IMG/VR virus record: IMGVR_UViG_3300043777_000173
Coordinates: 1-64,000 of that record
Strand: one strand, 5' to 3'
Length of the DNA stretch: 64,000 bases
Origin: a virus
This document shows, piece after piece, positions 1 to 64,000 of this stretch (the stretch's first letter is position 1; each line of letters begins with the position of its first letter). The translations under genes were made by a program, and so were the position numbers. The notes beneath the pieces were generated by a model. It was not told where the DNA came from. It worked only from the letters and a program-made list of their open reading frames with translations, and searched no databases.

Positions 1-20
1 AACCGTAAAAACAATCAATA

Positions 21-117
21 CGACCCCGACCCCGACCCCAACCCCGACCCCGACCTCGACCACGACCACGACCCCGACCCCGACCTCGACCACGACCTCG
101 ACCTCGACCACGACCAT
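21..117. repeat. Hexanucleotide tandem repeat (GACCNC)n
   Basis: About sixteen degenerate 6-bp units alternate GACCCC, GACCTC and GACCAC. On the minus strand an ATG near 119 opens a frame of alternating Val with Glu/Gly/Val that runs off the window. It lies just downstream of a leftward gene. It may be a low-complexity coding tail, a slippage-prone spacer or an assembly-edge artefact; nothing here decides. Confidence 0.8.
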
Positions 118-133
118 CTTTTATGTCGCGATC

Positions 134-400
134 TCACTTCGTCACCCCAAACGCCTCGATTGCAGGAGTCCTCACATAAAACGTTTTTGTATGCAGCTTC
201 TGCTCATCCTTGAATCCCTTCGTGTTCCAAGGTCCTGTTTCATAAACAATCGCGGGGTCTTCTAACTCCACAAACTCTGTGTTCACGCCAGTCAACTTCC
301 CGGTATAGAAGTAATTGGCGCACATAAGCAGAACTCGTTCGCCCATCAGCGACAATAAGCCTGCTCCTTCGACCTCGGTGGTAGTTACGAGTTTCTTCAT
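134..400 (-). CDS. Small SH3/LSm-like phage protein
   Basis: 88 aa, start preceded by GGAGG seven bases upstream. The pattern GERVLLMC, a short YFYTGKL strand, then FVELEDPAIVYETG resembles small beta-barrel (LSm/SH3-like) phage accessory proteins of unknown role. It is the last complete gene of the left leftward cluster. Function unknown; the fold is a guess from strand pattern. Confidence 0.7.
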   Translation of the reverse strand: MKKLVTTTEVEGAGLLSLMGERVLLMCANYFYTGKLTGVNTEFVELEDPAIVYETGPWNTKGFKDEQKLHTKTFYVRTPAIEAFGVTK

Positions 401-446
401 GTAGCCTCCAAGGATCGAGGCAGCAGGCTGCCTCTCACCTTCGGTG

Positions 447-533
447 CTACTCCTGATTGCCGTCCGGTTCCTGTGCCGGAACCTGCTCTTGCTCTGGCTG
501 TTCCTCTTCGTTCACGATCCGATCATAGAACAT
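447..533 (-). CDS. Acidic 28-residue protein
   Basis: An AAAGGAG ribosome site lies seven bases before the ATG, which is why this short frame is called. The product is 28 aa and strongly acidic (runs of Glu and Gln, including NEEEQPEQEQ). No fold or family recognised. It sits between two other leftward small genes. Confidence 0.55.
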   Translation of the reverse strand: MFYDRIVNEEEQPEQEQVPAQEPDGNQE

Positions 534-671
534 GGTGGTTCTCCTTTGAGTTGAATTGGTTGGAGCACTTCAGCGATTACTCGCCGTGTCAAGGGTTGGG
601 CAGTCCGCGTTCAGCCGAAGCCTACTAGCCGCTTCACATCCTATGCCCCACGAGACACTCAACTTCGATTC

Positions 672-932
672 CTACCACCGACGTCTTACAGCCGGCGCTT
701 GGTTGCCCGCCGGAGCCGCTGGGATTTCATCTTCGTCGGCCTCGTTCAAGTCCACGTTCTGTTTCAAGCGCCAAGGGAGTGGTGTCAAAATCTCCCCGTG
801 CTTCTTGGTCTTGAAGGAAATGGTTCCGTTCCCGTGGTCACGGAATTCCTTAATCCCTTTATATGTGCAGCAGTTGCTGCTCGCCTCGACGCCATCACCT
901 GGGTAATACAACGTGATCATGTCACCCAACAT
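672..932 (-). CDS. Hypothetical protein, 86 aa
   Basis: Start chosen from AGGAG nine bases upstream. The N-terminal half is beta-rich with a Cys pair (NCCTYKG), followed by an acidic and proline/alanine-rich tail ending in Arg residues. No family recognised. It belongs to the leftward cluster of small accessory genes. Confidence 0.65.
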   Translation of the reverse strand: MLGDMITLYYPGDGVEASSNCCTYKGIKEFRDHGNGTISFKTKKHGEILTPLPWRLKQNVDLNEADEDEIPAAPAGNQAPAVRRRW

Positions 933-983
933 TGTGTGTTCTCCTAGAGGCTGATTGCCTCACAAGTAAGTCCCCTCGGGGGC

Positions 984-1142
984 CTACTTGCGCGATAATC
1001 CGCCGTCCATCACAATGTACTGCGTGGTCCTCGTTGCATAAACCCGCGCCTCGTTGCGAAGCAATGCCTCTTGCACCTCGCGGTCAAGCCACTGGTTGTT
1101 CACCACGTTGTGTGTCTCGATCTCGATTCGCTTTGGTTTCAT
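984..1142 (-). CDS. Hypothetical protein, 52 aa
   Basis: ATG lies four bases after the hairpin repeat at 1146-1168, whose GGGGTTAG is the only purine-rich stretch that could serve as ribosome site. The product is 52 aa, charged (MKPKRIEIETHNVVNN) and probably helical. No family recognised. This is one of several genes whose initiation region is supplied by the dispersed repeat. Confidence 0.6.
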   Translation of the reverse strand: MKPKRIEIETHNVVNNQWLDREVQEALLRNEARVYATRTTQYIVMDGGLSRK

Positions 1143-1145
1143 AGC

Positions 1146-1168
1146 CTAACCCCGTTCTATGCGAGGAG
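1146..1168 (-). repeat. Dispersed hairpin repeat, copy 1
   Basis: On the minus strand it reads CTCCTCG, loop CATAGAA, CGGGGTTAG. The stem is CCTCG/CGGGG with one G-U. It lies between the 44-aa membrane gene and the 52-aa gene, in sense orientation to transcription. Confidence 0.9.
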
Positions 1169-1169
1169 A

Positions 1170-1304
1170 TTATTTGGTTAAATAGGCCAACGCCCACAGG
1201 GTGGCAGCAAAGGCCCAAATCGCGGAGTTTCTATTCCTGTCGGCAAGAGAAACTCCAACCCCCAAAAGCCCACAAACAATCCCTAACATCGCAATTAACT
1301 GCAT
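1170..1304 (-). CDS. Small two-helix membrane protein, 44 aa
   Basis: GGAGG sits six bases before the ATG (GGAGGTGATAT, ATG). Two hydrophobic segments (about residues 2-20 and 28-42) flank a short polar loop ADRNRNS, giving a hairpin membrane protein. It follows a 24-aa hydrophobic ORF and precedes hairpin repeat copy 1. Holin-like in size and topology, but nothing else supports a lysis role. Confidence 0.65.
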   Translation of the reverse strand: MQLIAMLGIVCGLLGVGVSLADRNRNSAIWAFAATLWALAYLTK

Positions 1305-1307
1305 ATA

Positions 1308-1382
1308 TCACCTCCAAAACCACCACGCCCAAAATGCCACCTTGCAAGCCAATATCGCCGCGAGTTGGAAGAGGCGCTTCAT
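1308..1382 (-). CDS. 24-residue hydrophobic peptide
   Basis: ATG overlaps the TGA of the gene before it (ATGA). The peptide is MKRLF followed by a hydrophobic stretch rich in Ala and Trp (AFWAWWFWR). It could be a tiny membrane peptide or merely a coupling frame that brings ribosomes to the next gene, whose ribosome site lies within its last codons. Confidence 0.45.
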   Translation of the reverse strand: MKRLFQLAAILACKVAFWAWWFWR

Positions 1383-1564
1383 TTGCCACACGACATGATA
1401 ACCATGTCACCAATCTTGCGCCCAGTAGGATCAGCACCATTCAGGCAGCTAATTCCCACTTGCGTCGTTGTCAAGCGAGTGATTTTGTAGATTGGCTTTG
1501 GCCTGTCGGCTGCTGCATCACACATCGCACAGAAAAGGATCATTACCGCGACAATATGTTTCAT
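1379..1564 (-). CDS. Small exported protein, 61 aa
   Basis: The N-terminus MKHIVAVMILFCAMC is a typical Sec signal followed by a short mature part with two more cysteines. A lipobox-like FCAMC makes lipoprotein processing possible. The ATG overlaps the previous gene's stop. Function unknown; small exported proteins in this position can affect the host envelope, but that is inference. Confidence 0.6.
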   Translation of the reverse strand: MKHIVAVMILFCAMCDAAADRPKPIYKITRLTTTQVGISCLNGADPTGRKIGDMVIMSCGK

Positions 1565-2022
1565 AACTGTGTGCTCCCCTTCGAGATTTCCTTCCTGCTG
1601 GCATATTGATACGTGGTCTTACGTCCAACCATCAACACTCGCGTGTCGAAGCCTTGGTGACGAGCGTGCATATATGCGTCGTACCCACCAATATCGAGCC
1701 ACCGCTCATCTGTGGCCTCGGACTTCTTGCGATTCTCTGCGCGCGCTTGGCCAGCAAAGAATTTGGCCGCCCTGAGCCGTAGATCGAGTTTCGTTTTCGC
1801 TTTGTCAAGAGCGTGTAATAGTTGCCTACACTCATACCAGCCAATCCTCCAGTCCAAGGGGACACCCGGCTCCTGCCCACCCAGGTATGTCATCAACAGT
1901 CGCTTGTCGGCCTCTTCCACTATCTCAAGTATTGCATCATGCTCATCCTGTGATCGACATGGAGCATTGGCCGCTATGTCTAGGGCTATCTCTGCGCTGT
2001 CTATGGACGAGTGTTCAATCAC
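1561..2022 (-). CDS. Hypothetical protein, 153 aa
   Basis: Start placed at GTG 2022: GGGGAGG lies five bases upstream and the GTG overlaps the TGA of the preceding gene (GTGA). A longer start at GTG 2040 is possible. The protein is mostly helical, with acidic N-terminal and basic central parts (DKAKTKLDLRLRAAKFF). No family recognised. Confidence 0.65.
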   Translation of the reverse strand: MIEHSSIDSAEIALDIAANAPCRSQDEHDAILEIVEEADKRLLMTYLGGQEPGVPLDWRIGWYECRQLLHALDKAKTKLDLRLRAAKFFAGQARAENRKKSEATDERWLDIGGYDAYMHARHQGFDTRVLMVGRKTTYQYASRKEISKGSTQL

Positions 2023-2207
2023 ATCATCCTCCCCTGACACACAGCATGTAATATCTCATGCGATGGTAGTTCAGTTACAGGATGTTGGTATTCAATGCCA
2101 TGCGTAGGTATGGACTGTTCGAACAGATAGCCCATAATCCGCAGGTACTTGTCACGCTGTTTTTGTGTGATGAACCAAAGCTCCCCGATCATGTGCGTTT
2201 CAGGCAT
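2019..2207 (-). CDS. Hypothetical protein, 62 aa
   Basis: GGAGG stands a few bases before the ATG and the frame overlaps its neighbours on both sides by a few bases, the usual coupled arrangement here. It contains HEILHAV and several His residues but no complete HExxH. No family recognised. Confidence 0.65.
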   Translation of the reverse strand: MPETHMIGELWFITQKQRDKYLRIMGYLFEQSIPTHGIEYQHPVTELPSHEILHAVCQGRMM

Positions 2208-2376
2208 GGTCCACCTCCAAGGTGAAATCCATGAGTCGCGTGTTCTTGATCTGCATTCGTTGTCGCACAGGTAGGCAATTGAAGTGTATTACAACTGCCA
2301 TCTGTGCCACATCAGAGCTAACCGTGCCAACGCCTACTCGCTCTCCGCACACTACGCACGTTGCGTTGTATTCCAT
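2200..2376 (-). CDS. Small zinc-finger-like protein, 57 aa
   Basis: Start taken at the ATG with GGAGG eight bases upstream rather than the TTG five codons earlier, which would overlap that site. CVVC near residue 7 and HFNC near residue 31 make a plausible CxxC...HxxC zinc-binding set. Role unknown. Confidence 0.6.
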   Translation of the reverse strand: MEYNATCVVCGERVGVGTVSSDVAQMAVVIHFNCLPVRQRMQIKNTRLMDFTLEVDHA

Positions 2377-2437
2377 GCTGGTAGCCTCCAAGCACAGGCT
2401 GGGGAGTCACCGCTGATCCCCAGCCCTAGCCTCGACG

Positions 2438-2890
2438 CTACTGCAAGCCCATAATCAGCTTCAGCTCATCCCTGGTCACGGTACCCACTCGGTCGTAGGT
2501 ACTCTTGATCGTGGCCAGCTTGACTGCATTCTCGATGTCCGCGTTTTCTTTCATCTTCGCGATGGCATAGTCTAGCGCCGCCACATCGTTGGCTGCCAGC
2601 TTGTAGCCATCCTGCTCCACGGCCTTACTCGCCTTGTCCTTGGCAGCTTTCGGCCCCCACAAGTTAACCGACCAACTGAACATCAATCGGCCAGCGGGAC
2701 TATCGTCGTCATTCGTCAACTCGGTGTTGAACGTGTCCTGCCCCAGTGTCAGGTTCTCCCCCCTGCCTTGGTAGAACTCCTGTCTACGTTCCGGGTCGAG
2801 CAGCGTAGGCAGTACATGGTTGAGTAACTGTTCTCGAATCGCATCGACGACCGGGAGTTTTCCAGCCTTGCTTGCTAGCGTTAGCTTCAT
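2438..2890 (-). CDS. Hypothetical protein, 150 aa
   Basis: ATG with AGGAG nine bases upstream. Helical, charged protein; the C-terminal half (DVAALDYAIAKMKE onward) suggests a helical bundle and the middle holds a beta stretch around LMFSWSVNLWG. It is the first gene after the structured leader and the largest well-initiated gene of the left cluster. Family not recognised. Confidence 0.7.
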   Translation of the reverse strand: MKLTLASKAGKLPVVDAIREQLLNHVLPTLLDPERRQEFYQGRGENLTLGQDTFNTELTNDDDSPAGRLMFSWSVNLWGPKAAKDKASKAVEQDGYKLAANDVAALDYAIAKMKENADIENAVKLATIKSTYDRVGTVTRDELKLIMGLQ

Positions 2891-3260
2891 TGGTGGTTCT
2901 CTCCTACGGGGAACATCAGGGCACGGCTTAGTGTGTTAATTCACGTCTTAGTCCGTGTCCCGATGCGTGGCTTTGCCACATATCCCGCCTTGGCATCAAG
3001 CCTGCCAAGGCGATACATGTTCCCGTCGGGTTGAACTGGCCCAAGTCTAGCACAGGTTAGTGTCCGGTAGAGCTATGCAAGCCTCTGACACGGCGTAAGT
3101 GCTTGTCGCAGTAGCACTAGGGCCAGCAACCGCCACTGCAAAGTGCAACCGGGCTGCCACAAGCGCAACCCCTTTGTTTTCAGCATTGGCCCCAAACGTG
3201 CAGGTTTCAATTCGAGGCGTCTCAATGTGAGATTGGCGTCTCAAAGTGAGACAGCCGGCC
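2891..3260 (-). ncRNA. Structured leader of the left gene cluster
   Basis: No convincing gene. On the minus strand it carries an imperfect inverted repeat (2920-2932 with 2948-2962), a GTGGC/GCCAC hairpin with three-base loop (2968-2980), a perfect 10-bp hairpin CGCCTTGGCA with seven-base loop (2987-3013), and two tandem small hairpins (3219-3252). This density suggests a folded 5' leader or a small RNA. A 65-codon frame at 3047-3244 has no ribosome site and is not called. Confidence 0.5.
3216..3252. repeat. Tandem 19-bp repeat forming two hairpins
   Basis: GGCGTCTCAATGTGAGATT and GGCGTCTCAAAGTGAGACA follow each other with a 19-bp period. Each contains an inverted repeat (TCTCA/TGAGA and GTCTCA/TGAGAC) with a three-base loop. 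As DNA they look like paired operator half-sites or iterons; as RNA they would be two adjacent tight hairpins. Confidence 0.65.
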
Positions 3261-3361
3261 GCCCGGTCCCCTATGTTGTTGGGCGCGGGAGGTTTAAGCT
3301 ATCGTCATCGAGGGTGGCCGCGATGAATCATGGGACCCGCCGGCCTAAAAATTGACCATTT

Positions 3362-3390
3362 TTGAGCATTATAAATGAATTCTATATAAT
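3362..3390 (+). promoter_or_regulatory. Sigma70-type promoter, rightward
   Basis: TTGAGC, 17 bp, TATAAT in an AT-rich stretch is close to consensus for a housekeeping sigma factor. It points rightward, against the leftward gene at 3452-3646, so it would give antisense RNA to that gene or reach the small rightward frame starting at 3454. A perfect 10-bp hairpin follows directly. Confidence 0.45.
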
Positions 3391-3399
3391 ATAAACTCA

Positions 3400-3426
3400 A
3401 ATAGCCTAGTTTTGAGCTAGGCTATT
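3400..3426 (-). terminator. Hairpin, probable terminator of the leftward gene
   Basis: AATAGCCTAG pairs perfectly with CTAGGCTATT around a seven-base loop. On the minus strand the stem is followed by a moderately T-rich run (TTTGAGTTTATATT), consistent with intrinsic termination of the transcript carrying 3452-3646. Confidence 0.5.
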
Positions 3427-3451
3427 GAAAATACAGGAAATTGGTAATATA

Positions 3452-3646
3452 TTACATGTCGGCCTCCGAAGGAGGTTTCAAGGCGTTTTGGAGGTCCGAA
3501 AGGGAGGTTCGACGATATTTCCTGGATTCATATTCCTTTTGGGCCGCCGCAACGAGATTCTTATATTCGGCCGGGAAATACGTCTTGACATAGAGGTGGC
3601 ACTTGGTTGAGATGCGATTATAAACGGCAGATTCAGTATTTGTCAC
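3452..3646 (-). CDS. Small basic protein, 64 aa
   Basis: GTG start with a GGGGG stretch upstream; in-frame TGA further upstream rules out a longer form. The product is Tyr- and Lys-rich (YVKTYFPAEYKNLV). It is the first frame downstream of phage promoter copy 2. A 45-codon rightward frame (3454-3591) overlaps it fully on the other strand, so only one may be real. Confidence 0.5.
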   Translation of the reverse strand: MTNTESAVYNRISTKCHLYVKTYFPAEYKNLVAAAQKEYESRKYRRTSLSDLQNALKPPSEADM

Positions 3647-3711
3647 GGAACCCCCAGCGGATTTGAATCCAGCAAACAGCGATCATAAAGAGCAAAATGA
3701 ATGTCATATTG

Positions 3712-3742
3712 GTTTAGACCCTCGGATATTCTATTATATTAC
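3712..3742 (-). promoter_or_regulatory. Phage ECF-type promoter, copy 2
   Basis: On the minus strand: GTAATAT, 17 bp, TCTAAAC. Drives the left cluster beginning at 3646. It is back to back with copy 1 (3877-3907), forming a divergent control region. Confidence 0.8.
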
Positions 3743-3745
3743 ATT

Positions 3746-3860
3746 ACGTCTCACTTGTCACGGGGGTTACGTAAAACAACAGCCACACAAGAAGAGAGAG
3801 AGACGTATTATAAGAGAGATATATGATAGATATATTATTAATAAAACCTAATTCCTAAAA
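3746..3860. repeat. Non-coding segment duplicated at 54.95-55.05 kb
   Basis: Shares with 54951-55048 the ordered blocks CTTGTCACGGGG, a GAGAGAGAC(A/G)TATTAT run, GATAGATAT and AAAACCTAATTCCT, with an inverted GTCTC/GAGAC pair in each. It lies between two divergent promoters. A replication, partition or regulatory element is possible. Confidence 0.6.
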
Positions 3861-3876
3861 TAATTCCGAAATTCCT

Positions 3877-3907
3877 GTAATATGACCGGAGGAGCGAGGG
3901 TCTAAAC
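3877..3907 (+). promoter_or_regulatory. Phage ECF-type promoter, copy 1
   Basis: GTAATAT, 17 bp, TCTAAAC, followed by TAGTG. Transcription would begin about 110 bases before the terminase small subunit gene and would serve the rightward morphogenesis operon. Confidence 0.85.
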
Positions 3908-4020
3908 TAGTGCAAAGCACTATAGGGAAGAACTGGGGAAATCCGGGTAACCCAGCGAACCTCTTCCTTGGGACCTAATCAGTCCGAGATGGCACCTGGA
4001 GAGCAAACCCGGTACCCTTA
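3908..4020 (+). promoter_or_regulatory. Structured leader before terminase
   Basis: Between promoter copy 1 and the terminase gene there is no frame but clear pairing: GGAAGA with TCTTCC enclosing CTGGG/CCCAG, and a distal stem GGCACC...GGTACC just before the start codon, whose 3' arm covers the place where a ribosome site would sit. The same DNA could hold a packaging (cos/pac) site, common next to terminase. Confidence 0.5.
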
Positions 4021-4494
4021 ATGTCCAAAGGTCCCTGGAATCCGCTATACTGTCCAGCTTGGTTTGTCCAGGCTGCGGAGGTCATGGTCCGGACACAATG
4101 CAGTTTGAAGCAAGCCGCCTTGGAAATAGGGCATCCACTCGACGGGGATGAGGCAGATAAGGTTTCGAGGCGGCGAGATTTCCAAGAAATCCTTCGCGTC
4201 GAGAAGAATAAGTATTACGCAGGAGTAGCCAATGATCCTAGTAGGACCAAATCGGTCGTACTTGGGCAGATGTGGGTCCTAGCCGATAGATTGATTGCGG
4301 AGGGGGAATTTGAAAAAGCTGCGGGAGTTCTTGACAAGCTTTCAAAAATGGAAGGCTGGTCTGGAAACGAAGGAAACATCAACATCTTCTCCGGTCTCAC
4401 TGACAGAGATATCCGTGAAGCCCGAGAGCGAATTGCAAAAGGCACTTCAAAACAACTTAATATTCGCCCAGAACCTGTGGCCGACGCAAACTAA
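4021..4494 (+). CDS. terS: Terminase small subunit-like protein
   Basis: 157 aa immediately upstream of the large terminase. The N-terminal part (QCSLKQAALEIGHP) fits a helix-turn-helix DNA-binding region, followed by a helical segment and a region ending FSGLTDRDIREARERI. Small terminase subunits bind the packaging site and regulate the large subunit. The call rests mainly on position, length and the likely HTH. No strong ribosome site; a stem covers the start region. Confidence 0.7.
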   Translation: MSKGPWNPLYCPAWFVQAAEVMVRTQCSLKQAALEIGHPLDGDEADKVSRRRDFQEILRVEKNKYYAGVANDPSRTKSVVLGQMWVLADRLIAEGEFEKAAGVLDKLSKMEGWSGNEGNINIFSGLTDRDIREARERIAKGTSKQLNIRPEPVADAN

Positions 4495-4535
4495 CGAGGA
4501 CTACGTTCAGGCAGAGGACGTAATCTCAGGGAAGC

Positions 4536-6059
4536 ATGTCAACAAGTAACCCCGAATTTGCGATCGAGCAGCTCAAACGCTTCGACAAAGAGGAGCAGCT
4601 AGCGATCATCGAGGCCCTTGATGATAAGCGGCGCAAAGAAAACTATGTAAAGTATTGGGAGGCCCAGCCCCAACAAGCCCCCCATTTCAAGGAATTCACC
4701 AAGGAACTCAAGATATTCGGGATTCTTGGAGGCAACCGCAGTGGCAAGACTGAAGAGGGAGTCTTTATTGATGTTGCCTGGGCCCTTGGCAAAAAGTATT
4801 TCGAAGGAGAACCTGCCTACGAATACGTCAAGGACCTCCCAATTCCTGAACCACCCAACAATATCTGGATTGTCGGCCTCGATTACGGACTCCTGAAGAA
4901 TGTTATCTGGTCTGAAAAGCTCCGACAAGGACGAGGTCATCCACCCTTACTCCCCCGAGACCCTGACATTGTTAAAAGGGTTGTCGATGGGGAGTTCCAG
5001 GTGTATTTCACGAACGGCTCGATTATTACTGGAAAGTCAGCAGACGCAGGGCGAGACAAGTTTCAGGGAGCCAGTGTCGATCTTGTTCATATAGACGAGG
5101 AATGCGAGGCGGATGTCTTTGACGAGTGTTATCAGCGCACTGCTGATTGCGCTGGCAAGTTACTTCTTACTCTCACACCTCTCACAGATGTTGCATCTGG
5201 GGTTAAAACCCCCTGGGTATTCAACCTGTATGAGGATATGCTCCGGGGTCAGAAGGATATTAAGTTCGTAAAACTAAATGTCCTCAAGAACCCCTATGTC
5301 CCCGAGGACGAAAAAGTTCGACTGATCGAGAAATGGAAGGGGAATTTTGAAGAATCCGCTCGTTTATTCGGTGACTTCATCCAGAGGTCAGGGTTGGTGT
5401 ATCCTCTCTGGAAGCGAAGTATCCATGTTATTGAGCCCAAACCTCTCCCTCGACAGTGGCGAAGAATTGTATCTATTGATCCCGCAGCGACCGGCACCAC
5501 AGCCGCAGTTTGGGCGGCTATAGAACCCGGCACCGACGATCTCTATCTCTACAAAGAATACTACGAATCCAATAAAATAGTCTCTGAGCACGCAAAGGAT
5601 ATCTTGGTTCGAAACGGGAGCGACCCAATTGACATCTGGCTCATAGACCCAAAGTGGGGAAGTCAACGCAATGCAGAAACACATCGGACTGGCCAGCAAC
5701 TCTACCGGGAAAATGGAATCCCCGTTAGGCTGGCGGACGTTAACTATGACGATTATGGACTTAACGCTAGTAGGGAGTATATCTCTGCTACTCTTGATAA
5801 GTCCAGCCGCCATCCAAAAGTTTACGTCTTTAATGATCTTAAGAAATTCCAATGGGAAATCGAGAGATATGTTTGGGACTATTATGCCCGAGGCGACCAG
5901 AAAGGTCTCTCGAAGGATAAGCCCCTTAAGCGGAACGACCACCTCATTAATGCCTTTCAATACCTCTGCTGCCTCAAACCCCGAGGCCGAAAGACCGGCG
6001 CTTGGTTGAGAGATGAGGCTTCCCAAAAGCAGGCCGCCGCTTTGAATAGCTATACCTAA
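4536..6059 (+). CDS. terL: Terminase large subunit
   Basis: 507 aa packaging motor. Walker A GGNRSGKT at 65-72 and Walker B VDLVHIDEE at 181-189 form the ATPase; the C-terminal RNase H-like nuclease has acidic residues at D315 (VSIDPAATG), D371 (LIDPKWG) and D468 (RNDHLINAF). It packages DNA into proheads through the portal at 21331 and cuts concatemers. Full length for the family. The stop is followed directly by a hairpin repeat. Confidence 0.97.
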   Translation: MSTSNPEFAIEQLKRFDKEEQLAIIEALDDKRRKENYVKYWEAQPQQAPHFKEFTKELKIFGILGGNRSGKTEEGVFIDVAWALGKKYFEGEPAYEYVKDLPIPEPPNNIWIVGLDYGLLKNVIWSEKLRQGRGHPPLLPRDPDIVKRVVDGEFQVYFTNGSIITGKSADAGRDKFQGASVDLVHIDEECEADVFDECYQRTADCAGKLLLTLTPLTDVASGVKTPWVFNLYEDMLRGQKDIKFVKLNVLKNPYVPEDEKVRLIEKWKGNFEESARLFGDFIQRSGLVYPLWKRSIHVIEPKPLPRQWRRIVSIDPAATGTTAAVWAAIEPGTDDLYLYKEYYESNKIVSEHAKDILVRNGSDPIDIWLIDPKWGSQRNAETHRTGQQLYRENGIPVRLADVNYDDYGLNASREYISATLDKSSRHPKVYVFNDLKKFQWEIERYVWDYYARGDQKGLSKDKPLKRNDHLINAFQYLCCLKPRGRKTGAWLRDEASQKQAAALNSYT

Positions 6060-6083
6060 CCTCCTCGCATAGAACGGGGTTAG
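6060..6083 (+). repeat. Dispersed hairpin repeat, copy 2
   Basis: CCTCCTCG, loop CATAGAA, CGGGGTTAG starts on the base after the terL stop codon, so TAACC can also pair with GGTTA and lengthen the stem. Confidence 0.9.
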
Positions 6084-6098
6084 CAACAGGAGAAAGAT

Positions 6099-6272
6099 AT
6101 GTCAAAATTTGTCCATGGCCTATTGCAGGTGCTAGGCGTGGTGGTTCAGGTGGCAAATGCGGCCTCCGGTGTAGTTCCTGTCAAATATCAGGGACTCGTG
6201 GCTAGTATCGTTGCGGCCATCCAATCCGCCCTAGCGTTGTATAATCATCAAAACCCTCAAGGAGCGAAATGA
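6099..6272 (+). CDS. Small hydrophobic protein, 57 aa
   Basis: AGGAG eight bases before the ATG. The product has an amphipathic to hydrophobic sequence (HGLLQVLGVVVQVANAA, then LVASIVAAIQSALALY). The TGA overlaps the ATG of the lipoprotein gene (ATGA). The pair may act together at the membrane. No family recognised. Confidence 0.65.
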   Translation: MSKFVHGLLQVLGVVVQVANAASGVVPVKYQGLVASIVAAIQSALALYNHQNPQGAK

Positions 6273-6841
6273 AGAAACTACTTTCCGGGGCACTAGCCCT
6301 AATTCTATGTGTCTCGATGGTCGCTTGTACAGTTGATCAAGTCCTAGCAGATATTGAAGTGGTCGTGCAGATTGCGGCCAGCATCGTTCCCGCAGTTGGA
6401 GCGATCTCGCCCGCTGATGCGGCCGTTGTACAAAAGCTTTCTAATGATGCAACCGCTGGCGTCAAGGCCATTCAGGCAGCCTATGATACTTATAAAGCCT
6501 CTGGCGCAGCCACCGACCTCACTAAGTTGCAAGCTGCGATCAATTCCATCCAGACCAATCTTCCCCAGGAATTGGCGGCTGCCCACATCTCCGATCCCAA
6601 GACCGTCGCAACCGTCACGAATTGGTGCAATTTGATTTACTCCACCATCAATGCAATCGTTGTGGCGATTCCGTCGCTGAATCCAGTTCCCGTGGCGGCG
6701 GTTTCCGCTAAGTCTGCCAAGATTCCCGTTGCTTTCCCAACTGCCAAGGTCATCGCGGCTCGTTGGAATAGCGAAGTCTGCCAGGGCGACGAGGCTTGTG
6801 GCAAGCTCGTGAAGGTCAAGAAACACTTTCTCGGTCTCTAA
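6269..6841 (+). CDS. Predicted lipoprotein, 190 aa
   Basis: Signal peptide with lipobox (CVSMVAC, Cys20) followed by a helical, Ala-rich mature domain; two late cysteines (EVCQGDEAC) could form a disulfide. Expected to be anchored in the host envelope. Lipoproteins next to structural genes sometimes block superinfection, but that role is only inferred. Translationally coupled to the 57-aa protein. Confidence 0.75.
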   Translation: MKKLLSGALALILCVSMVACTVDQVLADIEVVVQIAASIVPAVGAISPADAAVVQKLSNDATAGVKAIQAAYDTYKASGAATDLTKLQAAINSIQTNLPQELAAAHISDPKTVATVTNWCNLIYSTINAIVVAIPSLNPVPVAAVSAKSAKIPVAFPTAKVIAARWNSEVCQGDEACGKLVKVKKHFLGL

Positions 6842-7021
6842 TTGAACGTCAAGCAAATCCTCGATCGCGGGGTTCAGGAAACTCAATTCAAAGACGAGTC
6901 TTTTTCGTATACCGGGCTCCGCGATTTCAAAGAGGAACGGCCAGAAATTTTAAAACTCGGGCCTAAAACCCAAGTATCTCGACCACGTACGAAGGTCTCC
7001 CAAAACAATTCGTACACATAG
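6842..7021 (+). CDS. Possible 59-aa protein (TTG start)
   Basis: An open frame starts with TTG directly after the lipoprotein stop. The product is basic and polar with a balanced composition (QILDRGVQETQFKDESF). No ribosome site visible, so it would rely on reinitiation. Family not recognised. Confidence 0.4.
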   Translation: MNVKQILDRGVQETQFKDESFSYTGLRDFKEERPEILKLGPKTQVSRPRTKVSQNNSYT

Positions 7022-7038
7022 TTGTAGAATCCCTACAA
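7022..7038 (+). promoter_or_regulatory. Small hairpin before the 126-aa gene
   Basis: TTGTAG and CTACAA form a perfect six-bp stem with a five-base loop, followed by an A-rich run and the ribosome site of the next gene. Could be an operator or an RNA-processing/stability hairpin. Confidence 0.4.
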
Positions 7039-7064
7039 TAAAATAAAAATAAAGGACAAACAAC

Positions 7065-7445
7065 ATGGCTATTACTGCGATTAGCACCAACTATACGACC
7101 GCCGGACCTGCATTTACAAACCAGGTTCTAGCCCTTGGAGGCCGTGACGCGACTGAAATCGCGTATCACGGCTATTTTGCGTTTACTGGTGACGGTGCTG
7201 CGACCACGGCGGCCTTTAACTGGATTGATGGCACACAGACTCCGTTCTTCACCCAGGCCAATCCGCCCGTAGCCGTAGCTCCGACGGCGGTTTTTATCGG
7301 TTCCTTGCAAAGTGCAGCGGCTGGTTCCACCGTCAGCATCAACGTAAACTCAGTAACTACGACCGGCGTGACCCTGACATTTAGCGCCGCGCCTTCTGCG
7401 GTTGCCTATAAGCTGCCGTTCATTGTCTTCCCGTACGCTTCTTAA
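7065..7445 (+). CDS. Beta-rich virion-type protein, 126 aa
   Basis: AAAGGA precedes the ATG. Ser/Thr/Ala-rich with many short strands (SAAAGSTVSINVNSVTTTG), typical of small capsid decoration or tail-fibre components. Stop overlaps the next ATG (TAATG). Family not recognised; virion role inferred from position between terminase and portal and from composition. Confidence 0.65.
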   Translation: MAITAISTNYTTAGPAFTNQVLALGGRDATEIAYHGYFAFTGDGAATTAAFNWIDGTQTPFFTQANPPVAVAPTAVFIGSLQSAAAGSTVSINVNSVTTTGVTLTFSAAPSAVAYKLPFIVFPYAS

Positions 7446-7690
7446 TGGCGGGAGTGCTTAATCCACGAACTGAGGGGCTTCGGCCCCTCAAGTTCGGTAA
7501 TATGAGGGGGCTCATGGAACAGCGTTGTTCAGGGCAGCACGACATTTATGTCGCCGAGGTTATGTATGTACCCTCGGAGGGCAAGTTAGTAGTAGTTACA
7601 GTTTGTCGAAATTGTGATACGGTGCACTTTCATGAACGACTGGTCGCTCAACCGCACCGTGAAGCAGAACTCCTAAAAAAGGAAAAATAA
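7445..7690 (+). CDS. Small Cys/His protein, 81 aa
   Basis: Cys-containing RCSGQHD and a later CRNCDTVHFHE suggest one bound zinc. The middle (VAEVMYVPSEGKLVVVTVC) is a beta hairpin. Coupled to the preceding gene. It resembles single zinc-ribbon proteins found between virion genes; role unknown. Confidence 0.6.
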   Translation: MAGVLNPRTEGLRPLKFGNMRGLMEQRCSGQHDIYVAEVMYVPSEGKLVVVTVCRNCDTVHFHERLVAQPHREAELLKKEK

Positions 7691-7702
7691 AGGAGATATA
7701 CA

Positions 7703-8224
7703 ATGTCCTATACTATAAGGGATGATAACCCGATTTTTGGCTCCGGAGCCGCAGTTGAACACTCCCAGGGCTATGGAGCTTCGGTAATTGGATGTATTCA
7801 GTCTTATGAACCCACTTCACTAAACGGGGCCACCGCTGCCACCTTCGTCAACGGCTCTTTTAATACAATCTTTATTGCCCCTCCGTCTGCTTCACTAGCC
7901 AATGGCACCCTGCCTCTTGGTCAGAAGTATCAGGTTGTGGGCGTTACCTATCGTTACGGAACTGCCGGTGGCGCAGGTTCGGTTTTTACAGTTGAAATTG
8001 TTCCTGCGGGAACTGCCGATGGTTCTGGAAACAATGTCCTAAATGCTACGAACGTTTCTTTGGCCACCGCCGCGAGCAACACGCCTACTAACCTGGCACT
8101 AAACACCAACGTTGACAACCTGATCGTTCTTCCGGGCGGAAGAATCAATGTCAATGCTTCTGGTGCCGCGACCACTGGTTTGGCAAACTTCACAGTTATG
8201 GTCTATCTTGCGAGGACCGCGTAA
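7703..8224 (+). CDS. Beta-rich virion-type protein, 173 aa
   Basis: GGAGATATACA before ATG is a strong ribosome site, suggesting high expression. The sequence is Ser/Thr/Ala/Asn-rich with alternating strands (VVGVTYRYGTAGGAGSVFTVEI). A decoration or fibre protein is likely; family not recognised. Overlaps the next start. Confidence 0.65.
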   Translation: MSYTIRDDNPIFGSGAAVEHSQGYGASVIGCIQSYEPTSLNGATAATFVNGSFNTIFIAPPSASLANGTLPLGQKYQVVGVTYRYGTAGGAGSVFTVEIVPAGTADGSGNNVLNATNVSLATAASNTPTNLALNTNVDNLIVLPGGRINVNASGAATTGLANFTVMVYLARTA

Positions 8225-8613
8225 TGGCCAACCGATATCCCCTTCAACCTGGCGATGTGACTCCTGATCTGTCCGACTATAACTTCAGCAATGAAGCTGA
8301 TAGACGGGCGGATCAGACCGTCACTATCGTCCGATCAAATCCGCATAATTACCATGGGGAATATCCAGCATCCGATCAAAGTCACGCCGAAGGCGGACGC
8401 CTCTGGAAGGTTGGCCAGGCCCAACCGAACGAGTTTCTTTCTGCTCCGTTCCCTGTGATTCAGATGGACGGAGATAATAGCGGAACTCCCGCTGAGGTTC
8501 ACGAGATCGACGTGGATTCCTATGGGGATTGCTACGATCCTACGGCCCCAATGCGCGTTCGTACAGTAACGAATTATCACTTGGATAGTGATCACGACGG
8601 GCAGTTAAACTAA
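8224..8613 (+). CDS. Hypothetical virion-region protein, 129 aa
   Basis: Polar, Asp/Asn/His-rich (SNPHNYHGEYPASDQSHAEG, then DSYGDCYDP). Starts on the stop of the preceding gene and is followed two bases later by the next ATG. No family recognised. Confidence 0.6.
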   Translation: MANRYPLQPGDVTPDLSDYNFSNEADRRADQTVTIVRSNPHNYHGEYPASDQSHAEGGRLWKVGQAQPNEFLSAPFPVIQMDGDNSGTPAEVHEIDVDSYGDCYDPTAPMRVRTVTNYHLDSDHDGQLN

Positions 8614-8614
8614 T

Positions 8615-8857
8615 ATGGCCAACTCAATTAACTTTAGTTTCGACGACAAACTGGCAAAGCCAGTCGATGAACTGCCCACTAGCTATGAACACAAATCTAG
8701 TGACGTAAGTCATCCTCCGCAAACTGCGGATGGCGACGAGTATCTGTGCGGGAACTCTGGCCCCGAACATTCCTATGCGAATGCCGGGCGCGATCAAGAT
8801 CGCTCGCGCGCGGATGAACGAATCGCAGCCCAAGGCTGTGCGAGGTATGTAAGTTGA
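8615..8857 (+). CDS. Hypothetical protein, 80 aa
   Basis: Low-complexity polar protein with an Arg/Asp-rich middle (GRDQDRSRADERIAAQG). Its TGA overlaps the TTG of the next frame. Probably a minor virion or assembly component; nothing in the sequence identifies it. Confidence 0.55.
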   Translation: MANSINFSFDDKLAKPVDELPTSYEHKSSDVSHPPQTADGDEYLCGNSGPEHSYANAGRDQDRSRADERIAAQGCARYVS

Positions 8858-9102
8858 ACTTCTCCGGCTTGGTAACCCCCAACTATGGCCAGATGGGCAC
8901 GGAGAATCTACCCGCTGGCAACGGTCCTGCCATTCCTTACGGAGCTGGTAACCCTGCTGCTTCAGGGCCAGTGCTTTCAACCGGCACCATGCAGGGACCT
9001 TCCAGCCCCGCGACCTCAAACATCGGCTACCGACCAACCTCTGGTCGGGCGGATCGACTCTCAGCTAATATTGTAGGTGGTAATGGGATTGGAAAGTTTT
9101 AG
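8854..9102 (+). CDS. Gly/Ser/Pro-rich protein, 82 aa
   Basis: TTG start overlapping the previous stop (TTGA). Disordered composition rich in Gly, Asn, Pro and Ser. Overlaps the next gene by 20 bases. Probable minor virion component. Confidence 0.5.
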   Translation: MNFSGLVTPNYGQMGTENLPAGNGPAIPYGAGNPAASGPVLSTGTMQGPSSPATSNIGYRPTSGRADRLSANIVGGNGIGKF

Positions 9103-9367
9103 TTTATGTGCTGCCCTGTTAGTGTTGATTGGTCTCGACTTGAAGATCAGTTCAATGAGATGGAAACAAGGCGCGACGGACCTCAATCCTATAGTCCAAC
9201 ACTTTGCCAGCAAGAGTACAACCCTTGGCCTCTTGAGTCTAAGCGCGATAAATCTTTTAGTAATGGCGGCAGCTTTCCAATACCTGCCCCTCGTTTGGAT
9301 GCTTCTAGGCGGTAAGTTAGCTTTAGCATCAATTCAACTACGGAGCCTAATAGAAAATGGCAAATGA
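9083..9367 (+). CDS. Three-helix membrane protein (DUF5658-like)
   Basis: ATG with AGGTGG just upstream; a GTG six bases earlier is an alternative. Three hydrophobic segments and a conserved-looking polar stretch DLNP between the first and second helices resemble DUF5658-type small membrane proteins. It is out of character among virion genes. Overlaps the next gene by 11 bases. Confidence 0.55.
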   Translation: MGLESFSLCAALLVLIGLDLKISSMRWKQGATDLNPIVQHFASKSTTLGLLSLSAINLLVMAAAFQYLPLVWMLLGGKLALASIQLRSLIENGK

Positions 9368-9608
9368 ACCAGCAAATCCGAATCTTGTAAACAGCGTAGC
9401 TACAACCACTGACACTAGTGTGGTTAACAGCCTAACGGCCTCGGGAGCGCAATACTTTGTGCCAACTGAAGCGCCGATTGTGCTTAGCAACAGTCATCCG
9501 GTGGTCACTCGCGCGGATGGGGCCCTTTGGGATGTAACCGCCGGTGCTTATGTGGCAATTCAATTAACTAATTTCGGCACCACCAGCGTGCCTAAAATGG
9601 GACAATAA
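9357..9608 (+). CDS. DGxLWDxTxG-family virion protein A
   Basis: 83 aa. The C-terminal half carries SHPVVTRADGALWDVTAGAY, a motif shared with four other proteins in this window (9611, 9865, 10143, 19482). The N-terminal half is Thr/Ser/Asn-rich. Tandem arrangement indicates duplication. Likely a small fibre, spike or decoration subunit; function inferred only from the virion-gene context. Confidence 0.65.
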   Translation: MANEPANPNLVNSVATTTDTSVVNSLTASGAQYFVPTEAPIVLSNSHPVVTRADGALWDVTAGAYVAIQLTNFGTTSVPKMGQ

Positions 9609-9610
9609 TC

Positions 9611-9865
9611 ATGGCTATCAGAGTTCTAAATGGCAATATCGCAATGTCTAGCTTCGGTCAATCGCAGACCTCAACTACGCAGGTCCCGGTGATGATGGTT
9701 GGTGAGAAGAACAAAACTGTCACTGATCAGGGTCCTTATTCAGCTAACCAGAGTTCCGCCGCAACCACCGACGTGGTTAGCATTGGTGCAGACTATGGAG
9801 TCTGGGACGTTACCGCCAACCAGGCCCTCGATTCCAATTCCACCAATCTGGTCTACCCAGTCTAA
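9611..9865 (+). CDS. DGxLWDxTxG-family virion protein B
   Basis: 84 aa; divergent motif DYGVWDVTANQALDSN near the C-terminus aligns with the family by GxWDxT. N-terminal part is Ser/Thr/Gln-rich. Its stop overlaps the ATG of the next paralogue (TAATG). Confidence 0.6.
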   Translation: MAIRVLNGNIAMSSFGQSQTSTTQVPVMMVGEKNKTVTDQGPYSANQSSAATTDVVSIGADYGVWDVTANQALDSNSTNLVYPV

Positions 9866-10143
9866 TGAGCAACCGAGCCAATTCGACTGACACCCTCGGG
9901 ACGACCCAGACGCAAGCCGGGAACGTCGTGCCCATCAATACCTGGGTCACGACCTTTCCTCGACCGAGCGGCCTAACCATCACGGTCACTCGCCTCAATG
10001 GTGAGATGTCCGCCGCTGGCGCTGCCGTAGGCGATCTCGTCGAGCGAGACTCCGACGGCGGCTTCTGGGATACAACCGTAGGCGTTCGCGTGCCTCCGGA
10101 CTTTACGAGTTACCAACTCGGGAATGATATGGTCTCCAACTAA
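9865..10143 (+). CDS. DGxLWDxTxG-family virion protein C
   Basis: 92 aa; motif RDSDGGFWDTTVGVRVPPDF at the C-terminal third. The N-terminal half is Thr- and Asn-rich. Third of four tandem paralogues, coupled to both neighbours. Confidence 0.65.
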   Translation: MSNRANSTDTLGTTQTQAGNVVPINTWVTTFPRPSGLTITVTRLNGEMSAAGAAVGDLVERDSDGGFWDTTVGVRVPPDFTSYQLGNDMVSN

Positions 10144-10403
10144 TGTCACAGCGATACAACGAAACAAACAACGGCGGCATCACAACGATCGCGGGTGGCA
10201 ATATGCCCGCCTCGACCTATGCCAATCAATACCAGCCAACGAGTCGAACGGTTGGCCAAGGTGGCGCGGGCGGCAAAGCCTCGATCGTGGTTATCGCCAA
10301 TAGTCATCCAGTTGAAGTTGACGGTGATGGCGGCCTTTGGGATACCACGACCGGCGTAGCCGTCCAGGATTTCCAAACTAATATCTTGTGCATCGGCACC
10401 TAA
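10143..10403 (+). CDS. DGxLWDxTxG-family virion protein D
   Basis: 86 aa; contains SHPVEVDGDGGLWDTTTGVA, the closest match to protein A at 9357. The N-terminal half is Gly/Asn/Gln-rich. Last of the tandem set, followed by a structured non-coding stretch. Confidence 0.65.
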   Translation: MSQRYNETNNGGITTIAGGNMPASTYANQYQPTSRTVGQGGAGGKASIVVIANSHPVEVDGDGGLWDTTTGVAVQDFQTNILCIGT

Positions 10404-10409
10404 CGAGTT

Positions 10410-10501
10410 AGCCCGTGTAGGACGGTGCGTTCCTTCCCCTCTTTCGCACCCAGATTCGCCGCCCTCCTCCTGCCTCGCGCGCGGATACTAACACACGGGC
10501 T
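10410..10501 (+). ncRNA. Structured intergenic element
   Basis: AGCCCGTGT (10410-10418) pairs perfectly with ACACGGGCT (10493-10501), enclosing a GGTGCG/CGCACC hairpin (10424-10450) with a pyrimidine-rich loop. No frame occupies it. It separates the four-paralogue cluster from hairpin repeat copy 3. A folded RNA or processing site is plausible. Confidence 0.45.
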
Positions 10502-10508
10502 TCACTTT

Positions 10509-10531
10509 CTAACCCCGTTTTAAGCGAGGAG
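10509..10531 (-). repeat. Dispersed hairpin repeat, copy 3
   Basis: Reads TAACCCCG-TTTTAAG-CGAGGAG on the plus strand, antisense to transcription. Its GAGGAG provides the ribosome site for the TTG-start gene at 10537. Confidence 0.85.
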
Positions 10532-10536
10532 TAAGT

Positions 10537-10824
10537 TTGGAAATCGTTGGAGTTACAAGACTAAGAGATGGACAGGAAGTCGATGAATTTGTGGTCGGCT
10601 GTCCTGAGCATAATTATTGGTTTAAAGGCGCGCCTCCATTAACTCACGGTTGCCGTGAATGCTGGCACGCCTATTTTTATGCCCAGTGGGCGATGGCCGG
10701 GGCCAAGCCTGAGCAGGTCGATCAACTTGAAGAGGCGATCCATCATGCAGCGGAGCTGGAAGACCGGGGCGAGTTTGACTTCAAACCCAAGCTCGAAGAT
10801 TTCAAAATTGAGAGAGAAAACTAA
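10537..10824 (+). CDS. Cys/His zinc-binding-type protein, 95 aa
   Basis: TTG start, with GAGGAG contributed by hairpin repeat copy 3. GCPEHN and HGCRECWHAYF give a plausible zinc site, followed by an acidic helical tail. Overlaps the next ATG by one base (TAATG). Family not recognised. Confidence 0.65.
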   Translation: MEIVGVTRLRDGQEVDEFVVGCPEHNYWFKGAPPLTHGCRECWHAYFYAQWAMAGAKPEQVDQLEEAIHHAAELEDRGEFDFKPKLEDFKIEREN

Positions 10825-11141
10825 TGGCAACCTTTACAGCAATCCTGGTTCCGAGTAGCCCAACCGCATCCTCGTTGTTCAATGGCACGGCCGGAGCCTC
10901 CGCTACAGTAACACCTGGCTTCAAGACAATCATTGGAATCGCTTGCATATCGGCGACCGCCGGAGATGCCTTGAATGTGCGTTTCGGAAGTGCCCTAAAG
11001 GCCCCCACGGCCACGGTAGCCGATTGGCCCGTGGCTGCCGGGACAGTTCAGTATTTCGATCTGGGGTCTGAGTTTGATCGAGTGGCGATCTTTAGCGCGA
11101 CTACCCCTAAGTATTATGTTTATGTGTTTTCTAAGTGCTAA
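10824..11141 (+). CDS. Beta-rich virion-type protein, 105 aa
   Basis: Ser/Thr/Ala-rich with strand-forming segments (GFKTIIGIACISATAGDALNV, shortened here to its ends GFKTII and DALNV) and an aromatic C-terminus KYYVYVFSKC. Similar in style to the other small virion proteins of this region. Its stop is followed immediately by repeat copy 4. Confidence 0.6.
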   Translation: MATFTAILVPSSPTASSLFNGTAGASATVTPGFKTIIGIACISATAGDALNVRFGSALKAPTATVADWPVAAGTVQYFDLGSEFDRVAIFSATTPKYYVYVFSKC

Positions 11142-11165
11142 CCTCCTCGCATAGAACGGGGTTAG
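11142..11165 (+). repeat. Dispersed hairpin repeat, copy 4
   Basis: CCTCCTCG-CATAGAA-CGGGGTTAG directly after a TAA stop, identical in placement to copy 2. It precedes the 1281-aa secreted protein gene. Confidence 0.9.
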
Positions 11166-11181
11166 CTTTCAAGTTCTTAAT

Positions 11182-14100
11182 ATGCGCAATTTCCTATTAG
11201 CATTGTTTTTGGGCCTGTCCTCTATGAGTTTGGGGCAATCCCTAACCGGTTCACCGGTTGCTGTCAATCAGAACGGAGTGCCTTTGCCTTCGACTCTGGT
11301 GACGGTGTGTTTGACCAATCCCGGAACAGGGACCTGCGGGTCTTTGGCAACTCTGTTTACAGATAATACACTGGCAAATGCTTGCATAGGAACCAACGCC
11401 GCTCTTAATTCAATTGGTAGCCCCTTAGTTACTACGGCCTGTTCGAACCCAGGATTTACGGATGTTTTAGGGAATGTAATGGCATTTGCGCCGCCGGGTT
11501 TTTATTGGTGTCAATATTCTCGCGCGGGAATTTTAACCTATTCTCAACCGTGTCCGTCTAGTGGAAGTACGGGTGGGGGGATTGCCTTGGGTACGGCGGC
11601 CCAGGTCCCTATCATGAATGCAGGGGCTACGGCTTATGTGCCGCAAACTCTTGCTCAGGATTGCACGATCGCCTCTACTGGTGTGGTGACATGTCTCAAG
11701 ACCAATAATGTGCCGTTCGGCACTTTTGCTACCAATAACTTCACGACTCCTCCTACTATTGGCGGTACCACTCCAGCTCCCGGTTTTTTTACAACACTAT
11801 CGGCCTCTACTAGTTTCACCCTTGTGGGCGGTACGGCCCTGACCAGTCAATCGAGTGCCAATTCGCAGATCGTAACTTGTCCGACCGGAGGTTCAGGGAC
11901 ACAGGTTTGCGATGCGGCTGGAGCCTGGGTGGCCAATGGGAGCGGTTCCGGAACAGTCACTCCTAGCCCCCAATATCAGGTCGCGATCTATCCGACCGCT
12001 GGTACTGTGGCCACCGTCCAGGGCTCGGCCAATTTGACCACCGACGCTGGGGGGGACTTCTCAGCGACGGGCAAACTGGCCGCGGGTTCGACCTCGGTTA
12101 CTGGACCGATGTGTACCGGCGTTAGTGGAGCGTGGTGCGCAGCAGAAAACTCGACTGCGGGCACGCCGACCTCTGGTGGGTGCTACATCCGGGCCGACTC
12201 GACTACAAACGCCCTTAAATACTCGTGCAACGGTGGTGCGGAGGCTTTGCTTGTGTCTCCCGGATTCCCAGTGACCACGCCGCAAACCGTCAACGGAGCG
12301 CCATCAACAGGGTCCATCACCCCGAACCAAGCTACGATCCCGAACCCAGTAGGACAGATTATAGGCACGGGAGATTGGTATATGCAAGCCCCGTCCTTTA
12401 CGATCCCGCCCGCCCCCTCGCTCGCGATCAACACGACTGGGGGCACTTACGTTAATGGAACTCAACTTTATGTGCGCCTGACCTACGCGGGCTTCAGTGC
12501 GGGCAATACACAACCGTCTGGTGAGGTGGTTTCCAGTGCTCCCAACGGCATGACTGGCTGTTCTGGTGGTAACTCCTGTTCTGTTACGGTGACCATGCCG
12601 ACCTCCTGTACGGCCGGTAATCTTCCGGCGGGCGCGACAGGTTGTACAGTTTGGAATGCAACGGGAGGGGGCACGAACACTGAACAGATCGTGGCGGCTT
12701 GCACGAATATTACGGCGACCACTTGTATCCTCACGGCGGCACCAACGGGGACCGCACTTACGTTCCAAGCCACCACCGGGATAACCCCACCTAATTTCCA
12801 TACTTCTGGGTTGCTCTCGAATAACATCGTTCCGCTTTCATGGCTAAATAAATCTGATCTTAATAACTATCCGCTGGTAGGAATCGACACAGGCGGGCGC
12901 AACAACGCTCAACCCCACGACATCCTGACGTTCATGCAGCCGTTGTCGTATAACGACGCTTTTCAGAACGCCTACTACGGGATCACCAACACAGGCGGGA
13001 TCAGCATCGTGCATGAGATGGGGCACAACGTCAACTCTACCTGCTCGGCCAGCAACCTCTGCATAGACCCAGCACTCTCGGTCCGTTACGACGACGCCTT
13101 CGCCACCGGAACCACTTGGGAGCAGTCGCTAGGCATGTACGCGGAACGCTTCCTCAACAACACTAGCTTCGTGTGCAGCCCGGTTTCTGGTGAGACTTGT
13201 GCAGGCTCGATTAGGGCGAATGTCACCGACCTGCGAACGGGCGGTACATCTCTGAGCGCGCAAGGTCCAGTTGCGGGCATCGCTGGAGCGGCTTTTAACA
13301 ATCAAGGGTCGTCCCATGCAACTACTCCCACCGCACAGGCGGGGTACATTGGAGGTAGTTTTCTCGCGCAAGATGGCACCACCAATGCCTACAATGAAGG
13401 CGCGCAGACTTATATCGGAGTACAAGGACAAGCCTCTGACGTAGGGCTGGGAACGAATTCCATTGGCTATAACTTCCGTTCCGTGAAGGGATCAAACTTT
13501 GGCAACGGCAACTATGGAATGTCAGTCAACAACTTCACGCCTGCGCGGAATATCGACTATGGTCTTTTTATAGACGGTGGGAATATTTGGTTTGGAGGCA
13601 ATGCCGAAGGGCCAGTCTATCTCGATACCATCGCAACCAACCACTCTACCATTGGCGTGGCTGGATCAGTGGGTGTTACGGGTGACGTAACCGCGAGCAA
13701 CATGCTGTTGCCCACGGCAGGCACGATAACACCTATCGGGGGCACCGCTACTACGTGGACCTATCGTCTCGCTTGTGTCTCGGCCACTGGAGCACTCAGT
13801 GTCGCCGCGACCGACGTTACCACTAATGTTGGCGCGGCCAACTTGAACGGGTCTACCACAGAAAACGCCGTTAATCTACCCAATAACAACGAGGGTTGTA
13901 GTTCCTACAATATTTATCTGACTTCTACGGGGGGTACGTGCGGCGGAGTGTCGTGCAATGCCCCCGGTTTGATTGGCAATGTGGTCGTGAATCAGGCACC
14001 GAATCTATTCAACTTACAGACGGCTTCTACCGGGCAGTTTATTCATGGTACACAAGTCGCTACTGGCACCGAACCCACCAATTCATCCAATACCACGGGA

Positions 14101-15027
14101 AGTATCTCAACCAACAATACGACCGCTGCCACCGTAGGAGCCAGTCAGTCCAGCCCGTTCATTCAGGCACTCGGCACCGAGTGGAACGGTGCCTCCGTTC
14201 CGGGCGGTGGTCAGTTCCAGTTCATTCCCGGCACCGGGGTCAACGCGCCCTCCTTCTTTCAGCTTTCACACTTTGGCGCGGCCACAGGTTCGATGGCGTT
14301 CGAGATACCAAACGGGACGGTAATTAATCCATCTCTTGTATTCGCGGCGGGCACGACAACTGGCTTCTTCTCCTTCGGCGGAAATACTGATTGCTGGACC
14401 AATGGCACCGTTGCTGGGACTTGCTTCGTGGGGGGTAGCAACAATCTACAGATACCGGATAATTGGAATCTCTCCTTCAGTCAGACGAATAGCGCTAGCG
14501 GGGCAATGGGAGCGAATATTGGAATCGTGGGCACGGGTGCGAACGAGGTTCTTAGCACGTCTACTCAGGTGCTTGTGCCCCAATGTAAGGTCAAGACGGC
14601 CGTGACTCTCTCAACCTCCGCTACGACCATCTGCTCATGGAACCTACCCAACTCCGCCCAGACATGGGCTTGGCAGTGCTCTGGGACCTACACCATCACG
14701 GCAGGCACCACGCCGGACTTCGGCTTGGGGATGAATGCCTCCCAGACCCCCACTAGCGAGACGGGGAATGCGCTCATTAGCTCTGTCTCGGCTAGCACGA
14801 CGAGCACACAGGTATTCACGGGTGACAGTAACACGGCGGCGGCCTCCGGGAACCAACCGATCTACACCTCGACGGTCGCTATTACCACGGTCACGAATAG
14901 CCCGTGGACCTCGTCCGGGGTGCTTCAGGCCAGCGCGACAGCAGGAACGTTCGCGATCACGGGTATACTGACAGGAACGACACCAGCAGGCACGGTGAAT
15001 CCGGGGACGACATGCCAACTTTACTAA
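11182..15027 (+). CDS. Giant secreted/fibre-like protein, 1281 aa
   Basis: Begins with a clear Sec signal peptide (about residues 1-18, cleavage after SLG). An N-terminal module rich in Cys and Thr (NQNGVPLPSTLVTVCLTNPG) precedes long Gly/Thr/Ser/Asn-rich beta repeats and a middle region (SIVHEMGHNVNSTC) with an HExxH-like string HEMGH. Composition suits a tail fibre or surface protein, but virion proteins rarely carry signal peptides. It could coat the host cell or be exported and then captured. Overlaps the next gene by 16 bases. Confidence 0.7.
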   Translation: MRNFLLALFLGLSSMSLGQSLTGSPVAVNQNGVPLPSTLVTVCLTNPGTGTCGSLATLFTDNTLANACIGTNAALNSIGSPLVTTACSNPGFTDVLGNVMAFAPPGFYWCQYSRAGILTYSQPCPSSGSTGGGIALGTAAQVPIMNAGATAYVPQTLAQDCTIASTGVVTCLKTNNVPFGTFATNNFTTPPTIGGTTPAPGFFTTLSASTSFTLVGGTALTSQSSANSQIVTCPTGGSGTQVCDAAGAWVANGSGSGTVTPSPQYQVAIYPTAGTVATVQGSANLTTDAGGDFSATGKLAAGSTSVTGPMCTGVSGAWCAAENSTAGTPTSGGCYIRADSTTNALKYSCNGGAEALLVSPGFPVTTPQTVNGAPSTGSITPNQATIPNPVGQIIGTGDWYMQAPSFTIPPAPSLAINTTGGTYVNGTQLYVRLTYAGFSAGNTQPSGEVVSSAPNGMTGCSGGNSCSVTVTMPTSCTAGNLPAGATGCTVWNATGGGTNTEQIVAACTNITATTCILTAAPTGTALTFQATTGITPPNFHTSGLLSNNIVPLSWLNKSDLNNYPLVGIDTGGRNNAQPHDILTFMQPLSYNDAFQNAYYGITNTGGISIVHEMGHNVNSTCSASNLCIDPALSVRYDDAFATGTTWEQSLGMYAERFLNNTSFVCSPVSGETCAGSIRANVTDLRTGGTSLSAQGPVAGIAGAAFNNQGSSHATTPTAQAGYIGGSFLAQDGTTNAYNEGAQTYIGVQGQASDVGLGTNSIGYNFRSVKGSNFGNGNYGMSVNNFTPARNIDYGLFIDGGNIWFGGNAEGPVYLDTIATNHSTIGVAGSVGVTGDVTASNMLLPTAGTITPIGGTATTWTYRLACVSATGALSVAATDVTTNVGAANLNGSTTENAVNLPNNNEGCSSYNIYLTSTGGTCGGVSCNAPGLIGNVVVNQAPNLFNLQTASTGQFIHGTQVATGTEPTNSSNTTGSISTNNTTAATVGASQSSPFIQALGTEWNGASVPGGGQFQFIPGTGVNAPSFFQLSHFGAATGSMAFEIPNGTVINPSLVFAAGTTTGFFSFGGNTDCWTNGTVAGTCFVGGSNNLQIPDNWNLSFSQTNSASGAMGANIGIVGTGANEVLSTSTQVLVPQCKVKTAVTLSTSATTICSWNLPNSAQTWAWQCSGTYTITAGTTPDFGLGMNASQTPTSETGNALISSVSASTTSTQVFTGDSNTAAASGNQPIYTSTVAITTVTNSPWTSSGVLQASATAGTFAITGILTGTTPAGTVNPGTTCQLY

Positions 15028-18000
15028 GAAAAGTTGCCTTGCTTGTCGGTGTTGCGCTCTTGGGTCTGCCTACTTTCGCCGCAACCTACTATGTGGCTGC
15101 CACTGGCGCGGATACGAATAACGGCACCAGCAAGGCGACTCCCTGGCTGCACGCTCCCGGCATGAGCACCTGTACGAGCCTTTGCAGTTCCACGACGATC
15201 AACGCAGGCGACTCTATCATCTTCCGGGGCGGAGACACATGGCACTTTGGTGACAACACGCAAGTGCCATTCGCGGGATTCCAGAGCAACGCCTGGGCGT
15301 TCTCGCGCTCGGGAAGTTCCACTAGTTGCCAACTGAATGCTGCTGCGGGCGCAATTGTCACCACGACTTGCATTTATATCGGAGTCGATCAGACTTGGTT
15401 TGCAGGCGGATCGTGGACCAGACCTGTCTTTAACTTCGACAATCCCGTTACCACTACGAGCCCAGCTTCATGCACGTTCGACGACACGACGCTCAATCCT
15501 ATCCATTTCAATGCCAGTTACGTGATCGTGGATAATCTTGAAATCTTCGGCTTCTGCTCCAACTCAACGACCACGTTCAGCAATCTGATTGCGTTCTCCA
15601 ACGGAAATCTGCAATGGGAGTGGAAGAACTCCTACGTCCATGGGTACATGCTGGGGCAAACCTGCACCAGCAGCGGCGGAGCCGACTGCGACGAATACTG
15701 GGTGTTCGGCGGATTCACTTCGATCAGCAGTTACTACCGCATCGATCACAACGTCTTCGACAACTCGGACGGGACGTATGGTGGATCGGGGAACAAAGCA
15801 TCGCTCGGAGTGTGGAATATTGGCGGGATGCAATTTGACCACAACGTCTTGAACTACGTTTCCAACGGCCTTAAATTCCGCGCGATGTTGATGGTAGATG
15901 ATAACCTTTTCAACAACATCTTTGAACCGGTGGTCGGTGGCACTCACGGCAACATCATTGAATATGCCGGAACCGGGCAGGTTTATCCGCTCTCGACTTA
16001 CTACTTTAACAACCTCACGCTCTGTTCGTCCGGGCCTTCGAATATTGGAGAGTCGCTGGACATGTATCCAGGTTCCTCTGGGTCGGGGAAAGTCGGCTAC
16101 ATCTTCAACAATATCTCTAACTGTAACTACGGTGGTGGCACCGGCACCAATTGCTACATGATCGAGGGCGATGGTGGAAATGGCGGTCCAGGCAATACGC
16201 AATTTTTCAACAATACGCAGGACTTCCAATGTATGATGCGGAGTCTGCGCGGCAGCTCCACGGGCATCTATCAGAACAACCACTTTGTCGGGTACTCGCC
16301 GTCTGGAGCGATTGGAAACTTCTCCTCGATGACGGTGGCCACAGACAACGGCAACGAAATATGGCAGACCACCGGAGCGGCCTGTGGATCGGTAGCGACG
16401 AACTACGCTCCAACCTCTAACTCATGTGCTACGGTCGGCGCTGGAGCCAATCTGACTTCAACCCTCTGCGCCGGAATGGACAATGCGACGGCGAGTGCGG
16501 CCTGCAAGAATAGCTATGGCGGGGTGACCTACAACACTAGTAACCACACGGCGGTGGACAACTCCATAGTGGCCCGACCCACATCCGGTTCGTGGGACTC
16601 CGGTGCCTATGAGTTTCTCCCGCCTTGTAGCGGTGCGAATGGCCCTTGCCCTGGCTACACCGCTTATCAAGGAACGATCATCGTGCAACCCCCCACGACT
16701 CCTAATATGGGGGCTGTTTTAAATAGTGGCCTAGTTTATCGCGATTCTTCCTACCCCAGCGGGATAGCCCCTGCGGTTGTTCGTTGCACAGATCAGTCGA
16801 TCGATCCCCAAACTCCCTTCAGTAATCAGAACAAACACGCAGGGTTAGGAGGATCGGGAGATGCAGCCCAAATGTTTGCGGCTGACGATCATTTAATGGG
16901 ATTTGGGGCCAGTGGGGGGAAATATTATCTTATTCATTTCAATACTTACACCTTAATATGCGGTGATCCTACCACAGGATTCGCGATCACAGCCAACAAG
17001 AACCTCACTAATCCAGGTTCGTCCGGAGTGGCGTACAACTTTGGCAACGGTAGTTTTGACTGGACCAACCCCCTTGTATATTACGCGATGGGGGCAGGTT
17101 CGGACACGACCAATGCACAGATCACGAAATACACCTTTAATTCCAGTGATCAGTTTACAGTTACCTCGCCATATATAGACTTTTCTTTTGGTATCCCGTT
17201 AGGAGCGCAGGCTCCAGCATGGCAGGCAACCCACGCCTACTCTGCTGGCGACTATATTTCATTTACCTTCGCAGAGCCAGACTGGGTAGCATCAAATGCG
17301 TACTCGACGTTAGGGACGTTAATTGTACCGCTGCTTAACAACTTCTACAACTGTGCCTTCAAGTTAACCACTACCGGCACTTCCTCCATTTCAGCTTCCG
17401 AGCCTATCTGGAGTACATCAGGACAAGGTGGGTGCGTGTCAGCCTCACAGAATGTCATCAATGATAATACAGCCAAATGGCGGAATATCGGGGCTGGACC
17501 CATCTTCACGTATCAAAACATCGGATCGAGCGGCAACTCAGGAGGCAGTACTCCTGCCTTCAGTCCTAATATGTTTTCCGCCGCCGCCGATGCTAACGGG
17601 GTGAACTGGGAGAATACGGGGGTCACGACCAGTCCCGCATGGAGTAATCCCTCGGGTGTGTCAGCGGACTCAACGCGCTTTGCCTTCGGCTTCTCCACGA
17701 ACGAGTACGGGACCACAGGGAGTTACACTTCTTACAATGGTGATCAGGGCACTGGAGTCTATGCCGTCGCCTACAGTACCACCCTTAACCAATTTTTCTT
17801 GCTTAATACCGCTACTGGGTGGGTGAGTTCCACCACCTGCACAGGGGGATCAGGTTACAACTGCGCAGGTGGCACGCTCAGCAAGCTTACTGGGCAGGGG
17901 ACGGTTACAGCCATCACCTCCGGTCCTTGCGGATACTTCCTCCATAACGTCAAGGGAAGTTCGCATCTCGACTATGTGACGGCTGCGCAGAATGGATTGA

Positions 18001-19025
18001 TCCCCGGCTCCAGCGGAAGCTGCCTGGGCACCGGTGCGATCTGGCAACCGTTTACAACCTTTAACAGCACAACCACTTTGCAATCGCTGCCCTACGGCCT
18101 CAACCACTGGGCCATGATGGATCATACAGTGTTCGCTTTAACTCAACATGCCGGGGTCCTAGGTGGCTTCTCTGGGGGCGCGTATTCCGACCTGCTCCCA
18201 CTCGCCAACCCCAACGGCACAGCAGTGACTAGCTGGCAGATGGGGTACGCCGGAGGGAGCTGGGTTGGTACCCCATTAACACTCAACTGCGACATTAATG
18301 GGACGTGGTTTCCGGGTGATACTAACCCAACCTGTTCTTATGGCAATGCTTACGATGCCCACCCCGGTGCGCAAGTCACCTACGACGCCACCTATAGTGA
18401 TATCACTCCAGTGTGTGGAACGATTTATAACGTCGCTACCCTCGCGCCCCCGCCAGTGGCCGCCTATCAGGGGGAGGAAGTTTGCATTTCCTCAACGCCT
18501 ACCTGGTTATTTGGCGCGCCTATCCCAGCTTGGCGGACGTGGCGCTTTACACATAATTTCAATACAGGAGGTTCGAGCGACTTCGACGTGCAGTTTGACA
18601 TCAGCCAACTTTCCGGCGACGGTAAGTACCTAGCTTTCACGTCCGACTGGATGTGCACACTGGGAAACACAAACGGCACCACGACGGGAACCCTGTGTGC
18701 AGCACCCTTTGTTTCCGGTACGGTTTACGCATTAGGTCAGAGCGTCAACCCGTTCTCCTCAACCGGGGGGTCGGGCACGAATTACAACGTTTGGTCAGTT
18801 ACCTCCTGTGGAACTGGATGTATAGCCGCTACCGGAACTGCATGGGTAGTATGCAACTCGGGGAATGTGGGAACTAATCTGACGGACGGAAATGGGCAAA
18901 CAGTTTGGACGTGCCAGGGAGTGTCAAACGGTAAGGGGGACGTATTTATTGTACAATTGTTCGCCGGAACCGGTTCGCAGGTCAACCCGCCGTTCCTGTT
19001 ACCGCCGGGCAGTACAATTCAATAG
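15012..19025 (+). CDS. Giant secreted beta-helix protein, 1337 aa
   Basis: Start chosen at the ATG that begins a signal peptide (MPTLLRKVALLVGVALLG); a frame opening at 14904 only adds shadow sequence. After cleavage comes ATYYVAATGADTNNGTS and a region with repeated NN/DN-rich turns (roughly 30-560), typical of right-handed parallel beta-helices such as polysaccharide lyases. The remaining ~700 residues are Gly/Thr/Ser-rich strands. A capsule- or polysaccharide-acting spike or secreted enzyme is plausible; no catalytic site can be assigned. Confidence 0.65.
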   Translation: MPTLLRKVALLVGVALLGLPTFAATYYVAATGADTNNGTSKATPWLHAPGMSTCTSLCSSTTINAGDSIIFRGGDTWHFGDNTQVPFAGFQSNAWAFSRSGSSTSCQLNAAAGAIVTTTCIYIGVDQTWFAGGSWTRPVFNFDNPVTTTSPASCTFDDTTLNPIHFNASYVIVDNLEIFGFCSNSTTTFSNLIAFSNGNLQWEWKNSYVHGYMLGQTCTSSGGADCDEYWVFGGFTSISSYYRIDHNVFDNSDGTYGGSGNKASLGVWNIGGMQFDHNVLNYVSNGLKFRAMLMVDDNLFNNIFEPVVGGTHGNIIEYAGTGQVYPLSTYYFNNLTLCSSGPSNIGESLDMYPGSSGSGKVGYIFNNISNCNYGGGTGTNCYMIEGDGGNGGPGNTQFFNNTQDFQCMMRSLRGSSTGIYQNNHFVGYSPSGAIGNFSSMTVATDNGNEIWQTTGAACGSVATNYAPTSNSCATVGAGANLTSTLCAGMDNATASAACKNSYGGVTYNTSNHTAVDNSIVARPTSGSWDSGAYEFLPPCSGANGPCPGYTAYQGTIIVQPPTTPNMGAVLNSGLVYRDSSYPSGIAPAVVRCTDQSIDPQTPFSNQNKHAGLGGSGDAAQMFAADDHLMGFGASGGKYYLIHFNTYTLICGDPTTGFAITANKNLTNPGSSGVAYNFGNGSFDWTNPLVYYAMGAGSDTTNAQITKYTFNSSDQFTVTSPYIDFSFGIPLGAQAPAWQATHAYSAGDYISFTFAEPDWVASNAYSTLGTLIVPLLNNFYNCAFKLTTTGTSSISASEPIWSTSGQGGCVSASQNVINDNTAKWRNIGAGPIFTYQNIGSSGNSGGSTPAFSPNMFSAAADANGVNWENTGVTTSPAWSNPSGVSADSTRFAFGFSTNEYGTTGSYTSYNGDQGTGVYAVAYSTTLNQFFLLNTATGWVSSTTCTGGSGYNCAGGTLSKLTGQGTVTAITSGPCGYFLHNVKGSSHLDYVTAAQNGLIPGSSGSCLGTGAIWQPFTTFNSTTTLQSLPYGLNHWAMMDHTVFALTQHAGVLGGFSGGAYSDLLPLANPNGTAVTSWQMGYAGGSWVGTPLTLNCDINGTWFPGDTNPTCSYGNAYDAHPGAQVTYDATYSDITPVCGTIYNVATLAPPPVAAYQGEEVCISSTPTWLFGAPIPAWRTWRFTHNFNTGGSSDFDVQFDISQLSGDGKYLAFTSDWMCTLGNTNGTTTGTLCAAPFVSGTVYALGQSVNPFSSTGGSGTNYNVWSVTSCGTGCIAATGTAWVVCNSGNVGTNLTDGNGQTVWTCQGVSNGKGDVFIVQLFAGTGSQVNPPFLLPPGSTIQ

Positions 19026-19047
19026 TAAACGAAAAGGAAACATTTAA

Positions 19048-19470
19048 ATGATACGTTTCACTCAATCGCTCTTGGTTGCCGTTTTTGTCACCTTCACCAC
19101 CGCTTACTCCTGTTCACAGAACGGGCCGACCGCTCCCTCGGTAATCCTAACCTGGGTACAATCCACTACGCCGGGGGTTACAGCCAATTGTGTTTACAGA
19201 GGCACGGTTACTGGAGTGTATACGATGCCAGCCTTGTTCTGCTCAACTACCGCGACTACCACTTATACCGACTTGAGCGTGACACGCGGGACCACATACT
19301 TCTATGCGGTTACGGCGCAAGTAGGAAAGTCAGAGAGCGGATACTCCAACGAAGTTAAGGCCCCGGTACCTGTGCTAGCCCCGCCGACCGGAACCAACTC
19401 CCAGGAGACTAAACTAGTCATGCCGCTACCAGATCGTAATCGCATTTACTTAAGCGCCACGGTTAATTAA
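19048..19470 (+). CDS. Secreted fibronectin type III protein
   Basis: 140 aa: signal peptide (to about residue 22) then one FN3-like domain. SVILTWVQS and TYFYAVTAQVGKSESGYSNE are the usual first strand Trp and the YxxxV...ESxYSNE ending. FN3 domains mediate carbohydrate or surface binding in phage and secreted enzymes. Third secreted product in a row. Confidence 0.75.
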   Translation: MIRFTQSLLVAVFVTFTTAYSCSQNGPTAPSVILTWVQSTTPGVTANCVYRGTVTGVYTMPALFCSTTATTTYTDLSVTRGTTYFYAVTAQVGKSESGYSNEVKAPVPVLAPPTGTNSQETKLVMPLPDRNRIYLSATVN

Positions 19471-19481
19471 CGGAGTATTAC

Positions 19482-19772
19482 ATGCCTGTTCTTCAAGAAA
19501 CTTTAGGAATTCCCCCGAGTCCTAATATTGCCAACAATAAGGTTGCCTATACAACCTTCGGGTATGGTCCCTCCACTGACACTAGTATTGTTCAAAGTTT
19601 CAACCAACAAGGATTGACTTGCTGGTTCAAAGACGCTCCGGTCGTTACAGCCTCTGGCCATCCAATCGCCACTCGCGCTGATGGGGCTCTTTGGGATGCG
19701 GCCGCAGGCAATTATGTTTCAATTCAAAACACTTCAATTGGCACTGTAGGCTCCGCCAAGAACGGTCAATAA
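19482..19772 (+). CDS. DGxLWDxTxG-family virion protein E
   Basis: 96 aa; GHPIATRADGALWDAAAGNY is nearly the same as in protein A (9357), and the C-terminus (SIQNTSIGTVGSAKNGQ) also matches A. It sits 9 kb away from the tandem set, between secreted proteins and the lectin-like protein. Probably serves as an adaptor or decoration next to it. Confidence 0.65.
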   Translation: MPVLQETLGIPPSPNIANNKVAYTTFGYGPSTDTSIVQSFNQQGLTCWFKDAPVVTASGHPIATRADGALWDAAAGNYVSIQNTSIGTVGSAKNGQ

Positions 19773-19773
19773 G

Positions 19774-20847
19774 ATGGCCTATCAATTTGCAGACGGCTTC
19801 GATAATTTCGGCAACACATATAGCTATACGTCTGGCTATCCCTGGACCTTAGTAACCACAACTGGGGGCGCGTGTAATACTACCACCGCCAATGTTCGTT
19901 TCGCGGCCCCTGGTAGCTTGCCTGGCGCGGCCATGGTTATTGCCGCTGGCTCCGGTCTTACCCAGAATCTTTTGGGTACTCCAAGTACCCTAATCGTGGG
20001 GTTTGGAGTTTATGTCGCGAACTTGCCTGCGTCAGGATACTACCCGCTAGTAGCCTTTGCGGATACTGGAACGGCGCAGTGTTCCCTGTCTGTGAATGCC
20101 AATGGAGCATTACAATTCGTTCGGGGTTATTCGACAGCACTTATCGGTACGGCCTCTGCCAATGGAACCATCGCGCCAAATACCTGGTATGGTCTTGCGA
20201 TGCAAATCACTTTTAGTGGTTCGGCCGGAACCGCTTCTTTGTATGTAAATGGGTCCGCAACTCCGGCCATCAACTCCATCAGTTTGAACAATATTGCGAC
20301 GGCGAACGCCTACGCCACCCAAGTCAAATTAGGTTTCACGACTCTTGGAACTGGCAGTTCCGCGATCATAACTTGCGATGACTTCTATTGCTTCGATTCG
20401 ACCGGGGCATTTAACAACTCTTTGGTAGGTAGCGATGCTCGCATCTTAACCAAGATGCCCGCGAGCGCCGGGAACTATACTAACTGGACGCCTAATGGTC
20501 TAGGAAGCAACTTCCAAAACGCGGCGGTAGAACCCCCAAGTACCTCGGACTATAATGCCAATAACACTCCTGGCACCAAAGATTCCTATATTACGCAGAG
20601 CGCAAGCTTGGCGGTCGCCCCATATCTAGTGCTTGGGCGAGCCTCATTGGAGCGCGACGATGCTGGTCCTCATACCCCTGGATTATTCGTTCGGAGCGGA
20701 TCAACGGATAGTGCAGGTGTTACCACTCCGGCCTTGAGTTCCTCCTACGCCTTCTATGACGCAGTGTTTACAGTTGATCCCTCCACTAGCACGGCCTGGA
20801 CTGGACCCGGAGCTGACAACGCACAAATCGGAATCATCGAGGGTTAA
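19774..20847 (+). CDS. LamG/concanavalin-like virion protein
   Basis: 357 aa. Residues ~1-210 fit a jelly-roll lectin (FGVYVANLPASGYYPLVAF, NTWYGLAMQITFSGSAG, SLYVNGS, VKLGF, CDDFYCFDS), as in phage tail proteins of the LamG/ConA type. The C-terminal part is a separate beta domain. Likely binds host surface glycans. Confidence 0.75.
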   Translation: MAYQFADGFDNFGNTYSYTSGYPWTLVTTTGGACNTTTANVRFAAPGSLPGAAMVIAAGSGLTQNLLGTPSTLIVGFGVYVANLPASGYYPLVAFADTGTAQCSLSVNANGALQFVRGYSTALIGTASANGTIAPNTWYGLAMQITFSGSAGTASLYVNGSATPAINSISLNNIATANAYATQVKLGFTTLGTGSSAIITCDDFYCFDSTGAFNNSLVGSDARILTKMPASAGNYTNWTPNGLGSNFQNAAVEPPSTSDYNANNTPGTKDSYITQSASLAVAPYLVLGRASLERDDAGPHTPGLFVRSGSTDSAGVTTPALSSSYAFYDAVFTVDPSTSTAWTGPGADNAQIGIIEG

Positions 20848-21321
20848 TTGTCAGTTCGATTAAATCAAGAAGCATTTGAGATTCTAGTAAGGTCGGTATC
20901 CTCCTCTGGAGGCAATGTCCGGCTCAATCAATATGCTCTCTTGTGCTTGGTTCCATCTAGCATTAACGCAGCCCAAGTTCAATTGATTGGCGGACCGTTT
21001 CAAGACCCCCTAGGCAACGCGCTCTCAAATGGTTACCTAGTTGCCAAGCTCCAGCATGATGCGGTGGCACTTAATAGTGGGCAGATTCTAGGCAACATCT
21101 CGGTTCACATTCCTTTGGACATCAATGGTTTTATCCGAGGCACGGTGACTGGAGCCCCGGTGTTCATCTGGCCCAACAACAGTCTCCTACCCGCAGGTGG
21201 TTCATATCTAATCTGGGCCTACTCTTCCACCAATCAACTCGCTTGGGACAATCCCCAAGTTCAGCAAGTGCTTTCCAGCCCGAATCCATTCAACGTTAAT
21301 GCTTGGATTCCCGGCCCCTAA
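20848..21321 (+). CDS. Virion-associated protein, 157 aa
   Basis: TTG start right after the lectin-like gene's stop. Contains GPFQDPLGNALSNGYLVAKL and an IWPNNSLLPAGGSYLIWAY ending, a pattern of carboxypeptidase-regulatory-like or fibre-linker domains (default, name, substitute loops). Coupled to the lectin gene, so possibly its partner. Confidence 0.6.
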   Translation: MSVRLNQEAFEILVRSVSSSGGNVRLNQYALLCLVPSSINAAQVQLIGGPFQDPLGNALSNGYLVAKLQHDAVALNSGQILGNISVHIPLDINGFIRGTVTGAPVFIWPNNSLLPAGGSYLIWAYSSTNQLAWDNPQVQQVLSSPNPFNVNAWIPGP

Positions 21322-21330
21322 AAGAGGACA

Positions 21331-23418
21331 ATGCAATATCAAACTCCATCAACCGCGCCGTTCGTCAGCACGTATGATGATCCGAACGCGGATATAACCA
21401 ATAAGGTGGTCTCACATCTGCGGAGGATGCGATACTTCCGGAAGCAATACGACCAGCGACGAGCTTATTTCTATAGACAGTATATAGGCCAGCGCGATCA
21501 GCGATTCTATCCCGATAACATTACTCCGCGTAGCAACACCTTCGTAACGTATCCATTCGCAAACGTCGAGGCCATCGTCGCCCGAGTCCTTGATGCCTAC
21601 TTCTCCTACGAAGATTGGTTTGAATGCAAAGGCCGATCCGCCCAAGATGAACCGGCCGCCGAAAAGATGCAGACGGTTCTCCTCCGTCTCCTAAAGCGTT
21701 CCGACTTCTGCAAGCATTTCGAATCACTCGTCCGCAACATCAGTATCTATGGTCACTCGGCCATGAAGGTAGACTGGGACTGGGATGTTGACACTGTTAC
21801 ATATTCTGAACCTATTCCGGCCATTGGCCCCGACGGTCAACCCATCGTTCAGCCTGCCATTGATCCAAATACAATGCAGCCTGTTATGCAGCCTGTTATC
21901 CTTGGTTATAGGCCTGCACAGAAACAAGTTCCACGAAATCGCCCTCGCTTCCTCCCTATTGATGTGTACGATCTTCTGGTTGATCCCGATGGGGGGATTG
22001 TCGCTCATCTTACCGAGCGAACTTTGGGGCAGATGATGAGGGAGCAGACGGCCAGCCTCCAAGCGGCCGCCCAAGACCCTTCGAAGCAGCCCCTGTATAT
22101 TCCCGAAGCGTTTGACACCTTAGTGAAGCGGGTTAGCAATAACGTCCGGCCTCCGGACGATCCGATGGACACAGTCATACGATTGGCGGAGCACTGGGAT
22201 GAGTACGCGCAAACACAATCAATCATTACTTACGGAGAAGATGCGGAAGCAATTAGCTGGAAAGACCTCCGAGCCTCGTACCGCGCCGCCGGATATAGTC
22301 CGTTTAAGCGGACCGTGTACGCGGGCGTCCCACTTCTATTGTACTCCGGGCCTATCCCCTTCATGCACAAGAAGTGTCCCATAGTAATGACCAACTTCAT
22401 TCGGCTGCCGAATGAAATCTTTGGACTTGGGGCAATCGAGATTATCTCGGACTTGACAGAAGGTATGTGCAAGTTCGTGAACATGATCACGGACAACTGG
22501 AACCTCGGCATCAATCATCGGTATGCCTTTGATACGAATGCGGATATTGACCACGAGGCCTTGAATAGTTTCAATACACCGGGCGGCAAGGTGCCTGTCG
22601 TAGGCGATCCATCCAAGGTCATCATGCCTCTCCCGTTCTTCACTCCATCCCCTGGAGACTACCAGATTCTGGAAGTCTACAAGATGTTGATTGAGAACAC
22701 ATCCGGTGTTAGTGACTTCTACTCGAAGGGGGTAGGGTCGCCTACAAACAACAAAACCGCCACCGGCATTAGCAGCGTAATGAACGAGTCGAACTTCCGA
22801 TTCAAGATGTTCATCCGGAATCTCGAACTTGAAATCCTCCAACCAGTCTTGACTATGTGTGCGAGCATGGTCCAACAATACATCTCCGACCCGATGGAAT
22901 TCCAGATCACCGGAGAGAATCCCACCATCAAAAAGTGGGTGGTTATGCAACCAGAGGAACTCATTGGTACGCTTGACTTTGATCTTGTTGCTGCGAATTA
23001 TGCAAGCAATCGCGTCGTGCGTCAACGCAATTTACTTGCGCTATTTAATCTGGCTTCTCAATCACCGTTCCTTAATCAGTATGAATCGCTCAAGGAACTC
23101 TTCAAGGCGTTCGAAGTAAGGAACGTAAACAAGCTTCTATTCACCCCGCCCCAGGTCCAAGCCATGCAAATGGCCGAGCAAGAGAAGAACGTCAAGATGA
23201 TGATGCTCGAAGCGATGATGGACGTAGAGGGTAAGGCGCGAATCGCTCAATCCAAACCTCAGACAACCACTGGCAAGGATGGCCGCCCGCGCAAGGCACA
23301 GTTCGAAGGTAAGATTCCGGGTGCTGGCCTGATGTCCCATATCAAGGACCTCGGCCAGTCGATGGGAGCTAACAGCCTCGGTCTAGAGGGCCTCGGGCAT
23401 TCCGGGGAGGGAGACTAA
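21331..23418 (+). CDS. Portal protein (podovirus type)
   Basis: 695 aa. N-terminal helical part with many aromatic/Arg residues (MRYFRKQYDQRRAYFYRQYI), a central wing/stem region (FIRLPNEIFGLGAIEIISDL, TATGISSVMNES) and a helical C-terminus ending in Met/Gln-rich barrel-like sequence. This follows the head-to-tail connector organisation of short-tailed phages. It forms the dodecameric DNA channel docking the terminase. Confidence 0.9.
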   Translation: MQYQTPSTAPFVSTYDDPNADITNKVVSHLRRMRYFRKQYDQRRAYFYRQYIGQRDQRFYPDNITPRSNTFVTYPFANVEAIVARVLDAYFSYEDWFECKGRSAQDEPAAEKMQTVLLRLLKRSDFCKHFESLVRNISIYGHSAMKVDWDWDVDTVTYSEPIPAIGPDGQPIVQPAIDPNTMQPVMQPVILGYRPAQKQVPRNRPRFLPIDVYDLLVDPDGGIVAHLTERTLGQMMREQTASLQAAAQDPSKQPLYIPEAFDTLVKRVSNNVRPPDDPMDTVIRLAEHWDEYAQTQSIITYGEDAEAISWKDLRASYRAAGYSPFKRTVYAGVPLLLYSGPIPFMHKKCPIVMTNFIRLPNEIFGLGAIEIISDLTEGMCKFVNMITDNWNLGINHRYAFDTNADIDHEALNSFNTPGGKVPVVGDPSKVIMPLPFFTPSPGDYQILEVYKMLIENTSGVSDFYSKGVGSPTNNKTATGISSVMNESNFRFKMFIRNLELEILQPVLTMCASMVQQYISDPMEFQITGENPTIKKWVVMQPEELIGTLDFDLVAANYASNRVVRQRNLLALFNLASQSPFLNQYESLKELFKAFEVRNVNKLLFTPPQVQAMQMAEQEKNVKMMMLEAMMDVEGKARIAQSKPQTTTGKDGRPRKAQFEGKIPGAGLMSHIKDLGQSMGANSLGLEGLGHSGEGD

Positions 23419-23720
23419 TGCTTAGATGCGTTTTGGGCGCTAAAGTTGCCGGCCCGAAGTATCTCGATCCATTTACCGGAAAGATCAGCACGGATCATTA
23501 CAACGTAACTTGGGTTCCGGAATCTGAATATCCCTTCCCACTCGTTACAAGCCGTTACCTTTTGGATTACGAAGTGGAGGGCGAGGGGTCCCATGTAGTC
23601 CTGATAAAAGACAAAGTAGTTAAAGTTGGAGCCTGGCAAGAATGTGTGGCGTGGGCCGAAAGGCCTAACCCCGTTCTATGCGAGGAGATTGGAGGTGCCA
23701 CTTGCCAAACACGACATTGA
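23418..23720 (+). CDS. Hypothetical protein, 100 aa, repeat in its tail
   Basis: Starts on the portal stop (TAATG). The body is beta-rich (DHYNVTWVPESEYPFPLV). The last ~17 residues are encoded by hairpin repeat copy 5, which reads NPVLCEE in this frame, so the C-terminus looks acquired by repeat insertion. Confidence 0.6.
   Translation: MLRCVLGAKVAGPKYLDPFTGKISTDHYNVTWVPESEYPFPLVTSRYLLDYEVEGEGSHVVLIKDKVVKVGAWQECVAWAERPNPVLCEEIGGATCQTRH
23665..23687 (-). repeat. Dispersed hairpin repeat, copy 5
   Basis: CTAACCCCG-TTCTATG-CGAGGAG on the plus strand, antisense to transcription, inside the 3' end of the 100-aa gene (frame NPVLCEE). A second, separate GGAGGT follows and initiates the next gene. 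Confidence 0.9.
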
Positions 23721-23929
23721 ACCGATTCTTGTCCTGCCAACCTGTCCGTATGGTTACAACCTTGTTGATGTCCATATTGATGATCACGGGCTTGTTGACA
23801 AAGCCCGCTGTCACGCAGCGGACGCAGACACGACCGAAGGTTCAGCTCGTGCCCACCTGTAGGGCTTCTGTAGCAGGATGGGCCTTCACAAGTCCAGGAG
23901 CATCGGGGGCCGACGTACAAGCGGTTTAA
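23702..23929 (+). CDS. Small membrane-anchored protein, 75 aa
   Basis: TTG start with GGAGGT five bases upstream. One hydrophobic segment (MVTTLLMSILMITGLLT, about residues 18-34) then a basic/polar domain. Size and topology resemble Rz-type or unknown envelope proteins, but the position after the portal does not help. Function unknown. Confidence 0.5.
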   Translation: MPNTTLNRFLSCQPVRMVTTLLMSILMITGLLTKPAVTQRTQTRPKVQLVPTCRASVAGWAFTSPGASGADVQAV

Positions 23930-23958
23930 CCGCGTGGTCGGTCGCCCCAGAGGATTAT

Positions 23959-24078
23959 ATGCAGAACATGGGATTGGCGGATTTTCTAGACATAGCGGCC
24001 TTGGTGTCCCAAGTGATCCAAGGGATAGCGTTATGTATAATTGCCATTACCCTCCTTGCAAAGAACGGGGTTAGATAG
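23959..24078 (+). CDS. Small membrane protein, 39 aa
   Basis: ATG with AGAGGA upstream. A single hydrophobic helix (IAALVSQVIQGIALCIIAIT) followed by LLAKNGVR, the last residues encoded by hairpin repeat copy 6. The repeat therefore supplies the C-terminus; the same LLAKNGV string occurs at the end of the phosphatase at 28291. Confidence 0.5.
   Translation: MQNMGLADFLDIAALVSQVIQGIALCIIAITLLAKNGVR
24051..24074 (+). repeat. Dispersed hairpin repeat, copy 6
   Basis: CCTCCTTG-CAAAGAA-CGGGGTTAG; the stem keeps pairing through G-U at the changed position. Inside the 39-aa gene, where loop CAAAG avoids the TAG that CATAG would create in this frame. Confidence 0.85.
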
Positions 24079-24086
24079 AGGAGATA

Positions 24087-24476
24087 ATGAACTTATTCAA
24101 GAGGGAAACTGACCATGTCTACCACGTTGTGGAGTATGATCGAAACACAAAACTCCCAGAACTTACTGGAGACCTACGGGAGTCACTTAAAACCTTGGCC
24201 CTTCTCCCGGCCTTCCAATATCTCATGCAACGTTTCCGAGTCAAGAAGGCTGCCATGGAGTCCACTCTCCGCGAGGGCTTCAAGCTCGACGAGCAGCAGC
24301 TTCGTTACTGCCAGGCGGGAATCTACTGGGCAGGCGAGATCGAACGTGACATCCAGGCTTTAACGCAGGAGCAGCCACAACGCCGCCCTGCCAAGATCGA
24401 CGAGCTAGAGGAATTCAAGCGAATCTCCTCGGCGATTAATCTCGTTGGTCAGCAAGAACTCACTTTACAAGAGTGA
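24087..24476 (+). CDS. Hypothetical morphogenesis protein, 129 aa
   Basis: Strong GAGGAG just before the ATG. Helical protein with charged C-terminus (RRPAKIDELEEFKRISSAIN). Located between portal and scaffold; such small helical proteins are common in podovirus head operons, function unknown. Confidence 0.65.
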   Translation: MNLFKRETDHVYHVVEYDRNTKLPELTGDLRESLKTLALLPAFQYLMQRFRVKKAAMESTLREGFKLDEQQLRYCQAGIYWAGEIERDIQALTQEQPQRRPAKIDELEEFKRISSAINLVGQQELTLQE

Positions 24477-24503
24477 AATCCACAGCCCCACAAGGACTAA
24501 TCA

Positions 24504-25472
24504 ATGCCTGATACAAACAGCGTTTCTCCGGGTTACAACACAGGTTCAGTGAACCTGCAAAATGCCCCGGCAGCAGACCAAGATTGGGATTCGTTGTTCC
24601 CGAATCCTGAACTTCAATCCGCGTCGCAACCACAAGTTGCGAACCCAGGAGCAAATCCCCCGCAGCCAGTTACACCCGCCCAGCCTTTTATCAAGGCCGG
24701 AGACACTGTATACAACACTGCTGAGGACGCCGTGGCTGGAATTTCCCACAAGGATTCCGTCATTGCAAAGTATCGTGATTACCTGGCTTCTCAAGGTCTC
24801 GATCCTAATGCCATCCTAAAAGGTGAGGCCCAGCAACGGCCACAAGCCCAACCCCAGACTCAACCTACCAACACCTCCCCGTACAAGTATTATAACAACC
24901 CGAACTTCTTTGATGAAGTCGCCGCCGCTGCGCAGTCGCGCGATCGAGTCAAATATGAACAGATCATGTCTCAGCACACTCAGGAAGCTATTCAAGCACA
25001 ACTTGAGCCCTGGCGTGCAACCCTGGCTGAAACCAATCGCTTCCGAGCGATTCGTCAGGCTACGGCGGAGACCCCGGATTTCGGGAAGTTCATGGAAGGT
25101 CCTGGCTACAAAAAGGTCATGGACAGCTTCCCCTTGTACAAGGAAATGGTTCAGATTGGTGAGAATGATCCCGTGGCCGCCCAACGGCTCCCCGAGGTCT
25201 ACAAGTCAATGTATCTCATCTATCAAGGCATGAATCAAACCCAACCGGGTCAGCAAGTCACGAATGCAGCACCCAATACCCCGACTGTGCGACAGCAACC
25301 CACTCTTCAACCCTCCTCCTTAACCCCACCTGCGTCTTCGTCCGGCACACAAGGCTGGCAAGAAGCTGGTTGGCGCGGCAACAAACCCGTCGGCAATGAG
25401 GCTCGTAAACAGCTTATCCAAGACGGCGATAATCGCTACAAAGGTATGCGCTTTGAAGATGTCGGTCTCTAA
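24504..25472 (+). CDS. Scaffolding protein
   Basis: 322 aa, directly upstream of the capsid gene. Disordered Pro/Gln/Asn-rich N-terminus, central helices (FFDEVAAAAQSRDRVKYEQI), then another Gln/Pro-rich linker and a short charged C-terminus (GDNRYKGMRFEDVGL), the part usually contacting the capsid protein. Identified by position and organisation. Confidence 0.75.
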   Translation: MPDTNSVSPGYNTGSVNLQNAPAADQDWDSLFPNPELQSASQPQVANPGANPPQPVTPAQPFIKAGDTVYNTAEDAVAGISHKDSVIAKYRDYLASQGLDPNAILKGEAQQRPQAQPQTQPTNTSPYKYYNNPNFFDEVAAAAQSRDRVKYEQIMSQHTQEAIQAQLEPWRATLAETNRFRAIRQATAETPDFGKFMEGPGYKKVMDSFPLYKEMVQIGENDPVAAQRLPEVYKSMYLIYQGMNQTQPGQQVTNAAPNTPTVRQQPTLQPSSLTPPASSSGTQGWQEAGWRGNKPVGNEARKQLIQDGDNRYKGMRFEDVGL

Positions 25473-25501
25473 TCCACAGCGGGCCCAATCCAAGGAGAAA
25501 C

Positions 25502-26443
25502 ATGAATCGCTTTCTTAAGCATTTGACGAACTTCGTGTTCGTCCTCTTTGGGCTAGGCCCTGACGTTGTAACCGTCAGCCTCGGGACTGCGGGTAACGCG
25601 GGTTCAACAGCCGCCGAACTTATTACTTATATGTCGGCACGTCTGCTTGAAGTCGCTGAGTTCAACACCATCCTCGATCAATTCGGAGACAAGCACCCCT
25701 TGCCTTCGAACTCCTCAAAGACGATTCGATTCGTCCGCGAAGAGAAATTGACGGTGGCCGCGACTCCCACGCAGTTAACTGAGGGCATCCCCCCGGATGC
25801 TGTGGGTCTTACCCTAAACCAAATTGAAGCCACCGTGGAGCAATACGGCTCTGTGGTGCGGTTGTCCGACTTGGCAGAGATTACTGCCCGTCACAATGTG
25901 ATCGAGCGGACGATCTACGTCTTGGGTTTACAAGCGGCAGAAACCTATGACCAGCTAATCTTTAACGTCCTTAATGCCGCCACCAACACATACTACCCGA
26001 ACAACAGGGCGGGTGATACCTCCCTGATTGGTTCCGATCTGGTCGGTTACTCTGACCTGGTTGAACTTGATGCCGCGTTGCAAGATCAAGGCGGACGACC
26101 TTTCGAAGGGGGCGAGTATGTTTATGTCACTCCTCCGCAGGTCTATGCCGGACTCTTGCGAGACCCGGACTTCAAGGCCTCTAACCAGTTCCGCGCTCCG
26201 GAGAAAATCTGGCGCGGTGAAGTGGGAATGCTCGGTGGGTTCCGCGTTATTCGCTCGAACTCCCCGGCCTTCGCTGCCACCTCACAGGCAACTGCGGGTC
26301 AGTCCAGCAAGGTCTTCACCTCGTTTGGCATTGCCCGGTTTGCATATCAGATCACTGACTTGCAGAACCTCCGAGTCTATGTGGTTGCTCCTGGCGGTCA
26401 GCTTGATCCTCTCCAGCAGTCCCGTGTTTGCGGCAATGCCTAG
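25502..26443 (+). CDS. Major capsid protein, N-terminal part (split gene)
   Basis: 313 aa as read. Fits the N4-gp56 capsid family: TQLTEGIPPDAVGLTLNQIE, then ATVEQYGSVVRLSDL and a glycine-rich loop before GGQLDPLQQSRV. The family normally continues with a GWK-containing C-terminus. Here the frame stops four codons later, and the missing piece (KIGWKFAFKSVITNQNW) lies at 27216-27311 beyond an HNH nuclease ORF. Joining base 26428 to 27216 restores the frame. The N-terminal hydrophobic stretch (NFVFVLFGLG) is unusual for this family. Confidence 0.85.
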   Translation: MNRFLKHLTNFVFVLFGLGPDVVTVSLGTAGNAGSTAAELITYMSARLLEVAEFNTILDQFGDKHPLPSNSSKTIRFVREEKLTVAATPTQLTEGIPPDAVGLTLNQIEATVEQYGSVVRLSDLAEITARHNVIERTIYVLGLQAAETYDQLIFNVLNAATNTYYPNNRAGDTSLIGSDLVGYSDLVELDAALQDQGGRPFEGGEYVYVTPPQVYAGLLRDPDFKASNQFRAPEKIWRGEVGMLGGFRVIRSNSPAFAATSQATAGQSSKVFTSFGIARFAYQITDLQNLRVYVVAPGGQLDPLQQSRVCGNA

Positions 26444-26485
26444 AGATGGGCATTGGTACACTCTGTAAAATGTCAAGAACATCCT

Positions 26486-26516
26486 GTAACAAAATAGCAA
26501 GTTCGAGTATCTAAAC
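26486..26516 (+). promoter_or_regulatory. Phage ECF-type promoter, copy 3
   Basis: GTAACAA, 17 bp, TCTAAAC followed by TAGT and then directly ATG. Lies inside the capsid-gene insertion and serves the HNH gene; the mRNA would be leaderless or nearly so. Confidence 0.75.
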
Positions 26517-26520
26517 TAGT

Positions 26521-27204
26521 ATGAAAGCTCGGATTCGCGAAAAACTAACCGCAGGACAACTTGCAGCCAAGTCGGAGTCACCAACCTCCGAAAGGTTCAG
26601 AGAGCATAATCAGAGTATGCGTTATCACAAAAGACAACCGGCAGTTGAACGTCAGTGTTTACAATGCTTAAAAACATTTATGACCTGGGCCTCACTGCTT
26701 CGTCATGGAAAACGATGTGATTTCTGTTCTAGAAATTGCTGGATTGCCTTTAGTCGTGTAACAGTTAATTGTGATACTTGCGGGAAAGAAATCTCACGAC
26801 AGAAGAAAACGGCATCGCGTTATATCAATGCCCGAAATTTTTGCTCCCGAGATTGTATGTACAAAGCCCGTAGGATAAATCCAGATCGAATTCCTGTTAA
26901 AAGACTTCGATACGGATCAACCGAGTTTCGCAAAGCTCGTTTACTTATTATTGAACGAGATGGAGTTTGCCAAATTTGTGGCGACCCCTTAGCGAATTCT
27001 ATTCATCATAAAGACTGGAAGCCTTATGTCAACACTCTTGATAATCTTGTTCTGCTGTGTAAAAAACATCACGGCATGTTCAAAAGATATGAAGATTGGG
27101 AAACCGGCAAGGCTCGCATAATGGCGTGCTCCGATCTGCATGGTAACATGCAGAGTGCCTCAGAAATGCCTGGCACTCAACAACTTGTTTCTGTAAGTTG
27201 TTGA
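26521..27204 (+). CDS. HNH homing endonuclease with zinc knuckles
   Basis: 227 aa. Three treble-clef-like knuckles (CLQCLKTF...CDFC, CDTCGKEI...CSRDC, CQICGDPL) precede the HNH core HHKDWKP...NLVLLCKKHH (about 160-190). Such enzymes cut DNA lacking the insertion and spread it. More AT-rich than neighbours. ATG lies four bases after the promoter -10 element and has no ribosome site. The last ~23 codons overlap three contiguous RNA hairpins. Confidence 0.85.
   Translation: MKARIREKLTAGQLAAKSESPTSERFREHNQSMRYHKRQPAVERQCLQCLKTFMTWASLLRHGKRCDFCSRNCWIAFSRVTVNCDTCGKEISRQKKTASRYINARNFCSRDCMYKARRINPDRIPVKRLRYGSTEFRKARLLIIERDGVCQICGDPLANSIHHKDWKPYVNTLDNLVLLCKKHHGMFKRYEDWETGKARIMACSDLHGNMQSASEMPGTQQLVSVSC
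27136..27203 (+). ncRNA. Three contiguous perfect hairpins
   Basis: CTGCATG/CATGCAG with a GTAA (GNRA) tetraloop (27136-27153), AGTGCC/GGCACT (27154-27177) and CAACAACTT/AAGTTGTTG (27178-27203) follow each other without a gap. They sit within the HNH gene's 3' end and stop twelve bases before the inferred insertion boundary, as expected of intron RNA structure. Confidence 0.7.
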
Positions 27205-27212
27205 TAACAAAG

Positions 27213-27311
27213 ATGAAAATCGGCTGGAAATTTGCTTTCAAGTCTGTTATCACTAATCAAAACTGGATACGTAGAGTACGTAGTTCCGGGGCCAACTCGA
27301 TAACCAATTAA
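27213..27311 (+). CDS. Major capsid protein, C-terminal part
   Basis: A 32-residue frame KIGWKFAFKSVITNQNW followed by IRRVRSSGANSITN completes the N4-gp56 capsid fold left unfinished at 26443. An in-frame ATG at 27213 would allow separate translation, but there is no ribosome site, favouring splicing. After the stop come CCAACT/AGTTGG and GGGGCC/GGCCCC hairpins (27292-27316, 27329-27344). Confidence 0.7.
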   Translation: MKIGWKFAFKSVITNQNWIRRVRSSGANSITN

Positions 27312-27362
27312 GTTGGATTAACAGGATAGGGGCCTCTGGGCCCCTTCCAGAAAGGATTTATC

Positions 27363-27590
27363 ATGGGACACAGTTTTGAGCAGTCCGGCCCCGGCGACAG
27401 CATTATCAACATGACTCGCCCGGACGGCCATGCTCATCTAGATGAAAAGTACGACAAGGGAATGCGATCTCCGTGGCTGGGCGTTATTGCCCACCAGGAC
27501 GCAGGGCTAGTAAGCCCTGAGACTTCGCCACAGAGCGGCAGCGGCCACATGGACAGCGGCTACTCTGGTGTAGGAGGCACAGGAACTTAA
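27363..27590 (+). CDS. Hypothetical protein, 75 aa
   Basis: AAGGA precedes the ATG. Gly/Ser/Asp/His-rich, probably extended (SPETSPQSGSGHMDSGYSG). Immediately after the capsid gene; possibly a minor head or decoration protein. TAATG overlap with the next gene. Confidence 0.6.
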   Translation: MGHSFEQSGPGDSIINMTRPDGHAHLDEKYDKGMRSPWLGVIAHQDAGLVSPETSPQSGSGHMDSGYSGVGGTGT

Positions 27591-27913
27591 TGGCACTCGA
27601 AAAACCCATTGTCGAAAAACGCCCAACCACAATCCCAGAGCTGTATGGAACCTCGCGAGAAACGTGGCAGTATGTCACGCTTCCCCAAGAGGACCCGCTG
27701 GGAAAACCATTCCCCACAATCCGCCTAAACAAAGAGGCATTTGAAGCAGGCCAGACCTATCAGATTCCTGCCCCAATTGCCGCTTATGTTAACGATCGCA
27801 TCAAGAAGTTCAACCGCTCTTGCGTGCGTTTGTATCAGAATGACATGGCGCAAGACGGCATTGTCCGCACTGCGGATGGAGCCTCTGCGCCAATGCCCAC
27901 CCTGGTTCGTTAA
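27590..27913 (+). CDS. Hypothetical head-region protein, 107 aa
   Basis: Charged N-terminus, then FPTIRLNKEAFEAGQTYQIP and a helical KKFNRSCVRLYQND. Starts on the previous stop and its own stop overlaps the muralytic gene. No family recognised. Confidence 0.6.
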   Translation: MALEKPIVEKRPTTIPELYGTSRETWQYVTLPQEDPLGKPFPTIRLNKEAFEAGQTYQIPAPIAAYVNDRIKKFNRSCVRLYQNDMAQDGIVRTADGASAPMPTLVR

Positions 27914-28281
27914 TGGCTTGGACCTGGAAAATCACGTCCGGCACTTTGCTTAACCTTAACCTCATTCCAGTGGGGCATGGCTACGCTGGCCATGGCGAGG
28001 GCTTAAACAACCCCGCAATGTGCAATGTGCCGAACGTGGGTCCACTTCCAATAGGCACCTATACGATCGGCCAACCTCGTGACGATGATGAAGTAGGCAA
28101 ATTCGCGATGCCACTCATACCTGACACGTCGAACACGATGTTTGGCCGATCGGCTTTTTATATCCATGGGGACAACCCCTCTCTCAATCACACCGCCAGC
28201 GATGGCTGTATCATTCTTCCTCGCCCTGTCCGGACGGACATCGCGAACTCGGGCGATGACCAACTTATTGTCGAGGACTAA
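27913..28281 (+). CDS. Tlde1-type peptidoglycan enzyme (DUF2778)
   Basis: 122 aa. GHGEGLNNPAMCNVPNVGPL, PIGTYTIG, FGRSAFYIHGDNP and ASDGCIILPR match the Tlde1/DUF2778 L,D-transpeptidase-like fold with catalytic His (IHGD) and Cys (SDGC). Family members cut or exchange peptidoglycan peptides. No signal peptide, so it may be a virion muralysin or the endolysin. The stop codon TAA is supplied by hairpin repeat copy 7. Confidence 0.85.
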   Translation: MAWTWKITSGTLLNLNLIPVGHGYAGHGEGLNNPAMCNVPNVGPLPIGTYTIGQPRDDDEVGKFAMPLIPDTSNTMFGRSAFYIHGDNPSLNHTASDGCIILPRPVRTDIANSGDDQLIVED

Positions 28282-28299
28282 CCCCGTTCTATGCGAGGA
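28278..28299 (-). repeat. Dispersed hairpin repeat, copy 7
   Basis: CTAACCCCG-TTCTATG-CGAGGAA on the plus strand, antisense to transcription. Its TAA ends the Tlde1 gene and its ATG (28291) starts the phosphatase gene. Confidence 0.9.
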
Positions 28300-28875
28300 A
28301 TTTTATTGGTTCGCCATGGCAACACGACCTATGACGATAAGGTGGATGCCCTACTTGATCCGCCCCTCGACGAGGAAGGGATGGAGCGAATTGCCCGGAC
28401 TGTGCAGTTTATACACGAGGGAGACTTCGGAATCAAGCGTGTAATCTCCTCGCCCCTCCAGAGGACCCTTCGCCTGGCCTCAAAGATCGCAGACAACAAC
28501 CTCCGAGTCACCACCAACAACGCGGCACTCCCTTGGAACCTCGGAGACCTGATGGGCAAGTTGACGAAGGTGGTCCAGCCCAAGATTGATTATCTTGAGA
28601 ACTACCCGGACATCAAGGCCCCACACGGCGAGTCTTATAGGACCTTCTATAATCGGTGGTCCGAATTCCTTCGGCGGCTGATGACTTACTTCGAGGTACA
28701 TCCGGATAACTCGCTGGCGGTCGTCACACATTCGCGGAACATTGATGCAATTGAAAGCATCGTGGGGGACGCGCCTATCGGGGATGTAACTCCTATATCC
28801 CCTGAAGCCAGCGTTACCCTCCTCGCAAAGAACGGGGTTAGCTGGACTTACAGTCAAATCTGGAATGGTAAATGA
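28291..28875 (+). CDS. Histidine phosphatase superfamily protein
   Basis: 194 aa phosphoglycerate-mutase-like fold: catalytic RHG motif LLVRHGN (His9 region), SSPLQRT and a second His in VVTHSRN. Substrate unknown. Its start codon lies inside hairpin repeat copy 7 and its C-terminus contains copy 8 (LLAKNGV), so the gene is bracketed by repeats like a cassette among virion genes. It overlaps the next gene (ATGA). Confidence 0.85.
   Translation: MRGILLVRHGNTTYDDKVDALLDPPLDEEGMERIARTVQFIHEGDFGIKRVISSPLQRTLRLASKIADNNLRVTTNNAALPWNLGDLMGKLTKVVQPKIDYLENYPDIKAPHGESYRTFYNRWSEFLRRLMTYFEVHPDNSLAVVTHSRNIDAIESIVGDAPIGDVTPISPEASVTLLAKNGVSWTYSQIWNGK
28818..28841 (+). repeat. Dispersed hairpin repeat, copy 8
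   Basis: CCTCCTCG-CAAAGAA-CGGGGTTAG within the phosphatase coding region, read in frame as LLAKNGVS. The CAAAG loop avoids an in-frame TAG. Confidence 0.9.
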
Positions 28876-29540
28876 TCGTACAAGACATCGTTAACGCGGT
28901 TAGCACAGATACCAGGCAGGTCATGAATGCCTCTGGCAATGACGCCAATGTCATTATGAACTGGGTAGACCGTGTTCAGAAGGACGTGCTCCACACTACC
29001 TTGTACGCGAATCAGAACATTGCGAGCACTCAGGTCACCACGGTCGTTGGGCAGAATGCCTATACGATGTCCCCGCCTTCGGCTATTCGCCGGATTATCA
29101 GCATCTTCGACTTGACCTTCAACATGAGCTTGACTCCGTCAGACGTGGACCTTGATTCTCCTACGCCGGTGGCGACCCGAGTCAATGAGGAGGCCGGGCG
29201 ATCAAGCAGCCAGATTAATCAACCCCATCCCTCTGAGGCTTATCGCTTTGGCGGGACTGCGGAATACTTTCGATTCATTGGCCCGAATACCTTGGTCATC
29301 CGACCCGCTCCCGCAACTCCAGGATACGTCGCCACGCTAAGTGTCGTCTATGAACAATTGGTTCCGACTTTGTCGAGTTTAACTGCGGCTTTAATTGTCC
29401 CGGACGATGGCAAGGACGTGGTCTGTGCCGGGGTTAACTGGATGGCTTTCGCTTATATTGGTCGCCAGCAGGAGGCGGCTTCTTGGTTTCAATTATATCA
29501 GCAACTCAAGCAGGGTAATCGTATCGGAGTCCTTCGTTAA
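28872..29540 (+). CDS. Head-tail adaptor-like protein, 222 aa
   Basis: Helical N-terminus (IVNAVSTDTRQVM), a beta middle and a C-terminal helical segment DDGKDVVCAGVNWMAFAYIG. The same ends occur in the next gene (DRYSDIMVAGVNWLALKFLR), so the two are paralogues. Position and organisation fit adaptor/tail-tube proteins of short-tailed phages. Confidence 0.65.
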   Translation: MIVQDIVNAVSTDTRQVMNASGNDANVIMNWVDRVQKDVLHTTLYANQNIASTQVTTVVGQNAYTMSPPSAIRRIISIFDLTFNMSLTPSDVDLDSPTPVATRVNEEAGRSSSQINQPHPSEAYRFGGTAEYFRFIGPNTLVIRPAPATPGYVATLSVVYEQLVPTLSSLTAALIVPDDGKDVVCAGVNWMAFAYIGRQQEAASWFQLYQQLKQGNRIGVLR

Positions 29541-30679
29541 TGGCAACAACTGTTCAACAGATCGTTACCTCTGTTCAGACCGACGTTCAGAACCAGATCG
29601 GCCCCAACCATCCGATGCTTCTGGATTTCTCGAATCGGATTAGTTTGGATATACTCCGTTCAACGAAGTGGGATTTCCTCCTATCCGATGTGCAGAGTTT
29701 TATTACTCGACAGGGCGTGACTGCATATTGGATCGGAGCCTCTGGCGCTAATCCGCCCGGCACCTTTGACACTGGTCTCAACATCACCAACATGAAGTGG
29801 GTCCAGCATGGTTCGGTCTATGATCGGTCCAATTACACGACCCTCGGATCGGTTGCAGAAGCTCCGGTCTCAGCGGTGCTATCATACACCGACGGTACTT
29901 CTCGTCCCGGTCGTCCAAAGGTTTATCGCAATAACATTGACACGCCGTTCACTCTGAACATCTATCCGGCCCCGGACCAGCAGAATAACCAGTCCCCTCA
30001 ACCAGAACCTCCGCTCGTAAGCACGGTTGCGGGTGGGGCTTTGCCCGCGCGTACTTACAACCTAGTTACGACCTTTGTGGACGGATTGGGGGGTGAGTCA
30101 ACGACGGGGGCTTACTCTACTCCGCTTTATATTCCAGCGGGTTTCCTCGCGGTTGTACAGACTCCTACTACTTTAATCCCTACCAATGATGCCGGAGTTC
30201 CTTATTCTTTCTATAACGTTTACGCTTCATCGAGTTCTTTCTTACCACAGAACAGTGCGAAGCAGACCGTAACTCCGATCGCGCTGGGGACCAATTGGAC
30301 TGAACCGCTAACAGGACTAACCACCGGCGGTGTAAATCCGCCGTCCTTCAATGCCGCCGCAACCTATAACGGCTATATAATCCAGTTCCGTTATTACGAT
30401 GTTGAGCAGCTAATTACCTCATTCGCGCAGAACTTACAAATCCCGGATCGCTACTCGGATATCATGGTGGCCGGGGTTAACTGGCTTGCCTTGAAGTTCC
30501 TTCGGCGCTCTCCGGAAGCCGCTGAGTGGTTCGGAACATATCGCCTTGGTTTAACCACGATGGTTCGCGATCGCAATCAGCAGAACCGGTTTGCAGATTA
30601 CATTAGTCCCGATCCGAGCAGCCTTGGCGGGATGCTCCCAACCATTGAAACTATTGATTTGAGTCTGCTCACTCCATGA
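29540..30679 (+). CDS. Adaptor/tail-tubular-like protein, 379 aa
   Basis: Paralogue of the 222-aa gene with a large inserted beta region (about 140-290) containing a fibronectin-like PARTYNLVTTFVDGLGGES stretch. C-terminus retains AGVNWLALKFLRRSPEAAEW. Starts on the stop of its paralogue. Probably forms part of the connector or tail tube. Confidence 0.65.
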   Translation: MATTVQQIVTSVQTDVQNQIGPNHPMLLDFSNRISLDILRSTKWDFLLSDVQSFITRQGVTAYWIGASGANPPGTFDTGLNITNMKWVQHGSVYDRSNYTTLGSVAEAPVSAVLSYTDGTSRPGRPKVYRNNIDTPFTLNIYPAPDQQNNQSPQPEPPLVSTVAGGALPARTYNLVTTFVDGLGGESTTGAYSTPLYIPAGFLAVVQTPTTLIPTNDAGVPYSFYNVYASSSSFLPQNSAKQTVTPIALGTNWTEPLTGLTTGGVNPPSFNAAATYNGYIIQFRYYDVEQLITSFAQNLQIPDRYSDIMVAGVNWLALKFLRRSPEAAEWFGTYRLGLTTMVRDRNQQNRFADYISPDPSSLGGMLPTIETIDLSLLTP

Positions 30680-31125
30680 AAATACTTGCCTTGGTTTTAC
30701 TTGCGGCTTCATTCTGTGCGGCGCAAGAACTTCCTGATACACCTCAACCTTCAACTGCTTGTGTCGATCATGGCAAGCCTTGCCCGGAGTGGCTCCATAA
30801 ACTCGTCGGCCAGTATCCCCCGGCCCCTTATACTGCACTCCCTCCTCGCACCGAGCCCGCCAAGTTCCTAACCTTCCGGACCTTCAATCAACCGGTGCTA
30901 CGAACGAACAAGCAGGTCATGAAATCGCCGGTGTTCGTGATTAGCCAGACTGTATTGATGCTTACCATGATCCCACACGGCAAATCGCGCTGGCACGTAG
31001 AGCCCATTGAAGCTTCTGGGCTGTGCGCGTTCGATTACATGAGCGATCGTCTCCTGAGTGAATCTTTCTCAATTGGGCCGCCGATCTACGCCGCGATTGT
31101 CTATTCGAGGAATGCCTTTAAGTAA
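30676..31125 (+). CDS. Exported protein with membrane segment, 149 aa
   Basis: Signal peptide MKILALVLLAASFCAAQ followed by ELPDTPQPSTAC. The signal plus LPDTP style is common in Acidobacteriota exported proteins. A hydrophobic segment (VFVISQTVLMLTMI) lies mid-protein. Overlaps the adaptor gene (ATGA) and the nuclease gene (TAATG). Confidence 0.65.
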   Translation: MKILALVLLAASFCAAQELPDTPQPSTACVDHGKPCPEWLHKLVGQYPPAPYTALPPRTEPAKFLTFRTFNQPVLRTNKQVMKSPVFVISQTVLMLTMIPHGKSRWHVEPIEASGLCAFDYMSDRLLSESFSIGPPIYAAIVYSRNAFK

Positions 31126-31478
31126 TGCCGTATAAAGATAAAACTAAACAAGCGGCATGGTACCAACAGGATAAAAAGAATCATCCTGAGAAATACCGTG
31201 CGCGTACAGAAAGACAGCAGAAAGTCTTTCGGCGAATCCGAGGTTTTGGCGCGGTTAAAAGAGAAATTATAGAAGCTATATGGTTAGCTCAAGATAAGAA
31301 ATGTGCGATATGTGAAATTCCAATTGAATTCAATGCACATGTCGATCATGACCATTTGACCGGGTTAATTCGAGGAATGCTTTGCAAAAATTGCAATCCT
31401 GGCTTGGGGCAATTCAAAGACAATATTCGATCTCTCGAACGCGCTATAGATTATCTGCGGAGGTATGAAAGTCGATGA
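31125..31478 (+). CDS. Endonuclease VII-family nuclease
   Basis: 117 aa. KCAICEIPIEFN, HVDHDHLTGLIRGMLCKNCN and PGLGQFKDN form the His-Me/ENDO VII site with paired CxxC zinc ligands. T4 endonuclease VII resolves branched DNA; small relatives also behave as homing nucleases. Unlike the three insertions elsewhere here, it sits between two intact genes. Confidence 0.85.
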   Translation: MPYKDKTKQAAWYQQDKKNHPEKYRARTERQQKVFRRIRGFGAVKREIIEAIWLAQDKKCAICEIPIEFNAHVDHDHLTGLIRGMLCKNCNPGLGQFKDNIRSLERAIDYLRRYESR

Positions 31479-34400
31479 GCTGGTACAGTTCACCTCTGCA
31501 ACCTTTGGACCCCGTTGTTCAAAGCCAAGTTCCTAAGCCACCGATTCGCTACATGCGGGATAACTTTCAGGGAACGGGGCAGAACTCCTACTTCCAGGCC
31601 CCCGCCCAAGATCAATCCATGTGGCAATCCTTGCTGAATGTCCAGCCAATTACACAAGGCATCCTCAATCAACGATGGGGATACGGGGCGTTTGTTAGCA
31701 ACCTAACTCTAACTCTGTCCAACGTTGCCATAGTTTCTATTAGCTCTCCTGGAACATTCATTCCAATTGCAGCGATGACGGTTGCCTCAACTGCCGGATT
31801 GATCCCCGGTCAGTCCATTACTATAGCCGGGAATAGCGATTCTTTCTTTAATGGCACGTTCACTATTCTAACTATTTCGAGTTCGACCACCCTGTCAATT
31901 ACGATCCCAGCGGTGTCTGCTGCCCATTCCGGAACCGGCGGCACTTTGTCCTTGAATGCCTCTATCACCGGCAATCGACTGTACAATTTTCAATCTGACA
32001 GTCGGGGCACTCGTGCAATCATTGCGGCGGGGCTTGCCGGAGTAGTCGCATATAATGAGAACGGTTCCATTTACAACGGCGATGTGTTCGCGCCTGTTGC
32101 TACCACAGGTATAATCCGTTCCATTACCTCGCGCAACTATCAGTATTTCTGTGACGGAGACAATGCCTTAAATCCATTAACTCATCTGACCGGCGACTCT
32201 CTTAAATGGAACGGCGCAACGACCGGCGGAGTTACGAACATCGGCATCTCCACAACCGATGTGACCACCAATAATGCCGGCGGCGGAACAACCGGAAATA
32301 CTTTAGGCCCAAATACCGGAACCACGGCCACAGATCAAGCGGATTTTTCCAACGCGTGGACTCGCCCGTCTGGTATTTTTTCCAATAGCCCGGCGGCGGC
32401 TGCCTACTCAACAGTTTCTGAGACTATTACCTCGACCTTCAATGTTATACAAGGCGGTCAGGTTTACACCGTTTCCAATATAAAAGCCCTCTCAGATAAT
32501 CTTCGGGCCATTACCTTTGGTTTTACTTCCGTTCCTAATCCAACCATCGCTGGGATTCAAGTTAGCTTAACTTACCAAGCCACATCCTTTGGAACTAACG
32601 CGAACTTAACCGCCGGGGCTACCCTCCTAGCTCAATTGGTTAAGAACGGCTCGGTGACCGGTGTAAGTCGCGGAGCAGGGCCCTTGATTCTGGATGGTAA
32701 TTCCCACACTGTCAATGCAGGCAGCGCAACTGATATTTGGGGTGGTTCGTTTGCTCCTTCTGATATCCTTAGTTCGATGTTTGGTTTTCAGTTTCAAGCC
32801 AATGGACTCTTCAACCAAACCGGAACATTACCTACCGGAACATACAACCCCGGCGTGACGGTGAATGTTTCTTACGTAACCATCACTGTATATCTTGGGG
32901 GCACTTCCGGATCAGCAACAACGAGCGGAAACGGAGTAGGTATCTTAAATGGAGTTGCTGGGGGTGCAATCAATCTTACCCTTGGGCGAATCTACTACCT
33001 GACCGCGAACAACTCGCTAACCGGGCATTATAGCGATCTGAGTACCGCATCGGCTAGCACCGGGAGTTGTACCAATAGCGAATTCAACCTATTGCTGGCA
33101 ACCTACAATGATCCGCAGGTAGACACCAAGTATGTGCTAGCTACACCGGATGGCGGGGACCCCAGCATCCTATACGAGGCCTCGGTTCTCGTTCCAGGTT
33201 TAACAATTGCTTCCTGGGCAATCAATGGCAGCAATCAAGTAACCTTTACAGGAACGTACACAGGCCCACAATATACTAATGGCGCGACCTTCGTGGTTGG
33301 CGGACTTAGTCATGGCAGTTATATGAACGGCCAGACCATGACCGTCACCGGATCATCGCCCACGACGGTTGTCGCTAGCTTCACCCACGGAGCAGATTCC
33401 GCAACAGAGATTGGAATTGCCGGAAACTATTCGTTCGCCATTCCAAACGGCGTCACGTATGTCATTGATAACACCACCGATCCTTTGCTGGTGTTAAACC
33501 AGCCCTTGTTATTCACAGACACCTCTGGCAATGAGTTTGGAGTAACCTTGAATAGTCCCCCGCCCGCCGGGAACCTTTTAATTAAACATCAGGGTCGCCT
33601 GTGGATGGCTGGAGTTCCAGGCGCGACCCACAGCGTGTTCTTCTCGAAGTCTGTGGTCGAGTTGACTCTGCCAAATGGTTTCATTGCCGGGAAGTACGAA
33701 GAAGCGTGGCCAGGCAGCAACTACTTTGATGTCTCCGACGGAGCTGAGTCCGTTTCTGGATTCCTATCTGATGGTACCACTTTGTATATTGGAACCCAGA
33801 ATCATATCCGTCGCCTATTGGGCAACAGCCCCACGACCTTTCAAGAACCCCAGATCGTTCACCCAGAGGTAGGGCTAATCAACCAGGAGGTCTGGCAGCT
33901 TACCTTCATGCAAGGAGCCCCCTCTGGTTCAATCTGGATGACTCCGGACTTCCGAGTAATTCAAAGTGACTTCAACACTTATGTGGATATCGGTACGCCG
34001 GTTCAGGACATCCTCAATGCCCTTCAACCAACCGCACCGGTCCTGGCCCATGCGGCCTTCGTTGCCGACGGCGAATATGAACTTTATATCTTAGCTGTTC
34101 CGTATCATCAATCAACCTATTGTGATACAGAGTTGGTGTTCGATCTTCGCACACGACAGTGGTTTGTATGGCAGCCAGCCGGAGGAAGTCTCTCGCTACT
34201 ATACAACGTAACTCAAGCCGCGATCCCGCAGTGGCTGTTCATTAATGGTACGGGAAATGCGATCAACATCTTCAGCTCGACGGCTACCACGGATGGTGGT
34301 ACAACCATTCCAGTCTCTGCAACGACAACTTGGATGCACCTCGGCGAGGCCACTCGACGCAAGATGCTGAATGAAATTCAGGTCTATGGCAACACCGCCA

Positions 34401-34630
34401 TGACCATGAGCGTGTACGGGTCGAACAATCTGGCGGACTTCACTAGCTCTCCGCGCCCGGTGGTTTACAACCGCGCCTTACAACAATCCCCATTCGGGAC
34501 TTGGAACCTTTATTTGACTGGTGACCGCACTCGGTATCGCTACTATCAATTCACCTTCAACGCCAACAATGGCCGAATCCCTTTCCTTGGATCGTACGCC
34601 ATCTCTGCAATCCCAATGGATGATCTCTGA
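31475..34630 (+). CDS. Large tail/hub-type virion protein, 1051 aa
   Basis: The N-terminal quarter is helical/polar; a long Thr/Gly/Ser-rich beta region follows; the C-terminal third has propeller-like repeats (HQGRLWMAGVPGATHSVFFS, GTTLYIGTQNHIRRL, FDLRTRQWFVWQPAGGS). This resembles tail-tubular-B/nozzle proteins of short-tailed phages that close the portal and guide ejection. Overlaps the nuclease gene (ATGA). Confidence 0.7.
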   Translation: MSWYSSPLQPLDPVVQSQVPKPPIRYMRDNFQGTGQNSYFQAPAQDQSMWQSLLNVQPITQGILNQRWGYGAFVSNLTLTLSNVAIVSISSPGTFIPIAAMTVASTAGLIPGQSITIAGNSDSFFNGTFTILTISSSTTLSITIPAVSAAHSGTGGTLSLNASITGNRLYNFQSDSRGTRAIIAAGLAGVVAYNENGSIYNGDVFAPVATTGIIRSITSRNYQYFCDGDNALNPLTHLTGDSLKWNGATTGGVTNIGISTTDVTTNNAGGGTTGNTLGPNTGTTATDQADFSNAWTRPSGIFSNSPAAAAYSTVSETITSTFNVIQGGQVYTVSNIKALSDNLRAITFGFTSVPNPTIAGIQVSLTYQATSFGTNANLTAGATLLAQLVKNGSVTGVSRGAGPLILDGNSHTVNAGSATDIWGGSFAPSDILSSMFGFQFQANGLFNQTGTLPTGTYNPGVTVNVSYVTITVYLGGTSGSATTSGNGVGILNGVAGGAINLTLGRIYYLTANNSLTGHYSDLSTASASTGSCTNSEFNLLLATYNDPQVDTKYVLATPDGGDPSILYEASVLVPGLTIASWAINGSNQVTFTGTYTGPQYTNGATFVVGGLSHGSYMNGQTMTVTGSSPTTVVASFTHGADSATEIGIAGNYSFAIPNGVTYVIDNTTDPLLVLNQPLLFTDTSGNEFGVTLNSPPPAGNLLIKHQGRLWMAGVPGATHSVFFSKSVVELTLPNGFIAGKYEEAWPGSNYFDVSDGAESVSGFLSDGTTLYIGTQNHIRRLLGNSPTTFQEPQIVHPEVGLINQEVWQLTFMQGAPSGSIWMTPDFRVIQSDFNTYVDIGTPVQDILNALQPTAPVLAHAAFVADGEYELYILAVPYHQSTYCDTELVFDLRTRQWFVWQPAGGSLSLLYNVTQAAIPQWLFINGTGNAINIFSSTATTDGGTTIPVSATTTWMHLGEATRRKMLNEIQVYGNTAMTMSVYGSNNLADFTSSPRPVVYNRALQQSPFGTWNLYLTGDRTRYRYYQFTFNANNGRIPFLGSYAISAIPMDDL

Positions 34631-35160
34631 TGCCTAGGATCGGCGCTCTTACCCTGGAGCAAGTTAACCTACAGGTTGATAAGTTAGACATCTTGCACGC
34701 CCAGGTTCAGGCTCTACAAGCCAAGGCGAACTTCGCGGCTCAACAGGTAGTTATTGCTGATCCAATCCATGCGCCCCAGACGACCAACAATGTTGCCTTC
34801 ACTTGGACTGGAAGTACCACCACTCTTAGCTGGCCCCAAGCTTTTGTCAAGGACAAGAACTGGAGTGCACAGACAACTATCCGACCGGTCATCAAGTCCT
34901 CAGCTCCTGGTCAGCAACATATCTGGACCATCCCTTCCGGGAGTCTCACCCTGAATGCCAGCACTTATTATTGGATGGGTTGGGACCCAGACGCCCAGAA
35001 GATGCGCGCCACCCCGGACGCCAGCAGCCTACACGGAGACTTAGACATCCTAATGCTATGCCAGATATTTACAGGAACAGCCGGGCAAACCGGAAGCGCC
35101 GGAGGAGGGGGCAGCACAGGGGGAGTGGACCTATCAGGGTCCCGATACAAGAACTTCTGA
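34630..35160 (+). CDS. Coiled-coil tail protein, 176 aa
   Basis: N-terminal coiled coil (LEQVNLQVDKLDILHAQVQA), then a beta domain (VAFTWTGSTTTLSWPQAFVK, YYWMGWDPDAQK) and a Gly-rich end. Organisation suggests a trimeric fibre or tail accessory protein. Coupled to its neighbours. Confidence 0.65.
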   Translation: MPRIGALTLEQVNLQVDKLDILHAQVQALQAKANFAAQQVVIADPIHAPQTTNNVAFTWTGSTTTLSWPQAFVKDKNWSAQTTIRPVIKSSAPGQQHIWTIPSGSLTLNASTYYWMGWDPDAQKMRATPDASSLHGDLDILMLCQIFTGTAGQTGSAGGGGSTGGVDLSGSRYKNF

Positions 35161-35363
35161 TGACAGACGATCAATTCAAACTTCATGTGGTGGACGCGCT
35201 CGCACGGGTCGAGACAAAAGTTACCGATCTCGTGGGCAACGGGCAACCCGGCAGGGTTACCAACCTAGAGGCAGCCGTCAAGAAGCTCCAACGATTCTCT
35301 TGGATAATCACCGGCGCGGTCCTCGCCGTTTCTGCAATCATTCATTTCGTATTCAAATATTAA
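35160..35363 (+). CDS. XhlA/holin-like protein, 67 aa
   Basis: ATG overlaps the previous stop. An N-terminal coiled coil with E/K heptads (VDALARVETKVTDLV, NLEAAVKKLQR) ends in one C-terminal membrane helix (FSWIITGAVLAVSAIIHFV). This is the layout of XhlA-type hemolysin/holin accessory proteins. A lysis or ejection membrane role is likely but unproven. Confidence 0.65.
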   Translation: MTDDQFKLHVVDALARVETKVTDLVGNGQPGRVTNLEAAVKKLQRFSWIITGAVLAVSAIIHFVFKY

Positions 35364-35371
35364 GGGGGAAC

Positions 35372-35707
35372 ATGCTAGAAAGAATCCGCCTCGCGACACC
35401 CGAGGAGATCAAAGAGATCGAACCAAACTCCAACCTGACTCCGATGAGTAAGGTCCTGGTTATGGGGGATATGAAGGCAGTGTGGCGCGTGGCTCACGAA
35501 CTAGACCCGGTTCACTTCAACGGAGCCCCAGTTCAGAAGATGTACAAGTTCCTGTGGGGAATTGAGAACATCATGGCAGGCTCGGGGGTCTCTGAGTACT
35601 TTTTTCAAACCCCCGCCGATGATCCTCAATATCATCGCATCCTCGAAGAACTCGGGGCCCAGAAGCTTTCCAAGCAGCCAGACTATAGGTGGCGCATCAA
35701 CCTCTAA
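35372..35707 (+). CDS. Hypothetical virion protein, 111 aa
   Basis: ATG preceded by GGGGGAA. Begins MLERIRLATPEEI and ends YHRILEELGAQ...DYRWRINL, an alpha/beta protein reminiscent of small acetyltransferase-like internal virion proteins of podoviruses. TAATG overlap with the next gene. Confidence 0.6.
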   Translation: MLERIRLATPEEIKEIEPNSNLTPMSKVLVMGDMKAVWRVAHELDPVHFNGAPVQKMYKFLWGIENIMAGSGVSEYFFQTPADDPQYHRILEELGAQKLSKQPDYRWRINL

Positions 35708-36240
35708 TGTCCACAACTACTAAAACGACCGGCTCCAATACCAGCAACCTGCAATTCAATCCAGCCGCTCAGGCGATGTATAATCAACTGATCGGCGGAG
35801 CTGGCGGGGTTCTGGGCGGCTATATGAATCAACCCTTCCAGGGTCCGTCCTACAACCTCGGAGCGGGACAAGCTCAGCGCGGGGCGCAGGGCGCTGGGCA
35901 GAATATCATGCAAGCCTTGAGTGGCAATCCTGGTCAAGCCGGCCAGGCTGGTCAGGGTTTCATGGGCGCTCAAAAGGCTGCTGGTGGCCGCGTCACCTCG
36001 AACATGAGTTCCCAAGCCAACCAGTCCAACATCATGCAGGCCTTCGGTCGGCAGATGGGCGCAATCGGCACAGGCATGAGCTTCAATCCCCAGCTTATTG
36101 GCAGCACCGGTTCGTTCTCACAAACCGGCAGCACCGGCGGCTTCGGGTCTTGGGGTATGCCACTTATCTCTGCAATCGGTGCCTCGGTGGCTGATTACTT
36201 CAAAGGGGGCGGTGGTGGTGGGGGCGGAGGGGGCGGTTAA
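35707..36240 (+). CDS. Gln/Gly-rich virion protein, copy 1
   Basis: 177 aa; begins MSTTTKTTGSNTSNLQFNP and is rich in Gly, Gln and Asn, ending in a Gly run. Residues ~130-155 (GTGMSFNPQLIGSTGSFSQT) match the next gene's GTGLSFSPQLMGQSGSFANT, so the pair arose by tandem duplication. Probably an internal or tail virion component. Confidence 0.65.
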   Translation: MSTTTKTTGSNTSNLQFNPAAQAMYNQLIGGAGGVLGGYMNQPFQGPSYNLGAGQAQRGAQGAGQNIMQALSGNPGQAGQAGQGFMGAQKAAGGRVTSNMSSQANQSNIMQAFGRQMGAIGTGMSFNPQLIGSTGSFSQTGSTGGFGSWGMPLISAIGASVADYFKGGGGGGGGGGG

Positions 36241-36950
36241 TGTCTACAACTAATAACACCACAGGCTCTAATCAAAGCTCGCTGACCTTCAATCCCCAAG
36301 CGCAGAGCCTCTACAACCAGTTTGTGGGGCAAGGCGGAGGGATTCTGTCTGGGTTCATGAACAGCCCGTTCAGCAACTCCTTCTATAACCAAGGCGCACA
36401 GATGACCCAGCAAGGTGCGGCTGCCGCTGGGGCTAACAACGTCGGGGCCAACAAACAGGCTGCGCTGACCGGCGGTTTAAACTCCAGTTGGCAAGGCGCG
36501 ACTGGCGCTCAAACCGGGCGAGCCAACCAAGCCATGACCTCGCAGGGTAATATCAACAACGTTCTACAGGCTTTGCAACGTCAGATGGGGGCGGCCGGAA
36601 CCGGCCTGTCCTTCTCGCCTCAGCTCATGGGTCAATCCGGAAGCTTCGCAAATACGTCCTCAATAGGTGGACTGGGAAGCTGGTTACCTCAAATGATTGC
36701 TAGCATGGCTGGTTCCCAAGCGATGTCCAGCATGAAAACCGCCCAGCCTCAAACAGGAACCTACACTGGTGGAAGTGTCAACGGCGTATCTGATCCAGCC
36801 TTGAACTCCCCCCAATACATGCCCGGTGGCGGGCCCACTATGCCTCCACCCTCACTGGCTGGTATGGGCTCTGGAGGTCTACAAGGTATGCTCGGTAGCA
36901 ACGCCTCCTCGATGAACCCCTACTACGCCAGCATGTTCATGCCTCAATAA
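36240..36950 (+). CDS. Gln/Gly-rich virion protein, copy 2
   Basis: 236 aa paralogue of the preceding gene; shares the N-terminal MSTTNNTTGSNQSSLTFNP and the central motif, with a longer Met/Gly/Pro-rich tail. Coupled start (TAATG). Confidence 0.65.
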   Translation: MSTTNNTTGSNQSSLTFNPQAQSLYNQFVGQGGGILSGFMNSPFSNSFYNQGAQMTQQGAAAAGANNVGANKQAALTGGLNSSWQGATGAQTGRANQAMTSQGNINNVLQALQRQMGAAGTGLSFSPQLMGQSGSFANTSSIGGLGSWLPQMIASMAGSQAMSSMKTAQPQTGTYTGGSVNGVSDPALNSPQYMPGGGPTMPPPSLAGMGSGGLQGMLGSNASSMNPYYASMFMPQ

Positions 36951-36951
36951 T

Positions 36952-38106
36952 ATGGCTGACAATCCGTTTCAATCCGCTCTTAATCCGCGCTCCCAAGGGG
37001 CTGGCCTCTGGGACCTCCGTATGATGTCCGCCGCCAACCGAATGGAAACCCCATTCGAGCGGGGGATGCGAGGACCTGGACACGGCGGGGTGTCGGGCAA
37101 TCCGATGTTCTCTGCTATGGCAGGGATGGCCAACGAGCCCGACTATAGCCAATTCACCTACGACCCGGTCATGCGGCAGCGAGCCATCGCTGCCGGTGTG
37201 TCCCCATTGGAGGCCAATCAAGTCCAGCAGAACGTCCTGCTTCCTAACTCGGGGTTCTTTGGACGGCACCCAAATTTATCTCGTGCTCTGGAAGGCGGGC
37301 TATTTGCTGCCGCCGCAACTCCAAGTAGCGGGGGAGTAGCCTCGGCGGGCGAGAACATCTCTCACGCAATCGAGGGAATGATTGGCGGGGAGCGGATGCG
37401 GCAGGGCCTCTATCGCCAGCAATTCGCTCGGCCCTTCGAGGCGGCTGGTGCGCTCGAACAACTCACCGACATGAAGCAGCGACGTGATCTTCAAGCCATG
37501 GAGATCGAACACATGCGGGCGGAGAACCAAAAACTCGGCCGCCCAGATCATGATATGCGCCCGATGGGTAATGCCGGGCCGCAAGACAAGTTCATCCCGA
37601 TCATCAACAACACGACCGGGCAGATGGAGAACCAACCCAATCCCAACTATGATCCTGCCTTGGTTCAACAGATGCATCGGCAAGCCGGAGCTGGGACGGA
37701 CTTTGATCGCTGGGTTGATATGAGGAACTCGGAGCGTAAGCAAGCAGGCAAGGCTCCCCTAAACTCCTCTGAGATCATCCAAGCTCGTGGTCAGTGGGGA
37801 GCCGCAGCCGCCGGACCTAGCCAAGCGGCCCGCAATCAAGTTAATGCACCTAAAATAGCCGCCGCCGGGCGAGAGAAATTCGTAAAAGACAATCAAGAAA
37901 AGCCCGGAGCGATTTGGGCCTTAGCGGATATCCATCCAGGGGACAATAACATCGGAGATAAATTAGGGAAATATTATGACACCAATATTGCCCCGTATGC
38001 CAATGCTCCCGAAGGCGGCGGTGGGCTCCAACCCGGCGCAGTCCAAGATGGCTACGTCTATCAAGGAGGCGATCCGGCCAATCAAGGTAGCTGGAAGAAA
38101 CAATGA
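36952..38106 (+). CDS. Internal virion/ejection protein, 384 aa
   Basis: Begins MADNPFQSALNPRSQGAGLW; central helical, charged stretch (DMKQRRDLQAMEIEHMRAE) likely a coiled coil; Gly/Asn-rich C-terminus. Position before the giant last structural gene matches the ejection-protein order in podoviruses. No catalytic motif seen. Overlaps next start (ATGA). Confidence 0.65.
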   Translation: MADNPFQSALNPRSQGAGLWDLRMMSAANRMETPFERGMRGPGHGGVSGNPMFSAMAGMANEPDYSQFTYDPVMRQRAIAAGVSPLEANQVQQNVLLPNSGFFGRHPNLSRALEGGLFAAAATPSSGGVASAGENISHAIEGMIGGERMRQGLYRQQFARPFEAAGALEQLTDMKQRRDLQAMEIEHMRAENQKLGRPDHDMRPMGNAGPQDKFIPIINNTTGQMENQPNPNYDPALVQQMHRQAGAGTDFDRWVDMRNSERKQAGKAPLNSSEIIQARGQWGAAAAGPSQAARNQVNAPKIAAAGREKFVKDNQEKPGAIWALADIHPGDNNIGDKLGKYYDTNIAPYANAPEGGGGLQPGAVQDGYVYQGGDPANQGSWKKQ

Positions 38107-41100
38107 GCGGACCCTGGGAACAATATCAAAAACCAACGGGGCCTTGGGATAAATACAAGGCCCCTGTTAGTTCTACGTCTGCTCCGCCCGTCAATCGCGG
38201 TCCGGCTTACGATGACCCGACCAAGTCCGCTTGGGCGACAGCGGGCAGCTTCGTCCCGGAAATGGCTACTCCTGCTCTGCGAATTGCAAATAAAGTTGCC
38301 CAAGTGCCCGTTCAAATGGGGGAATATGTTGGTGGTGCTTTAGGAACCATCACTGAGGCAATGACTGGCGGCGCGATTCAGCTTCTTCACCCAGAGCTTC
38401 AAACTACTCGACAACTCGAAACCGCCCATCCGATCCTCATGGGCGGGAGTCAAGCGATCGGAGAAGTGGCGGGAGACCTCGCCGGTAATCCAACCAATTG
38501 GCCTCTAATGGGTTCCGGGTCTGCCCGACCGCTTCTTCGTAAACTAATTACTCGCGGCTTTACCGCGTCCATGGCAAAGGGCACCTACGATTCGGTCCAG
38601 GAACTTTACAACAACTGGGACAAAATGTCTCCGAAAGATCGCGCGGAGCTCGGGACAAAGGCCGGTATTTCAGCAGCCATGACTGCCATAACCGCGAAGC
38701 ATTGGCACGAAGCTCCAGCTCCAGAAAATATCCCGATCGCCGCAAGTGGAAAAACCGAGTCGGAAATCAAAGCCCAGGTTTCTACCTCCTCGCCTAGAAC
38801 GGGGTTAGACAGCAAGCCCGAGTTAACCTACGATCAGATCAAAGCCCGGATCGCAGAGATCGAGGCGCGCACAGCAAAGCCAAAGGCTGCACCTGAACCT
38901 GCCAAGGTTACTCCCGCCGTCGAAGAGGCAGTCGCTTCCAACAAACGCATCGCTACATATATTGCTAAGACCGATGCGGTTCGCGCAGAAATCAAAGCCA
39001 AAGCCCAAGCTCCCGAAGCCACCCCGGTCGAAGCCGCAAAGCCTGAACCTCCCAAGGCCCCCACTCCTGAACAGGAGCTAGCCTCCCTTCGCGCCCAGCG
39101 TGCTCAAGAATTAACTGACCTCAAGGCCATGGTCGCCGAACGTCGCGCCCAAAACCCCGAGGTTGCAAAAGCTTTTGATACTCTGATTAATAAACCTGCT
39201 CCTCCAGAAGGAGCCACTCGTCTTGAAGTCAAGCAAGCGGAGATGAAGGCCAAGAATGATGTAATCAATTCTAAACAGGCCGAGGCCGAGCAGTTCATCC
39301 GCGAGCACCGCAGGCAGCAAGCTACCGAGGCAACTCGCCTCCAACAGGAGAACGATGCCCTCCGCAAAGCGTCCAGCAGTCCCGAAGTGGGGGGAGTACC
39401 AGCGACCCCCGAGGCCGCCAAGCCCGCAGCAGAACCCGTACCGCCCGCCAAAGAAGCCTCGCGATCAGGAGAACCCGTTCGTCCCGCCGCGCAGCCCGAG
39501 GTAGGAAGCGAACCCCGTTCTTTGCGAGGAGATTTGGGAGAACGCCCGCCTGCCGCCACCAAGCCCGCTCCTCGCGACTTCGCGAAGGAGATGGAAGTAT
39601 TCAAGCAGCGAGTTGACAAGTGGCAAGAAGATCATCCGGGTGTGGCTAAGAACCAAGCTCAACAGATTGTTGCGGAGCAGATGCGGAAGGAGCGTGGAGC
39701 GCTGGGCGGTAGCCCGGATGATCCCCAGGCTCGTCGCGAAGCGAAGATCAACGAGTGGTTGAACCAGTTGAAGGATGAGAAGACGCCTCCGTCGGTGCTG
39801 GACAATGCTTATAAGATGCTTGGGGCTTATGGCCTGAGTCATGATGACATTATTCAGAGGATGGCGGGTGGTGCAGACTTCGCGAAGTCCCCAATCGAGG
39901 AGCGCCTCGGCCCCAATCCCGAGCTAGACAAGAAGGCCGACTCGATGATCGGCGGGTTGATGAACACCGTGGATCGGACCATGGCCAAATACCCCGGAGC
40001 CGGGGTTGCCGGGGATGTTGAGAAGAATGAAATTCGCAACACCAGCAAAACCACGGAAGAATACATGGCTCGTATTCAAGCATTGGAAGAAGGGCGAGCC
40101 AAAGGAAACCCCTCGATTTCTGGGGTCAAGGACCCCGCGCAGGAGGAGCTTGATCGGATGTTCAAGCTCCGGGACGACCGTATTCGTGACAAGGAACGCG
40201 GCTCCTTGTCCTTCAAGCGTCTAACCGACGAGGAGCGCAAATCTGCGAATCCACTTCGGAGACTGGCGGATGCCCTTGATCGAGTCGCAGGTTTCATTGA
40301 GCATGGAAACATGTCGCCCGAGGAAGCCGCCCGTGAGCAGCAAGCCCGCAATATTATCCGTGGAGCTGCCGCCGAGAAAGCGCGTAGTCATCTGGAAGTA
40401 ATGGAAGCCCTTAAAGGAGCCATCGAGCGTCATGACTCGCCCACGAATGAGCGAGAGAATTTCATCCAGTTCATGGACGCCGGAGAAGGCAAGGAGGGGG
40501 CGAAGTTCCTGCGCCCCGAGGACCAGGCTCTCGCGAATGTCCTGCATGAGATGTTCGACGAGAAGTGGGAGAAGGTCAAGGAAGTTAAGGGCCTCGAAGG
40601 AGATGGGATCGAGAACTACCTAGCCCATATCTGGGAGAAGTCCGGTAAGGCCGGGCAGCTCCTGCAAGGCATTTTGACTGGCCGCAAGCCCTTGGAGGGC
40701 TCCGCCCGATTCCTCAAGAATCGTTTCTATCAGTACGCCTCGTCGGGTGTGGAGCACGGACTCAACCCGGTGACTTGGAATCCCATTCGCCTCCAACTCG
40801 CAGCCCTATTTGACACCGATCGCTTCCTGATGGCCCATGATATCAAGGACCAGTTCAAGGACGCCGGGCTCGTCCAATGGAAGAAACTCTCTGAGTATAA
40901 GGATGTTCCTCCGGGTTGGCAGCGCCTCGACGACAAGATATTCCAGCCGAAGATCGTGGGTGATGGGGCCCTCAAGGAATATGGAACATATTATGCTCCC
41001 GCCGAGGTAGCCAAGATATTCAATCGCTACCTCTCTCCCGGCCTCGGGGGCAACCCGGTGTTCCGGAACTTCCGGAACTATGGCAACACCTTGAACATGA

Positions 41101-42677
41101 TTAACCTGGGCATCTCAGGTTATCACGGGACGATGATTAGCCTCGTCTCCGCGACATCTGACCTGGCCCTCGGTCTCCAGAAGGTTATGAACTACGGGGA
41201 CATTGGCGGGGTAAAGGACATGCTGCGAGGCACGATTGGGACCTTTATGCTCCGCTCTGCTGCGCGTGACTACAACCTTGGTCGTAGCATTCAAGGCGAG
41301 GCCCTCGATCCGACTGGCAACCCCGAGCTTCAAAAGTACGTTGATGCGATCACCAAAGGCGGAGGCCGCTTCAAGCAAGACCCATTTTATTCCAATATGA
41401 TGGCCGAGCGCAAGGGCTTTGTCAACTGGCTTCGCCTCGCCCCGCAAGGTAAGTTCATGCAGATGGCCCAGAATGGAGTCCGGGCCCTGTCTGGTCCAAT
41501 CATGGAGAAGTTCGTGCCCCGCGTTAAGCTGGGTGCCGCCGCGCGCATGATGGAGACCAAGCTCGCCGATCTCCAGAAGAACGGTATCACCGATGAGAAC
41601 ACGGTCGCCACAGAGATGGGGAAGATTTGGGATTCAATCGACAACCGGGCCGGGCAGATGGTCTATGACAATCTGTTCTGGAACAATGCCGCCAAGGACC
41701 TCGCGTTCACGGCCGTGCGAGCGGTTGGGTGGGACCTCGGCTCCGTTCGAGAATATGGTGGTGGTGTAGCCATTGATCTGCCCCGTCAACTTGCCAAGGG
41801 CCTTCGCGGTGAGCGTCCTGAATTGACCTCCCGCCTCGCCTTCACTATCGCCACGCCAATCACCGTCGGCCTCGTCGGTGGAATGCTCCATTACTACATG
41901 ACCGGCAAGGCTCCCACCAAGACCGAGGACTACTTCTTTCCTGGCCCCGATGGCAACAAGGTGTCCTTTCCAAGCTACATGAAGGATTACTTCTCCTTCA
42001 AGGACCACCCAATGAAAACGGTGGTCAACAAGTTGCATCCAACTTGGGGCCAGCTTTCGGACCTTTACAGCAATGCGGACTTCTATGGAACGGAGATATA
42101 CCACCCCGGTGACCCCAACCTTAAAAAGGGCTGGGATATCATGAAGTGGTATGGTAAGAGCTTCGTGCCTCTGAGCTTCAAGGGAATTGAGACCAGGATC
42201 GAGCGCGGGGAGCCGGTTAGTTCTGCCACGTCTGGCTTCGCGGGCTTCATGCCTGCGCCCTCCTCGGTTGGCCAGACAGACGCCGAGAAACTTGCCTTTG
42301 AGTTGTCCACTCGCGAATGGAAAAAAGGTCCCCGAACCTCGGCAGATGCCGAACGTTACCAGCTCGTCCAGAAGTTCCAGCGCCAAGTTGGGGCTGGCCA
42401 GAAGATCGACATGCAAGAGCTAACTCGCGCCTGGCAAGACAAGAAGATTCAAGACACGGACATTGCGAAGATATACTCAAGTTACAACGTCCCTAAGCTC
42501 CAGCGGGAGTTCAAGGAGTTATCGTTGCCTGATGCCTTAGCTGTGATGCGCGAAGCGAAGCCCGAGGAGCGCGTCCAGCTCAAACCCCTCCTGCTCCAGA
42601 AATATGGCCAACTGGAGAGATATCCACTAGACCAACAGCAGGCCTACGACCGGGAGGTTCGTGCATATTTTAAGTAA
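38103..42677 (+). CDS. Giant internal virion/ejection protein, 1524 aa
   Basis: Opens with a repeated GPWEQYQ/GPWDKYK element common in phage ejection proteins, then a hydrophobic stretch, a long Ala/Pro/Glu-rich region (about 200-490), and extended helices. Near the C-terminus is a membrane-type segment (ITVGLVGGMLHYYMTG). It probably enters the cell with the DNA and helps form the trans-envelope channel. Two hairpin repeats (copies 9, 10) lie in frame inside the low-complexity region. Confidence 0.75.
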   Translation: MSGPWEQYQKPTGPWDKYKAPVSSTSAPPVNRGPAYDDPTKSAWATAGSFVPEMATPALRIANKVAQVPVQMGEYVGGALGTITEAMTGGAIQLLHPELQTTRQLETAHPILMGGSQAIGEVAGDLAGNPTNWPLMGSGSARPLLRKLITRGFTASMAKGTYDSVQELYNNWDKMSPKDRAELGTKAGISAAMTAITAKHWHEAPAPENIPIAASGKTESEIKAQVSTSSPRTGLDSKPELTYDQIKARIAEIEARTAKPKAAPEPAKVTPAVEEAVASNKRIATYIAKTDAVRAEIKAKAQAPEATPVEAAKPEPPKAPTPEQELASLRAQRAQELTDLKAMVAERRAQNPEVAKAFDTLINKPAPPEGATRLEVKQAEMKAKNDVINSKQAEAEQFIREHRRQQATEATRLQQENDALRKASSSPEVGGVPATPEAAKPAAEPVPPAKEASRSGEPVRPAAQPEVGSEPRSLRGDLGERPPAATKPAPRDFAKEMEVFKQRVDKWQEDHPGVAKNQAQQIVAEQMRKERGALGGSPDDPQARREAKINEWLNQLKDEKTPPSVLDNAYKMLGAYGLSHDDIIQRMAGGADFAKSPIEERLGPNPELDKKADSMIGGLMNTVDRTMAKYPGAGVAGDVEKNEIRNTSKTTEEYMARIQALEEGRAKGNPSISGVKDPAQEELDRMFKLRDDRIRDKERGSLSFKRLTDEERKSANPLRRLADALDRVAGFIEHGNMSPEEAAREQQARNIIRGAAAEKARSHLEVMEALKGAIERHDSPTNERENFIQFMDAGEGKEGAKFLRPEDQALANVLHEMFDEKWEKVKEVKGLEGDGIENYLAHIWEKSGKAGQLLQGILTGRKPLEGSARFLKNRFYQYASSGVEHGLNPVTWNPIRLQLAALFDTDRFLMAHDIKDQFKDAGLVQWKKLSEYKDVPPGWQRLDDKIFQPKIVGDGALKEYGTYYAPAEVAKIFNRYLSPGLGGNPVFRNFRNYGNTLNMINLGISGYHGTMISLVSATSDLALGLQKVMNYGDIGGVKDMLRGTIGTFMLRSAARDYNLGRSIQGEALDPTGNPELQKYVDAITKGGGRFKQDPFYSNMMAERKGFVNWLRLAPQGKFMQMAQNGVRALSGPIMEKFVPRVKLGAAARMMETKLADLQKNGITDENTVATEMGKIWDSIDNRAGQMVYDNLFWNNAAKDLAFTAVRAVGWDLGSVREYGGGVAIDLPRQLAKGLRGERPELTSRLAFTIATPITVGLVGGMLHYYMTGKAPTKTEDYFFPGPDGNKVSFPSYMKDYFSFKDHPMKTVVNKLHPTWGQLSDLYSNADFYGTEIYHPGDPNLKKGWDIMKWYGKSFVPLSFKGIETRIERGEPVSSATSGFAGFMPAPSSVGQTDAEKLAFELSTREWKKGPRTSADAERYQLVQKFQRQVGAGQKIDMQELTRAWQDKKIQDTDIAKIYSSYNVPKLQREFKELSLPDALAVMREAKPEERVQLKPLLLQKYGQLERYPLDQQQAYDREVRAYFK
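38785..38808 (+). repeat. Dispersed hairpin repeat, copy 9
   Basis: CCTCCTCG-CCTAGAA-CGGGGTTAG inside the 1524-aa gene, in sense orientation, read as SSPRTGLDS. The same peptide is produced by copy 11 in an unrelated gene. Confidence 0.9.
39509..39531 (-). repeat. Dispersed hairpin repeat, copy 10
   Basis: CGAACCCCG-TTCTTTG-CGAGGAG on the plus strand, antisense inside the 1524-aa gene, read as EPRSLRGD. The usual CTAACC would give TAA in this frame; here it is CGAACC, keeping the gene open. Confidence 0.85.
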
Positions 42678-42704
42678 TATCTTGGCTCCGCCAGGTATCT
42701 AAAC
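42674..42704 (+). promoter_or_regulatory. Phage ECF-type promoter, copy 4
   Basis: GTAATAT, 17 bp, TCTAAAC, overlapping the stop of the 1524-aa gene. Transcription would start about five bases later, at the head of a ~65-base leader ending in a terminator. Confidence 0.85.
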
Positions 42705-42708
42705 TAGT

Positions 42709-42774
42709 ATAAGGAGCCTACGATGTTCCTTTGAACCAGGGCCAATTGAGCTAGCGTTGGCCCTCTTCCTTTTT
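42709..42774 (+). ncRNA. Short leader RNA with three-codon ORF
   Basis: From the inferred start of copy 4 the RNA carries AAGGAG, then ATG TTC CTT TGA (a three-codon frame), then a terminator hairpin. This could be a ~65-nt small RNA or an attenuator leader for the gene that follows. Confidence 0.5.
42738..42774 (+). terminator. Terminator/attenuator before the integrase-like gene
   Basis: AGGGCCAA and TTGGCCCT form an 8-bp stem with an 11-base loop, followed by CTTCCTTTTT. It ends either the morphogenesis transcript or the short RNA from promoter copy 4; the downstream ATG begins at the end of the T-run. Confidence 0.8.
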
Positions 42775-43086
42775 ATGATCGAGATACCAAAAGACCCCTC
42801 ATTCAAAGACCTGCAAGTCCTCTGGGAATCGCAGTTCTGGTACAAAGCTCCCGCGACCTGGCGATTCTATGCTCAATCCTATGAACGCTGGATCAAACGG
42901 TTCGGAGCAGACCGGAAGCCCCGCGATGTCTTTCGCTCAGATGTTCTAGAATACAAAGCCTGGCTTCGCTCTCTGGGCAAGAGCGAGCAATATATAGAGA
43001 ACGAGATGGAGCGAGGCAGACGGTTTTATCGTTACCTTGACTCGCGGGAGCTGGTCGAGAAGGATTGGAATCCGTTTAAGTTCTAG
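42775..43086 (+). CDS. Orphan tyrosine-recombinase core-binding domain
   Basis: 103 aa resembling only the N-terminal SAM-like DNA-binding domain of phage integrases: FYAQSYERWIKRFG, DVFRSDVLEYKAWL and a closing FYRYLDSRELVEKDWNPF. No catalytic R...HxxR...Y domain follows, since a strong terminator stands right after the stop. It may be a DNA-binding regulator or remnant. No ribosome site, and the ATG follows a terminator, so expression likely depends on antitermination. Confidence 0.7.
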   Translation: MIEIPKDPSFKDLQVLWESQFWYKAPATWRFYAQSYERWIKRFGADRKPRDVFRSDVLEYKAWLRSLGKSEQYIENEMERGRRFYRYLDSRELVEKDWNPFKF

Positions 43087-43112
43087 TACGATTGGCGTCT
43101 CCTAGAAACACG

Positions 43113-43142
43113 AAAGCCTCCAGAGATTCTGGAGGCTTTTTT
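43113..43142. terminator. Strong bidirectional terminator
   Basis: AAGCCTCCAGA and TCTGGAGGCTT pair perfectly over 11 bp around GAT, flanked by A and T runs, between the convergent rightward and leftward units. Confidence 0.92.
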
Positions 43143-43155
43143 GTGTCGCGACTAA

Positions 43156-43449
43156 CTACTTCGTTTCCATCTCTTTTTGCAGGAGGGCCAGGGCTCGCCA
43201 GGCCATCTTGGCACTGTGCGGGACTCCGTCCTCATCTAACGTCCCTCTTTGCATGAAGTGCCGAAGCATTGCGTCCGCCTCGTCCGTTGACTTGGTTCGG
43301 TCCCAATGCAGGGGCGTTCCGGGATTATGTTGTTGATTGCCGATGAAGCTAACTTTTGCCACCGCCAGTAGGGCATCTGGAAAATAATCCAGCACCCCTG
43401 TAGCCACCGGCATCGTCTTACGTTCTGTACCACTCGGCATGATAGTCAT
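43156..43449 (-). CDS. DUF5664-like dNTP-metabolism protein
   Basis: 97 aa. The order LDYFPDALLAVAKVSFIGNQ, a Trp-containing HWDRTKS, ADAMLRHFMQRG and HSAKMAWRALALLQ follows the DUF5664 domain (annotated as dATP/dGTP diphosphohydrolase N-terminal in Pfam). Probably helical, acting on nucleotides. Last gene of the replication unit. Confidence 0.7.
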   Translation of the reverse strand: MTIMPSGTERKTMPVATGVLDYFPDALLAVAKVSFIGNQQHNPGTPLHWDRTKSTDEADAMLRHFMQRGTLDEDGVPHSAKMAWRALALLQKEMETK

Positions 43450-43600
43450 GTATTAGACCGTGCAGCTCCTCTAACCAATCCATGTAGCCAAGCCAGGGCC
43501 CGCCCATTCTATGATCCCCGGCTTTTATCTCATCCTCACAACGGTGAATCTCCTTGACGGCTTGAGCGATCAGTTCAACCCTTGTACGTTTTGCCGCCAT
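43418..43600 (-). CDS. Small helical protein, 60 aa
   Basis: ATG start chosen over an upstream TTG. Helical, rich in His/Trp/Glu (HRCEDEIKAGDHRMGGPW). Overlaps both neighbouring genes, so translation is probably coupled. No family recognised. Confidence 0.5.
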   Translation of the reverse strand: MAAKRTRVELIAQAVKEIHRCEDEIKAGDHRMGGPWLGYMDWLEELHGLIHDYHAEWYRT

Positions 43601-44339
43601 AGGAGAACTCGCCGTCAATCACCACCACCGGATAAAGGTTGAACATCCCCTTCTCCCTTAACTCGACAATCGTGAAGCCCGTTAACCAAGCCGTAGGTCG
43701 ATTCCTCAAATAGGCTGGATTCGTAGCCCCAACAATAGGCGCGATCCAAGCCATATACTTCTTCTTGACTTCTACTGGCGAGATTTTAGCAATGCTCTGA
43801 GGCGCATGAGTATGCCCGGCGAGTACATTCCCTCCATAGATTTCAAGCGCTTTTTTAGCCGGGTAGGCTCCCGCCTGGTTGCCAATTCCTGTGAGAATCT
43901 CTCCGTGAATAACATTAAGCTCCCCGAGCTTGTACGCATGGCCGAGCGGTACAACTTTCCATCCTCGTTGCTCCAATTTGAGGGTGTCTTGTCTCTCAAT
44001 GATCCCCTCTAATTCTGGTTGTTCTTCGATGAGGTCGTGTTCGAATCTATCATGATTCCCAATGATCCACACCCGTTCAGCGTTCTTAAGGCTCTGTTCA
44101 AGAGGTTCAAGTATCTCGCGTGTGAATCCGGTAGTGTTCCGTTGGTACGAAGCTCGCTCACGATAAAAAGGTTTTCCTTTTGTATGGTGAGAAATTTCTT
44201 CGTTATTGAATTGATCTCCTCCGAAGATAAAACCCGCTGGTTTGACATCTTTAATGAACTCCATCATGGCCGACCAGGTCGGCTTCGAATATTCGGGGTA
44301 GTGCAAATCGTGAGCAATCACGTAGGTTTTTAATTTCAT
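43575..44339 (-). CDS. Metallophosphoesterase, 254 aa
   Basis: Calcineurin-like fold: AHDLHYP (site I), FGGDQFNNEE (II), IIGNHDRFEHD (III), VIHGE and LAGHTHAP (V). Two-metal phosphatase or nuclease; phage relatives often process DNA or nucleotides. Starts on the helicase stop (TAATG). A second enzyme of the superfamily is at 52710. Confidence 0.88.
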   Translation of the reverse strand: MKLKTYVIAHDLHYPEYSKPTWSAMMEFIKDVKPAGFIFGGDQFNNEEISHHTKGKPFYRERASYQRNTTGFTREILEPLEQSLKNAERVWIIGNHDRFEHDLIEEQPELEGIIERQDTLKLEQRGWKVVPLGHAYKLGELNVIHGEILTGIGNQAGAYPAKKALEIYGGNVLAGHTHAPQSIAKISPVEVKKKYMAWIAPIVGATNPAYLRNRPTAWLTGFTIVELREKGMFNLYPVVVIDGEFSYGGKTYKG

Positions 44340-45493
44340 TAGGCCATCGGTTTCCGGAAGAGATTATCTTCCAATATGATTTCCCTGTCTCGCACTAGAT
44401 CAGCTAGGACGCGGTCAACGTCCGCGCTGCCCATATAGTTCCGCATGGCTCTTCGAACTTCAGTCGCACTCAATGCCATGTTCCCCAGGACTTCCATGAT
44501 CTTCGTAACCTTCTTGCCCTCTGGACTCAAGGGCACTACCACTTGAGCAAGCTTATCGACAGAATAAGTGTAAAGGCAAATTCCAGCGCGCACATCAGAA
44601 GCATGAATGCTATCTCGCCCACAGGAGATAGCGATAAGTAAGCTAAGACGAAGAACGTGAGCACCGGCGCGGGCAGCAAAAGGAGCCAAGGCACCGCTTT
44701 CTGGAAGAACCGTGTTATACCACTGAGTGTACTCATCTGAGGCCTCGTAGTCTGCGAAATCAATCAACCCCTCATTAATCCGCACTAGCCGGACAAAATC
44801 GTAGATCACCTTCTCCCGCTCGGTCGCCAGTTCGCTCCGCTGCTGGTCGTTCATCATCCGACGAGGATCGGCTATACGTTGATATTTGTAATCTTCCTTG
44901 ACTATCAAAAACCTGGGTAAGAAGCCACCCTCGCCAGCCGTGCTCGGGAGCATGTCCTGCAACCACTGTTTCGTTGATCCGCCCATCACGCAACACTCGG
45001 GGCGTTGAATTACCATGTTCCCACCAGATTTGGTACGTACCCGAGCGGGGGCCAGGTCCAATAAGTCTGTAAAGTAGGGAATCATCCCCTCGTTGTACTT
45101 CTCCTTGCTGAAAAGGTTCGCTAGCTCGGATGCCAGGATAATACTCTTTGGACAAACCACTAAGTCCTGGTGAATTGCTTCCTTCGTACTTTTGCCCGTC
45201 AAGAGGTTCGGCTTGATCTCGTCGGGCAAGGGGCTGATTAGATGATTCACTGCAATGTCCCGCATCGCCGTAGACTTCCCAATGCCCGAAGGTCCGATCA
45301 GAAGCAAATTTAGCAACGGATAAACCTTGTGAACATCCAAGGAAAAATAAATTCGGCGACCCAGCGCTGCGCCCAAGCAGGCCATCCCGGAGAACAATAT
45401 GTAACTCCTCGGGGACTCCGCCAGGGGCCACGCTTTCAACCAGCTTGTAAACCAGCTTTCTTTCGGCAGGCATTCAATCACGTCTCCTGGCAT
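44339..45493 (-). CDS. DUF3987-type replicative ATPase/helicase
   Basis: 384 aa. Walker A LIGPSGIGKST near residue 70, then IILASELANLF as a Walker B-like strand and a sensor-like CVMGGSTKQW. C-terminal helices end in a winged-helix-like tail (LSATEVRRAMRNYMGSADVD). DUF3987 proteins resemble D5/primase-helicases and act in plasmid and phage replication. Confidence 0.75.
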   Translation of the reverse strand: MPGDVIECLPKESWFTSWLKAWPLAESPRSYILFSGMACLGAALGRRIYFSLDVHKVYPLLNLLLIGPSGIGKSTAMRDIAVNHLISPLPDEIKPNLLTGKSTKEAIHQDLVVCPKSIILASELANLFSKEKYNEGMIPYFTDLLDLAPARVRTKSGGNMVIQRPECCVMGGSTKQWLQDMLPSTAGEGGFLPRFLIVKEDYKYQRIADPRRMMNDQQRSELATEREKVIYDFVRLVRINEGLIDFADYEASDEYTQWYNTVLPESGALAPFAARAGAHVLRLSLLIAISCGRDSIHASDVRAGICLYTYSVDKLAQVVVPLSPEGKKVTKIMEVLGNMALSATEVRRAMRNYMGSADVDRVLADLVRDREIILEDNLFRKPMA

Positions 45494-45623
45494 CTACACA
45501 CCCTTTGTGCATCCGGTTGTCAAATATGTCCGTCACTCCCCCTCCGGGTCGCACGGCCTTCCCGCATACGGAACAGTTCTTAGTTGATCGGCGAGAACGA
45601 GTCTTGCTCTTGCTTCGGTCCAA
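45474..45623 (-). CDS. Small zinc-ribbon protein, 49 aa
   Basis: Basic N-terminus, then CSVCGKAVRPGGG and HKGC, a CxxC...HxxC set. TTG start without a clear ribosome site; overlaps the previous gene by 44 bases and the helicase by 20. Composition is protein-like and uninterrupted. Confidence 0.45.
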   Translation of the reverse strand: MDRSKSKTRSRRSTKNCSVCGKAVRPGGGVTDIFDNRMHKGCVDARRRD

Positions 45624-45846
45624 ATTTCTCATAAACCTGTTTCCGCTCCGCGAGGAATCGCTCGCGCTGTTCGTCGAGGGACTCTAACTCCTGTACCCGA
45701 AAAGTCTCGACGACGTGTTTGATTCCTTCCTGCCCGGCTATAGGTCGTCTCACGTCAACGGTTCCTTCTTCAGGAAGGAATGACAGAATAAAAATTGCCT
45801 CGCCCGTAGTCCGAATAAATGCTACATCATTCTCTTTAATTGTCAT
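45580..45846 (-). CDS. Small beta-barrel plus helix protein, 88 aa
   Basis: First gene after promoter copy 5, with only seven bases between the -10 element and ATG, implying a near-leaderless mRNA. N-terminal strands (DVAFIRTTGEAIFILSF) and a C-terminal charged helix (DEQRERFLAERKQVYEKF). Family unknown. Confidence 0.65.
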   Translation of the reverse strand: MTIKENDVAFIRTTGEAIFILSFLPEEGTVDVRRPIAGQEGIKHVVETFRVQELESLDEQRERFLAERKQVYEKFGPKQEQDSFSPIN

Positions 45847-46025
45847 TGTACTGGTTTAGATACCTCATCCTTGGTAGATATTACATTGCTGTCTAACCCC
45901 GTTCTAGGCGAGGAGGATGCCGGTTTCCCCCTTATAATACACCCCCGCTCCACACAATCATGGTGTGCCCAAGTCTCGTGGAGATCAGGGCCACCAGTCA
46001 ACAAGCGCCAGAGTTTCTTGAACAT
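45843..46025 (-). CDS. Small protein, 60 aa, with repeat-encoded segment
   Basis: GGGAG six bases before ATG. N-terminus MFKKLWRLLTGGPDLHETWA with a Cys/His pair, then SSSPRTGLDS from hairpin repeat copy 11 and a tail whose codons overlap promoter copy 5. The unusual tail suggests repeat and promoter DNA were recruited into the frame. Confidence 0.55.
   Translation of the reverse strand: MFKKLWRLLTGGPDLHETWAHHDCVERGCIIRGKPASSSPRTGLDSNVISTKDEVSKPVQ
45854..45884 (-). promoter_or_regulatory. Phage ECF-type promoter, copy 5
   Basis: GTAATAT, 17 bp, TCTAAAC on the minus strand, within the 3' coding end of the 60-aa gene; serves 45846 and the helicase/phosphoesterase genes. Confidence 0.85.
45893..45916 (-). 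repeat. Dispersed hairpin repeat, copy 11
   Basis: CCTCCTCG-CCTAGAA-CGGGGTTAG on the minus strand, in sense, read in frame as SSPRTGLDS as in copy 9. Nine bases upstream of promoter copy 5. Confidence 0.9.
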
Positions 46026-46421
46026 TTATTGCTCCCTTGGAAATTTGATGCAGTGTTTCCCGCCGGATTCGTCTGTGAGCAACACTCGCGTCTTCTCTGC
46101 GCAGGTCCAGTGTTTACGATCTTCGTACTTATCGCACTGATTTCCATCCCACTGCAAAGTAGAATATTGTACGCATATCTTGTCTACGCGGTCGTTAATT
46201 GCGGGAACGTCCATCGGCTCCGGCTTCGACGGACAAGGAAACAGCACAATACTGCCGTCATTACCCGCCCTGGAGCAATCCAGAAATCTAGGCGCTGTCC
46301 CCGGCAAGCATTTACAGAAATCAGCATGACATTCAACCGGCTTTGAACAATCAACGCTTATTGACTGCCCGCAGCACACTCCAGCGCACCCGAGCAACAG
46401 GATGGAAAGTAGAAGTTTCAT
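46026..46421 (-). CDS. Cys-rich lipoprotein, 131 aa
   Basis: Start set at the ATG with GGAGA upstream, giving signal MKLLLSILLLGC with a lipobox (LLGC). The mature protein has about a dozen cysteines (VECHADFCKCLPG, CEKTR-like CAEKTR), so it is probably disulfide-rich in the periplasm. ATGA overlap with the gene before it. Envelope or lysis (spanin-like) role possible. Confidence 0.7.
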   Translation of the reverse strand: MKLLLSILLLGCAGVCCGQSISVDCSKPVECHADFCKCLPGTAPRFLDCSRAGNDGSIVLFPCPSKPEPMDVPAINDRVDKICVQYSTLQWDGNQCDKYEDRKHWTCAEKTRVLLTDESGGKHCIKFPREQ

Positions 46422-46750
46422 TTTTTGTCTCCGAAATTCTTGCACGTCACGTCCTGCGGATTCGTCATGCAGGTAACGACGTGCTGATCTTCTGCGGTGA
46501 ATGGGATCTTTTTGCCGTGGCCGTCCGTCCGGTCAAAACAGACTTCCGTGTTGCCGTTGTTGGCGAAAGCTAGATCGCAGTGCATATCCCATGCAGCGGT
46601 ATCTATGGTGAATTCTGGTTTACATCCCATTGGATCATTGCAGACCAAAGCACCGCTAGCATCAATCGTCGGCTTTCCCGGTGGCTTCGGAGATGCAGGC
46701 TTCGCGCACCCGAGCAACCCGAGACACAGCAGCAGCGATGCAATTCTCAT
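46418..46750 (-). CDS. Second Cys-rich lipoprotein, 110 aa
   Basis: ATG with GAGGAAG upstream; signal MRIASLLLCLGLLGC and a Pro-rich linker (AKPASPKPPGKP) typical of outer-membrane lipoproteins. Several cysteines follow. Translationally coupled on both sides. Together with the 131-aa gene it forms a lipoprotein pair. Confidence 0.7.
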   Translation of the reverse strand: MRIASLLLCLGLLGCAKPASPKPPGKPTIDASGALVCNDPMGCKPEFTIDTAAWDMHCDLAFANNGNTEVCFDRTDGHGKKIPFTAEDQHVVTCMTNPQDVTCKNFGDKK

Positions 46751-46899
46751 TTCTTCCTCAATTCTTGGTGAATCGCCCACAAAGCACCGTTGATTACAAC
46801 GAGCATTATGAGTATCCCCCCGCTTATAACAGCAATCATAGAGAGATCGAAGTCGGTGGTTTCGCTGACGAGACACAGCAGCAGCAGAGCAGATTTCAT
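46747..46899 (-). CDS. Small membrane protein, 50 aa
   Basis: Starts in an ATGA overlap and ends in another. N-terminal hydrophobic MKSALLLLCLV and a central helix (MIAVISGGILIMLVVINGAL) with a charged C-terminus. Between a holin-like gene and two lipoproteins, so an inner-membrane spanin or holin partner is conceivable. Confidence 0.55.
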   Translation of the reverse strand: MKSALLLLCLVSETTDFDLSMIAVISGGILIMLVVINGALWAIHQELRKK

Positions 46900-47198
46900 A
46901 GATAAATGCTCCCAAGGGCCACGAGGATGCCCGCAATATAACTAGTCAGGTCGATCAGACCGCCATTGAAGAACGGATCACCTTCGTAACGAGGATCATA
47001 CCAGGCCTCGATCACCGTGGCGATCCCCGCCCAAATCAGACCGGCAACCAGCCCGTGTCCCCAGTGATACTGGACCGTCAAGACCACTGAATATCCAATC
47101 AGGAAATGCACGGCTTGCGCCCACACGCTCGGATCGTCTTTGATCTTCGCGAGGCGGGTTAATTGGGTGTTGATCCAGGCTTTTAGGTTATCGCTCAT
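46896..47198 (-). CDS. Three-helix membrane protein, holin-like
   Basis: 100 aa. Amphipathic N-terminus then three hydrophobic segments (VHFLIGYSVVLTVQYHW, LVAGLIWAGIATVI, LTSYIAGILVALGSIYL). Size and topology match class I holins. It heads a coupled membrane/lipoprotein cassette directly after DNA polymerase. Confidence 0.6.
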   Translation of the reverse strand: MSDNLKAWINTQLTRLAKIKDDPSVWAQAVHFLIGYSVVLTVQYHWGHGLVAGLIWAGIATVIEAWYDPRYEGDPFFNGGLIDLTSYIAGILVALGSIYL

Positions 47199-49159
47199 TC
47201 ACATTCTCCCCAAGATGGCCCATACTTCATTTCAATTGGCAATGTCATTCCTCTTAGCTCCGGCCACGGCTGAGTAGCAACCTTCTTCACTATCTCCATG
47301 ACTTCTTTAACTTGGTTGCGCGGACTTTCCCCAACCAAGGAGTCGTGCACACAAATAAGTATATTAGATGGTTTGGGAAGAGGGTGATAAACACCAACGA
47401 CCTTTTTAACAAGTTCCTCTGGCCAACCAATCCTCTGGTACAGCAAGGCGATCATTACTCGATATAAAACATCTGCTCCAGTCGCCTGTGGGGGGAAGCT
47501 AAGAGGCTTAGTGTAAGTGTCAGAGGTCCAGTACCACTGCTTGCGACCAAAGGGATTGGTTAGGACTCCATTACGAGAAGCTTCTTCGGCAAGTTTTTGC
47601 TGCCAACCAATAGTGGGCTTTATCTCGGCCTTCCAAGCATCAAAGAGTTCATAACACTCCTTTAGCTCAATGCCATACATTTTGCTGGCCTTTTTTGGAC
47701 CTAAACCACGATCTACCCCATGGACTACATGCTTTGCTTTCGAGTAAACACTATCTGGATCACTTGATTTTTCTATCTGCGCGTAGGGTATACCAGAAAT
47801 TTTACTTGCTAAATACTTATGTTCCGAGAATCCGGGAACCTCCAGCCGTTTCGTCCGCTCTTTATCCCCCGCAAAGTAAGACTGAAGTCTGTTTTCAATT
47901 CCGCTAAAATCCATCTCCCAGATAACCCAATCGGCATGGTGTGGGACATAGATATGCCGGATAGAGCCTGGAATATTTTGAAGATTAGGATTGCTACTGG
48001 AAAGTCGCCCAGTACAAGTGCCGTGTACGTTGAAAGACGGATGGACGATTGTAACCGGCTGCTTGCCCTCTTCTATTTTCAAAAAGGTAGAAAGCAGTTC
48101 ATCCATTTTATTTAAGGTACGTAATGCTTTTACAGCCACGTTTCCAGTTTTGGAATAGATACGCTCCAAGGCTGCGTGTCCCGTAGTAATATGCCCCTTC
48201 TTGGCATCTACTATTGGTGCCAATCCAAGCTGTCCAGGTCCATCTCCATAGAGCCAGGCTTGCTTGGCAGCGGGACTGCGCCATGGAATCGTACGCTCTT
48301 TATCTGGAACGTGGATGTACTTAACAGGTTTTCCGGACTTTCCGAGAGTTCCTGGAGGCGCTGGTACCCGGCGCTTGATGTCAATATCGTGACTTCGTAG
48401 AGATTCTGGTAGTTGGAGTTCAAGCTGGGCAGATTCCTTCAGGAGACGGTCTCGGACTTCACCGATTCGATTGGGATTGACTTTGAATCCAGTGGTGTGT
48501 AGAAGGTGACAGATTCGGGCAAGGGGGACTTGGACCAAGGTATATAAATCACGTAACCCTTCCCGTTCAACCAAGGGCAGGAGCTGTTGATAACACATGT
48601 AAGTAACATCCGTGTCCCTACAACAGTATAGCTCCCATCCTTCACTTTTGTCATCCTTCCAAGCAGGCTTACTTACGAACTGACTTCCGACAAACTCCAA
48701 GTCATGAGGTAAGTCCGGGCACACGAGGTGCTGGAGCAGCATAGTGTCCCAAACTTGGCACCGATCTTCATTGATTTTAACATCAATGTCCCGCAGTTTG
48801 GGCAAATCAAATTGCAGACAATTATGCCCGATGACCGCAGTTGCGTTTCGGAAGATTCGCTTAACCTCCGAGGCATACTCTCCTCGGATGGGCACGCACA
48901 TCGCTCGGGTAGCCTCAGCACACAGGCCGACCATCTCGGCGGGGGCAGATTCGCCCATAGTTTTGTAGCGAGGACATTCTATGTCAAATGCGAAGACGGT
49001 TGCAGTAAAATTGCGGACATCTTCTATGTTCGGAAAGGGAAGGTAATGTTCTTCTGGTTCAATTAAAGACTTAGTTAAATCATTAGCCGCCACAGGAAGC
49101 ATTGTTTGCTCCCGCATAAGCGCGCTGGGATGAATTATTGAAATCGCTTTGAACTTCAA
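47195..49159 (-). CDS. DNA polymerase I family, with UDG C-terminal piece
   Basis: 654 aa as read. Exonuclease motifs D59-E61 (FDIEC), GHNCLQFD near 111-118 and RDTDVTYMCY near 181-190; polymerase motif A DFSGIENR (D417), motif B around KHVVHGVDRGLGPKKASKMYG, motif C VHDS (D606; Ser where Glu is usual). Residues 2-45 (KFKAISIIHPSALMRE) are the C-terminal part of a uracil-DNA glycosylase, so the original protein was a UDG-polymerase fusion now cut by a LAGLIDADG ORF. The TTG start overlaps that ORF's stop. Confidence 0.9.
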   Translation of the reverse strand: MKFKAISIIHPSALMREQTMLPVAANDLTKSLIEPEEHYLPFPNIEDVRNFTATVFAFDIECPRYKTMGESAPAEMVGLCAEATRAMCVPIRGEYASEVKRIFRNATAVIGHNCLQFDLPKLRDIDVKINEDRCQVWDTMLLQHLVCPDLPHDLEFVGSQFVSKPAWKDDKSEGWELYCCRDTDVTYMCYQQLLPLVEREGLRDLYTLVQVPLARICHLLHTTGFKVNPNRIGEVRDRLLKESAQLELQLPESLRSHDIDIKRRVPAPPGTLGKSGKPVKYIHVPDKERTIPWRSPAAKQAWLYGDGPGQLGLAPIVDAKKGHITTGHAALERIYSKTGNVAVKALRTLNKMDELLSTFLKIEEGKQPVTIVHPSFNVHGTCTGRLSSSNPNLQNIPGSIRHIYVPHHADWVIWEMDFSGIENRLQSYFAGDKERTKRLEVPGFSEHKYLASKISGIPYAQIEKSSDPDSVYSKAKHVVHGVDRGLGPKKASKMYGIELKECYELFDAWKAEIKPTIGWQQKLAEEASRNGVLTNPFGRKQWYWTSDTYTKPLSFPPQATGADVLYRVMIALLYQRIGWPEELVKKVVGVYHPLPKPSNILICVHDSLVGESPRNQVKEVMEIVKKVATQPWPELRGMTLPIEMKYGPSWGECE

Positions 49160-49614
49160 TGCACGCCCCGAGCATTTAATTCTTTCATTTGTTGTCGAAA
49201 ACCTTCCCGTAATTGTAATTCATTTACCGAGAGTTGAATCGGGCCAATCCAGCGGAAAGGGGCCATATGTTCACGGAATTGTATGGCCAGCAGTGCTTGT
49301 TCTCTTTTGATTCGAAGATAAGGCAATAATACCTTTGCCATATCTTGAACGTTCTCTCCGTAAATTTTCCATTCCCAAACATTTTTGGCCGGAGGTTTAC
49401 GATTGCGAGGTTTTGCTGTACCCCCAAATATTTCCTCAAACTTTTGAATAGCTTCATAACGAGTCATAAGAAGACTCGCTACAAGGCCATAATACGGAGA
49501 GACACGCCCGCGTTTGCACTGAGCAGTGGCTTTTCCAATATGAATACAACCTTCACCGTCAAATAACCCGGCGCAATAAGCAAGATCAGTCTCGGACACG
49601 TTGTTCAATTTCAT
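49156..49614 (-). CDS. LAGLIDADG homing endonuclease
   Basis: 152 aa with a single LAGLIDADG helix (LAYCAGLFDGEGCIHI), so it acts as a dimer. GTAKPRNRKPPAKNVWEW is the usual second strand region. Out of frame with the UDG piece it overlaps, which excludes an intein. It fills almost the whole 465-base insertion. Confidence 0.85.
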   Translation of the reverse strand: MKLNNVSETDLAYCAGLFDGEGCIHIGKATAQCKRGRVSPYYGLVASLLMTRYEAIQKFEEIFGGTAKPRNRKPPAKNVWEWKIYGENVQDMAKVLLPYLRIKREQALLAIQFREHMAPFRWIGPIQLSVNELQLREGFRQQMKELNARGVH

Positions 49615-49621
49615 TGGTGTC
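49157..49621 (-). mobile_element. LAGLIDADG insertion in the UDG-polymerase gene
   Basis: Removing these 465 bases joins UDG codon ATT to AAG in frame, giving KWRGSPITI then KFKAISIIHPSAL, the expected spacing between the glycosylase RG and HP motifs. The upstream exon ends in U and the insertion in G. A GACAC/GTGTC hairpin lies at its start. No room remains for a separate ribozyme core. Confidence 0.7.
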
Positions 49622-50095
49622 AATTGTTATCGGCGATCCTCTCCATTTAGTAATTCCAAACTTCCCACCGATCCAATGTAAAGCATGATTGCCTATTAAA
49701 TCAATTCGAGTCCAATTCCGAGATTTAACCAAAGGCAATACATGGTTGCGGATGCACTGCTTAATGGCAAGTTCTCCGTCTACTTTCGTGATGTAGGACC
49801 TTGCTTCCGAACTTGAAGGAAAAAGGTTATCAGGAGGACGACAGCTAAGGCAATTAGTGATCGTGAGCCCATCGCGGGGAATTCCTGCCGATCTAAGGAG
49901 ATTGTTGAAGACTCGTCCGGAGCCGCCCACAAGAGGCTGCCCCTCGACAGCCTCCTGCTCACCAGGAGCTTCCGCAATTACTAGACGAACTAAATCCCTG
50001 GCGGGATTGGGAAGCTGCGGCTCAACGAAGCGATTGTTGGGGAACAACCGCTGCATTGGGCATCCGTCGCACTTCCTATTTTCTGAGACGTTCAG
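49586..50095 (-). CDS. Uracil-DNA glycosylase (family 4-like), N-terminal part
   Basis: CDGCPM and CRPPDN supply Fe-S cysteines, IAEAPGEQEAVEGQPLVGGS is the uracil-binding motif and KWRG precedes the break. The frame ends without the HPSxxxR motif, which is at the start of the polymerase ORF. CDGC is upstream of the first ATG (50056), so translation probably starts at CTG 50095, directly after the previous gene's TAA. Excises uracil; fusion to polymerase suggests replication-coupled repair. Confidence 0.75.
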   Translation of the reverse strand: MNVSENRKCDGCPMQRLFPNNRFVEPQLPNPARDLVRLVIAEAPGEQEAVEGQPLVGGSGRVFNNLLRSAGIPRDGLTITNCLSCRPPDNLFPSSSEARSYITKVDGELAIKQCIRNHVLPLVKSRNWTRIDLIGNHALHWIGGKFGITKWRGSPITIDTNEIEQRVRD

Positions 50096-50230
50096 TTACT
50101 TCGAGCCTCGGGTGACCGGCGCTTTAGGATGCTTGCTGTTGTAGATTGCCGCGGTCTTGCTCTTGGCTTTCTGATCGCTCATCCCCTCGGACTTGAACTT
50201 GTCTCGCATTGCTGTGTACTGCTTGGGCAT
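50096..50230 (-). CDS. Small basic phage protein, 44 aa
   Basis: GGAGGGA nine bases upstream of ATG. MPKQYTAMRDKFKSEGMSD followed by a Lys-rich tail; small basic proteins starting like this are widespread in phage replication regions, function unknown. Lies within the 3' part of the HExxH frame. Confidence 0.7.
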   Translation of the reverse strand: MPKQYTAMRDKFKSEGMSDQKAKSKTAAIYNSKHPKAPVTRGSK

Positions 50231-50561
50231 GATCTTTCTCCCTCCACTTTGTAATTCGACTTACCAAGTAACCAAGATGATATGCGACCAATTCCTCTTC
50301 CGCGCTCGCGCCAGAGAACTTGAGCAGAGCCACGATAGCATGATACGCCTCGTGCGCAACCGTTTCAGCGTCTGGGGTGTGATTAAATACGCAGGTACAA
50401 CCAGAAGAGTTTATCGCGGTGTAAGCTTCTTCACTGCCATCATCTGATGGCAGGACGTGCTTCGCTCTCTTTGCTTCCTTATGAATATCATCACAAAAAA
50501 CGATTTTAACGGGATAGTTCCCGAAGACCGGAAATCGAAGTTTATGACGAAAGGTTTTCAT
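50124..50561 (-). CDS. HExxH metallopeptidase-like protein
   Basis: 145 aa; TVAHEAYHAIVALLKF holds HEAYH, with EEELVAYHLGYLV downstream as a possible third ligand region. The gene follows a terminator and lacks a ribosome site. Its last 107 bases overlap the 44-aa gene in another frame, so the true C-terminus may be shorter. Confidence 0.6.
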   Translation of the reverse strand: MKTFRHKLRFPVFGNYPVKIVFCDDIHKEAKRAKHVLPSDDGSEEAYTAINSSGCTCVFNHTPDAETVAHEAYHAIVALLKFSGASAEEELVAYHLGYLVSRITKWREKDHAQAVHSNARQVQVRGDERSESQEQDRGNLQQQAS

Positions 50562-50562
50562 C

Positions 50563-50598
50563 TGGAAGAAAAGGCAGGGCCAGTTTCGACCCTGCCTT
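50563..50598 (-). terminator. Intrinsic terminator/attenuator
   Basis: On the minus strand AAGGCAGGG pairs with CCCTGCCTT around a 10-base loop, followed by TTTTCTTCC. It follows the OB-fold gene and would reduce readthrough into the peptidase, UDG and polymerase genes. Confidence 0.75.
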
Positions 50599-50618
50599 GC
50601 GCACTTTTGCCTAAAGAA

Positions 50619-51011
50619 CTATGCCGCTGGCTTTACTGACATGGTTTGAAGATTACTCCTCTTCACGCCCGTCTTGTCATCCTTGTTGACGATCTTCGAA
50701 GAGAACAGACTGCCGGAGATACGGTTGAGGACCGCCGGGCCATCCTCCCCCTCTTCAACATCGTTACCAGTCGCCACAACGAGGCGCTTCAGAGCGGGAG
50801 CCGCCCAGTTATATTCATCAGGATTCGGATAGCTGAAGCTAACTCGCTTCCCCTTGAATTCACCATCTGAGACGATCGTCGCCGAAGCGAAGATTCCCCC
50901 AAACTCGTTGTACTTCGCGCCTGGATTTAACTGGAAGGTATAAACGCCATCTGCGACTAGGTTTAGATCACTGGGGTTGATTTTAGAAAGGTCTATGTTT
51001 GTCCAGCCCAT
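50619..51011 (-). CDS. OB-fold-like DNA-binding protein (DUF669-like)
   Basis: 130 aa, first gene after promoter copy 6. VADGVYTFQLNPGAKYNEFG, ASATIVSDGEFKGKRVSFS and ALKRLVVATG resemble DUF669/SSB-type proteins that accompany phage AAA ATPases. Its mRNA leader starts with a GCAGCA/TGCTGC hairpin. Confidence 0.65.
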   Translation of the reverse strand: MGWTNIDLSKINPSDLNLVADGVYTFQLNPGAKYNEFGGIFASATIVSDGEFKGKRVSFSYPNPDEYNWAAPALKRLVVATGNDVEEGEDGPAVLNRISGSLFSSKIVNKDDKTGVKRSNLQTMSVKPAA

Positions 51012-51062
51012 GAATTAAGTGTTCCTCTTTTGATTGAATTTGCAGCAAGCCCTGCTGCACTG

Positions 51063-51093
51063 GTTTAGATACCGACTAGCGTCAGTATATTAC
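51063..51093 (-). promoter_or_regulatory. Phage ECF-type promoter, copy 6
   Basis: GTAATAT, 17 bp, TCTAAAC on the minus strand. The -35 element contains the stop codon of the ATPase C-terminal piece. Confidence 0.85.
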
Positions 51094-51197
51094 AAAAATT
51101 TTTGCCCGGATAGGTTATTGGGCTTGTTGGAGAGGAACTCCTCGCGCCTGTTGTCAACGGGGTGGAGACAGAGCAGGTCTTTGTAAATTCCCTCCGC
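51090..51197 (-). pseudogene. AAA ATPase, displaced C-terminal piece
   Basis: An open frame without a start codon encodes AEGIYKDLLCLHPVDNRREE and FLSNKPNNLSGQKFL up to TAA at promoter copy 6. It continues the ATPase frame when the endonuclease VII insertion is removed (ISAAY + AEGIYKDLL, or with KKD in between). It is either a downstream exon or a remnant cut off by the nuclease ORF. Confidence 0.6.
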
Positions 51198-51664
51198 ATC
51201 CTTTTTCTTGCGATGCCTATCCGGGCAAACTTGTTGAAGCAATAGCATATTGACTTAAATAATCAATTGCCATGTTCAAATTCGTAAAATTGTCTTTAAA
51301 CATCCCGAGTCCTGAATTACAATTCGAGCATAACAACCCTCGAATACATTTTCCACAAGACTTTTCTCCGGGACAACAACTATGATCGTGATCGACTTTC
51401 AAGAACTTTCCGGGGGCTGGAGGCAAATAACACACCGCGCATACACCGTACTGCTTTTCCAGAAGAAAATTGTATCCATCAACGGTCAAATGATACATTC
51501 GCTTCAGATAACTTGCGCGATGTCCGCCAATGGCCTGATAATGTTTCTGATATGCAATAACTTTATTGGGATTTGCTTCAGCCCATACCTTTGTTCGTGC
51601 ATAAATTTCTGTTCGATGTCGCTCGAAATAACGCCGATCTGTAGCTTTCTTGGCTTCACTCCGC
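51198..51664 (-). mobile_element. Endonuclease VII insertion in the ATPase gene
   Basis: Flanked by direct repeats of ATGCGGAG (51659-51666 and 51192-51199). A U-to-G splice alternative would be 51207-51664, also in frame. A perfect 14-bp inverted repeat (TTTGCCCGGATAGG at 51229-51216 and its complement at 51099-51112) bridges the insertion end and the downstream coding piece. Confidence 0.6.
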
Positions 51665-51666
51665 AT
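51217..51666 (-). CDS. Endonuclease VII-family nuclease in insertion
   Basis: 149 aa from ATG, which lies in the flanking ATGCGGAG repeat. CAVCYLPPAPGKFLKVDHDH, CCPGEKSCGKCIRGLLC and NCNSGLGMFKD give the endonuclease VII site and zinc ligands. Related to the copy at 31125. Starts within the ATPase stop region. Confidence 0.82.
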   Translation of the reverse strand: MRSEAKKATDRRYFERHRTEIYARTKVWAEANPNKVIAYQKHYQAIGGHRASYLKRMYHLTVDGYNFLLEKQYGVCAVCYLPPAPGKFLKVDHDHSCCPGEKSCGKCIRGLLCSNCNSGLGMFKDNFTNLNMAIDYLSQYAIASTSLPG

Positions 51667-52462
51667 AGGCAGCACTTATTTTTGTAAGTAAAGCCGGAAA
51701 GGTTCCTTGCCCGGTTGCAAAGTCAACGATCTCTTCCGCATCAAGAACCTGTTTTCCTTTCACATGCGCACGACATTTGGCAATAACTCCAGGCACAGGC
51801 GCACATTGAAAGTAACGTTGAAGATAGCGAGACTTTGCATCGGCGGGATTCTTCAATAAAGAACGGACGCGCAACCGTAAAACGAAATCGAAGAGACTAG
51901 GCGCAGCTAAAAACAACTGTCCTGCGAGATCGGGGCCAACTAGGGATTCAGTCCCAGGTGCATCGTTATCTGATGGTCTATCAAATTTCTCGTGGGCCAT
52001 GACCAGTATGTGCTTATCAGGATTGGCATTTATCAAAACGACCAGCGTCTTTCGTACAATCTCCATCATGACCATGTAGTCTCGTTTTTCCGCAACACCA
52101 TATTTACTACGAGACTCCATACCACTCATGGGGATAGCGAGCGCGGCATCCTTGACTAATGTTTTTGCCATGGTAGACAAATTGTCGAGAACAAGGATTT
52201 TCTTAGTCGGGAAGACTTCCCCTTTGACAAACTTTTCTAAGTCGGAAAGATTGGCTGGCTCGATATACTCAAACGGACGTTCACAAATTGGCAGAAGCCC
52301 AGAGCCGGTGCCTAAATCACAAGCTGCGATTCCAGTGTCTTCAGGCGGGCAGGAACCAACCCAAGACGTTTTACCAACGCCGGGCATCGAGTACACAAGG
52401 CCGACGAACCTAAACTGTTTGGGATCAACTAATTGGCGGGTGTTCTTGACTACAATGCTCAG
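51656..52462 (-). CDS. AAA/RecA-like ATPase, N-terminal part
   Basis: PF13479-like ATPase: VYSMPGVGKTSW is Walker A and KILVLDNLST Walker B, followed by HILVMAHEKFD. Sequence upstream of the first GTG (52396) is needed for the fold, so the start is probably CTG at 52462, overlapping the previous stop (CTGA) with GAGGAAAT upstream. Acts in phage recombination/replication with the OB-fold protein. C-terminus displaced by an insertion. Confidence 0.75.
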   Translation of the reverse strand: MSIVVKNTRQLVDPKQFRFVGLVYSMPGVGKTSWVGSCPPEDTGIAACDLGTGSGLLPICERPFEYIEPANLSDLEKFVKGEVFPTKKILVLDNLSTMAKTLVKDAALAIPMSGMESRSKYGVAEKRDYMVMMEIVRKTLVVLINANPDKHILVMAHEKFDRPSDNDAPGTESLVGPDLAGQLFLAAPSLFDFVLRLRVRSLLKNPADAKSRYLQRYFQCAPVPGVIAKCRAHVKGKQVLDAEEIVDFATGQGTFPALLTKISAAYAE

Positions 52463-52671
52463 GAGATTTCCTCTTTGTTTTCAACGGGATAGCAGTCGAT
52501 ATTCAGAATCTCGCTATCCGTCTCGGTGCCCTCTTCGCCGTCGTTGAGCCAATCCTCAGCTACCTGCTCGGCTTCCTCGGGGCTATTAACATCTTCAACT
52601 ACATATTGTCGAGTTATAACCTCTTCGATCTCGACTATGTAGTTATGCTTCACTTCCTGTTCTTCACTCAT
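52459..52671 (-). CDS. Acidic DpnD/PcfM-like protein, 70 aa
   Basis: YIVEIEEVITRQYVVEDVNS and PEEAEQVAEDWLNDG follow the DpnD/PcfM pattern. Its annotated ATG overlaps the -10 element of promoter copy 7, so either another promoter is used or translation starts later (in-frame GTG, codon 7). Confidence 0.55.
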   Translation of the reverse strand: MSEEQEVKHNYIVEIEEVITRQYVVEDVNSPEEAEQVAEDWLNDGEEGTETDSEILNIDCYPVENKEEIS

Positions 52672-52700
52672 TTAGACCCCCATTAGCTCTAGGATATTAC
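52670..52700 (-). promoter_or_regulatory. Phage ECF-type promoter, copy 7
   Basis: GTAATAT, 17 bp, TCTAAAT on the minus strand; one base from the consensus. Located just ahead of the DpnD-like and ATPase genes. Confidence 0.7.
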
Positions 52701-52709
52701 AAAGAAAAA

Positions 52710-53333
52710 TCACTCAACTCCATCTAAATGTTTAATCGCTAACTCGTTGAGGCAGTAGAACTTACAGCCCCTAACTTCGGCTTGCCAATCCCGATGATAA
52801 TGTCCGAAGAACCAATGTTTTGGCTGATGGGCGTCAAACATCCGTCGGAGGAGATCGGCGGTCGTGCTTTGAGTCGAACCCCACTTTTCCGGGCGAAAGC
52901 CACCATCCCGGAGAAGCATCTCCCCGATTTTTGAGGGGGCGTCATGTGAAGCGACAATTCGCGGCTTAGCCTCGATATAAGCTTCTAAAGCAGCCTCACG
53001 TTGATCGTGGTTCAGTTGTTCATTAAACCACCATGATACACCAGGTTGTCGCCATTGCCAGTCAATCGAATAAGCTCCGCCAATCACAAAAACAGAGTTC
53101 CACTTCCCGAACTCCCCTGCATAATTGTTATGGATTCGGCACAAATCCGGCGAGTCATGGTTCCCGCGAATGAAGCCGAACAACGGTTTTTGGTTAGGAA
53201 GAAATACGCCTTGAAAACCAAGTCCCATATCCCCTAGTTGGAGAACGAAATCCGACTCATTACAACGCCGCTCTAAGAGCGGAAGCAAAATATCAATTTT
53301 TCCGTGGCAATCCCCAATAAATGTGTACTTCAT
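52710..53333 (-). CDS. Metallophosphoesterase, 207 aa
   Basis: FIGDCHGK (site I), LQLGDMG (II), IRGNHDSP (III), VASHDAP (IV) and FFGHYHRDW (V) give a complete calcineurin-like active site. Probably a phosphatase/nuclease in DNA metabolism. ATGA overlap with the exonuclease gene. Confidence 0.9.
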   Translation of the reverse strand: MKYTFIGDCHGKIDILLPLLERRCNESDFVLQLGDMGLGFQGVFLPNQKPLFGFIRGNHDSPDLCRIHNNYAGEFGKWNSVFVIGGAYSIDWQWRQPGVSWWFNEQLNHDQREAALEAYIEAKPRIVASHDAPSKIGEMLLRDGGFRPEKWGSTQSTTADLLRRMFDAHQPKHWFFGHYHRDWQAEVRGCKFYCLNELAIKHLDGVE

Positions 53334-54070
53334 AGTTTTTTGAACTCTTTTTCGATTTGCTGCGCCCGGCGATAGAGATCGAGGGCGCCAAGAAACCCTT
53401 TCTTATCAAGGCGATAGGTGGAACGAGGGAAGTAGTGGGGCTCAACCGAGCCGTCCTCCGCGATCCGAACTAGATAACGACCTTCGATGGGCTGATCTGG
53501 GTGTTCCTCTTCCCATGCGAGCTGATATGCGGCGGTTTGGAGGCGGAATTCAGGGTAGATGGACTTCGAGGTTTTCCAGTCTAGGAGAACTAAAGAATCT
53601 TCTTGTCGTGCAAGTGCGTCCAGAGTCCCTGAATAGCGATGTCGGCGCGAGTAGACGCGACGTTCGATTCCGTCGATCCTAAAGGCGCGAAGAAACTCCT
53701 GTAAAGGTGCAAGGCTTCGTAGTCCTTCTTCACCTGTTCCTTTAAGTACCGATTCAATGCTTCGATGCGTCTCAGTGCCCCGAGCGGCGGCTTCGGACTT
53801 GAGGACACTACTAGCCTTACGTGCAGCTCCCCATACAGCTTCGAGATAAGTTTCGGCATATTCCGTTCCCGGAGCAACCGCTCCCTTGCAAACATCCAAT
53901 GTCGCATTTACGGCCCACGGGATCAGCGCAGGCTTGTTGAGAATCCCGATGACCGCAGTCACGCTCGGGACCTTATACTTCCGGCCTTTAGATATTACTC
54001 GGTATTGATGGCGGGCAGGATCGAATTCTAATATGATCTCGCCGACATACAGCTCAGTTCGCTCGATCAC
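53330..54070 (-). CDS. PD-(D/E)XK exonuclease (RecB/Cas4-like)
   Basis: Start at GTG 54070, overlapping the TGA of the 33-aa gene (GTGA). RGTETHRSIE gives the conserved His, SGTLDALAR the Asp, LLDWKTSKS the D-W-K core and QTAAYQLAWEE the QxxxY motif. Such phage nucleases resect DNA ends for recombination. Confidence 0.85.
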   Translation of the reverse strand: MIERTELYVGEIILEFDPARHQYRVISKGRKYKVPSVTAVIGILNKPALIPWAVNATLDVCKGAVAPGTEYAETYLEAVWGAARKASSVLKSEAAARGTETHRSIESVLKGTGEEGLRSLAPLQEFLRAFRIDGIERRVYSRRHRYSGTLDALARQEDSLVLLDWKTSKSIYPEFRLQTAAYQLAWEEEHPDQPIEGRYLVRIAEDGSVEPHYFPRSTYRLDKKGFLGALDLYRRAQQIEKEFKKL

Positions 54071-54168
54071 CAAGCTCCGTGGTCAAAGGCCTTGAACAAC
54101 ACCTCAATCAACCAAATGAGAACCGCCCCCACGAGAATTCCACAGACAAATCCAGCCATGAAGATCAT
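54067..54168 (-). CDS. 33-residue membrane peptide
   Basis: ATG overlaps the stop of 54165-54428 (ATGA), and its own stop overlaps the exonuclease start (GTGA). One membrane helix (AGFVCGILVGAVLIWLIEVL) with a short polar end. Tight coupling on both sides supports it. Confidence 0.6.
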   Translation of the reverse strand: MIFMAGFVCGILVGAVLIWLIEVLFKAFDHGAW

Positions 54169-54428
54169 CGTGGTGTTCCATATCCCCCGGCCATTTGGCC
54201 GAAGCTCGTCAAACAAACATGCGTGGACTCGGTTACCCCGCAATCCGGACAGGGTTTCGAACCCCGTTCTTTGCGAGGAGATAATTCAAGTTCTAATCGC
54301 GCGGAATTCTGTAAAGCTAATCGTTTTTCAGGCGTATCTGCGTCATGCACCGAGAGATTGGAAAAATCTCCTTCTGCTACGTTTTGCAGCACTGCTCGTC
54401 GTCCGGCTTCATATTCCCATTGGCTCAT
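54165..54428 (-). CDS. Hypothetical protein, 87 aa, with in-frame repeat
   Basis: Helical acidic N-terminal half (EYEAGRRAVLQNVAEGDF), then hairpin repeat copy 12 read as LSPRKERGSK and a zinc-type CPDCG...HVC. The repeat thus links two different-looking halves. Confidence 0.6.
   Translation of the reverse strand: MSQWEYEAGRRAVLQNVAEGDFSNLSVHDADTPEKRLALQNSARLELELSPRKERGSKPCPDCGVTESTHVCLTSFGQMAGGYGTPR
54258..54280 (-). repeat. Dispersed hairpin repeat, copy 12
   Basis: CTCCTCG-CAAAGAA-CGGGGTTCG on the minus strand. The terminal TTAG is TTCG here, removing the TAG that this frame (SPRKERGS) would meet. Confidence 0.85.
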
Positions 54429-54712
54429 ACTTCCTCCCTATCCGGGCCACCATAATTCCAGTCGCCCGGAAGTTTCTCCAGCTTGCTAATGCACCCAATC
54501 GGAATCGAGAAGTCATCAATCGAGGCCCCCCGGTTATCCAGACTGGTCGTAATTGTTAAGCAATCCGGGTTAAGCTGGACCACAAACCCGATGCTCCGGA
54601 TATATCCTGGTGTCCTCGGGGTTTTGGGGCTATAGGTCCACCCCATGGCCGACTTCGAGTCGGCCCACTCAACCATTACACTATTGCCTAGTTTTAGTTC
54701 TGGGATTATCAA
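54425..54712 (-). CDS. SH3-like small protein, 95 aa
   Basis: TTG start with AGGAG six bases upstream, first gene after promoter copy 8. Beta-rich (LKLGNSVMVEWADSKS, GYIRSIGFVVQLN). Function unknown. Confidence 0.65.
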   Translation of the reverse strand: MIIPELKLGNSVMVEWADSKSAMGWTYSPKTPRTPGYIRSIGFVVQLNPDCLTITTSLDNRGASIDDFSIPIGCISKLEKLPGDWNYGGPDREEV

Positions 54713-54738
54713 TGGTTACTCCTGGAAGGCAGGTACCT

Positions 54739-54769
54739 GTTTAGATACCTGAAAGGGCGAGGATATTAC
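54739..54769 (-). promoter_or_regulatory. Phage ECF-type promoter, copy 8
   Basis: GTAATAT, 17 bp, TCTAAAC on the minus strand, starting at the last base of the preceding gene's stop. Serves 54712 and the exonuclease/phosphoesterase genes. Confidence 0.85.
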
Positions 54770-54930
54770 TAACCGAGGATTATTTCTAACTCAAAGAAGC
54801 CGAGACTTAGGTCAAGGACCAGCGTCCGAGTGGACTTGAAGCCTCGCTCCAGGCACAGGAAAATCCCCAATGCGGGATTTTTGTCACGTCGCAGGCTGAT
54901 ATACAACCAATTGTTGTTGTAAACCCACAT
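54769..54930 (-). CDS. Small beta-rich protein, 53 aa
   Basis: Start chosen at ATG with AAAGGAG upstream, not the TTG/ATG at 54966. MWVYNNNWLYISLRRDKNP then LGIFLCLERGFKS, compact beta protein. Unknown role. It follows the duplicated non-coding segment. Confidence 0.6.
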   Translation of the reverse strand: MWVYNNNWLYISLRRDKNPALGIFLCLERGFKSTRTLVLDLSLGFFELEIILG

Positions 54931-54950
54931 GTTAACTCCTTTAAACAGTA

Positions 54951-55048
54951 GTGTGTCTCTTGTCACGGGGTTTTACCCACTCGAACATACATGACAAGAG
55001 AGACATATTATGATAGATATTATTAGTATCTAATCAAAACCTAATTCC
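54951..55048. repeat. Second copy of the 3.75-3.86 kb segment
   Basis: Carries CTTGTCACGGGG, AAGAGAGACATATTATGATAG and AAAACCTAATTCCT in the same order as 3746-3860. Here TGTCTCTTGTCA and TGACAAGAGAGACA form an inverted repeat (54954-54965, 54992-55005). Confidence 0.6.
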
Positions 55049-55179
55049 TTGGCATCCTCGATATCCAAGTCGTGGCAAAAGTGCGGGCAGACCACCGGAT
55101 CACAATTCAAATCCTCGCACTTTGAACATGTTACCCCATCGAGGCAAATCATCAGTTCTATTGGCTTCTTTTTCATCAT
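55030..55179 (-). CDS. Cys-rich zinc-type protein, 49 aa
   Basis: Starts ATGATG; the second ATG (55176) is five bases from GAGGGG, which is part of hairpin repeat copy 13. TCSKCEDLNCDPVVCPHFCH has six cysteines and His. Unknown function; one of many small zinc proteins in this block. Confidence 0.6.
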   Translation of the reverse strand: MMKKKPIELMICLDGVTCSKCEDLNCDPVVCPHFCHDLDIEDAKELGFD

Positions 55180-55181
55180 AT

Positions 55182-55204
55182 CCCCTCGCCTAGAACGGGG
55201 TTAG
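55182..55204 (+). repeat. Dispersed hairpin repeat, copy 13
   Basis: CCCCTCG-CCTAGAA-CGGGGTTAG on the plus strand, antisense to transcription. On the minus strand its TAA ends the 66-aa gene and its GAGGGG serves the 49-aa gene. Confidence 0.85.
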
Positions 55205-55401
55205 GTCCCCGCATCCCTCTTGTGTCCAATATGCAGGTACTGGCAATTCATGCACAGGTAAAGCTCCAAGTTCTCCGGGTCATGGTAACGAGTCGTGTCC
55301 TTCTGGGCAGCCAGGAGGTAGGCCGGGGCCTCCTCAAGGCTGAGTCGTAACTTCCGGTGGCAGTTCTTCCGGTGGGAGCGGAGGCGGGTTTTGATGCTCA
55401 T
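55201..55401 (-). CDS. Small zinc-type protein, 66 aa
   Basis: ATG overlaps the amidoligase stop (ATGA). Basic N-terminus (KTRLRSHRKNCHRKLRLS), then CMNCQYLHIGHK, a CxxC...HxxH set. Stop codon supplied by repeat copy 13. May be a partner of the amidoligase. Confidence 0.6.
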   Translation of the reverse strand: MSIKTRLRSHRKNCHRKLRLSLEEAPAYLLAAQKDTTRYHDPENLELYLCMNCQYLHIGHKRDAGT

Positions 55402-56372
55402 AACCCCAACTGCTCCCATCTTCCCCGGAAATCCACGTCCGGATCAACCTGTAAGTGCCGGAGGCCCCTCTCAAGGAGCTTCTCCGAGGCCCTCGCGGCA
55501 TTCACATCCTTGCTCTTGTACTGCGTGAGCCACCCCTCGAAGGCGGCGAAGTTATCGCAATTGCGGAGCTTCTCAATGGTCCCTTCGGGATCAGCCGCTG
55601 CGAGCTTCGCCGCCGTCAAGCACAAAAAGGCTACCTTCGGATCATAAAGCCAACTAGCCATCGTCCGATATTCCATGTGACCATGGCAATCTCGTACATC
55701 CCCGTATGCTCCGTAATAATTCCCTTGTCCTTGAGCACTCGCTCGGCGAGCAGCACTCTCGCGTGAAGGCAGTATATCGAGGTGTTCAAGTGTCTTAGTG
55801 AGCGTGTCAAGTGCCTTTGTGACTTGCGCGCCACGCGCATTCAGCTCTCCTCCTAAAAGTGCCCCGCAGCCCTCCGGGGGCTTCCGAGTAAAACAGTTGA
55901 AACCAAAATGGACATGGCCTCCGAGGCAATCGCGATTACAGATTGCTCCTGCGCGGAGCCTGCCGGGAGCCACGGCCTTGGCTTTCTCCACTAAGGACTG
56001 AATCTTCTTGATGATCGGGAACACCCCTCGGGTGGGTTCGGGGCGAAACTCCGCTACTCTTCCCCCATGATCATATCCAATCTCTCCGTGAAGCGGGAAA
56101 TAAGTGCTCGCAGCGACTGTTCCTCCTTCTCCATTCAGGAGCATGAACTCCGGGTCACACCCGACTTTGAAATCATTTATCATGTTGCCTTCTTCGTCCT
56201 CAACAGGGTCGGCCGGTTGTCCGCCGCAGAGATTACCCATAACTGGTACAGCCATTGGAAGAGGATTTTGTGCGACCGCCTGCCCTAAATCGATTAAGCG
56301 TACATGGCCATACTGTCGGAGAAAACTAGCACTAACCCAATTGTAGCCAGCAAATTGGTTATATGGCGGCAT
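55398..56372 (-). CDS. COOH-NH2 amidoligase 1 (PF14395-like)
   Basis: 324 aa. Glutamine-synthetase-like amidoligase motifs: GCDPEF (73-76), AEFRPEPTR (108-115), GGHVHFG (151-157), EYRTMASWL (234-242). These supply the acidic and His residues that bind metal-ATP. The family joins carboxyl to amino groups. Next to sigma factor and zinc proteins; a second family member is at 59794. Substrate unknown. Confidence 0.82.
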   Translation of the reverse strand: MPPYNQFAGYNWVSASFLRQYGHVRLIDLGQAVAQNPLPMAVPVMGNLCGGQPADPVEDEEGNMINDFKVGCDPEFMLLNGEGGTVAASTYFPLHGEIGYDHGGRVAEFRPEPTRGVFPIIKKIQSLVEKAKAVAPGRLRAGAICNRDCLGGHVHFGFNCFTRKPPEGCGALLGGELNARGAQVTKALDTLTKTLEHLDILPSRESAARRASAQGQGNYYGAYGDVRDCHGHMEYRTMASWLYDPKVAFLCLTAAKLAAADPEGTIEKLRNCDNFAAFEGWLTQYKSKDVNAARASEKLLERGLRHLQVDPDVDFRGRWEQLGL

Positions 56373-56883
56373 CTCGCAATCTCTCCTTAAGCCTCGACCA
56401 CCTCACGATGGCCGCATTCCGGCTCACTCCAAGCGCCTCGCTGATCGTGTTGAAATCCTGCCCCTCGGCTACCAGCCTCAGCAACTTATGGTCATCTCCG
56501 TGTAGATCATTCAAAAGGGCAATCAAATCCAGCCTCGCGTCGAGGCCCTTCGGCTCCACGACCATCTCCTCTTCAAGGGAGGTCTCAAGTCGCTGCTTAT
56601 AGTTCCTCAAATACCGATTGCACTCGTTAATTGCAATCCTATAGAACCACGTCGCAAACTGGCTCTCCCCCCGGAAGCCCTCAGCCTTATCCAAGGCCCT
56701 CCACACAATCCCATTCGCAAGCTGGTCAAAATCATCCTTATGATCCGGCAGTCTCTGCCAGCAAATGGCCTTCGCGTATCTCTCCAGTCTTTGTATCAGC
56801 ACCTGCAAGGCCCATTCCTTCGCCCGGCCCACTGATGATTTCCACTCGGCGTACGCGGGATTTACATCTAAGATGATCGGCAT
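56359..56883 (-). CDS. ECF-type sigma factor
   Basis: 174 aa. Region 2: DFDQLANGIVWRALDKAEGF then QFATWFYRIAINECNRYLRN; region 4: HKLLRLVAEGQDFNTISEAL then GVSRNAAIVRWSRLKERLR, a helix-turn-helix. Directs RNA polymerase to specific promoters. The eight GTAATAT-N17-TCTAAAC promoters are the natural candidates for its targets, and none lies in the block holding this gene. Confidence 0.88.
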   Translation of the reverse strand: MPIILDVNPAYAEWKSSVGRAKEWALQVLIQRLERYAKAICWQRLPDHKDDFDQLANGIVWRALDKAEGFRGESQFATWFYRIAINECNRYLRNYKQRLETSLEEEMVVEPKGLDARLDLIALLNDLHGDDHKLLRLVAEGQDFNTISEALGVSRNAAIVRWSRLKERLRDAAI

Positions 56884-56897
56884 AACTTGGGTCCAGT

Positions 56898-57386
56898 CTA
56901 CAAATTGCCTGTTGCACGCATCGAATCTGTCCAGCCACGACGGGCTTCATTCCGGGCGAGTATTTTCCAGAACTCGCTTGCTGGCTTAGTAAAGCCGCTC
57001 GATAAATGAGCAAGTTCACCTGTATCGGATCGTACCCACCGAGTACCGTCACTAAGTAGGCCCTTAATCTTGGGAGCCACTTTCTCAGGAACGGGAGGAT
57101 CGTCCCAGTAACCAACAGCCATCCCCGCGCAGCGCCAATCACCAAGGCGGCTCCAATCGCGGTGAACACTATACAAACGATAGCAGCCTTTCCTCCGGCT
57201 TTGCATACGGACCAAAATCTCGTCCCCGTGGCGAACGTTTCCTTTAATAACAAAGCGAGCATGGAAGTTATCCCCTCCCTCGAAACTGGCCCAGTGATCC
57301 TTCGTGGGCCTTGTAAAGTCAATCATGCAACGCAACGCGGGGAGCGGCTTCGGGGGGAACAACAACTCCTTCAAGAAGCGGAACAT
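56898..57386 (-). CDS. Hypothetical protein, 162 aa
   Basis: GGAGGT before ATG. Alpha/beta protein with FHARFVIKGNVRHGDEILVR and several Trp/Arg residues (GYWDDPPVPEKV). Not recognised. Lies between a zinc-ribbon gene and the sigma factor, overlapping the former. Confidence 0.65.
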   Translation of the reverse strand: MFRFLKELLFPPKPLPALRCMIDFTRPTKDHWASFEGGDNFHARFVIKGNVRHGDEILVRMQSRRKGCYRLYSVHRDWSRLGDWRCAGMAVGYWDDPPVPEKVAPKIKGLLSDGTRWVRSDTGELAHLSSGFTKPASEFWKILARNEARRGWTDSMRATGNL

Positions 57387-57624
57387 CCGGGACCTCCTCT
57401 CCGACGATTAGATCAGTCTTGAAGACCGGCAGGTCATCATGGAAACACTCTCGACAAGCGGGAAATACAGTCTTGCCTTCTCGAATCCAGATCGGCCTTA
57501 TGAAAGCCGCACACGCATCGCAGTACCAACCTGTTCCTCGGTTCTGGACACACTTGACTGTGCTTGCGCCCGGCGGGCGATTACCATTCGTTGTCAACTC
57601 TTGGTGCTCGTTCTCTGAGTTCAT
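57319..57624 (-). CDS. Zinc-ribbon protein, 101 aa
   Basis: Start at the ATG with GAGGGAGA, inside the end of the preceding gene; a frame opening at 57846 only adds shadow sequence. GWYCDACAAFIRPIW and FPACRECFHDD form a four-Cys zinc ribbon, followed by an acidic tail. Confidence 0.65.
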   Translation of the reverse strand: MNSENEHQELTTNGNRPPGASTVKCVQNRGTGWYCDACAAFIRPIWIREGKTVFPACRECFHDDLPVFKTDLIVGEEVPDVPLLEGVVVPPEAAPRVALHD

Positions 57625-58069
57625 TCTCCCTCGCTCTGATGCGCTCTGCAAGTCCGGCGACGCCCTCTGCAATTGGATTTTCAGGGGCAAATCGTACTTG
57701 TTGATTTCCTCGACCATAAATTGCTCCAGGTGGGGCGGGCTCCGGTGCAGCGTGCGGAATAGCCCACTCTCCTTGAAATGCTTGCAAGGGGGCCTCTCGT
57801 GGAACCGCCCTGTACCCAACAACCTGCTTCTTGACCTTCTTGCCAAGACCTAACGCCTGACAAATCTTCTTGTATCGGCTCCTCGACACTTTGATCCGCC
57901 TCGGCTCCCTCAAAATCCACAGCGGCGTGTGTAAAATCTGGGCGGCCTCGATTACTTCCTTGCGGGTTTTAACCGGAAGGCCTCGATAACTCGCCAGGAC
58001 ATTGAATACATCCTTCCCGCCATACCACCCGCCGCCACATTTTACCACATATCGAATGTGCGAAGCCAT
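57581..58069 (-). CDS. Hypothetical protein, 162 aa
   Basis: ATG with GGAGA upstream, two bases after the ATP-grasp stop. N-terminal region VVKCGGGWYGGKDVFNVLAS, then a basic helix-turn-helix-like part (TRKEVIEAAQILHTPLW) and a long Pro/Ala-rich C-terminus. Possibly DNA-binding; not assigned. Confidence 0.6.
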   Translation of the reverse strand: MASHIRYVVKCGGGWYGGKDVFNVLASYRGLPVKTRKEVIEAAQILHTPLWILREPRRIKVSRSRYKKICQALGLGKKVKKQVVGYRAVPREAPLQAFQGEWAIPHAAPEPAPPGAIYGRGNQQVRFAPENPIAEGVAGLAERIRARENELRERAPRVDNEW

Positions 58070-58070
58070 G

Positions 58071-58805
58071 CTATCTCCGTGCTTGAAAGCCGTTCCGTGT
58101 CCATCGTTCAATACAGTTGACCAACGAGGTCATCCCCTGTCGAGGTTCCCCTTGGGTTCCCGGCGCTGTATTAACTTCAAGGACGTAGTATCGTCGATCA
58201 GCGCCCAAAATAACATCCACACCGCCGAAATCAAGATCAAGGGCAGCCACCGCGTTGATGGCCAAGCTCTTGAGCGCGGGAGCGAGGCCCTCGGGATCGA
58301 CAAATTGATATGCGAATCCATTCGCCCAATTCCAGACTTCCTTGTTCCGGCCTCGCCGTCCATATTTATTTGGGTATTCGAGTTTCTTTTCATAAGTCGC
58401 GAGATGCTTCTGGCGGAATACCCACACCCGAAATTCATTCTGCTTCGAAACGACCATCGTATAGTAGTCGCTCAGATGATCACCTCGGAGGAGCGGTCGA
58501 ACCCCATACGCGAAGATATCATTTCCCCTCGTGTGATGGAACTTCCTGCCAAATATCGGTGGCACCAGGTCCGCTGCACTGTGCGAGAACGGGACGGTCC
58601 GAACTCCAGCTTCGTCGAGTTTGACCAGCTCCTGATACTTGTCTTGCCGCCCGGCATTGGCATTCAAGGTGGGCAGCCCTCGCCCATCTCCTGCATACCC
58701 ATAATTCACAATGCCTTGAATTGGTCTCCCGAGGAGGCCTTTCTCACTAAGCATCTCTCTCAACAGTCGCCCCGTGGGGCCTGCAATCGCTCGAAGCTCC
58801 AACAT
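58071..58805 (-). CDS. ATP-grasp ligase (RimK-like)
   Basis: 244 aa. NANAGRQDKYQELVKLDEAG is the ATP-grasp N-terminal loop, NEFRVWVF a central strand, and GVDVILGADRRYYVLEVNTA the metal-binding D/E/N strand. Such enzymes form amide bonds via acyl-phosphate. GGAGG precedes ATG. Between the glutamine amidotransferase and the regulatory genes of the block. Confidence 0.85.
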   Translation of the reverse strand: MLELRAIAGPTGRLLREMLSEKGLLGRPIQGIVNYGYAGDGRGLPTLNANAGRQDKYQELVKLDEAGVRTVPFSHSAADLVPPIFGRKFHHTRGNDIFAYGVRPLLRGDHLSDYYTMVVSKQNEFRVWVFRQKHLATYEKKLEYPNKYGRRGRNKEVWNWANGFAYQFVDPEGLAPALKSLAINAVAALDLDFGGVDVILGADRRYYVLEVNTAPGTQGEPRQGMTSLVNCIERWTRNGFQARR

Positions 58806-58814
58806 CTTGCCTCC

Positions 58815-59792
58815 TTAACCCAACTTTGTCTTGCAAGTCGCGCATTTGTAGCGCGGCAAATCCTTTAACATCGCGGCGTTCACGCTGATGTACAGCCCGC
58901 ACGCCGGGTTCGGACATTTAACCACATCCACCGGACGATCATCATAGAACTTCACCCGGTTGCCATGATATTGCTGATGACACAGATAGGTTGCGGGCGT
59001 CCAATTAACGGCAATCCGCATCTCTTGGGTCCATTCAACGCGGCTTCCTGTCCAATCCACATTGTCATCGTGTTGTGGTTCTCCGAACAACCACGCAGAG
59101 TTGTCTGTCATCCCGATCATGTAATAGTCAATTGGGGACATTTCCCGCATGGTTATCCCCCATACTTGTCGCATTGGCCGGAGGGCCTTGTACAAAGGCC
59201 CCCTCTCACTGGAGAACATCAACCAGTCCGCAGTTGCGGCCAACTCGATTGGGTTGCCACTCCTTCCAAGGAGCAGCTTGCCCGGATACTTAGGACTCAC
59301 GGCGGCAAACGCCGCATTCCCCGACAGGCGGCTCATCTTATTGATGGCCCCCCGACTGAACCCCTCTTTGTCCAGTATAGCTCTGAGAATATCGCTATCG
59401 GTCTCGGCCTTACGAGGCAGCTTCCACTCTGTAAAACCCCATTCATGATTTGAAATATGTCCATTGTGGACAAGCGCGGTCTCCCCCGCGAACATCGGAT
59501 GGTTATTGGCAATAATCTTAGGGCTTCCAACTGTCGCCTTTCGGGTGTGACCCAAGACGGTCACCGAGTCTGGGCGGAGATACTCTTCCATGAACCTCTG
59601 ATATTCCCGACTCGCGAGGAATTGATAGGCCGTTACATCCTGTTTCAGGATGGCCACACTCCCGTCGGCTTGTTGAATGGCAATCCCGGCGGCCTCCAGG
59701 CCCCGGTTCTGATTGTTCAGGATCAACAAGTCAATCATGTCTCGTTCGATTGGCTTGGCCCCGAATCGGTGCACACCAGTGATTCCACACAT
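58815..59792 (-). CDS. Class II glutamine amidotransferase with zinc ribbon
   Basis: 325 aa. MCGITGVHRF puts the catalytic Cys at position 2; GHTRKATVGSP and VHNGHISNHEW are the glutamine-binding loops of the Ntn GATase II fold. The C-terminal 35 residues (CPNPACGLYISV...CATCKTK) are a zinc ribbon. It would release ammonia from glutamine for the ligases next to it. Confidence 0.88.
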   Translation of the reverse strand: MCGITGVHRFGAKPIERDMIDLLILNNQNRGLEAAGIAIQQADGSVAILKQDVTAYQFLASREYQRFMEEYLRPDSVTVLGHTRKATVGSPKIIANNHPMFAGETALVHNGHISNHEWGFTEWKLPRKAETDSDILRAILDKEGFSRGAINKMSRLSGNAAFAAVSPKYPGKLLLGRSGNPIELAATADWLMFSSERGPLYKALRPMRQVWGITMREMSPIDYYMIGMTDNSAWLFGEPQHDDNVDWTGSRVEWTQEMRIAVNWTPATYLCHQQYHGNRVKFYDDRPVDVVKCPNPACGLYISVNAAMLKDLPRYKCATCKTKLG

Positions 59793-59793
59793 G

Positions 59794-61305
59794 TTATTCC
59801 CTCATTCCCTGCACTGGCATCGCCAGTATATCTCCGTACAAAATCTGTCCTTGAAACTTCGTCTTGGGTGATCGCTTCGCAAGCCCGGCTTTCCATTGGT
59901 CGTAGGAATCCGGCTTTACCTTCCCGACTTGCCAGAACGGAAACACAGTTTCCAACAACAATCTCCGGCATTCATGAAATGTAGCGGCCTCACGAGTCTT
60001 CTCTGAGGAGTAGATGATCCCCCCGTCTCCTCCCACAGTAACCTTGCCCCCACAAAACTTCTGCCATCCAACTGGCAGGGTCTTGGCCAAGTTACGCGGG
60101 ATCACGAAGTACAACCCTCGCGCCAAATCCCGATTGTTCCCCAACACATAATCAAAACTCTCGTGCCGGCAAACGTCCCATACCAACTCCCCAAGGCCCT
60201 TCGCTCCATGTGTATTCACATCATGGATGGCCATCACATAGCCATTCGGGGGATTGAGGGGATTCCAAGTCGGCTTAGGAACCCGGCTCCATAATATACT
60301 GTTCCCCGCCAAATACTCGAACATCTCCTCAATGTCTTCGCGATCCGGCTTGACGCTCTGTGGGATGCAGGTGATCTTCGTGGTGAAGGCCATCCCATCC
60401 CCGATTCCCCATCGCTTCTTGAAATCCCCGCCAGCATGAATCGGGAACTTCTTGGTGATCATCTTCAGCGCCAGTCGCGCGTCATCATCCACATCTTTGT
60501 AATAAGCCAGAAGATTCTTGATCCTCTGGAAATGCCGGTCCACACTCGGCAATACCACATAGCCTTGTGTCAAGGCCGGATTCTGCACTACGAGCTTTGC
60601 AAGTGTAATGGTGAGGAAAGCCAACTCCGGGCTGTCGAGCCAACTGGGAAATGTCCGATATTCATAGCCATGCAACTGGAGTCGAATATCACCAGGCAAT
60701 CCATAAGGATGATTGCGACCGTCGCCTTGTCTCCTCCGCATAACTTCTTTACAAGGATAGGCATTGACTGCCAACAGTTCATCTTCAAGGACATCAAGAG
60801 CTTTCACCTCCACGTCTCGCCCCGGTCGCTTCCTCCCAAAATGCACATGCCCGCCCACTCCATCCCCACAAATCCACGCCCCGGCACACCAGTCATACGC
60901 CAAGGTCTTGGGATATAGGATGGCCATCCATCGCAGGGCCGCTAGGATGCTCGCTGTGACGTTGAGGGCGCTCCGACTCGGATACGGGCGTATCTCGGTC
61001 AACCGCCCGTTGTTGTCCATCCCGAAGGCCAAGCCCTGCTGCAACTGTAACAGACGGGCGTCCGTCCTCTCCCCACCATGACTGAAGACAAACTCCGGGT
61101 CGGCCCCCAGCTTGAACCTGTTCACATATCTCCGCTGCCCGCAAAACTCGGTCGGCAGTTCCAGCAGCCTGTTCAGCCACTTGTCAATCTTCGGGGCCGG
61201 GACCGAGCACCCAAACGGCAGAGCCTGATTGAGTTGCTCCAACCTATAAATCCCCTGCTGGATCATCAGCCTCTTGAAAGCCTCGTGTTGTTCTTGATAT
61301 TTCAT
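59794..61305 (-). CDS. COOH-NH2 amidoligase 2, with extra domain
   Basis: 503 aa from ATG (in ATGA overlap with the zinc-ribbon gene; a TTG two codons earlier is less likely). GADPEF (69-72), TEIRPYPSR (104-111), GGHVHFG (151-157) and EYRTFPSWL (215-223) match amidoligase 1. About 200 C-terminal residues form an additional unknown domain (VMAIHDVNTHGAKGLGELV). Paralogue of 55398. Confidence 0.82.
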   Translation of the reverse strand: MKYQEQHEAFKRLMIQQGIYRLEQLNQALPFGCSVPAPKIDKWLNRLLELPTEFCGQRRYVNRFKLGADPEFVFSHGGERTDARLLQLQQGLAFGMDNNGRLTEIRPYPSRSALNVTASILAALRWMAILYPKTLAYDWCAGAWICGDGVGGHVHFGRKRPGRDVEVKALDVLEDELLAVNAYPCKEVMRRRQGDGRNHPYGLPGDIRLQLHGYEYRTFPSWLDSPELAFLTITLAKLVVQNPALTQGYVVLPSVDRHFQRIKNLLAYYKDVDDDARLALKMITKKFPIHAGGDFKKRWGIGDGMAFTTKITCIPQSVKPDREDIEEMFEYLAGNSILWSRVPKPTWNPLNPPNGYVMAIHDVNTHGAKGLGELVWDVCRHESFDYVLGNNRDLARGLYFVIPRNLAKTLPVGWQKFCGGKVTVGGDGGIIYSSEKTREAATFHECRRLLLETVFPFWQVGKVKPDSYDQWKAGLAKRSPKTKFQGQILYGDILAMPVQGMRE

Positions 61306-61445
61306 GGACAAACCACGCCGTAGTCACATGACAGACAGCCAACTATACCGCCCTTTAAACTGGCCTTCTTAGTATACTTCCGACCGCAATTCGGGCACAT
61401 GATTGACACCATCTCCGGCACCACCCGCCTCGGAAGATGATTCAA
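61302..61445 (-). CDS. Small zinc-ribbon protein, 47 aa
   Basis: TTG start overlapping the previous stop, own stop overlapping the amidoligase ATG. CPNCGRKYTKKASLKGG followed by CLSCDYGVVC is a classic CxxC...CxxC ribbon. Tight coupling suggests a subunit or chaperone for amidoligase 2. Confidence 0.65.
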   Translation of the reverse strand: MNHLPRRVVPEMVSIMCPNCGRKYTKKASLKGGIVGCLSCDYGVVCP

Positions 61446-61990
61446 ATCAATTGCTTCCACGGGTTTTCTTTTCTTAGCCACGCTCGATAGCTCCTCAAGT
61501 TCTCAATACCCGCCGCATCATCCATCTTCTCCCACGGGGAGTGGATGAAAAACCGATGGTTCTCATGCTCGATCAGCTTGTCAAACAGCGGCGTTCGCCA
61601 CGGATCAAAGAAGTCCTCGACCAGCTTCGACCACGGCGCATAGAAATATGACGGGCCGGGACTGTAATATTGGATCATCAACGCGCTTCGCGGCGTTGCG
61701 TGATGTGCAAACCTAAACACCCCAAGCTGGTCATACTCGCTAACCTTCACGCTCCCCTGCAACCCACAAAACCGCTTGATCTTTGGAATCAACAAGGGGT
61801 TTGGCTTACCATCATAAGCCCAAACCGTCATATAGTCCGCGAATAGCTGCCCGTCCTTCTTCGGGAGTCGTATTTGGACTTCGATCCTCCACCTCGTAGG
61901 CTCCCGCCCCGGAAATGGCTTGACCCGCTTCCTGTTGGCATTCACGGTCCAGAATGCCGGGTCTTTCGAGATTTGATTCAAGGACTTCAA
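61442..61990 (-). CDS. Hypothetical protein, 182 aa
   Basis: TTG start four bases after hairpin repeat copy 14. Trp/Pro/Phe-rich alpha/beta protein (RWRIEVQIRLPKKDGQLF, YFYAPWSKLVEDFFDPW). Not recognised. In the biosynthetic block between GNAT and zinc-ribbon genes. Confidence 0.65.
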   Translation of the reverse strand: MKSLNQISKDPAFWTVNANRKRVKPFPGREPTRWRIEVQIRLPKKDGQLFADYMTVWAYDGKPNPLLIPKIKRFCGLQGSVKVSEYDQLGVFRFAHHATPRSALMIQYYSPGPSYFYAPWSKLVEDFFDPWRTPLFDKLIEHENHRFFIHSPWEKMDDAAGIENLRSYRAWLRKENPWKQLI

Positions 61991-61993
61991 GGT

Positions 61994-62016
61994 CTAACCC
62001 CGTTCTTTGCGAGGAG
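61994..62016 (-). repeat. Dispersed hairpin repeat, copy 14
   Basis: CTCCTCG-CAAAGAA-CGGGGTTAG on the minus strand, one base after the GNAT gene stop, in sense. Confidence 0.9.
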
Positions 62017-62017
62017 A

Positions 62018-62494
62018 TTAAAACGAAATTCGCATCCACAAGTACACCATTTTGCCTTCCTTGTAATACCAGGACGCTTTTACAAATCCGTTATTTTCAA
62101 GCAGCTTAATCTCGCGCGCATTCGTTGAAAGCGTTGTAGCCAAGACGATGTTATAGCCAATCTCATTCGCCGCCTTTAGTCGAATTTGCAATAGCTCTTT
62201 TCCTAGTCCTATACCGCGAAATTCCGGTTCCACTACAGCATGATGAAAGACACAGATCGCTTTACAACCCGGAAGAGGCAATATCCCGAATTTAGCCACC
62301 TGTTCATAGCCACTGGTAGTATCCCACTTCCAGAGGGTATAGTCGCCTGTGTACGGAGTGCGTCGAAGGAATATCCGCCCGAGTTGCCGCCATACAAGCA
62401 GAGTCGGGTGTATACTTCCGAGCAGATGTTTTTCAAGGGCGACCCGACTCGCGCGGACTCGTTCTTCCGGTACATTGATTCCAAGTATTGGCAT
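62018..62494 (-). CDS. GNAT acetyltransferase
   Basis: 158 aa. VVEPEFRGIGLGKELLQIRL is GNAT motif A with the RGIGLG acetyl-CoA loop; NAREIKLLENNGFVKASW is motif B. Acetylates an amine substrate; in this block it may act on the amidoligase product. GGAGA before ATG. Confidence 0.85.
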   Translation of the reverse strand: MPILGINVPEERVRASRVALEKHLLGSIHPTLLVWRQLGRIFLRRTPYTGDYTLWKWDTTSGYEQVAKFGILPLPGCKAICVFHHAVVEPEFRGIGLGKELLQIRLKAANEIGYNIVLATTLSTNAREIKLLENNGFVKASWYYKEGKMVYLWMRISF

Positions 62495-63277
62495 TTAACA
62501 GTCTCCGCAATAAGCCTGACTCTCTGCTCTCCTGTTATGTATATCCTCGTGGCCCTTCTGGTCCACGAACATCGAACACATCATGCACCAGGCCCTCTCG
62601 GTCATCTTCTCCCCGAGGGTCACAATGGCCTTCTCATTGCTCTTGACCCTCGCGAGGAACTCCGCTTTTTTCTTCTGGAGCATCAGCTCGGTTTCGAGGG
62701 CCACCCACCGGGTTCCCACATCAAATTTCCATGCTCGCTCGCAAGCGGGCAGCTCGCAAATTGGCACGCCCCACTTATCATGATTGAATCTGTTCTTCTT
62801 ACAAATGATGCACTCCCGGCAATTCAGGAGCATCTGCTTGTAGGCATTGGTCAGCCGCACGGAGCATTGATTCCCGTCCAGCACATACCTCGAATCCGCG
62901 AAATGCAATGTCCGGTCTCTTGTGTTCCCATAAACACTCTGCCTACAGCACCGGCACATGGCAAACGCCATGCTCTGCTCCTCGACGCCAATCCAATACC
63001 GATATTCCTCCTGGCCTAGATTCCCCTTGGGGATCGAAAACTTGGCCTCTACATGCCACCCGCCCGGCGAATACCCATAACGCGGAACACACTGGTAGTG
63101 ATAAAAATCCCCTCTCGTATATTGGCCCTTGACTTGCTTACATCCAAGGAGGACCTCTCTAATCACGGCCTTCGAGCAAGTCGGACAGATTCCGGCCACG
63201 TCTTGAGGCTCCTCCCTCTTGGGAAGGCGGATGCCTCCGGGCATTGCCAATCGGCGGAGCATGTAGGGCGGTATCAT
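62495..63277 (-). CDS. Multi-zinc-ribbon protein, 260 aa
   Basis: Four Cys clusters: CPTCSKAV, CRCCRQS, CRECIICKKN and the C-terminal CMMC...CGDC, with a conserved-looking Trp/Tyr-rich middle (YRYWIGVEEQSMAF). Possibly a carrier or scaffold with several zinc sites. Starts in an ATGA overlap. Confidence 0.65.
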   Translation of the reverse strand: MIPPYMLRRLAMPGGIRLPKREEPQDVAGICPTCSKAVIREVLLGCKQVKGQYTRGDFYHYQCVPRYGYSPGGWHVEAKFSIPKGNLGQEEYRYWIGVEEQSMAFAMCRCCRQSVYGNTRDRTLHFADSRYVLDGNQCSVRLTNAYKQMLLNCRECIICKKNRFNHDKWGVPICELPACERAWKFDVGTRWVALETELMLQKKKAEFLARVKSNEKAIVTLGEKMTERAWCMMCSMFVDQKGHEDIHNRRAESQAYCGDC

Positions 63278-63606
63278 CGAGGCCTCTTAAACTCTTTGCT
63301 TCCATACAAATAGAGCGTGTTACCTTCTTTGTTACCCCAATCTGCCATATCTAGGTGCCCCTTGAAGGTTGCCAGCAGCTTGTATCCCTTGCTCAACAAC
63401 GCCTTCTTTTGTTTCTCAAATCCCTCTTCAGACTCGCCAATCACTGTCATCGTGACGGTGTTGTATCGCCCTCTGCACCCATTCCGGGGTTTCATCGTGT
63501 CGAACTTCGAGGCATCGCGTCGAGAAAACGCATCATCAAAACCCAGACAGTCGATCTCTCCGATCAATCGCACCGCGCAACATCCCGGCATTTCTAGTAC
63601 ACGCAC
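63274..63606 (-). CDS. Hypothetical protein, 110 aa
   Basis: GTG start whose ribosome site GGGGAGG comes from hairpin repeat copy 15. C-terminal half (VTMTVIGESEEGFEKQKKAL, LYLYGSKEF) is alpha/beta. First gene of the biosynthetic block visible in the window. Not recognised. Confidence 0.6.
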   Translation of the reverse strand: MRVLEMPGCCAVRLIGEIDCLGFDDAFSRRDASKFDTMKPRNGCRGRYNTVTMTVIGESEEGFEKQKKALLSKGYKLLATFKGHLDMADWGNKEGNTLYLYGSKEFKRPR

Positions 63607-63610
63607 AAAC

Positions 63611-63634
63611 CCTCCCCGCCTAAAACGGGGTTAG
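63611..63634 (+). repeat. Dispersed hairpin repeat, copy 15
   Basis: CCTCCCCG-CCTAAAA-CGGGGTTAG; the stem change T to C turns a G-U into a G-C, so pairing is kept. Antisense to transcription, giving GGGGAGG to the gene at 63606. Confidence 0.85.
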
Positions 63635-63639
63635 CTGGC

Positions 63640-64000
63640 TCCTTCCCTCCGAGCCTTGCGGCCCGGAGGATTTTATCGGCGGAGGTCGGCTGTTTCCGAC
63701 TCGCCGGGAGCTGTATGCAAAGTTGAGCTTATCGAGCGCACCGGGCCAACCGGGATTGATCATTCCCCGACTGGCTCGGGCCTTGCATCGCGGCATGGCC
63801 AGACTAATCTGGGCTAGCCTTATTTCGCTCTAGGCCCTTAATCGGTTCGGCATTAAACAGCCTCTGTCGGCGTTTCGCTCGCACATTGGCTACGCAGACG
63901 CACACAGCGCCTGGCTTCCCCAAGGGACTATGAGGACGTTGGTGCTGTCCTCTCCTCCTGCCCGACCATTCAGTCGTGCAAGACCAAAATGTGGACTCGC
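63640..64000 (-). ncRNA. ORF-free, hairpin-rich region to window end
   Basis: All frames are broken by stops. Hairpins include 63646-63669 (10 bp, with GCAA tetraloop and one G-U on the minus strand), 63685-63700 (GTCGG/CCGAC), 63766-63780 (CCCGA/TCGGG) and 63799-63812 (CCAGA/TCTGG). The minus-strand tetraloop and wobble suggest a folded leader or large structured RNA ahead of the biosynthetic block. It continues beyond the window. Confidence 0.5.

Follow-up and report, generated by a model that had tools for sequence, protein, structure and literature searches.

A candidate variant of the putative phage peptidoglycan modification cassette with PF14395 COOH-NH2 ligases

Genes of the enzyme block

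The analysed window, 64,000 nt of a virus record totalling 68.3 kb, carries an enzyme block at 55398-62494 on the minus strand that encodes two PF14395 "phiEco32-like COOH-NH2 ligases" (LIG1 and LIG2), a class II glutamine amidotransferase (GATase), a RimK-like ATP-grasp enzyme and a GNAT acetyltransferase (Table 1). The preliminary description had counted two amidoligases; both match PF14395, and a third PF14395 ligase in the same record, beyond the window edge, brings the total to three. The minus-strand genes overlap or nearly abut, with gaps of 1 nt between lig2 and the GATase gene and 9 nt between the GATase and ATP-grasp genes, and a 14-nt overlap between the sigma factor gene and lig1. 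Divergence of the enzymes from their nearest relative was lowest at codon position 2, higher at position 1 and highest at position 3, indicating coding constraint. No clear transmembrane segment was found in any block protein (maximum KD19 1.69), which fits cytoplasmic enzymes working on precursors.

Table 1. Features of the enzyme block and its surroundings (lineage records: this record and 21 environmental contigs)
Feature	Position	Strand	Evidence or distribution
LIG1, PF14395 COOH-NH2 ligase paralogue, 324 aa	55398..56372	-	Pfam E=7e-24
ECF-type sigma-70 factor, 174 aa, overlaps LIG1 start	56359..56883	-	Sigma70_r2 E=1e-7
162-aa protein, close relatives only	56898..57386	-	no Pfam match; profile matches in 2 other contigs
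Small CxxC...CxxC putative zinc ribbon	57319..57624	-	relatives in 3 contigs (L024, L025, L026)
176-aa protein after ATP-grasp, true start uncertain	57581..58111	-	profile matches, 10/22 lineage records
RimK-like ATP-grasp carboxylate-amine ligase, 244 aa	58071..58805	-	Pfam RimK E=1e-7; PHROG 2599 E=2e-20
Class II GATase domain, Cys2 nucleophile, C-terminal zinc ribbon, 325 aa	58815..59792	-	GATase_6 E=4e-11
LIG2, PF14395 COOH-NH2 ligase with C-terminal extension, 505 aa	59794..61311	-	Pfam E=1e-21
Possible 59-aa zinc ribbon, overlapping both neighbours	61302..61481	-	weak zinc-ribbon profile scores only
W182 (PFPGxYPTR...YxGKP...EFD), upstream of LIG2	61442..61990	-	13/22 lineage records
GNAT acetyltransferase, 158 aa, accessory	62018..62494	-	Acetyltransf_7 E=5e-7
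W260, zinc-binding protein, two Cys/His sites	62495..63277	-	22/22 lineage records
Third ligase, PF14395	65955-67427 of the record, outside the window		PHROG 3815 E=2e-30

The ligase motifs described earlier (G[AC]DPEF, E[FI]RPxPxR, GGHVHFG and EYRTxxSWL) were found in both window ligases, with the catalytic motifs of LIG1 at 71, 108, 151 and 234, and all three ligases contain the catalytic and metal motifs of the GS/GCS superfamily. An AlphaFold model of LIG2 (pLDDT 88.9) matched YbdK in Foldseek (E=6e-6 to 1e-5, probability 1.0); the nearest solved folds were YbdK, PafA, glutamine synthetase (GS) and GmaS, and the model also resembles phage COOH-NH2 ligases. YbdK itself is a gamma-glutamyl-type carboxylate-amine ligase. 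Amide-ligase chemistry is a well-supported prediction for LIG2, resting on the model. The possibility that LIG2 is a diverged Amidoligase_2 was rejected, as HHalign gave 0.7% to Amidoligase_2 versus 98% to PF14395. In phiEco32, the protein directly corresponding to the third ligase is gp86 (phmmer E=1e-16).

For the GATase, residues C2, R84, N110-G111 and D132 were invariant across 11 sequences and the protein therefore qualifies as a class II (Ntn) glutamine amidotransferase. Its profile matched the GlmS N-domain (E=1.6e-28) and also touched EgtC. The preliminary description had proposed an ammonia-releasing class II GATase; the class is upheld, while ammonia release is the weaker part, since a lone class II GATase domain may act like EgtC, and an EgtC-like gamma-glutamyl amidohydrolase is equally possible. 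The ATP-grasp protein retains E210-x-N212 and D197, and the solved structures nearest to its profile are the RimK alpha-L-glutamate ligases 5zct (E=2e-14) and 4iwx, with D-Ala-D-Ala ligases second.

The abundance of small zinc ribbons had been called striking, an impression that holds in part. Two zinc proteins, W146 and W260, are conserved members of the variant; C108, C111, H125, C138, C156, C159, C174 and C179 of W260 are invariant, and the Cys-rich GATase tail is kept throughout the lineage. The ORFs at 57319 and 55201 have few relatives (2 contigs for the latter), and no relatives were found for the ORF at 55030 or, with 0 loci matched, for the one at 61302. With an ArgX/LysX-type ligase among the relatives of the ATP-grasp protein, we considered a role for the zinc ribbons like that of the amino-group carrier LysW; the idea was abandoned because the small zinc ORFs show poor conservation and no acidic tail at the C-terminus.

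The identity of the acetyltransferase also stood, but its place in a "full set" is weaker, as GNAT is found in 11/22 lineage records at varying positions. GNAT and GGCT (PF06094) are not mutually exclusive alternatives, given that several records carry both. The structure model of W182 (pLDDT 65.7) was too weak for placing and gave no fold match; together with an HHalign value of 0.2%, this leaves unsupported the suggestion that W182 corresponds to the protein of ~190 aa that precedes Amidoligase_2. The ECF-type sigma factor, which the preliminary description did not include, scored above the cut-off for TIGR02937 (E=6e-14). The block gave no convincing match to PADLOC models (one marginal GNAT match, E=0.0086), and an anti-phage defence system was dropped from consideration for this reason.

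Conservation of the variant architecture

The gene order [LIG-zinc protein]...zinc protein-(182-aa protein)-LIG2-GATase-ATP-grasp-(sigma factor-LIG1) was found in 21 further environmental contigs. LIG2 is present in 22/22 lineage records, always with the GATase directly after it. LIG1, which forms a sister clade of LIG2, occurs in 13, in 12 of which the sigma factor gene immediately precedes it; the 176-aa protein, where present, sits right after ATP-grasp. Amidoligase_2 (PF12224) was detected in 0/21 lineage records compared with 7/8 controls, and LIG2 occupies its slot. The record, a metagenomic contig that may be incomplete, might raise concern about an assembly or annotation artefact or a chance gathering of unrelated enzymes. 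Recurrence of this order in 21 further contigs, together with the coding constraint, leaves this a negligible probability; conserved synteny refutes it, and the block is confirmed as a real association, more than chance.

Among 83 distinct GATase loci, all but one contain an amidoligase and most also an ATP-grasp gene, marking these as the fixed parts of the cassette; adjacent pairs were Amidoligase_2-GATase (30), LIG1/2-type ligase-GATase (32) and GATase-ATP-grasp (44). The natural swap of a PF14395 ligase for Amidoligase_2, and the loss of GGCT in some records, show which parts are exchangeable. The third ligase has relatives in 301 of 50,697 deposited phage records, and at least 513 stretches of environmental virus contigs contain relatives of the ATP-grasp protein. 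Direct protein searches of deposited phages gave 0 matches to LIG1 or LIG2, which suggests that the biology of the variant is unsampled by culture. Single-sequence scans of viral contigs with lig1 or lig2 likewise returned nothing, and relatives were found only once alignments served as queries.

Predicted chemistry and candidate targets

The best overall explanation, to which we assign a probability of roughly 0.45, is that the block is a variant cassette acting on peptidoglycan precursors. The cassette very probably makes amide bonds, in line with the earlier proposal of an amide-linked compound or a modified protein, peptide or wall component, which sequence profiles, catalytic motifs, the LIG2 structure model and the kept gene order all back. 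In this model, a cytoplasmic ATP-using pathway on the replication side of the genome would form peptide-like bonds, with the three GCS/GS-fold ligases and the RimK-like ATP-grasp enzyme each converting a carboxylate to an acyl phosphate and joining it to an amine. At about even odds, the GATase domain would either release ammonia from glutamine for use by a partner ligase or remove a gamma-glutamyl group, and the zinc proteins would probably serve as enzyme scaffold or in substrate binding. The most likely target, still a tentative guess, would be the peptide side chain of a peptidoglycan precursor, which may be amidated or extended; the altered wall could confer resistance to superinfecting phages or lytic enzymes. 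The homologous cassette has been read in the same way (PMC5498523, PMC10580990, PMC11945000). Against the wall reading, nothing for specific binding to wall precursors was seen in the block, and the genome's wall-acting Tlde1-type enzyme, a transpeptidase that we considered and rejected as a cassette partner, accompanies the cassette in only 2/27 records.

A further point against wall precursors is that RimK modifies proteins. The RimK-family matches, the resemblance of the LIG2 fold to PafA/Dop of the Pup-tagging pathway and the proposal that R2K ATP-grasp enzymes of other phages modify host proteins (PMC4431377) would all be consistent with glutamate or amino-acid tails being added to a ribosomal protein, RNA polymerase or virion proteins and trimmed by the GATase. 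We regard this as improbable, as several ligases with a GATase and often GGCT better suit a multistep small-molecule or wall pathway, and no protein substrate has been tied to the cassette.

The frequent presence of GGCT bears on another possibility, that the ligases gamma-glutamylate a soluble metabolite, such as a polyamine conjugate or protected amine for DNA packaging, counter-defence or metabolism, and that the GATase or GGCT takes the group off. This would be analogous to EgtA/EgtC and BtrJ/BtrG, where a gamma-glutamyl group is added and then removed. GGCT accompanies the cassette in 12/21 lineage records and in phiEco32, PaP4, phiM6, Waltz and others, a minimal Arthrobacter version consists of GGCT-amidoligase-GATase, and the EgtC and YbdK matches point the same way. 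However, GGCT is missing from this record (possibly incomplete) and its three nearest relatives, so removal by cyclotransfer must be dispensable here, and none of the block proteins was recognised as making an amine. A soluble product seems rather unlikely.

Amide-linked modification of phage DNA bases, shielding the genome from restriction, would be consistent with the adjacency of cassette and primase/polymerase genes in phiEco32, LUZ24-type and phiM6 phages and with the strong restriction resistance of the phiEco32-like Gordonclarkvirinae, for which the modification pathway is not known (PMC11990801). Published digests of cassette phages nevertheless disfavour bulk DNA modification: phage tf DNA is cut by RsaI, HpaI, EcoRV, SmaI and HaeIII (PMC3517423) and U17 DNA by 11 of 16 enzymes (PMC11945000). 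Nor was a base-hypermodification precursor gene recognised among the scanned window proteins, and we consider such modification very unlikely. It is a similarly long shot that both architectures yield an amide-linked blocker of restriction or other DNA-targeting defence, either by modifying bases sparsely or as a small-molecule inhibitor; if true, this would explain the restriction resistance of phiEco32-like phages and make the zinc proteins of the variant DNA- or substrate-binding carriers.

Relation to known systems

Amidoligase cassettes are widespread among phages, and the searchable literature reports no product of either version, including any peptidoglycan change in infected cells, in agreement with the earlier statement that such systems are predicted in phages with no product known. 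The known version is carried by BASEL Kuraviruses, which grow on O-antigen-restored E. coli K-12, making its function directly testable.

In the tree, cellular relatives fall on the side of LIG1/LIG2: PF14395-like ligases of Bacillota sit between cotE and mutS (both recognised by eye from their N-termini) but, in contrast to the cassette, a GATase or ATP-grasp gene was not detected in the stretches examined. The ligase-domain fold of LIG2 is like that of YbdK/GCS2-type carboxylate-amine ligases and glutamate-cysteine ligases, though with a low TM-score (about 0.3-0.4), 13-15% identity and a long C-terminal extension. The GATase shares the Cys2 nucleophile and catalytic residues with the GlmS N-terminal domain and EgtC, but lacks an attached sugar-isomerase or synthase domain and carries a zinc-ribbon tail. 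Compared with the RimK family, the ATP-grasp protein is shorter, falls under the NCBIfam RimK cut-off and has another gene context.

From sequence comparison, the block is almost certainly homologous to the predicted cassette of the podoviruses phiEco32, LUZ24, tf and RIO-1, for which PMC5498523 cites Iyer et al. 2009 and Hardies et al. 2013. Since PMC5498523 and PMC11945000 already use the name putative peptidoglycan modification cassette for this module, the variant is new and the kind of system is not. Both versions have a homologous PF14395 ligase (the third ligase here), class II GATase and RimK-like ATP-grasp enzyme, tightly packed on one strand on the replication side. The GATase (phmmer 6e-13 for PaP4 and 1.6e-6 for phiEco32; HHalign 99.6%) and ATP-grasp (phmmer E 2e-11 to 6e-18; HHalign 99.9%) are homologous to cassette genes of phiEco32, PaP4, phiM6, Vibrio 172P1 and APT65. 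GGCT is likewise found in many relatives of the variant, but not in this record. The architecture is distinct and apparently undescribed: the variant lacks Amidoligase_2 and the ~190-aa companion protein; instead LIG2 takes the Amidoligase_2 slot, LIG1 follows the sigma factor gene, and the zinc proteins W146 and W260, W182 and the GATase zinc ribbon are present.

Genes of the block

All of the genes that the preliminary description had named are present on the minus strand. Pfam assigned the enzymes to the families tabulated below, with PHROGs in agreement, and the motifs that the description quoted were present in both window ligases, LIG1 and LIG2. The block is real and its annotation correct. 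The genes overlap or are almost contiguous, and comparison of the enzyme genes with the nearest relative (contig L024) gave codon-position divergence ordered 2<1<3, the pattern expected of translated genes under constraint. No clear membrane-spanning segment was seen in any block protein. The sigma factor gene overlaps LIG1 by 14 nt, directly precedes it in 12 of the 13 LIG1-bearing records, and possibly encodes the phage's own late-gene sigma factor.

Features in the window and in the 68,301-base virus record
Feature	Position	Strand	Source
Tlde1/YkuD-type protein, 122 aa	27913-28281	+	Pfam
Histidine phosphatase	28291-28875	+	Pfam
LAGLIDADG-like ORF	49156-49623	-	
LIG1, PF14395 ligase (phage phiEco32-like COOH-NH2 ligase type 2)	55398-56372	-	Pfam
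Sigma factor, ECF type	56359-56883	-	
RimK-type ATP-grasp	58071-58805	-	Pfam
GATase_6	58815-59792	-	Pfam
LIG2, PF14395 ligase (phage phiEco32-like COOH-NH2 ligase type 2)	59794-61311	-	Pfam
GNAT	62018-62494	-	Pfam
W260, zinc protein	62495-63277		
Small paralogous protein	63274-63606		
LIG, third PF14395 ligase	record 65955-67427, outside window		

The abundance of zinc ribbons, thought striking at the outset, held only in part. W260, with two zinc sites and eight invariant Cys/His, W146, a DnaJ-type CxxCxGxG zinc protein outside the window, and the Cys-rich tail of the GATase are conserved, and relatives of the 57319 and 55201 ORFs were detected in three and two contigs, respectively, but none were found for the 55030 and 61302 ORFs.

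Elsewhere in the window, a protein in the virion-gene module bears a Tlde1/YkuD-type L,D-transpeptidase domain (PF10908, E=6e-14); of 26 other cassette records checked, just one has it. A histidine phosphatase (PF00300, E=9e-22) lies amid phage structural genes. The LAGLIDADG-like ORF, flanked by a uracil-DNA-glycosylase-like gene and DNA polymerase A, is probably a homing endonuclease. Two small paralogous proteins (mutual E=4e-4) lie upstream of the block, the one tabulated and another outside the window (L005 15274-15777), and members of this family recur among close relatives.

A recurrent layout in environmental viruses

Alignment-based scans for the ligases and ATP-grasp, followed by profile mapping, recovered the window's own layout on a single strand in 21 further environmental virus contigs, in the order LIG - W146 ... 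W260 - W182 - LIG2 - GATase - ATP-grasp - (W176) - sigma - LIG1, where W182 and W176 are further proteins of the block. LIG, W146, W260, LIG2 and GATase are each present in all 22 records, and ATP-grasp in 21, the exception (L031) being a contig that ends ahead of its position. The sigma factor (18/22), LIG1 and W182 (13/22 each) and GNAT (11/22, position variable) are less constant. GGACT/GGCT was detected in 12 of the 21 lineage records; none was found here or in the three closest relatives. Three other phage contigs (L012, L014 and L016) carry a PF14395-like ligase adjoining a GATase, with ATP-grasp not detected, a possible minimal pair.

A whole-record search for PF12224 (Amidoligase_2) gave no match in the 21 lineage records and matches in seven of eight records of the known architecture. 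For PF14395, each of the 21 gave two or more matches, and 13 of them gave three. LIG1 and LIG2 form sister clades (support 98) apart from the LIG/gp86 clade, and profile comparison linked both to PF14395 ligases (98%), not to Amidoligase_2 (below 3%). The Amidoligase_2 slot is thus filled by a PF14395 ligase in this lineage. Among 50,697 deposited phage records, no relatives of LIG1 or LIG2 were detectable; for the third ligase, 301 records contain relatives.

PF14395-like ligases are also present in Thermoactinomycetaceae, Cohnella and Paenibacillus (loci L053-L082, e.g. L054 9461-10894), flanked in the examples inspected by mutS-mutL and a spore-coat gene that by eye resembles cotE; these may be sporulation-linked amide ligases.

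Active sites and possible target

The ligases retain GxDPE, E-x-R-P (EFAP in the third), GGHxH and EYR. In the GATase, C2, R84, N110-G111 and D132 are invariant across 11 sequences. By profile comparison, the GATase matched GlmS with E=1.6e-28, and the ATP-grasp lay closest to RimK, followed by D-Ala-D-Ala ligase and others. The best matches of the LIG2 model (pLDDT 88.9, pTM 0.89) among solved structures were YbdK, the Salmonella homologue of YbdK, PafA (the Pup ligase), glutamine synthetases, bifunctional glutathione synthetase and gamma-glutamylmethylamide synthetase, and among viral models the COOH-NH2 ligase of phage CW02; the TM-scores are low (0.3-0.4), so that these matches indicate superfamily rather than function.

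The ligases, GATase and ATP-grasp keep a conserved order, show coding constraint and belong to the known cassette type; that they form amide bonds with ATP in the cytoplasm is a well-supported inference. For the target, the leading guess, already in print, is peptidoglycan precursors, to which we give a probability of about 0.4. Serious rivals are modification of proteins, suggested by the likeness to RimK and PafA, and synthesis of a gamma-glutamyl metabolite, suggested by GGCT and likeness to EgtC. Bulk DNA modification is disfavoured, since numerous enzymes digest the DNA of cassette phages tf (PMC3517423) and U17 (PMC11945000). The phiEco32-like phages nevertheless show a resistance to restriction that lacks an explanation (PMC11990801), so a defence-related role still deserves consideration.

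Relation to known cassettes

Cassettes of this kind have been called peptidoglycan modification cassettes in RIO-1-like podoviruses (seven genes), with phiEco32, 7-11, PA11, tf, LUZ24, PaP3 and CW02 also listed (PMC5498523), and likewise in a LUZ24-like isolate (PMC11945000); for the proposal that they alter the wall and exclude superinfecting phages, Iyer et al. 2009 is cited (PMC10580990). The window's ATP-grasp and GATase have homologues in phiEco32, where gp86 is the counterpart of the third ligase, and in PaP4 (LUZ24-like), phiM6, Vibrio 172P1 and Aeromonas APT65. In those phages the cassette genes are joined by Amidoligase_2, a ~190-aa protein and often GGCT. The block is an apparently undescribed variant of a known phage cassette whose function is predicted.
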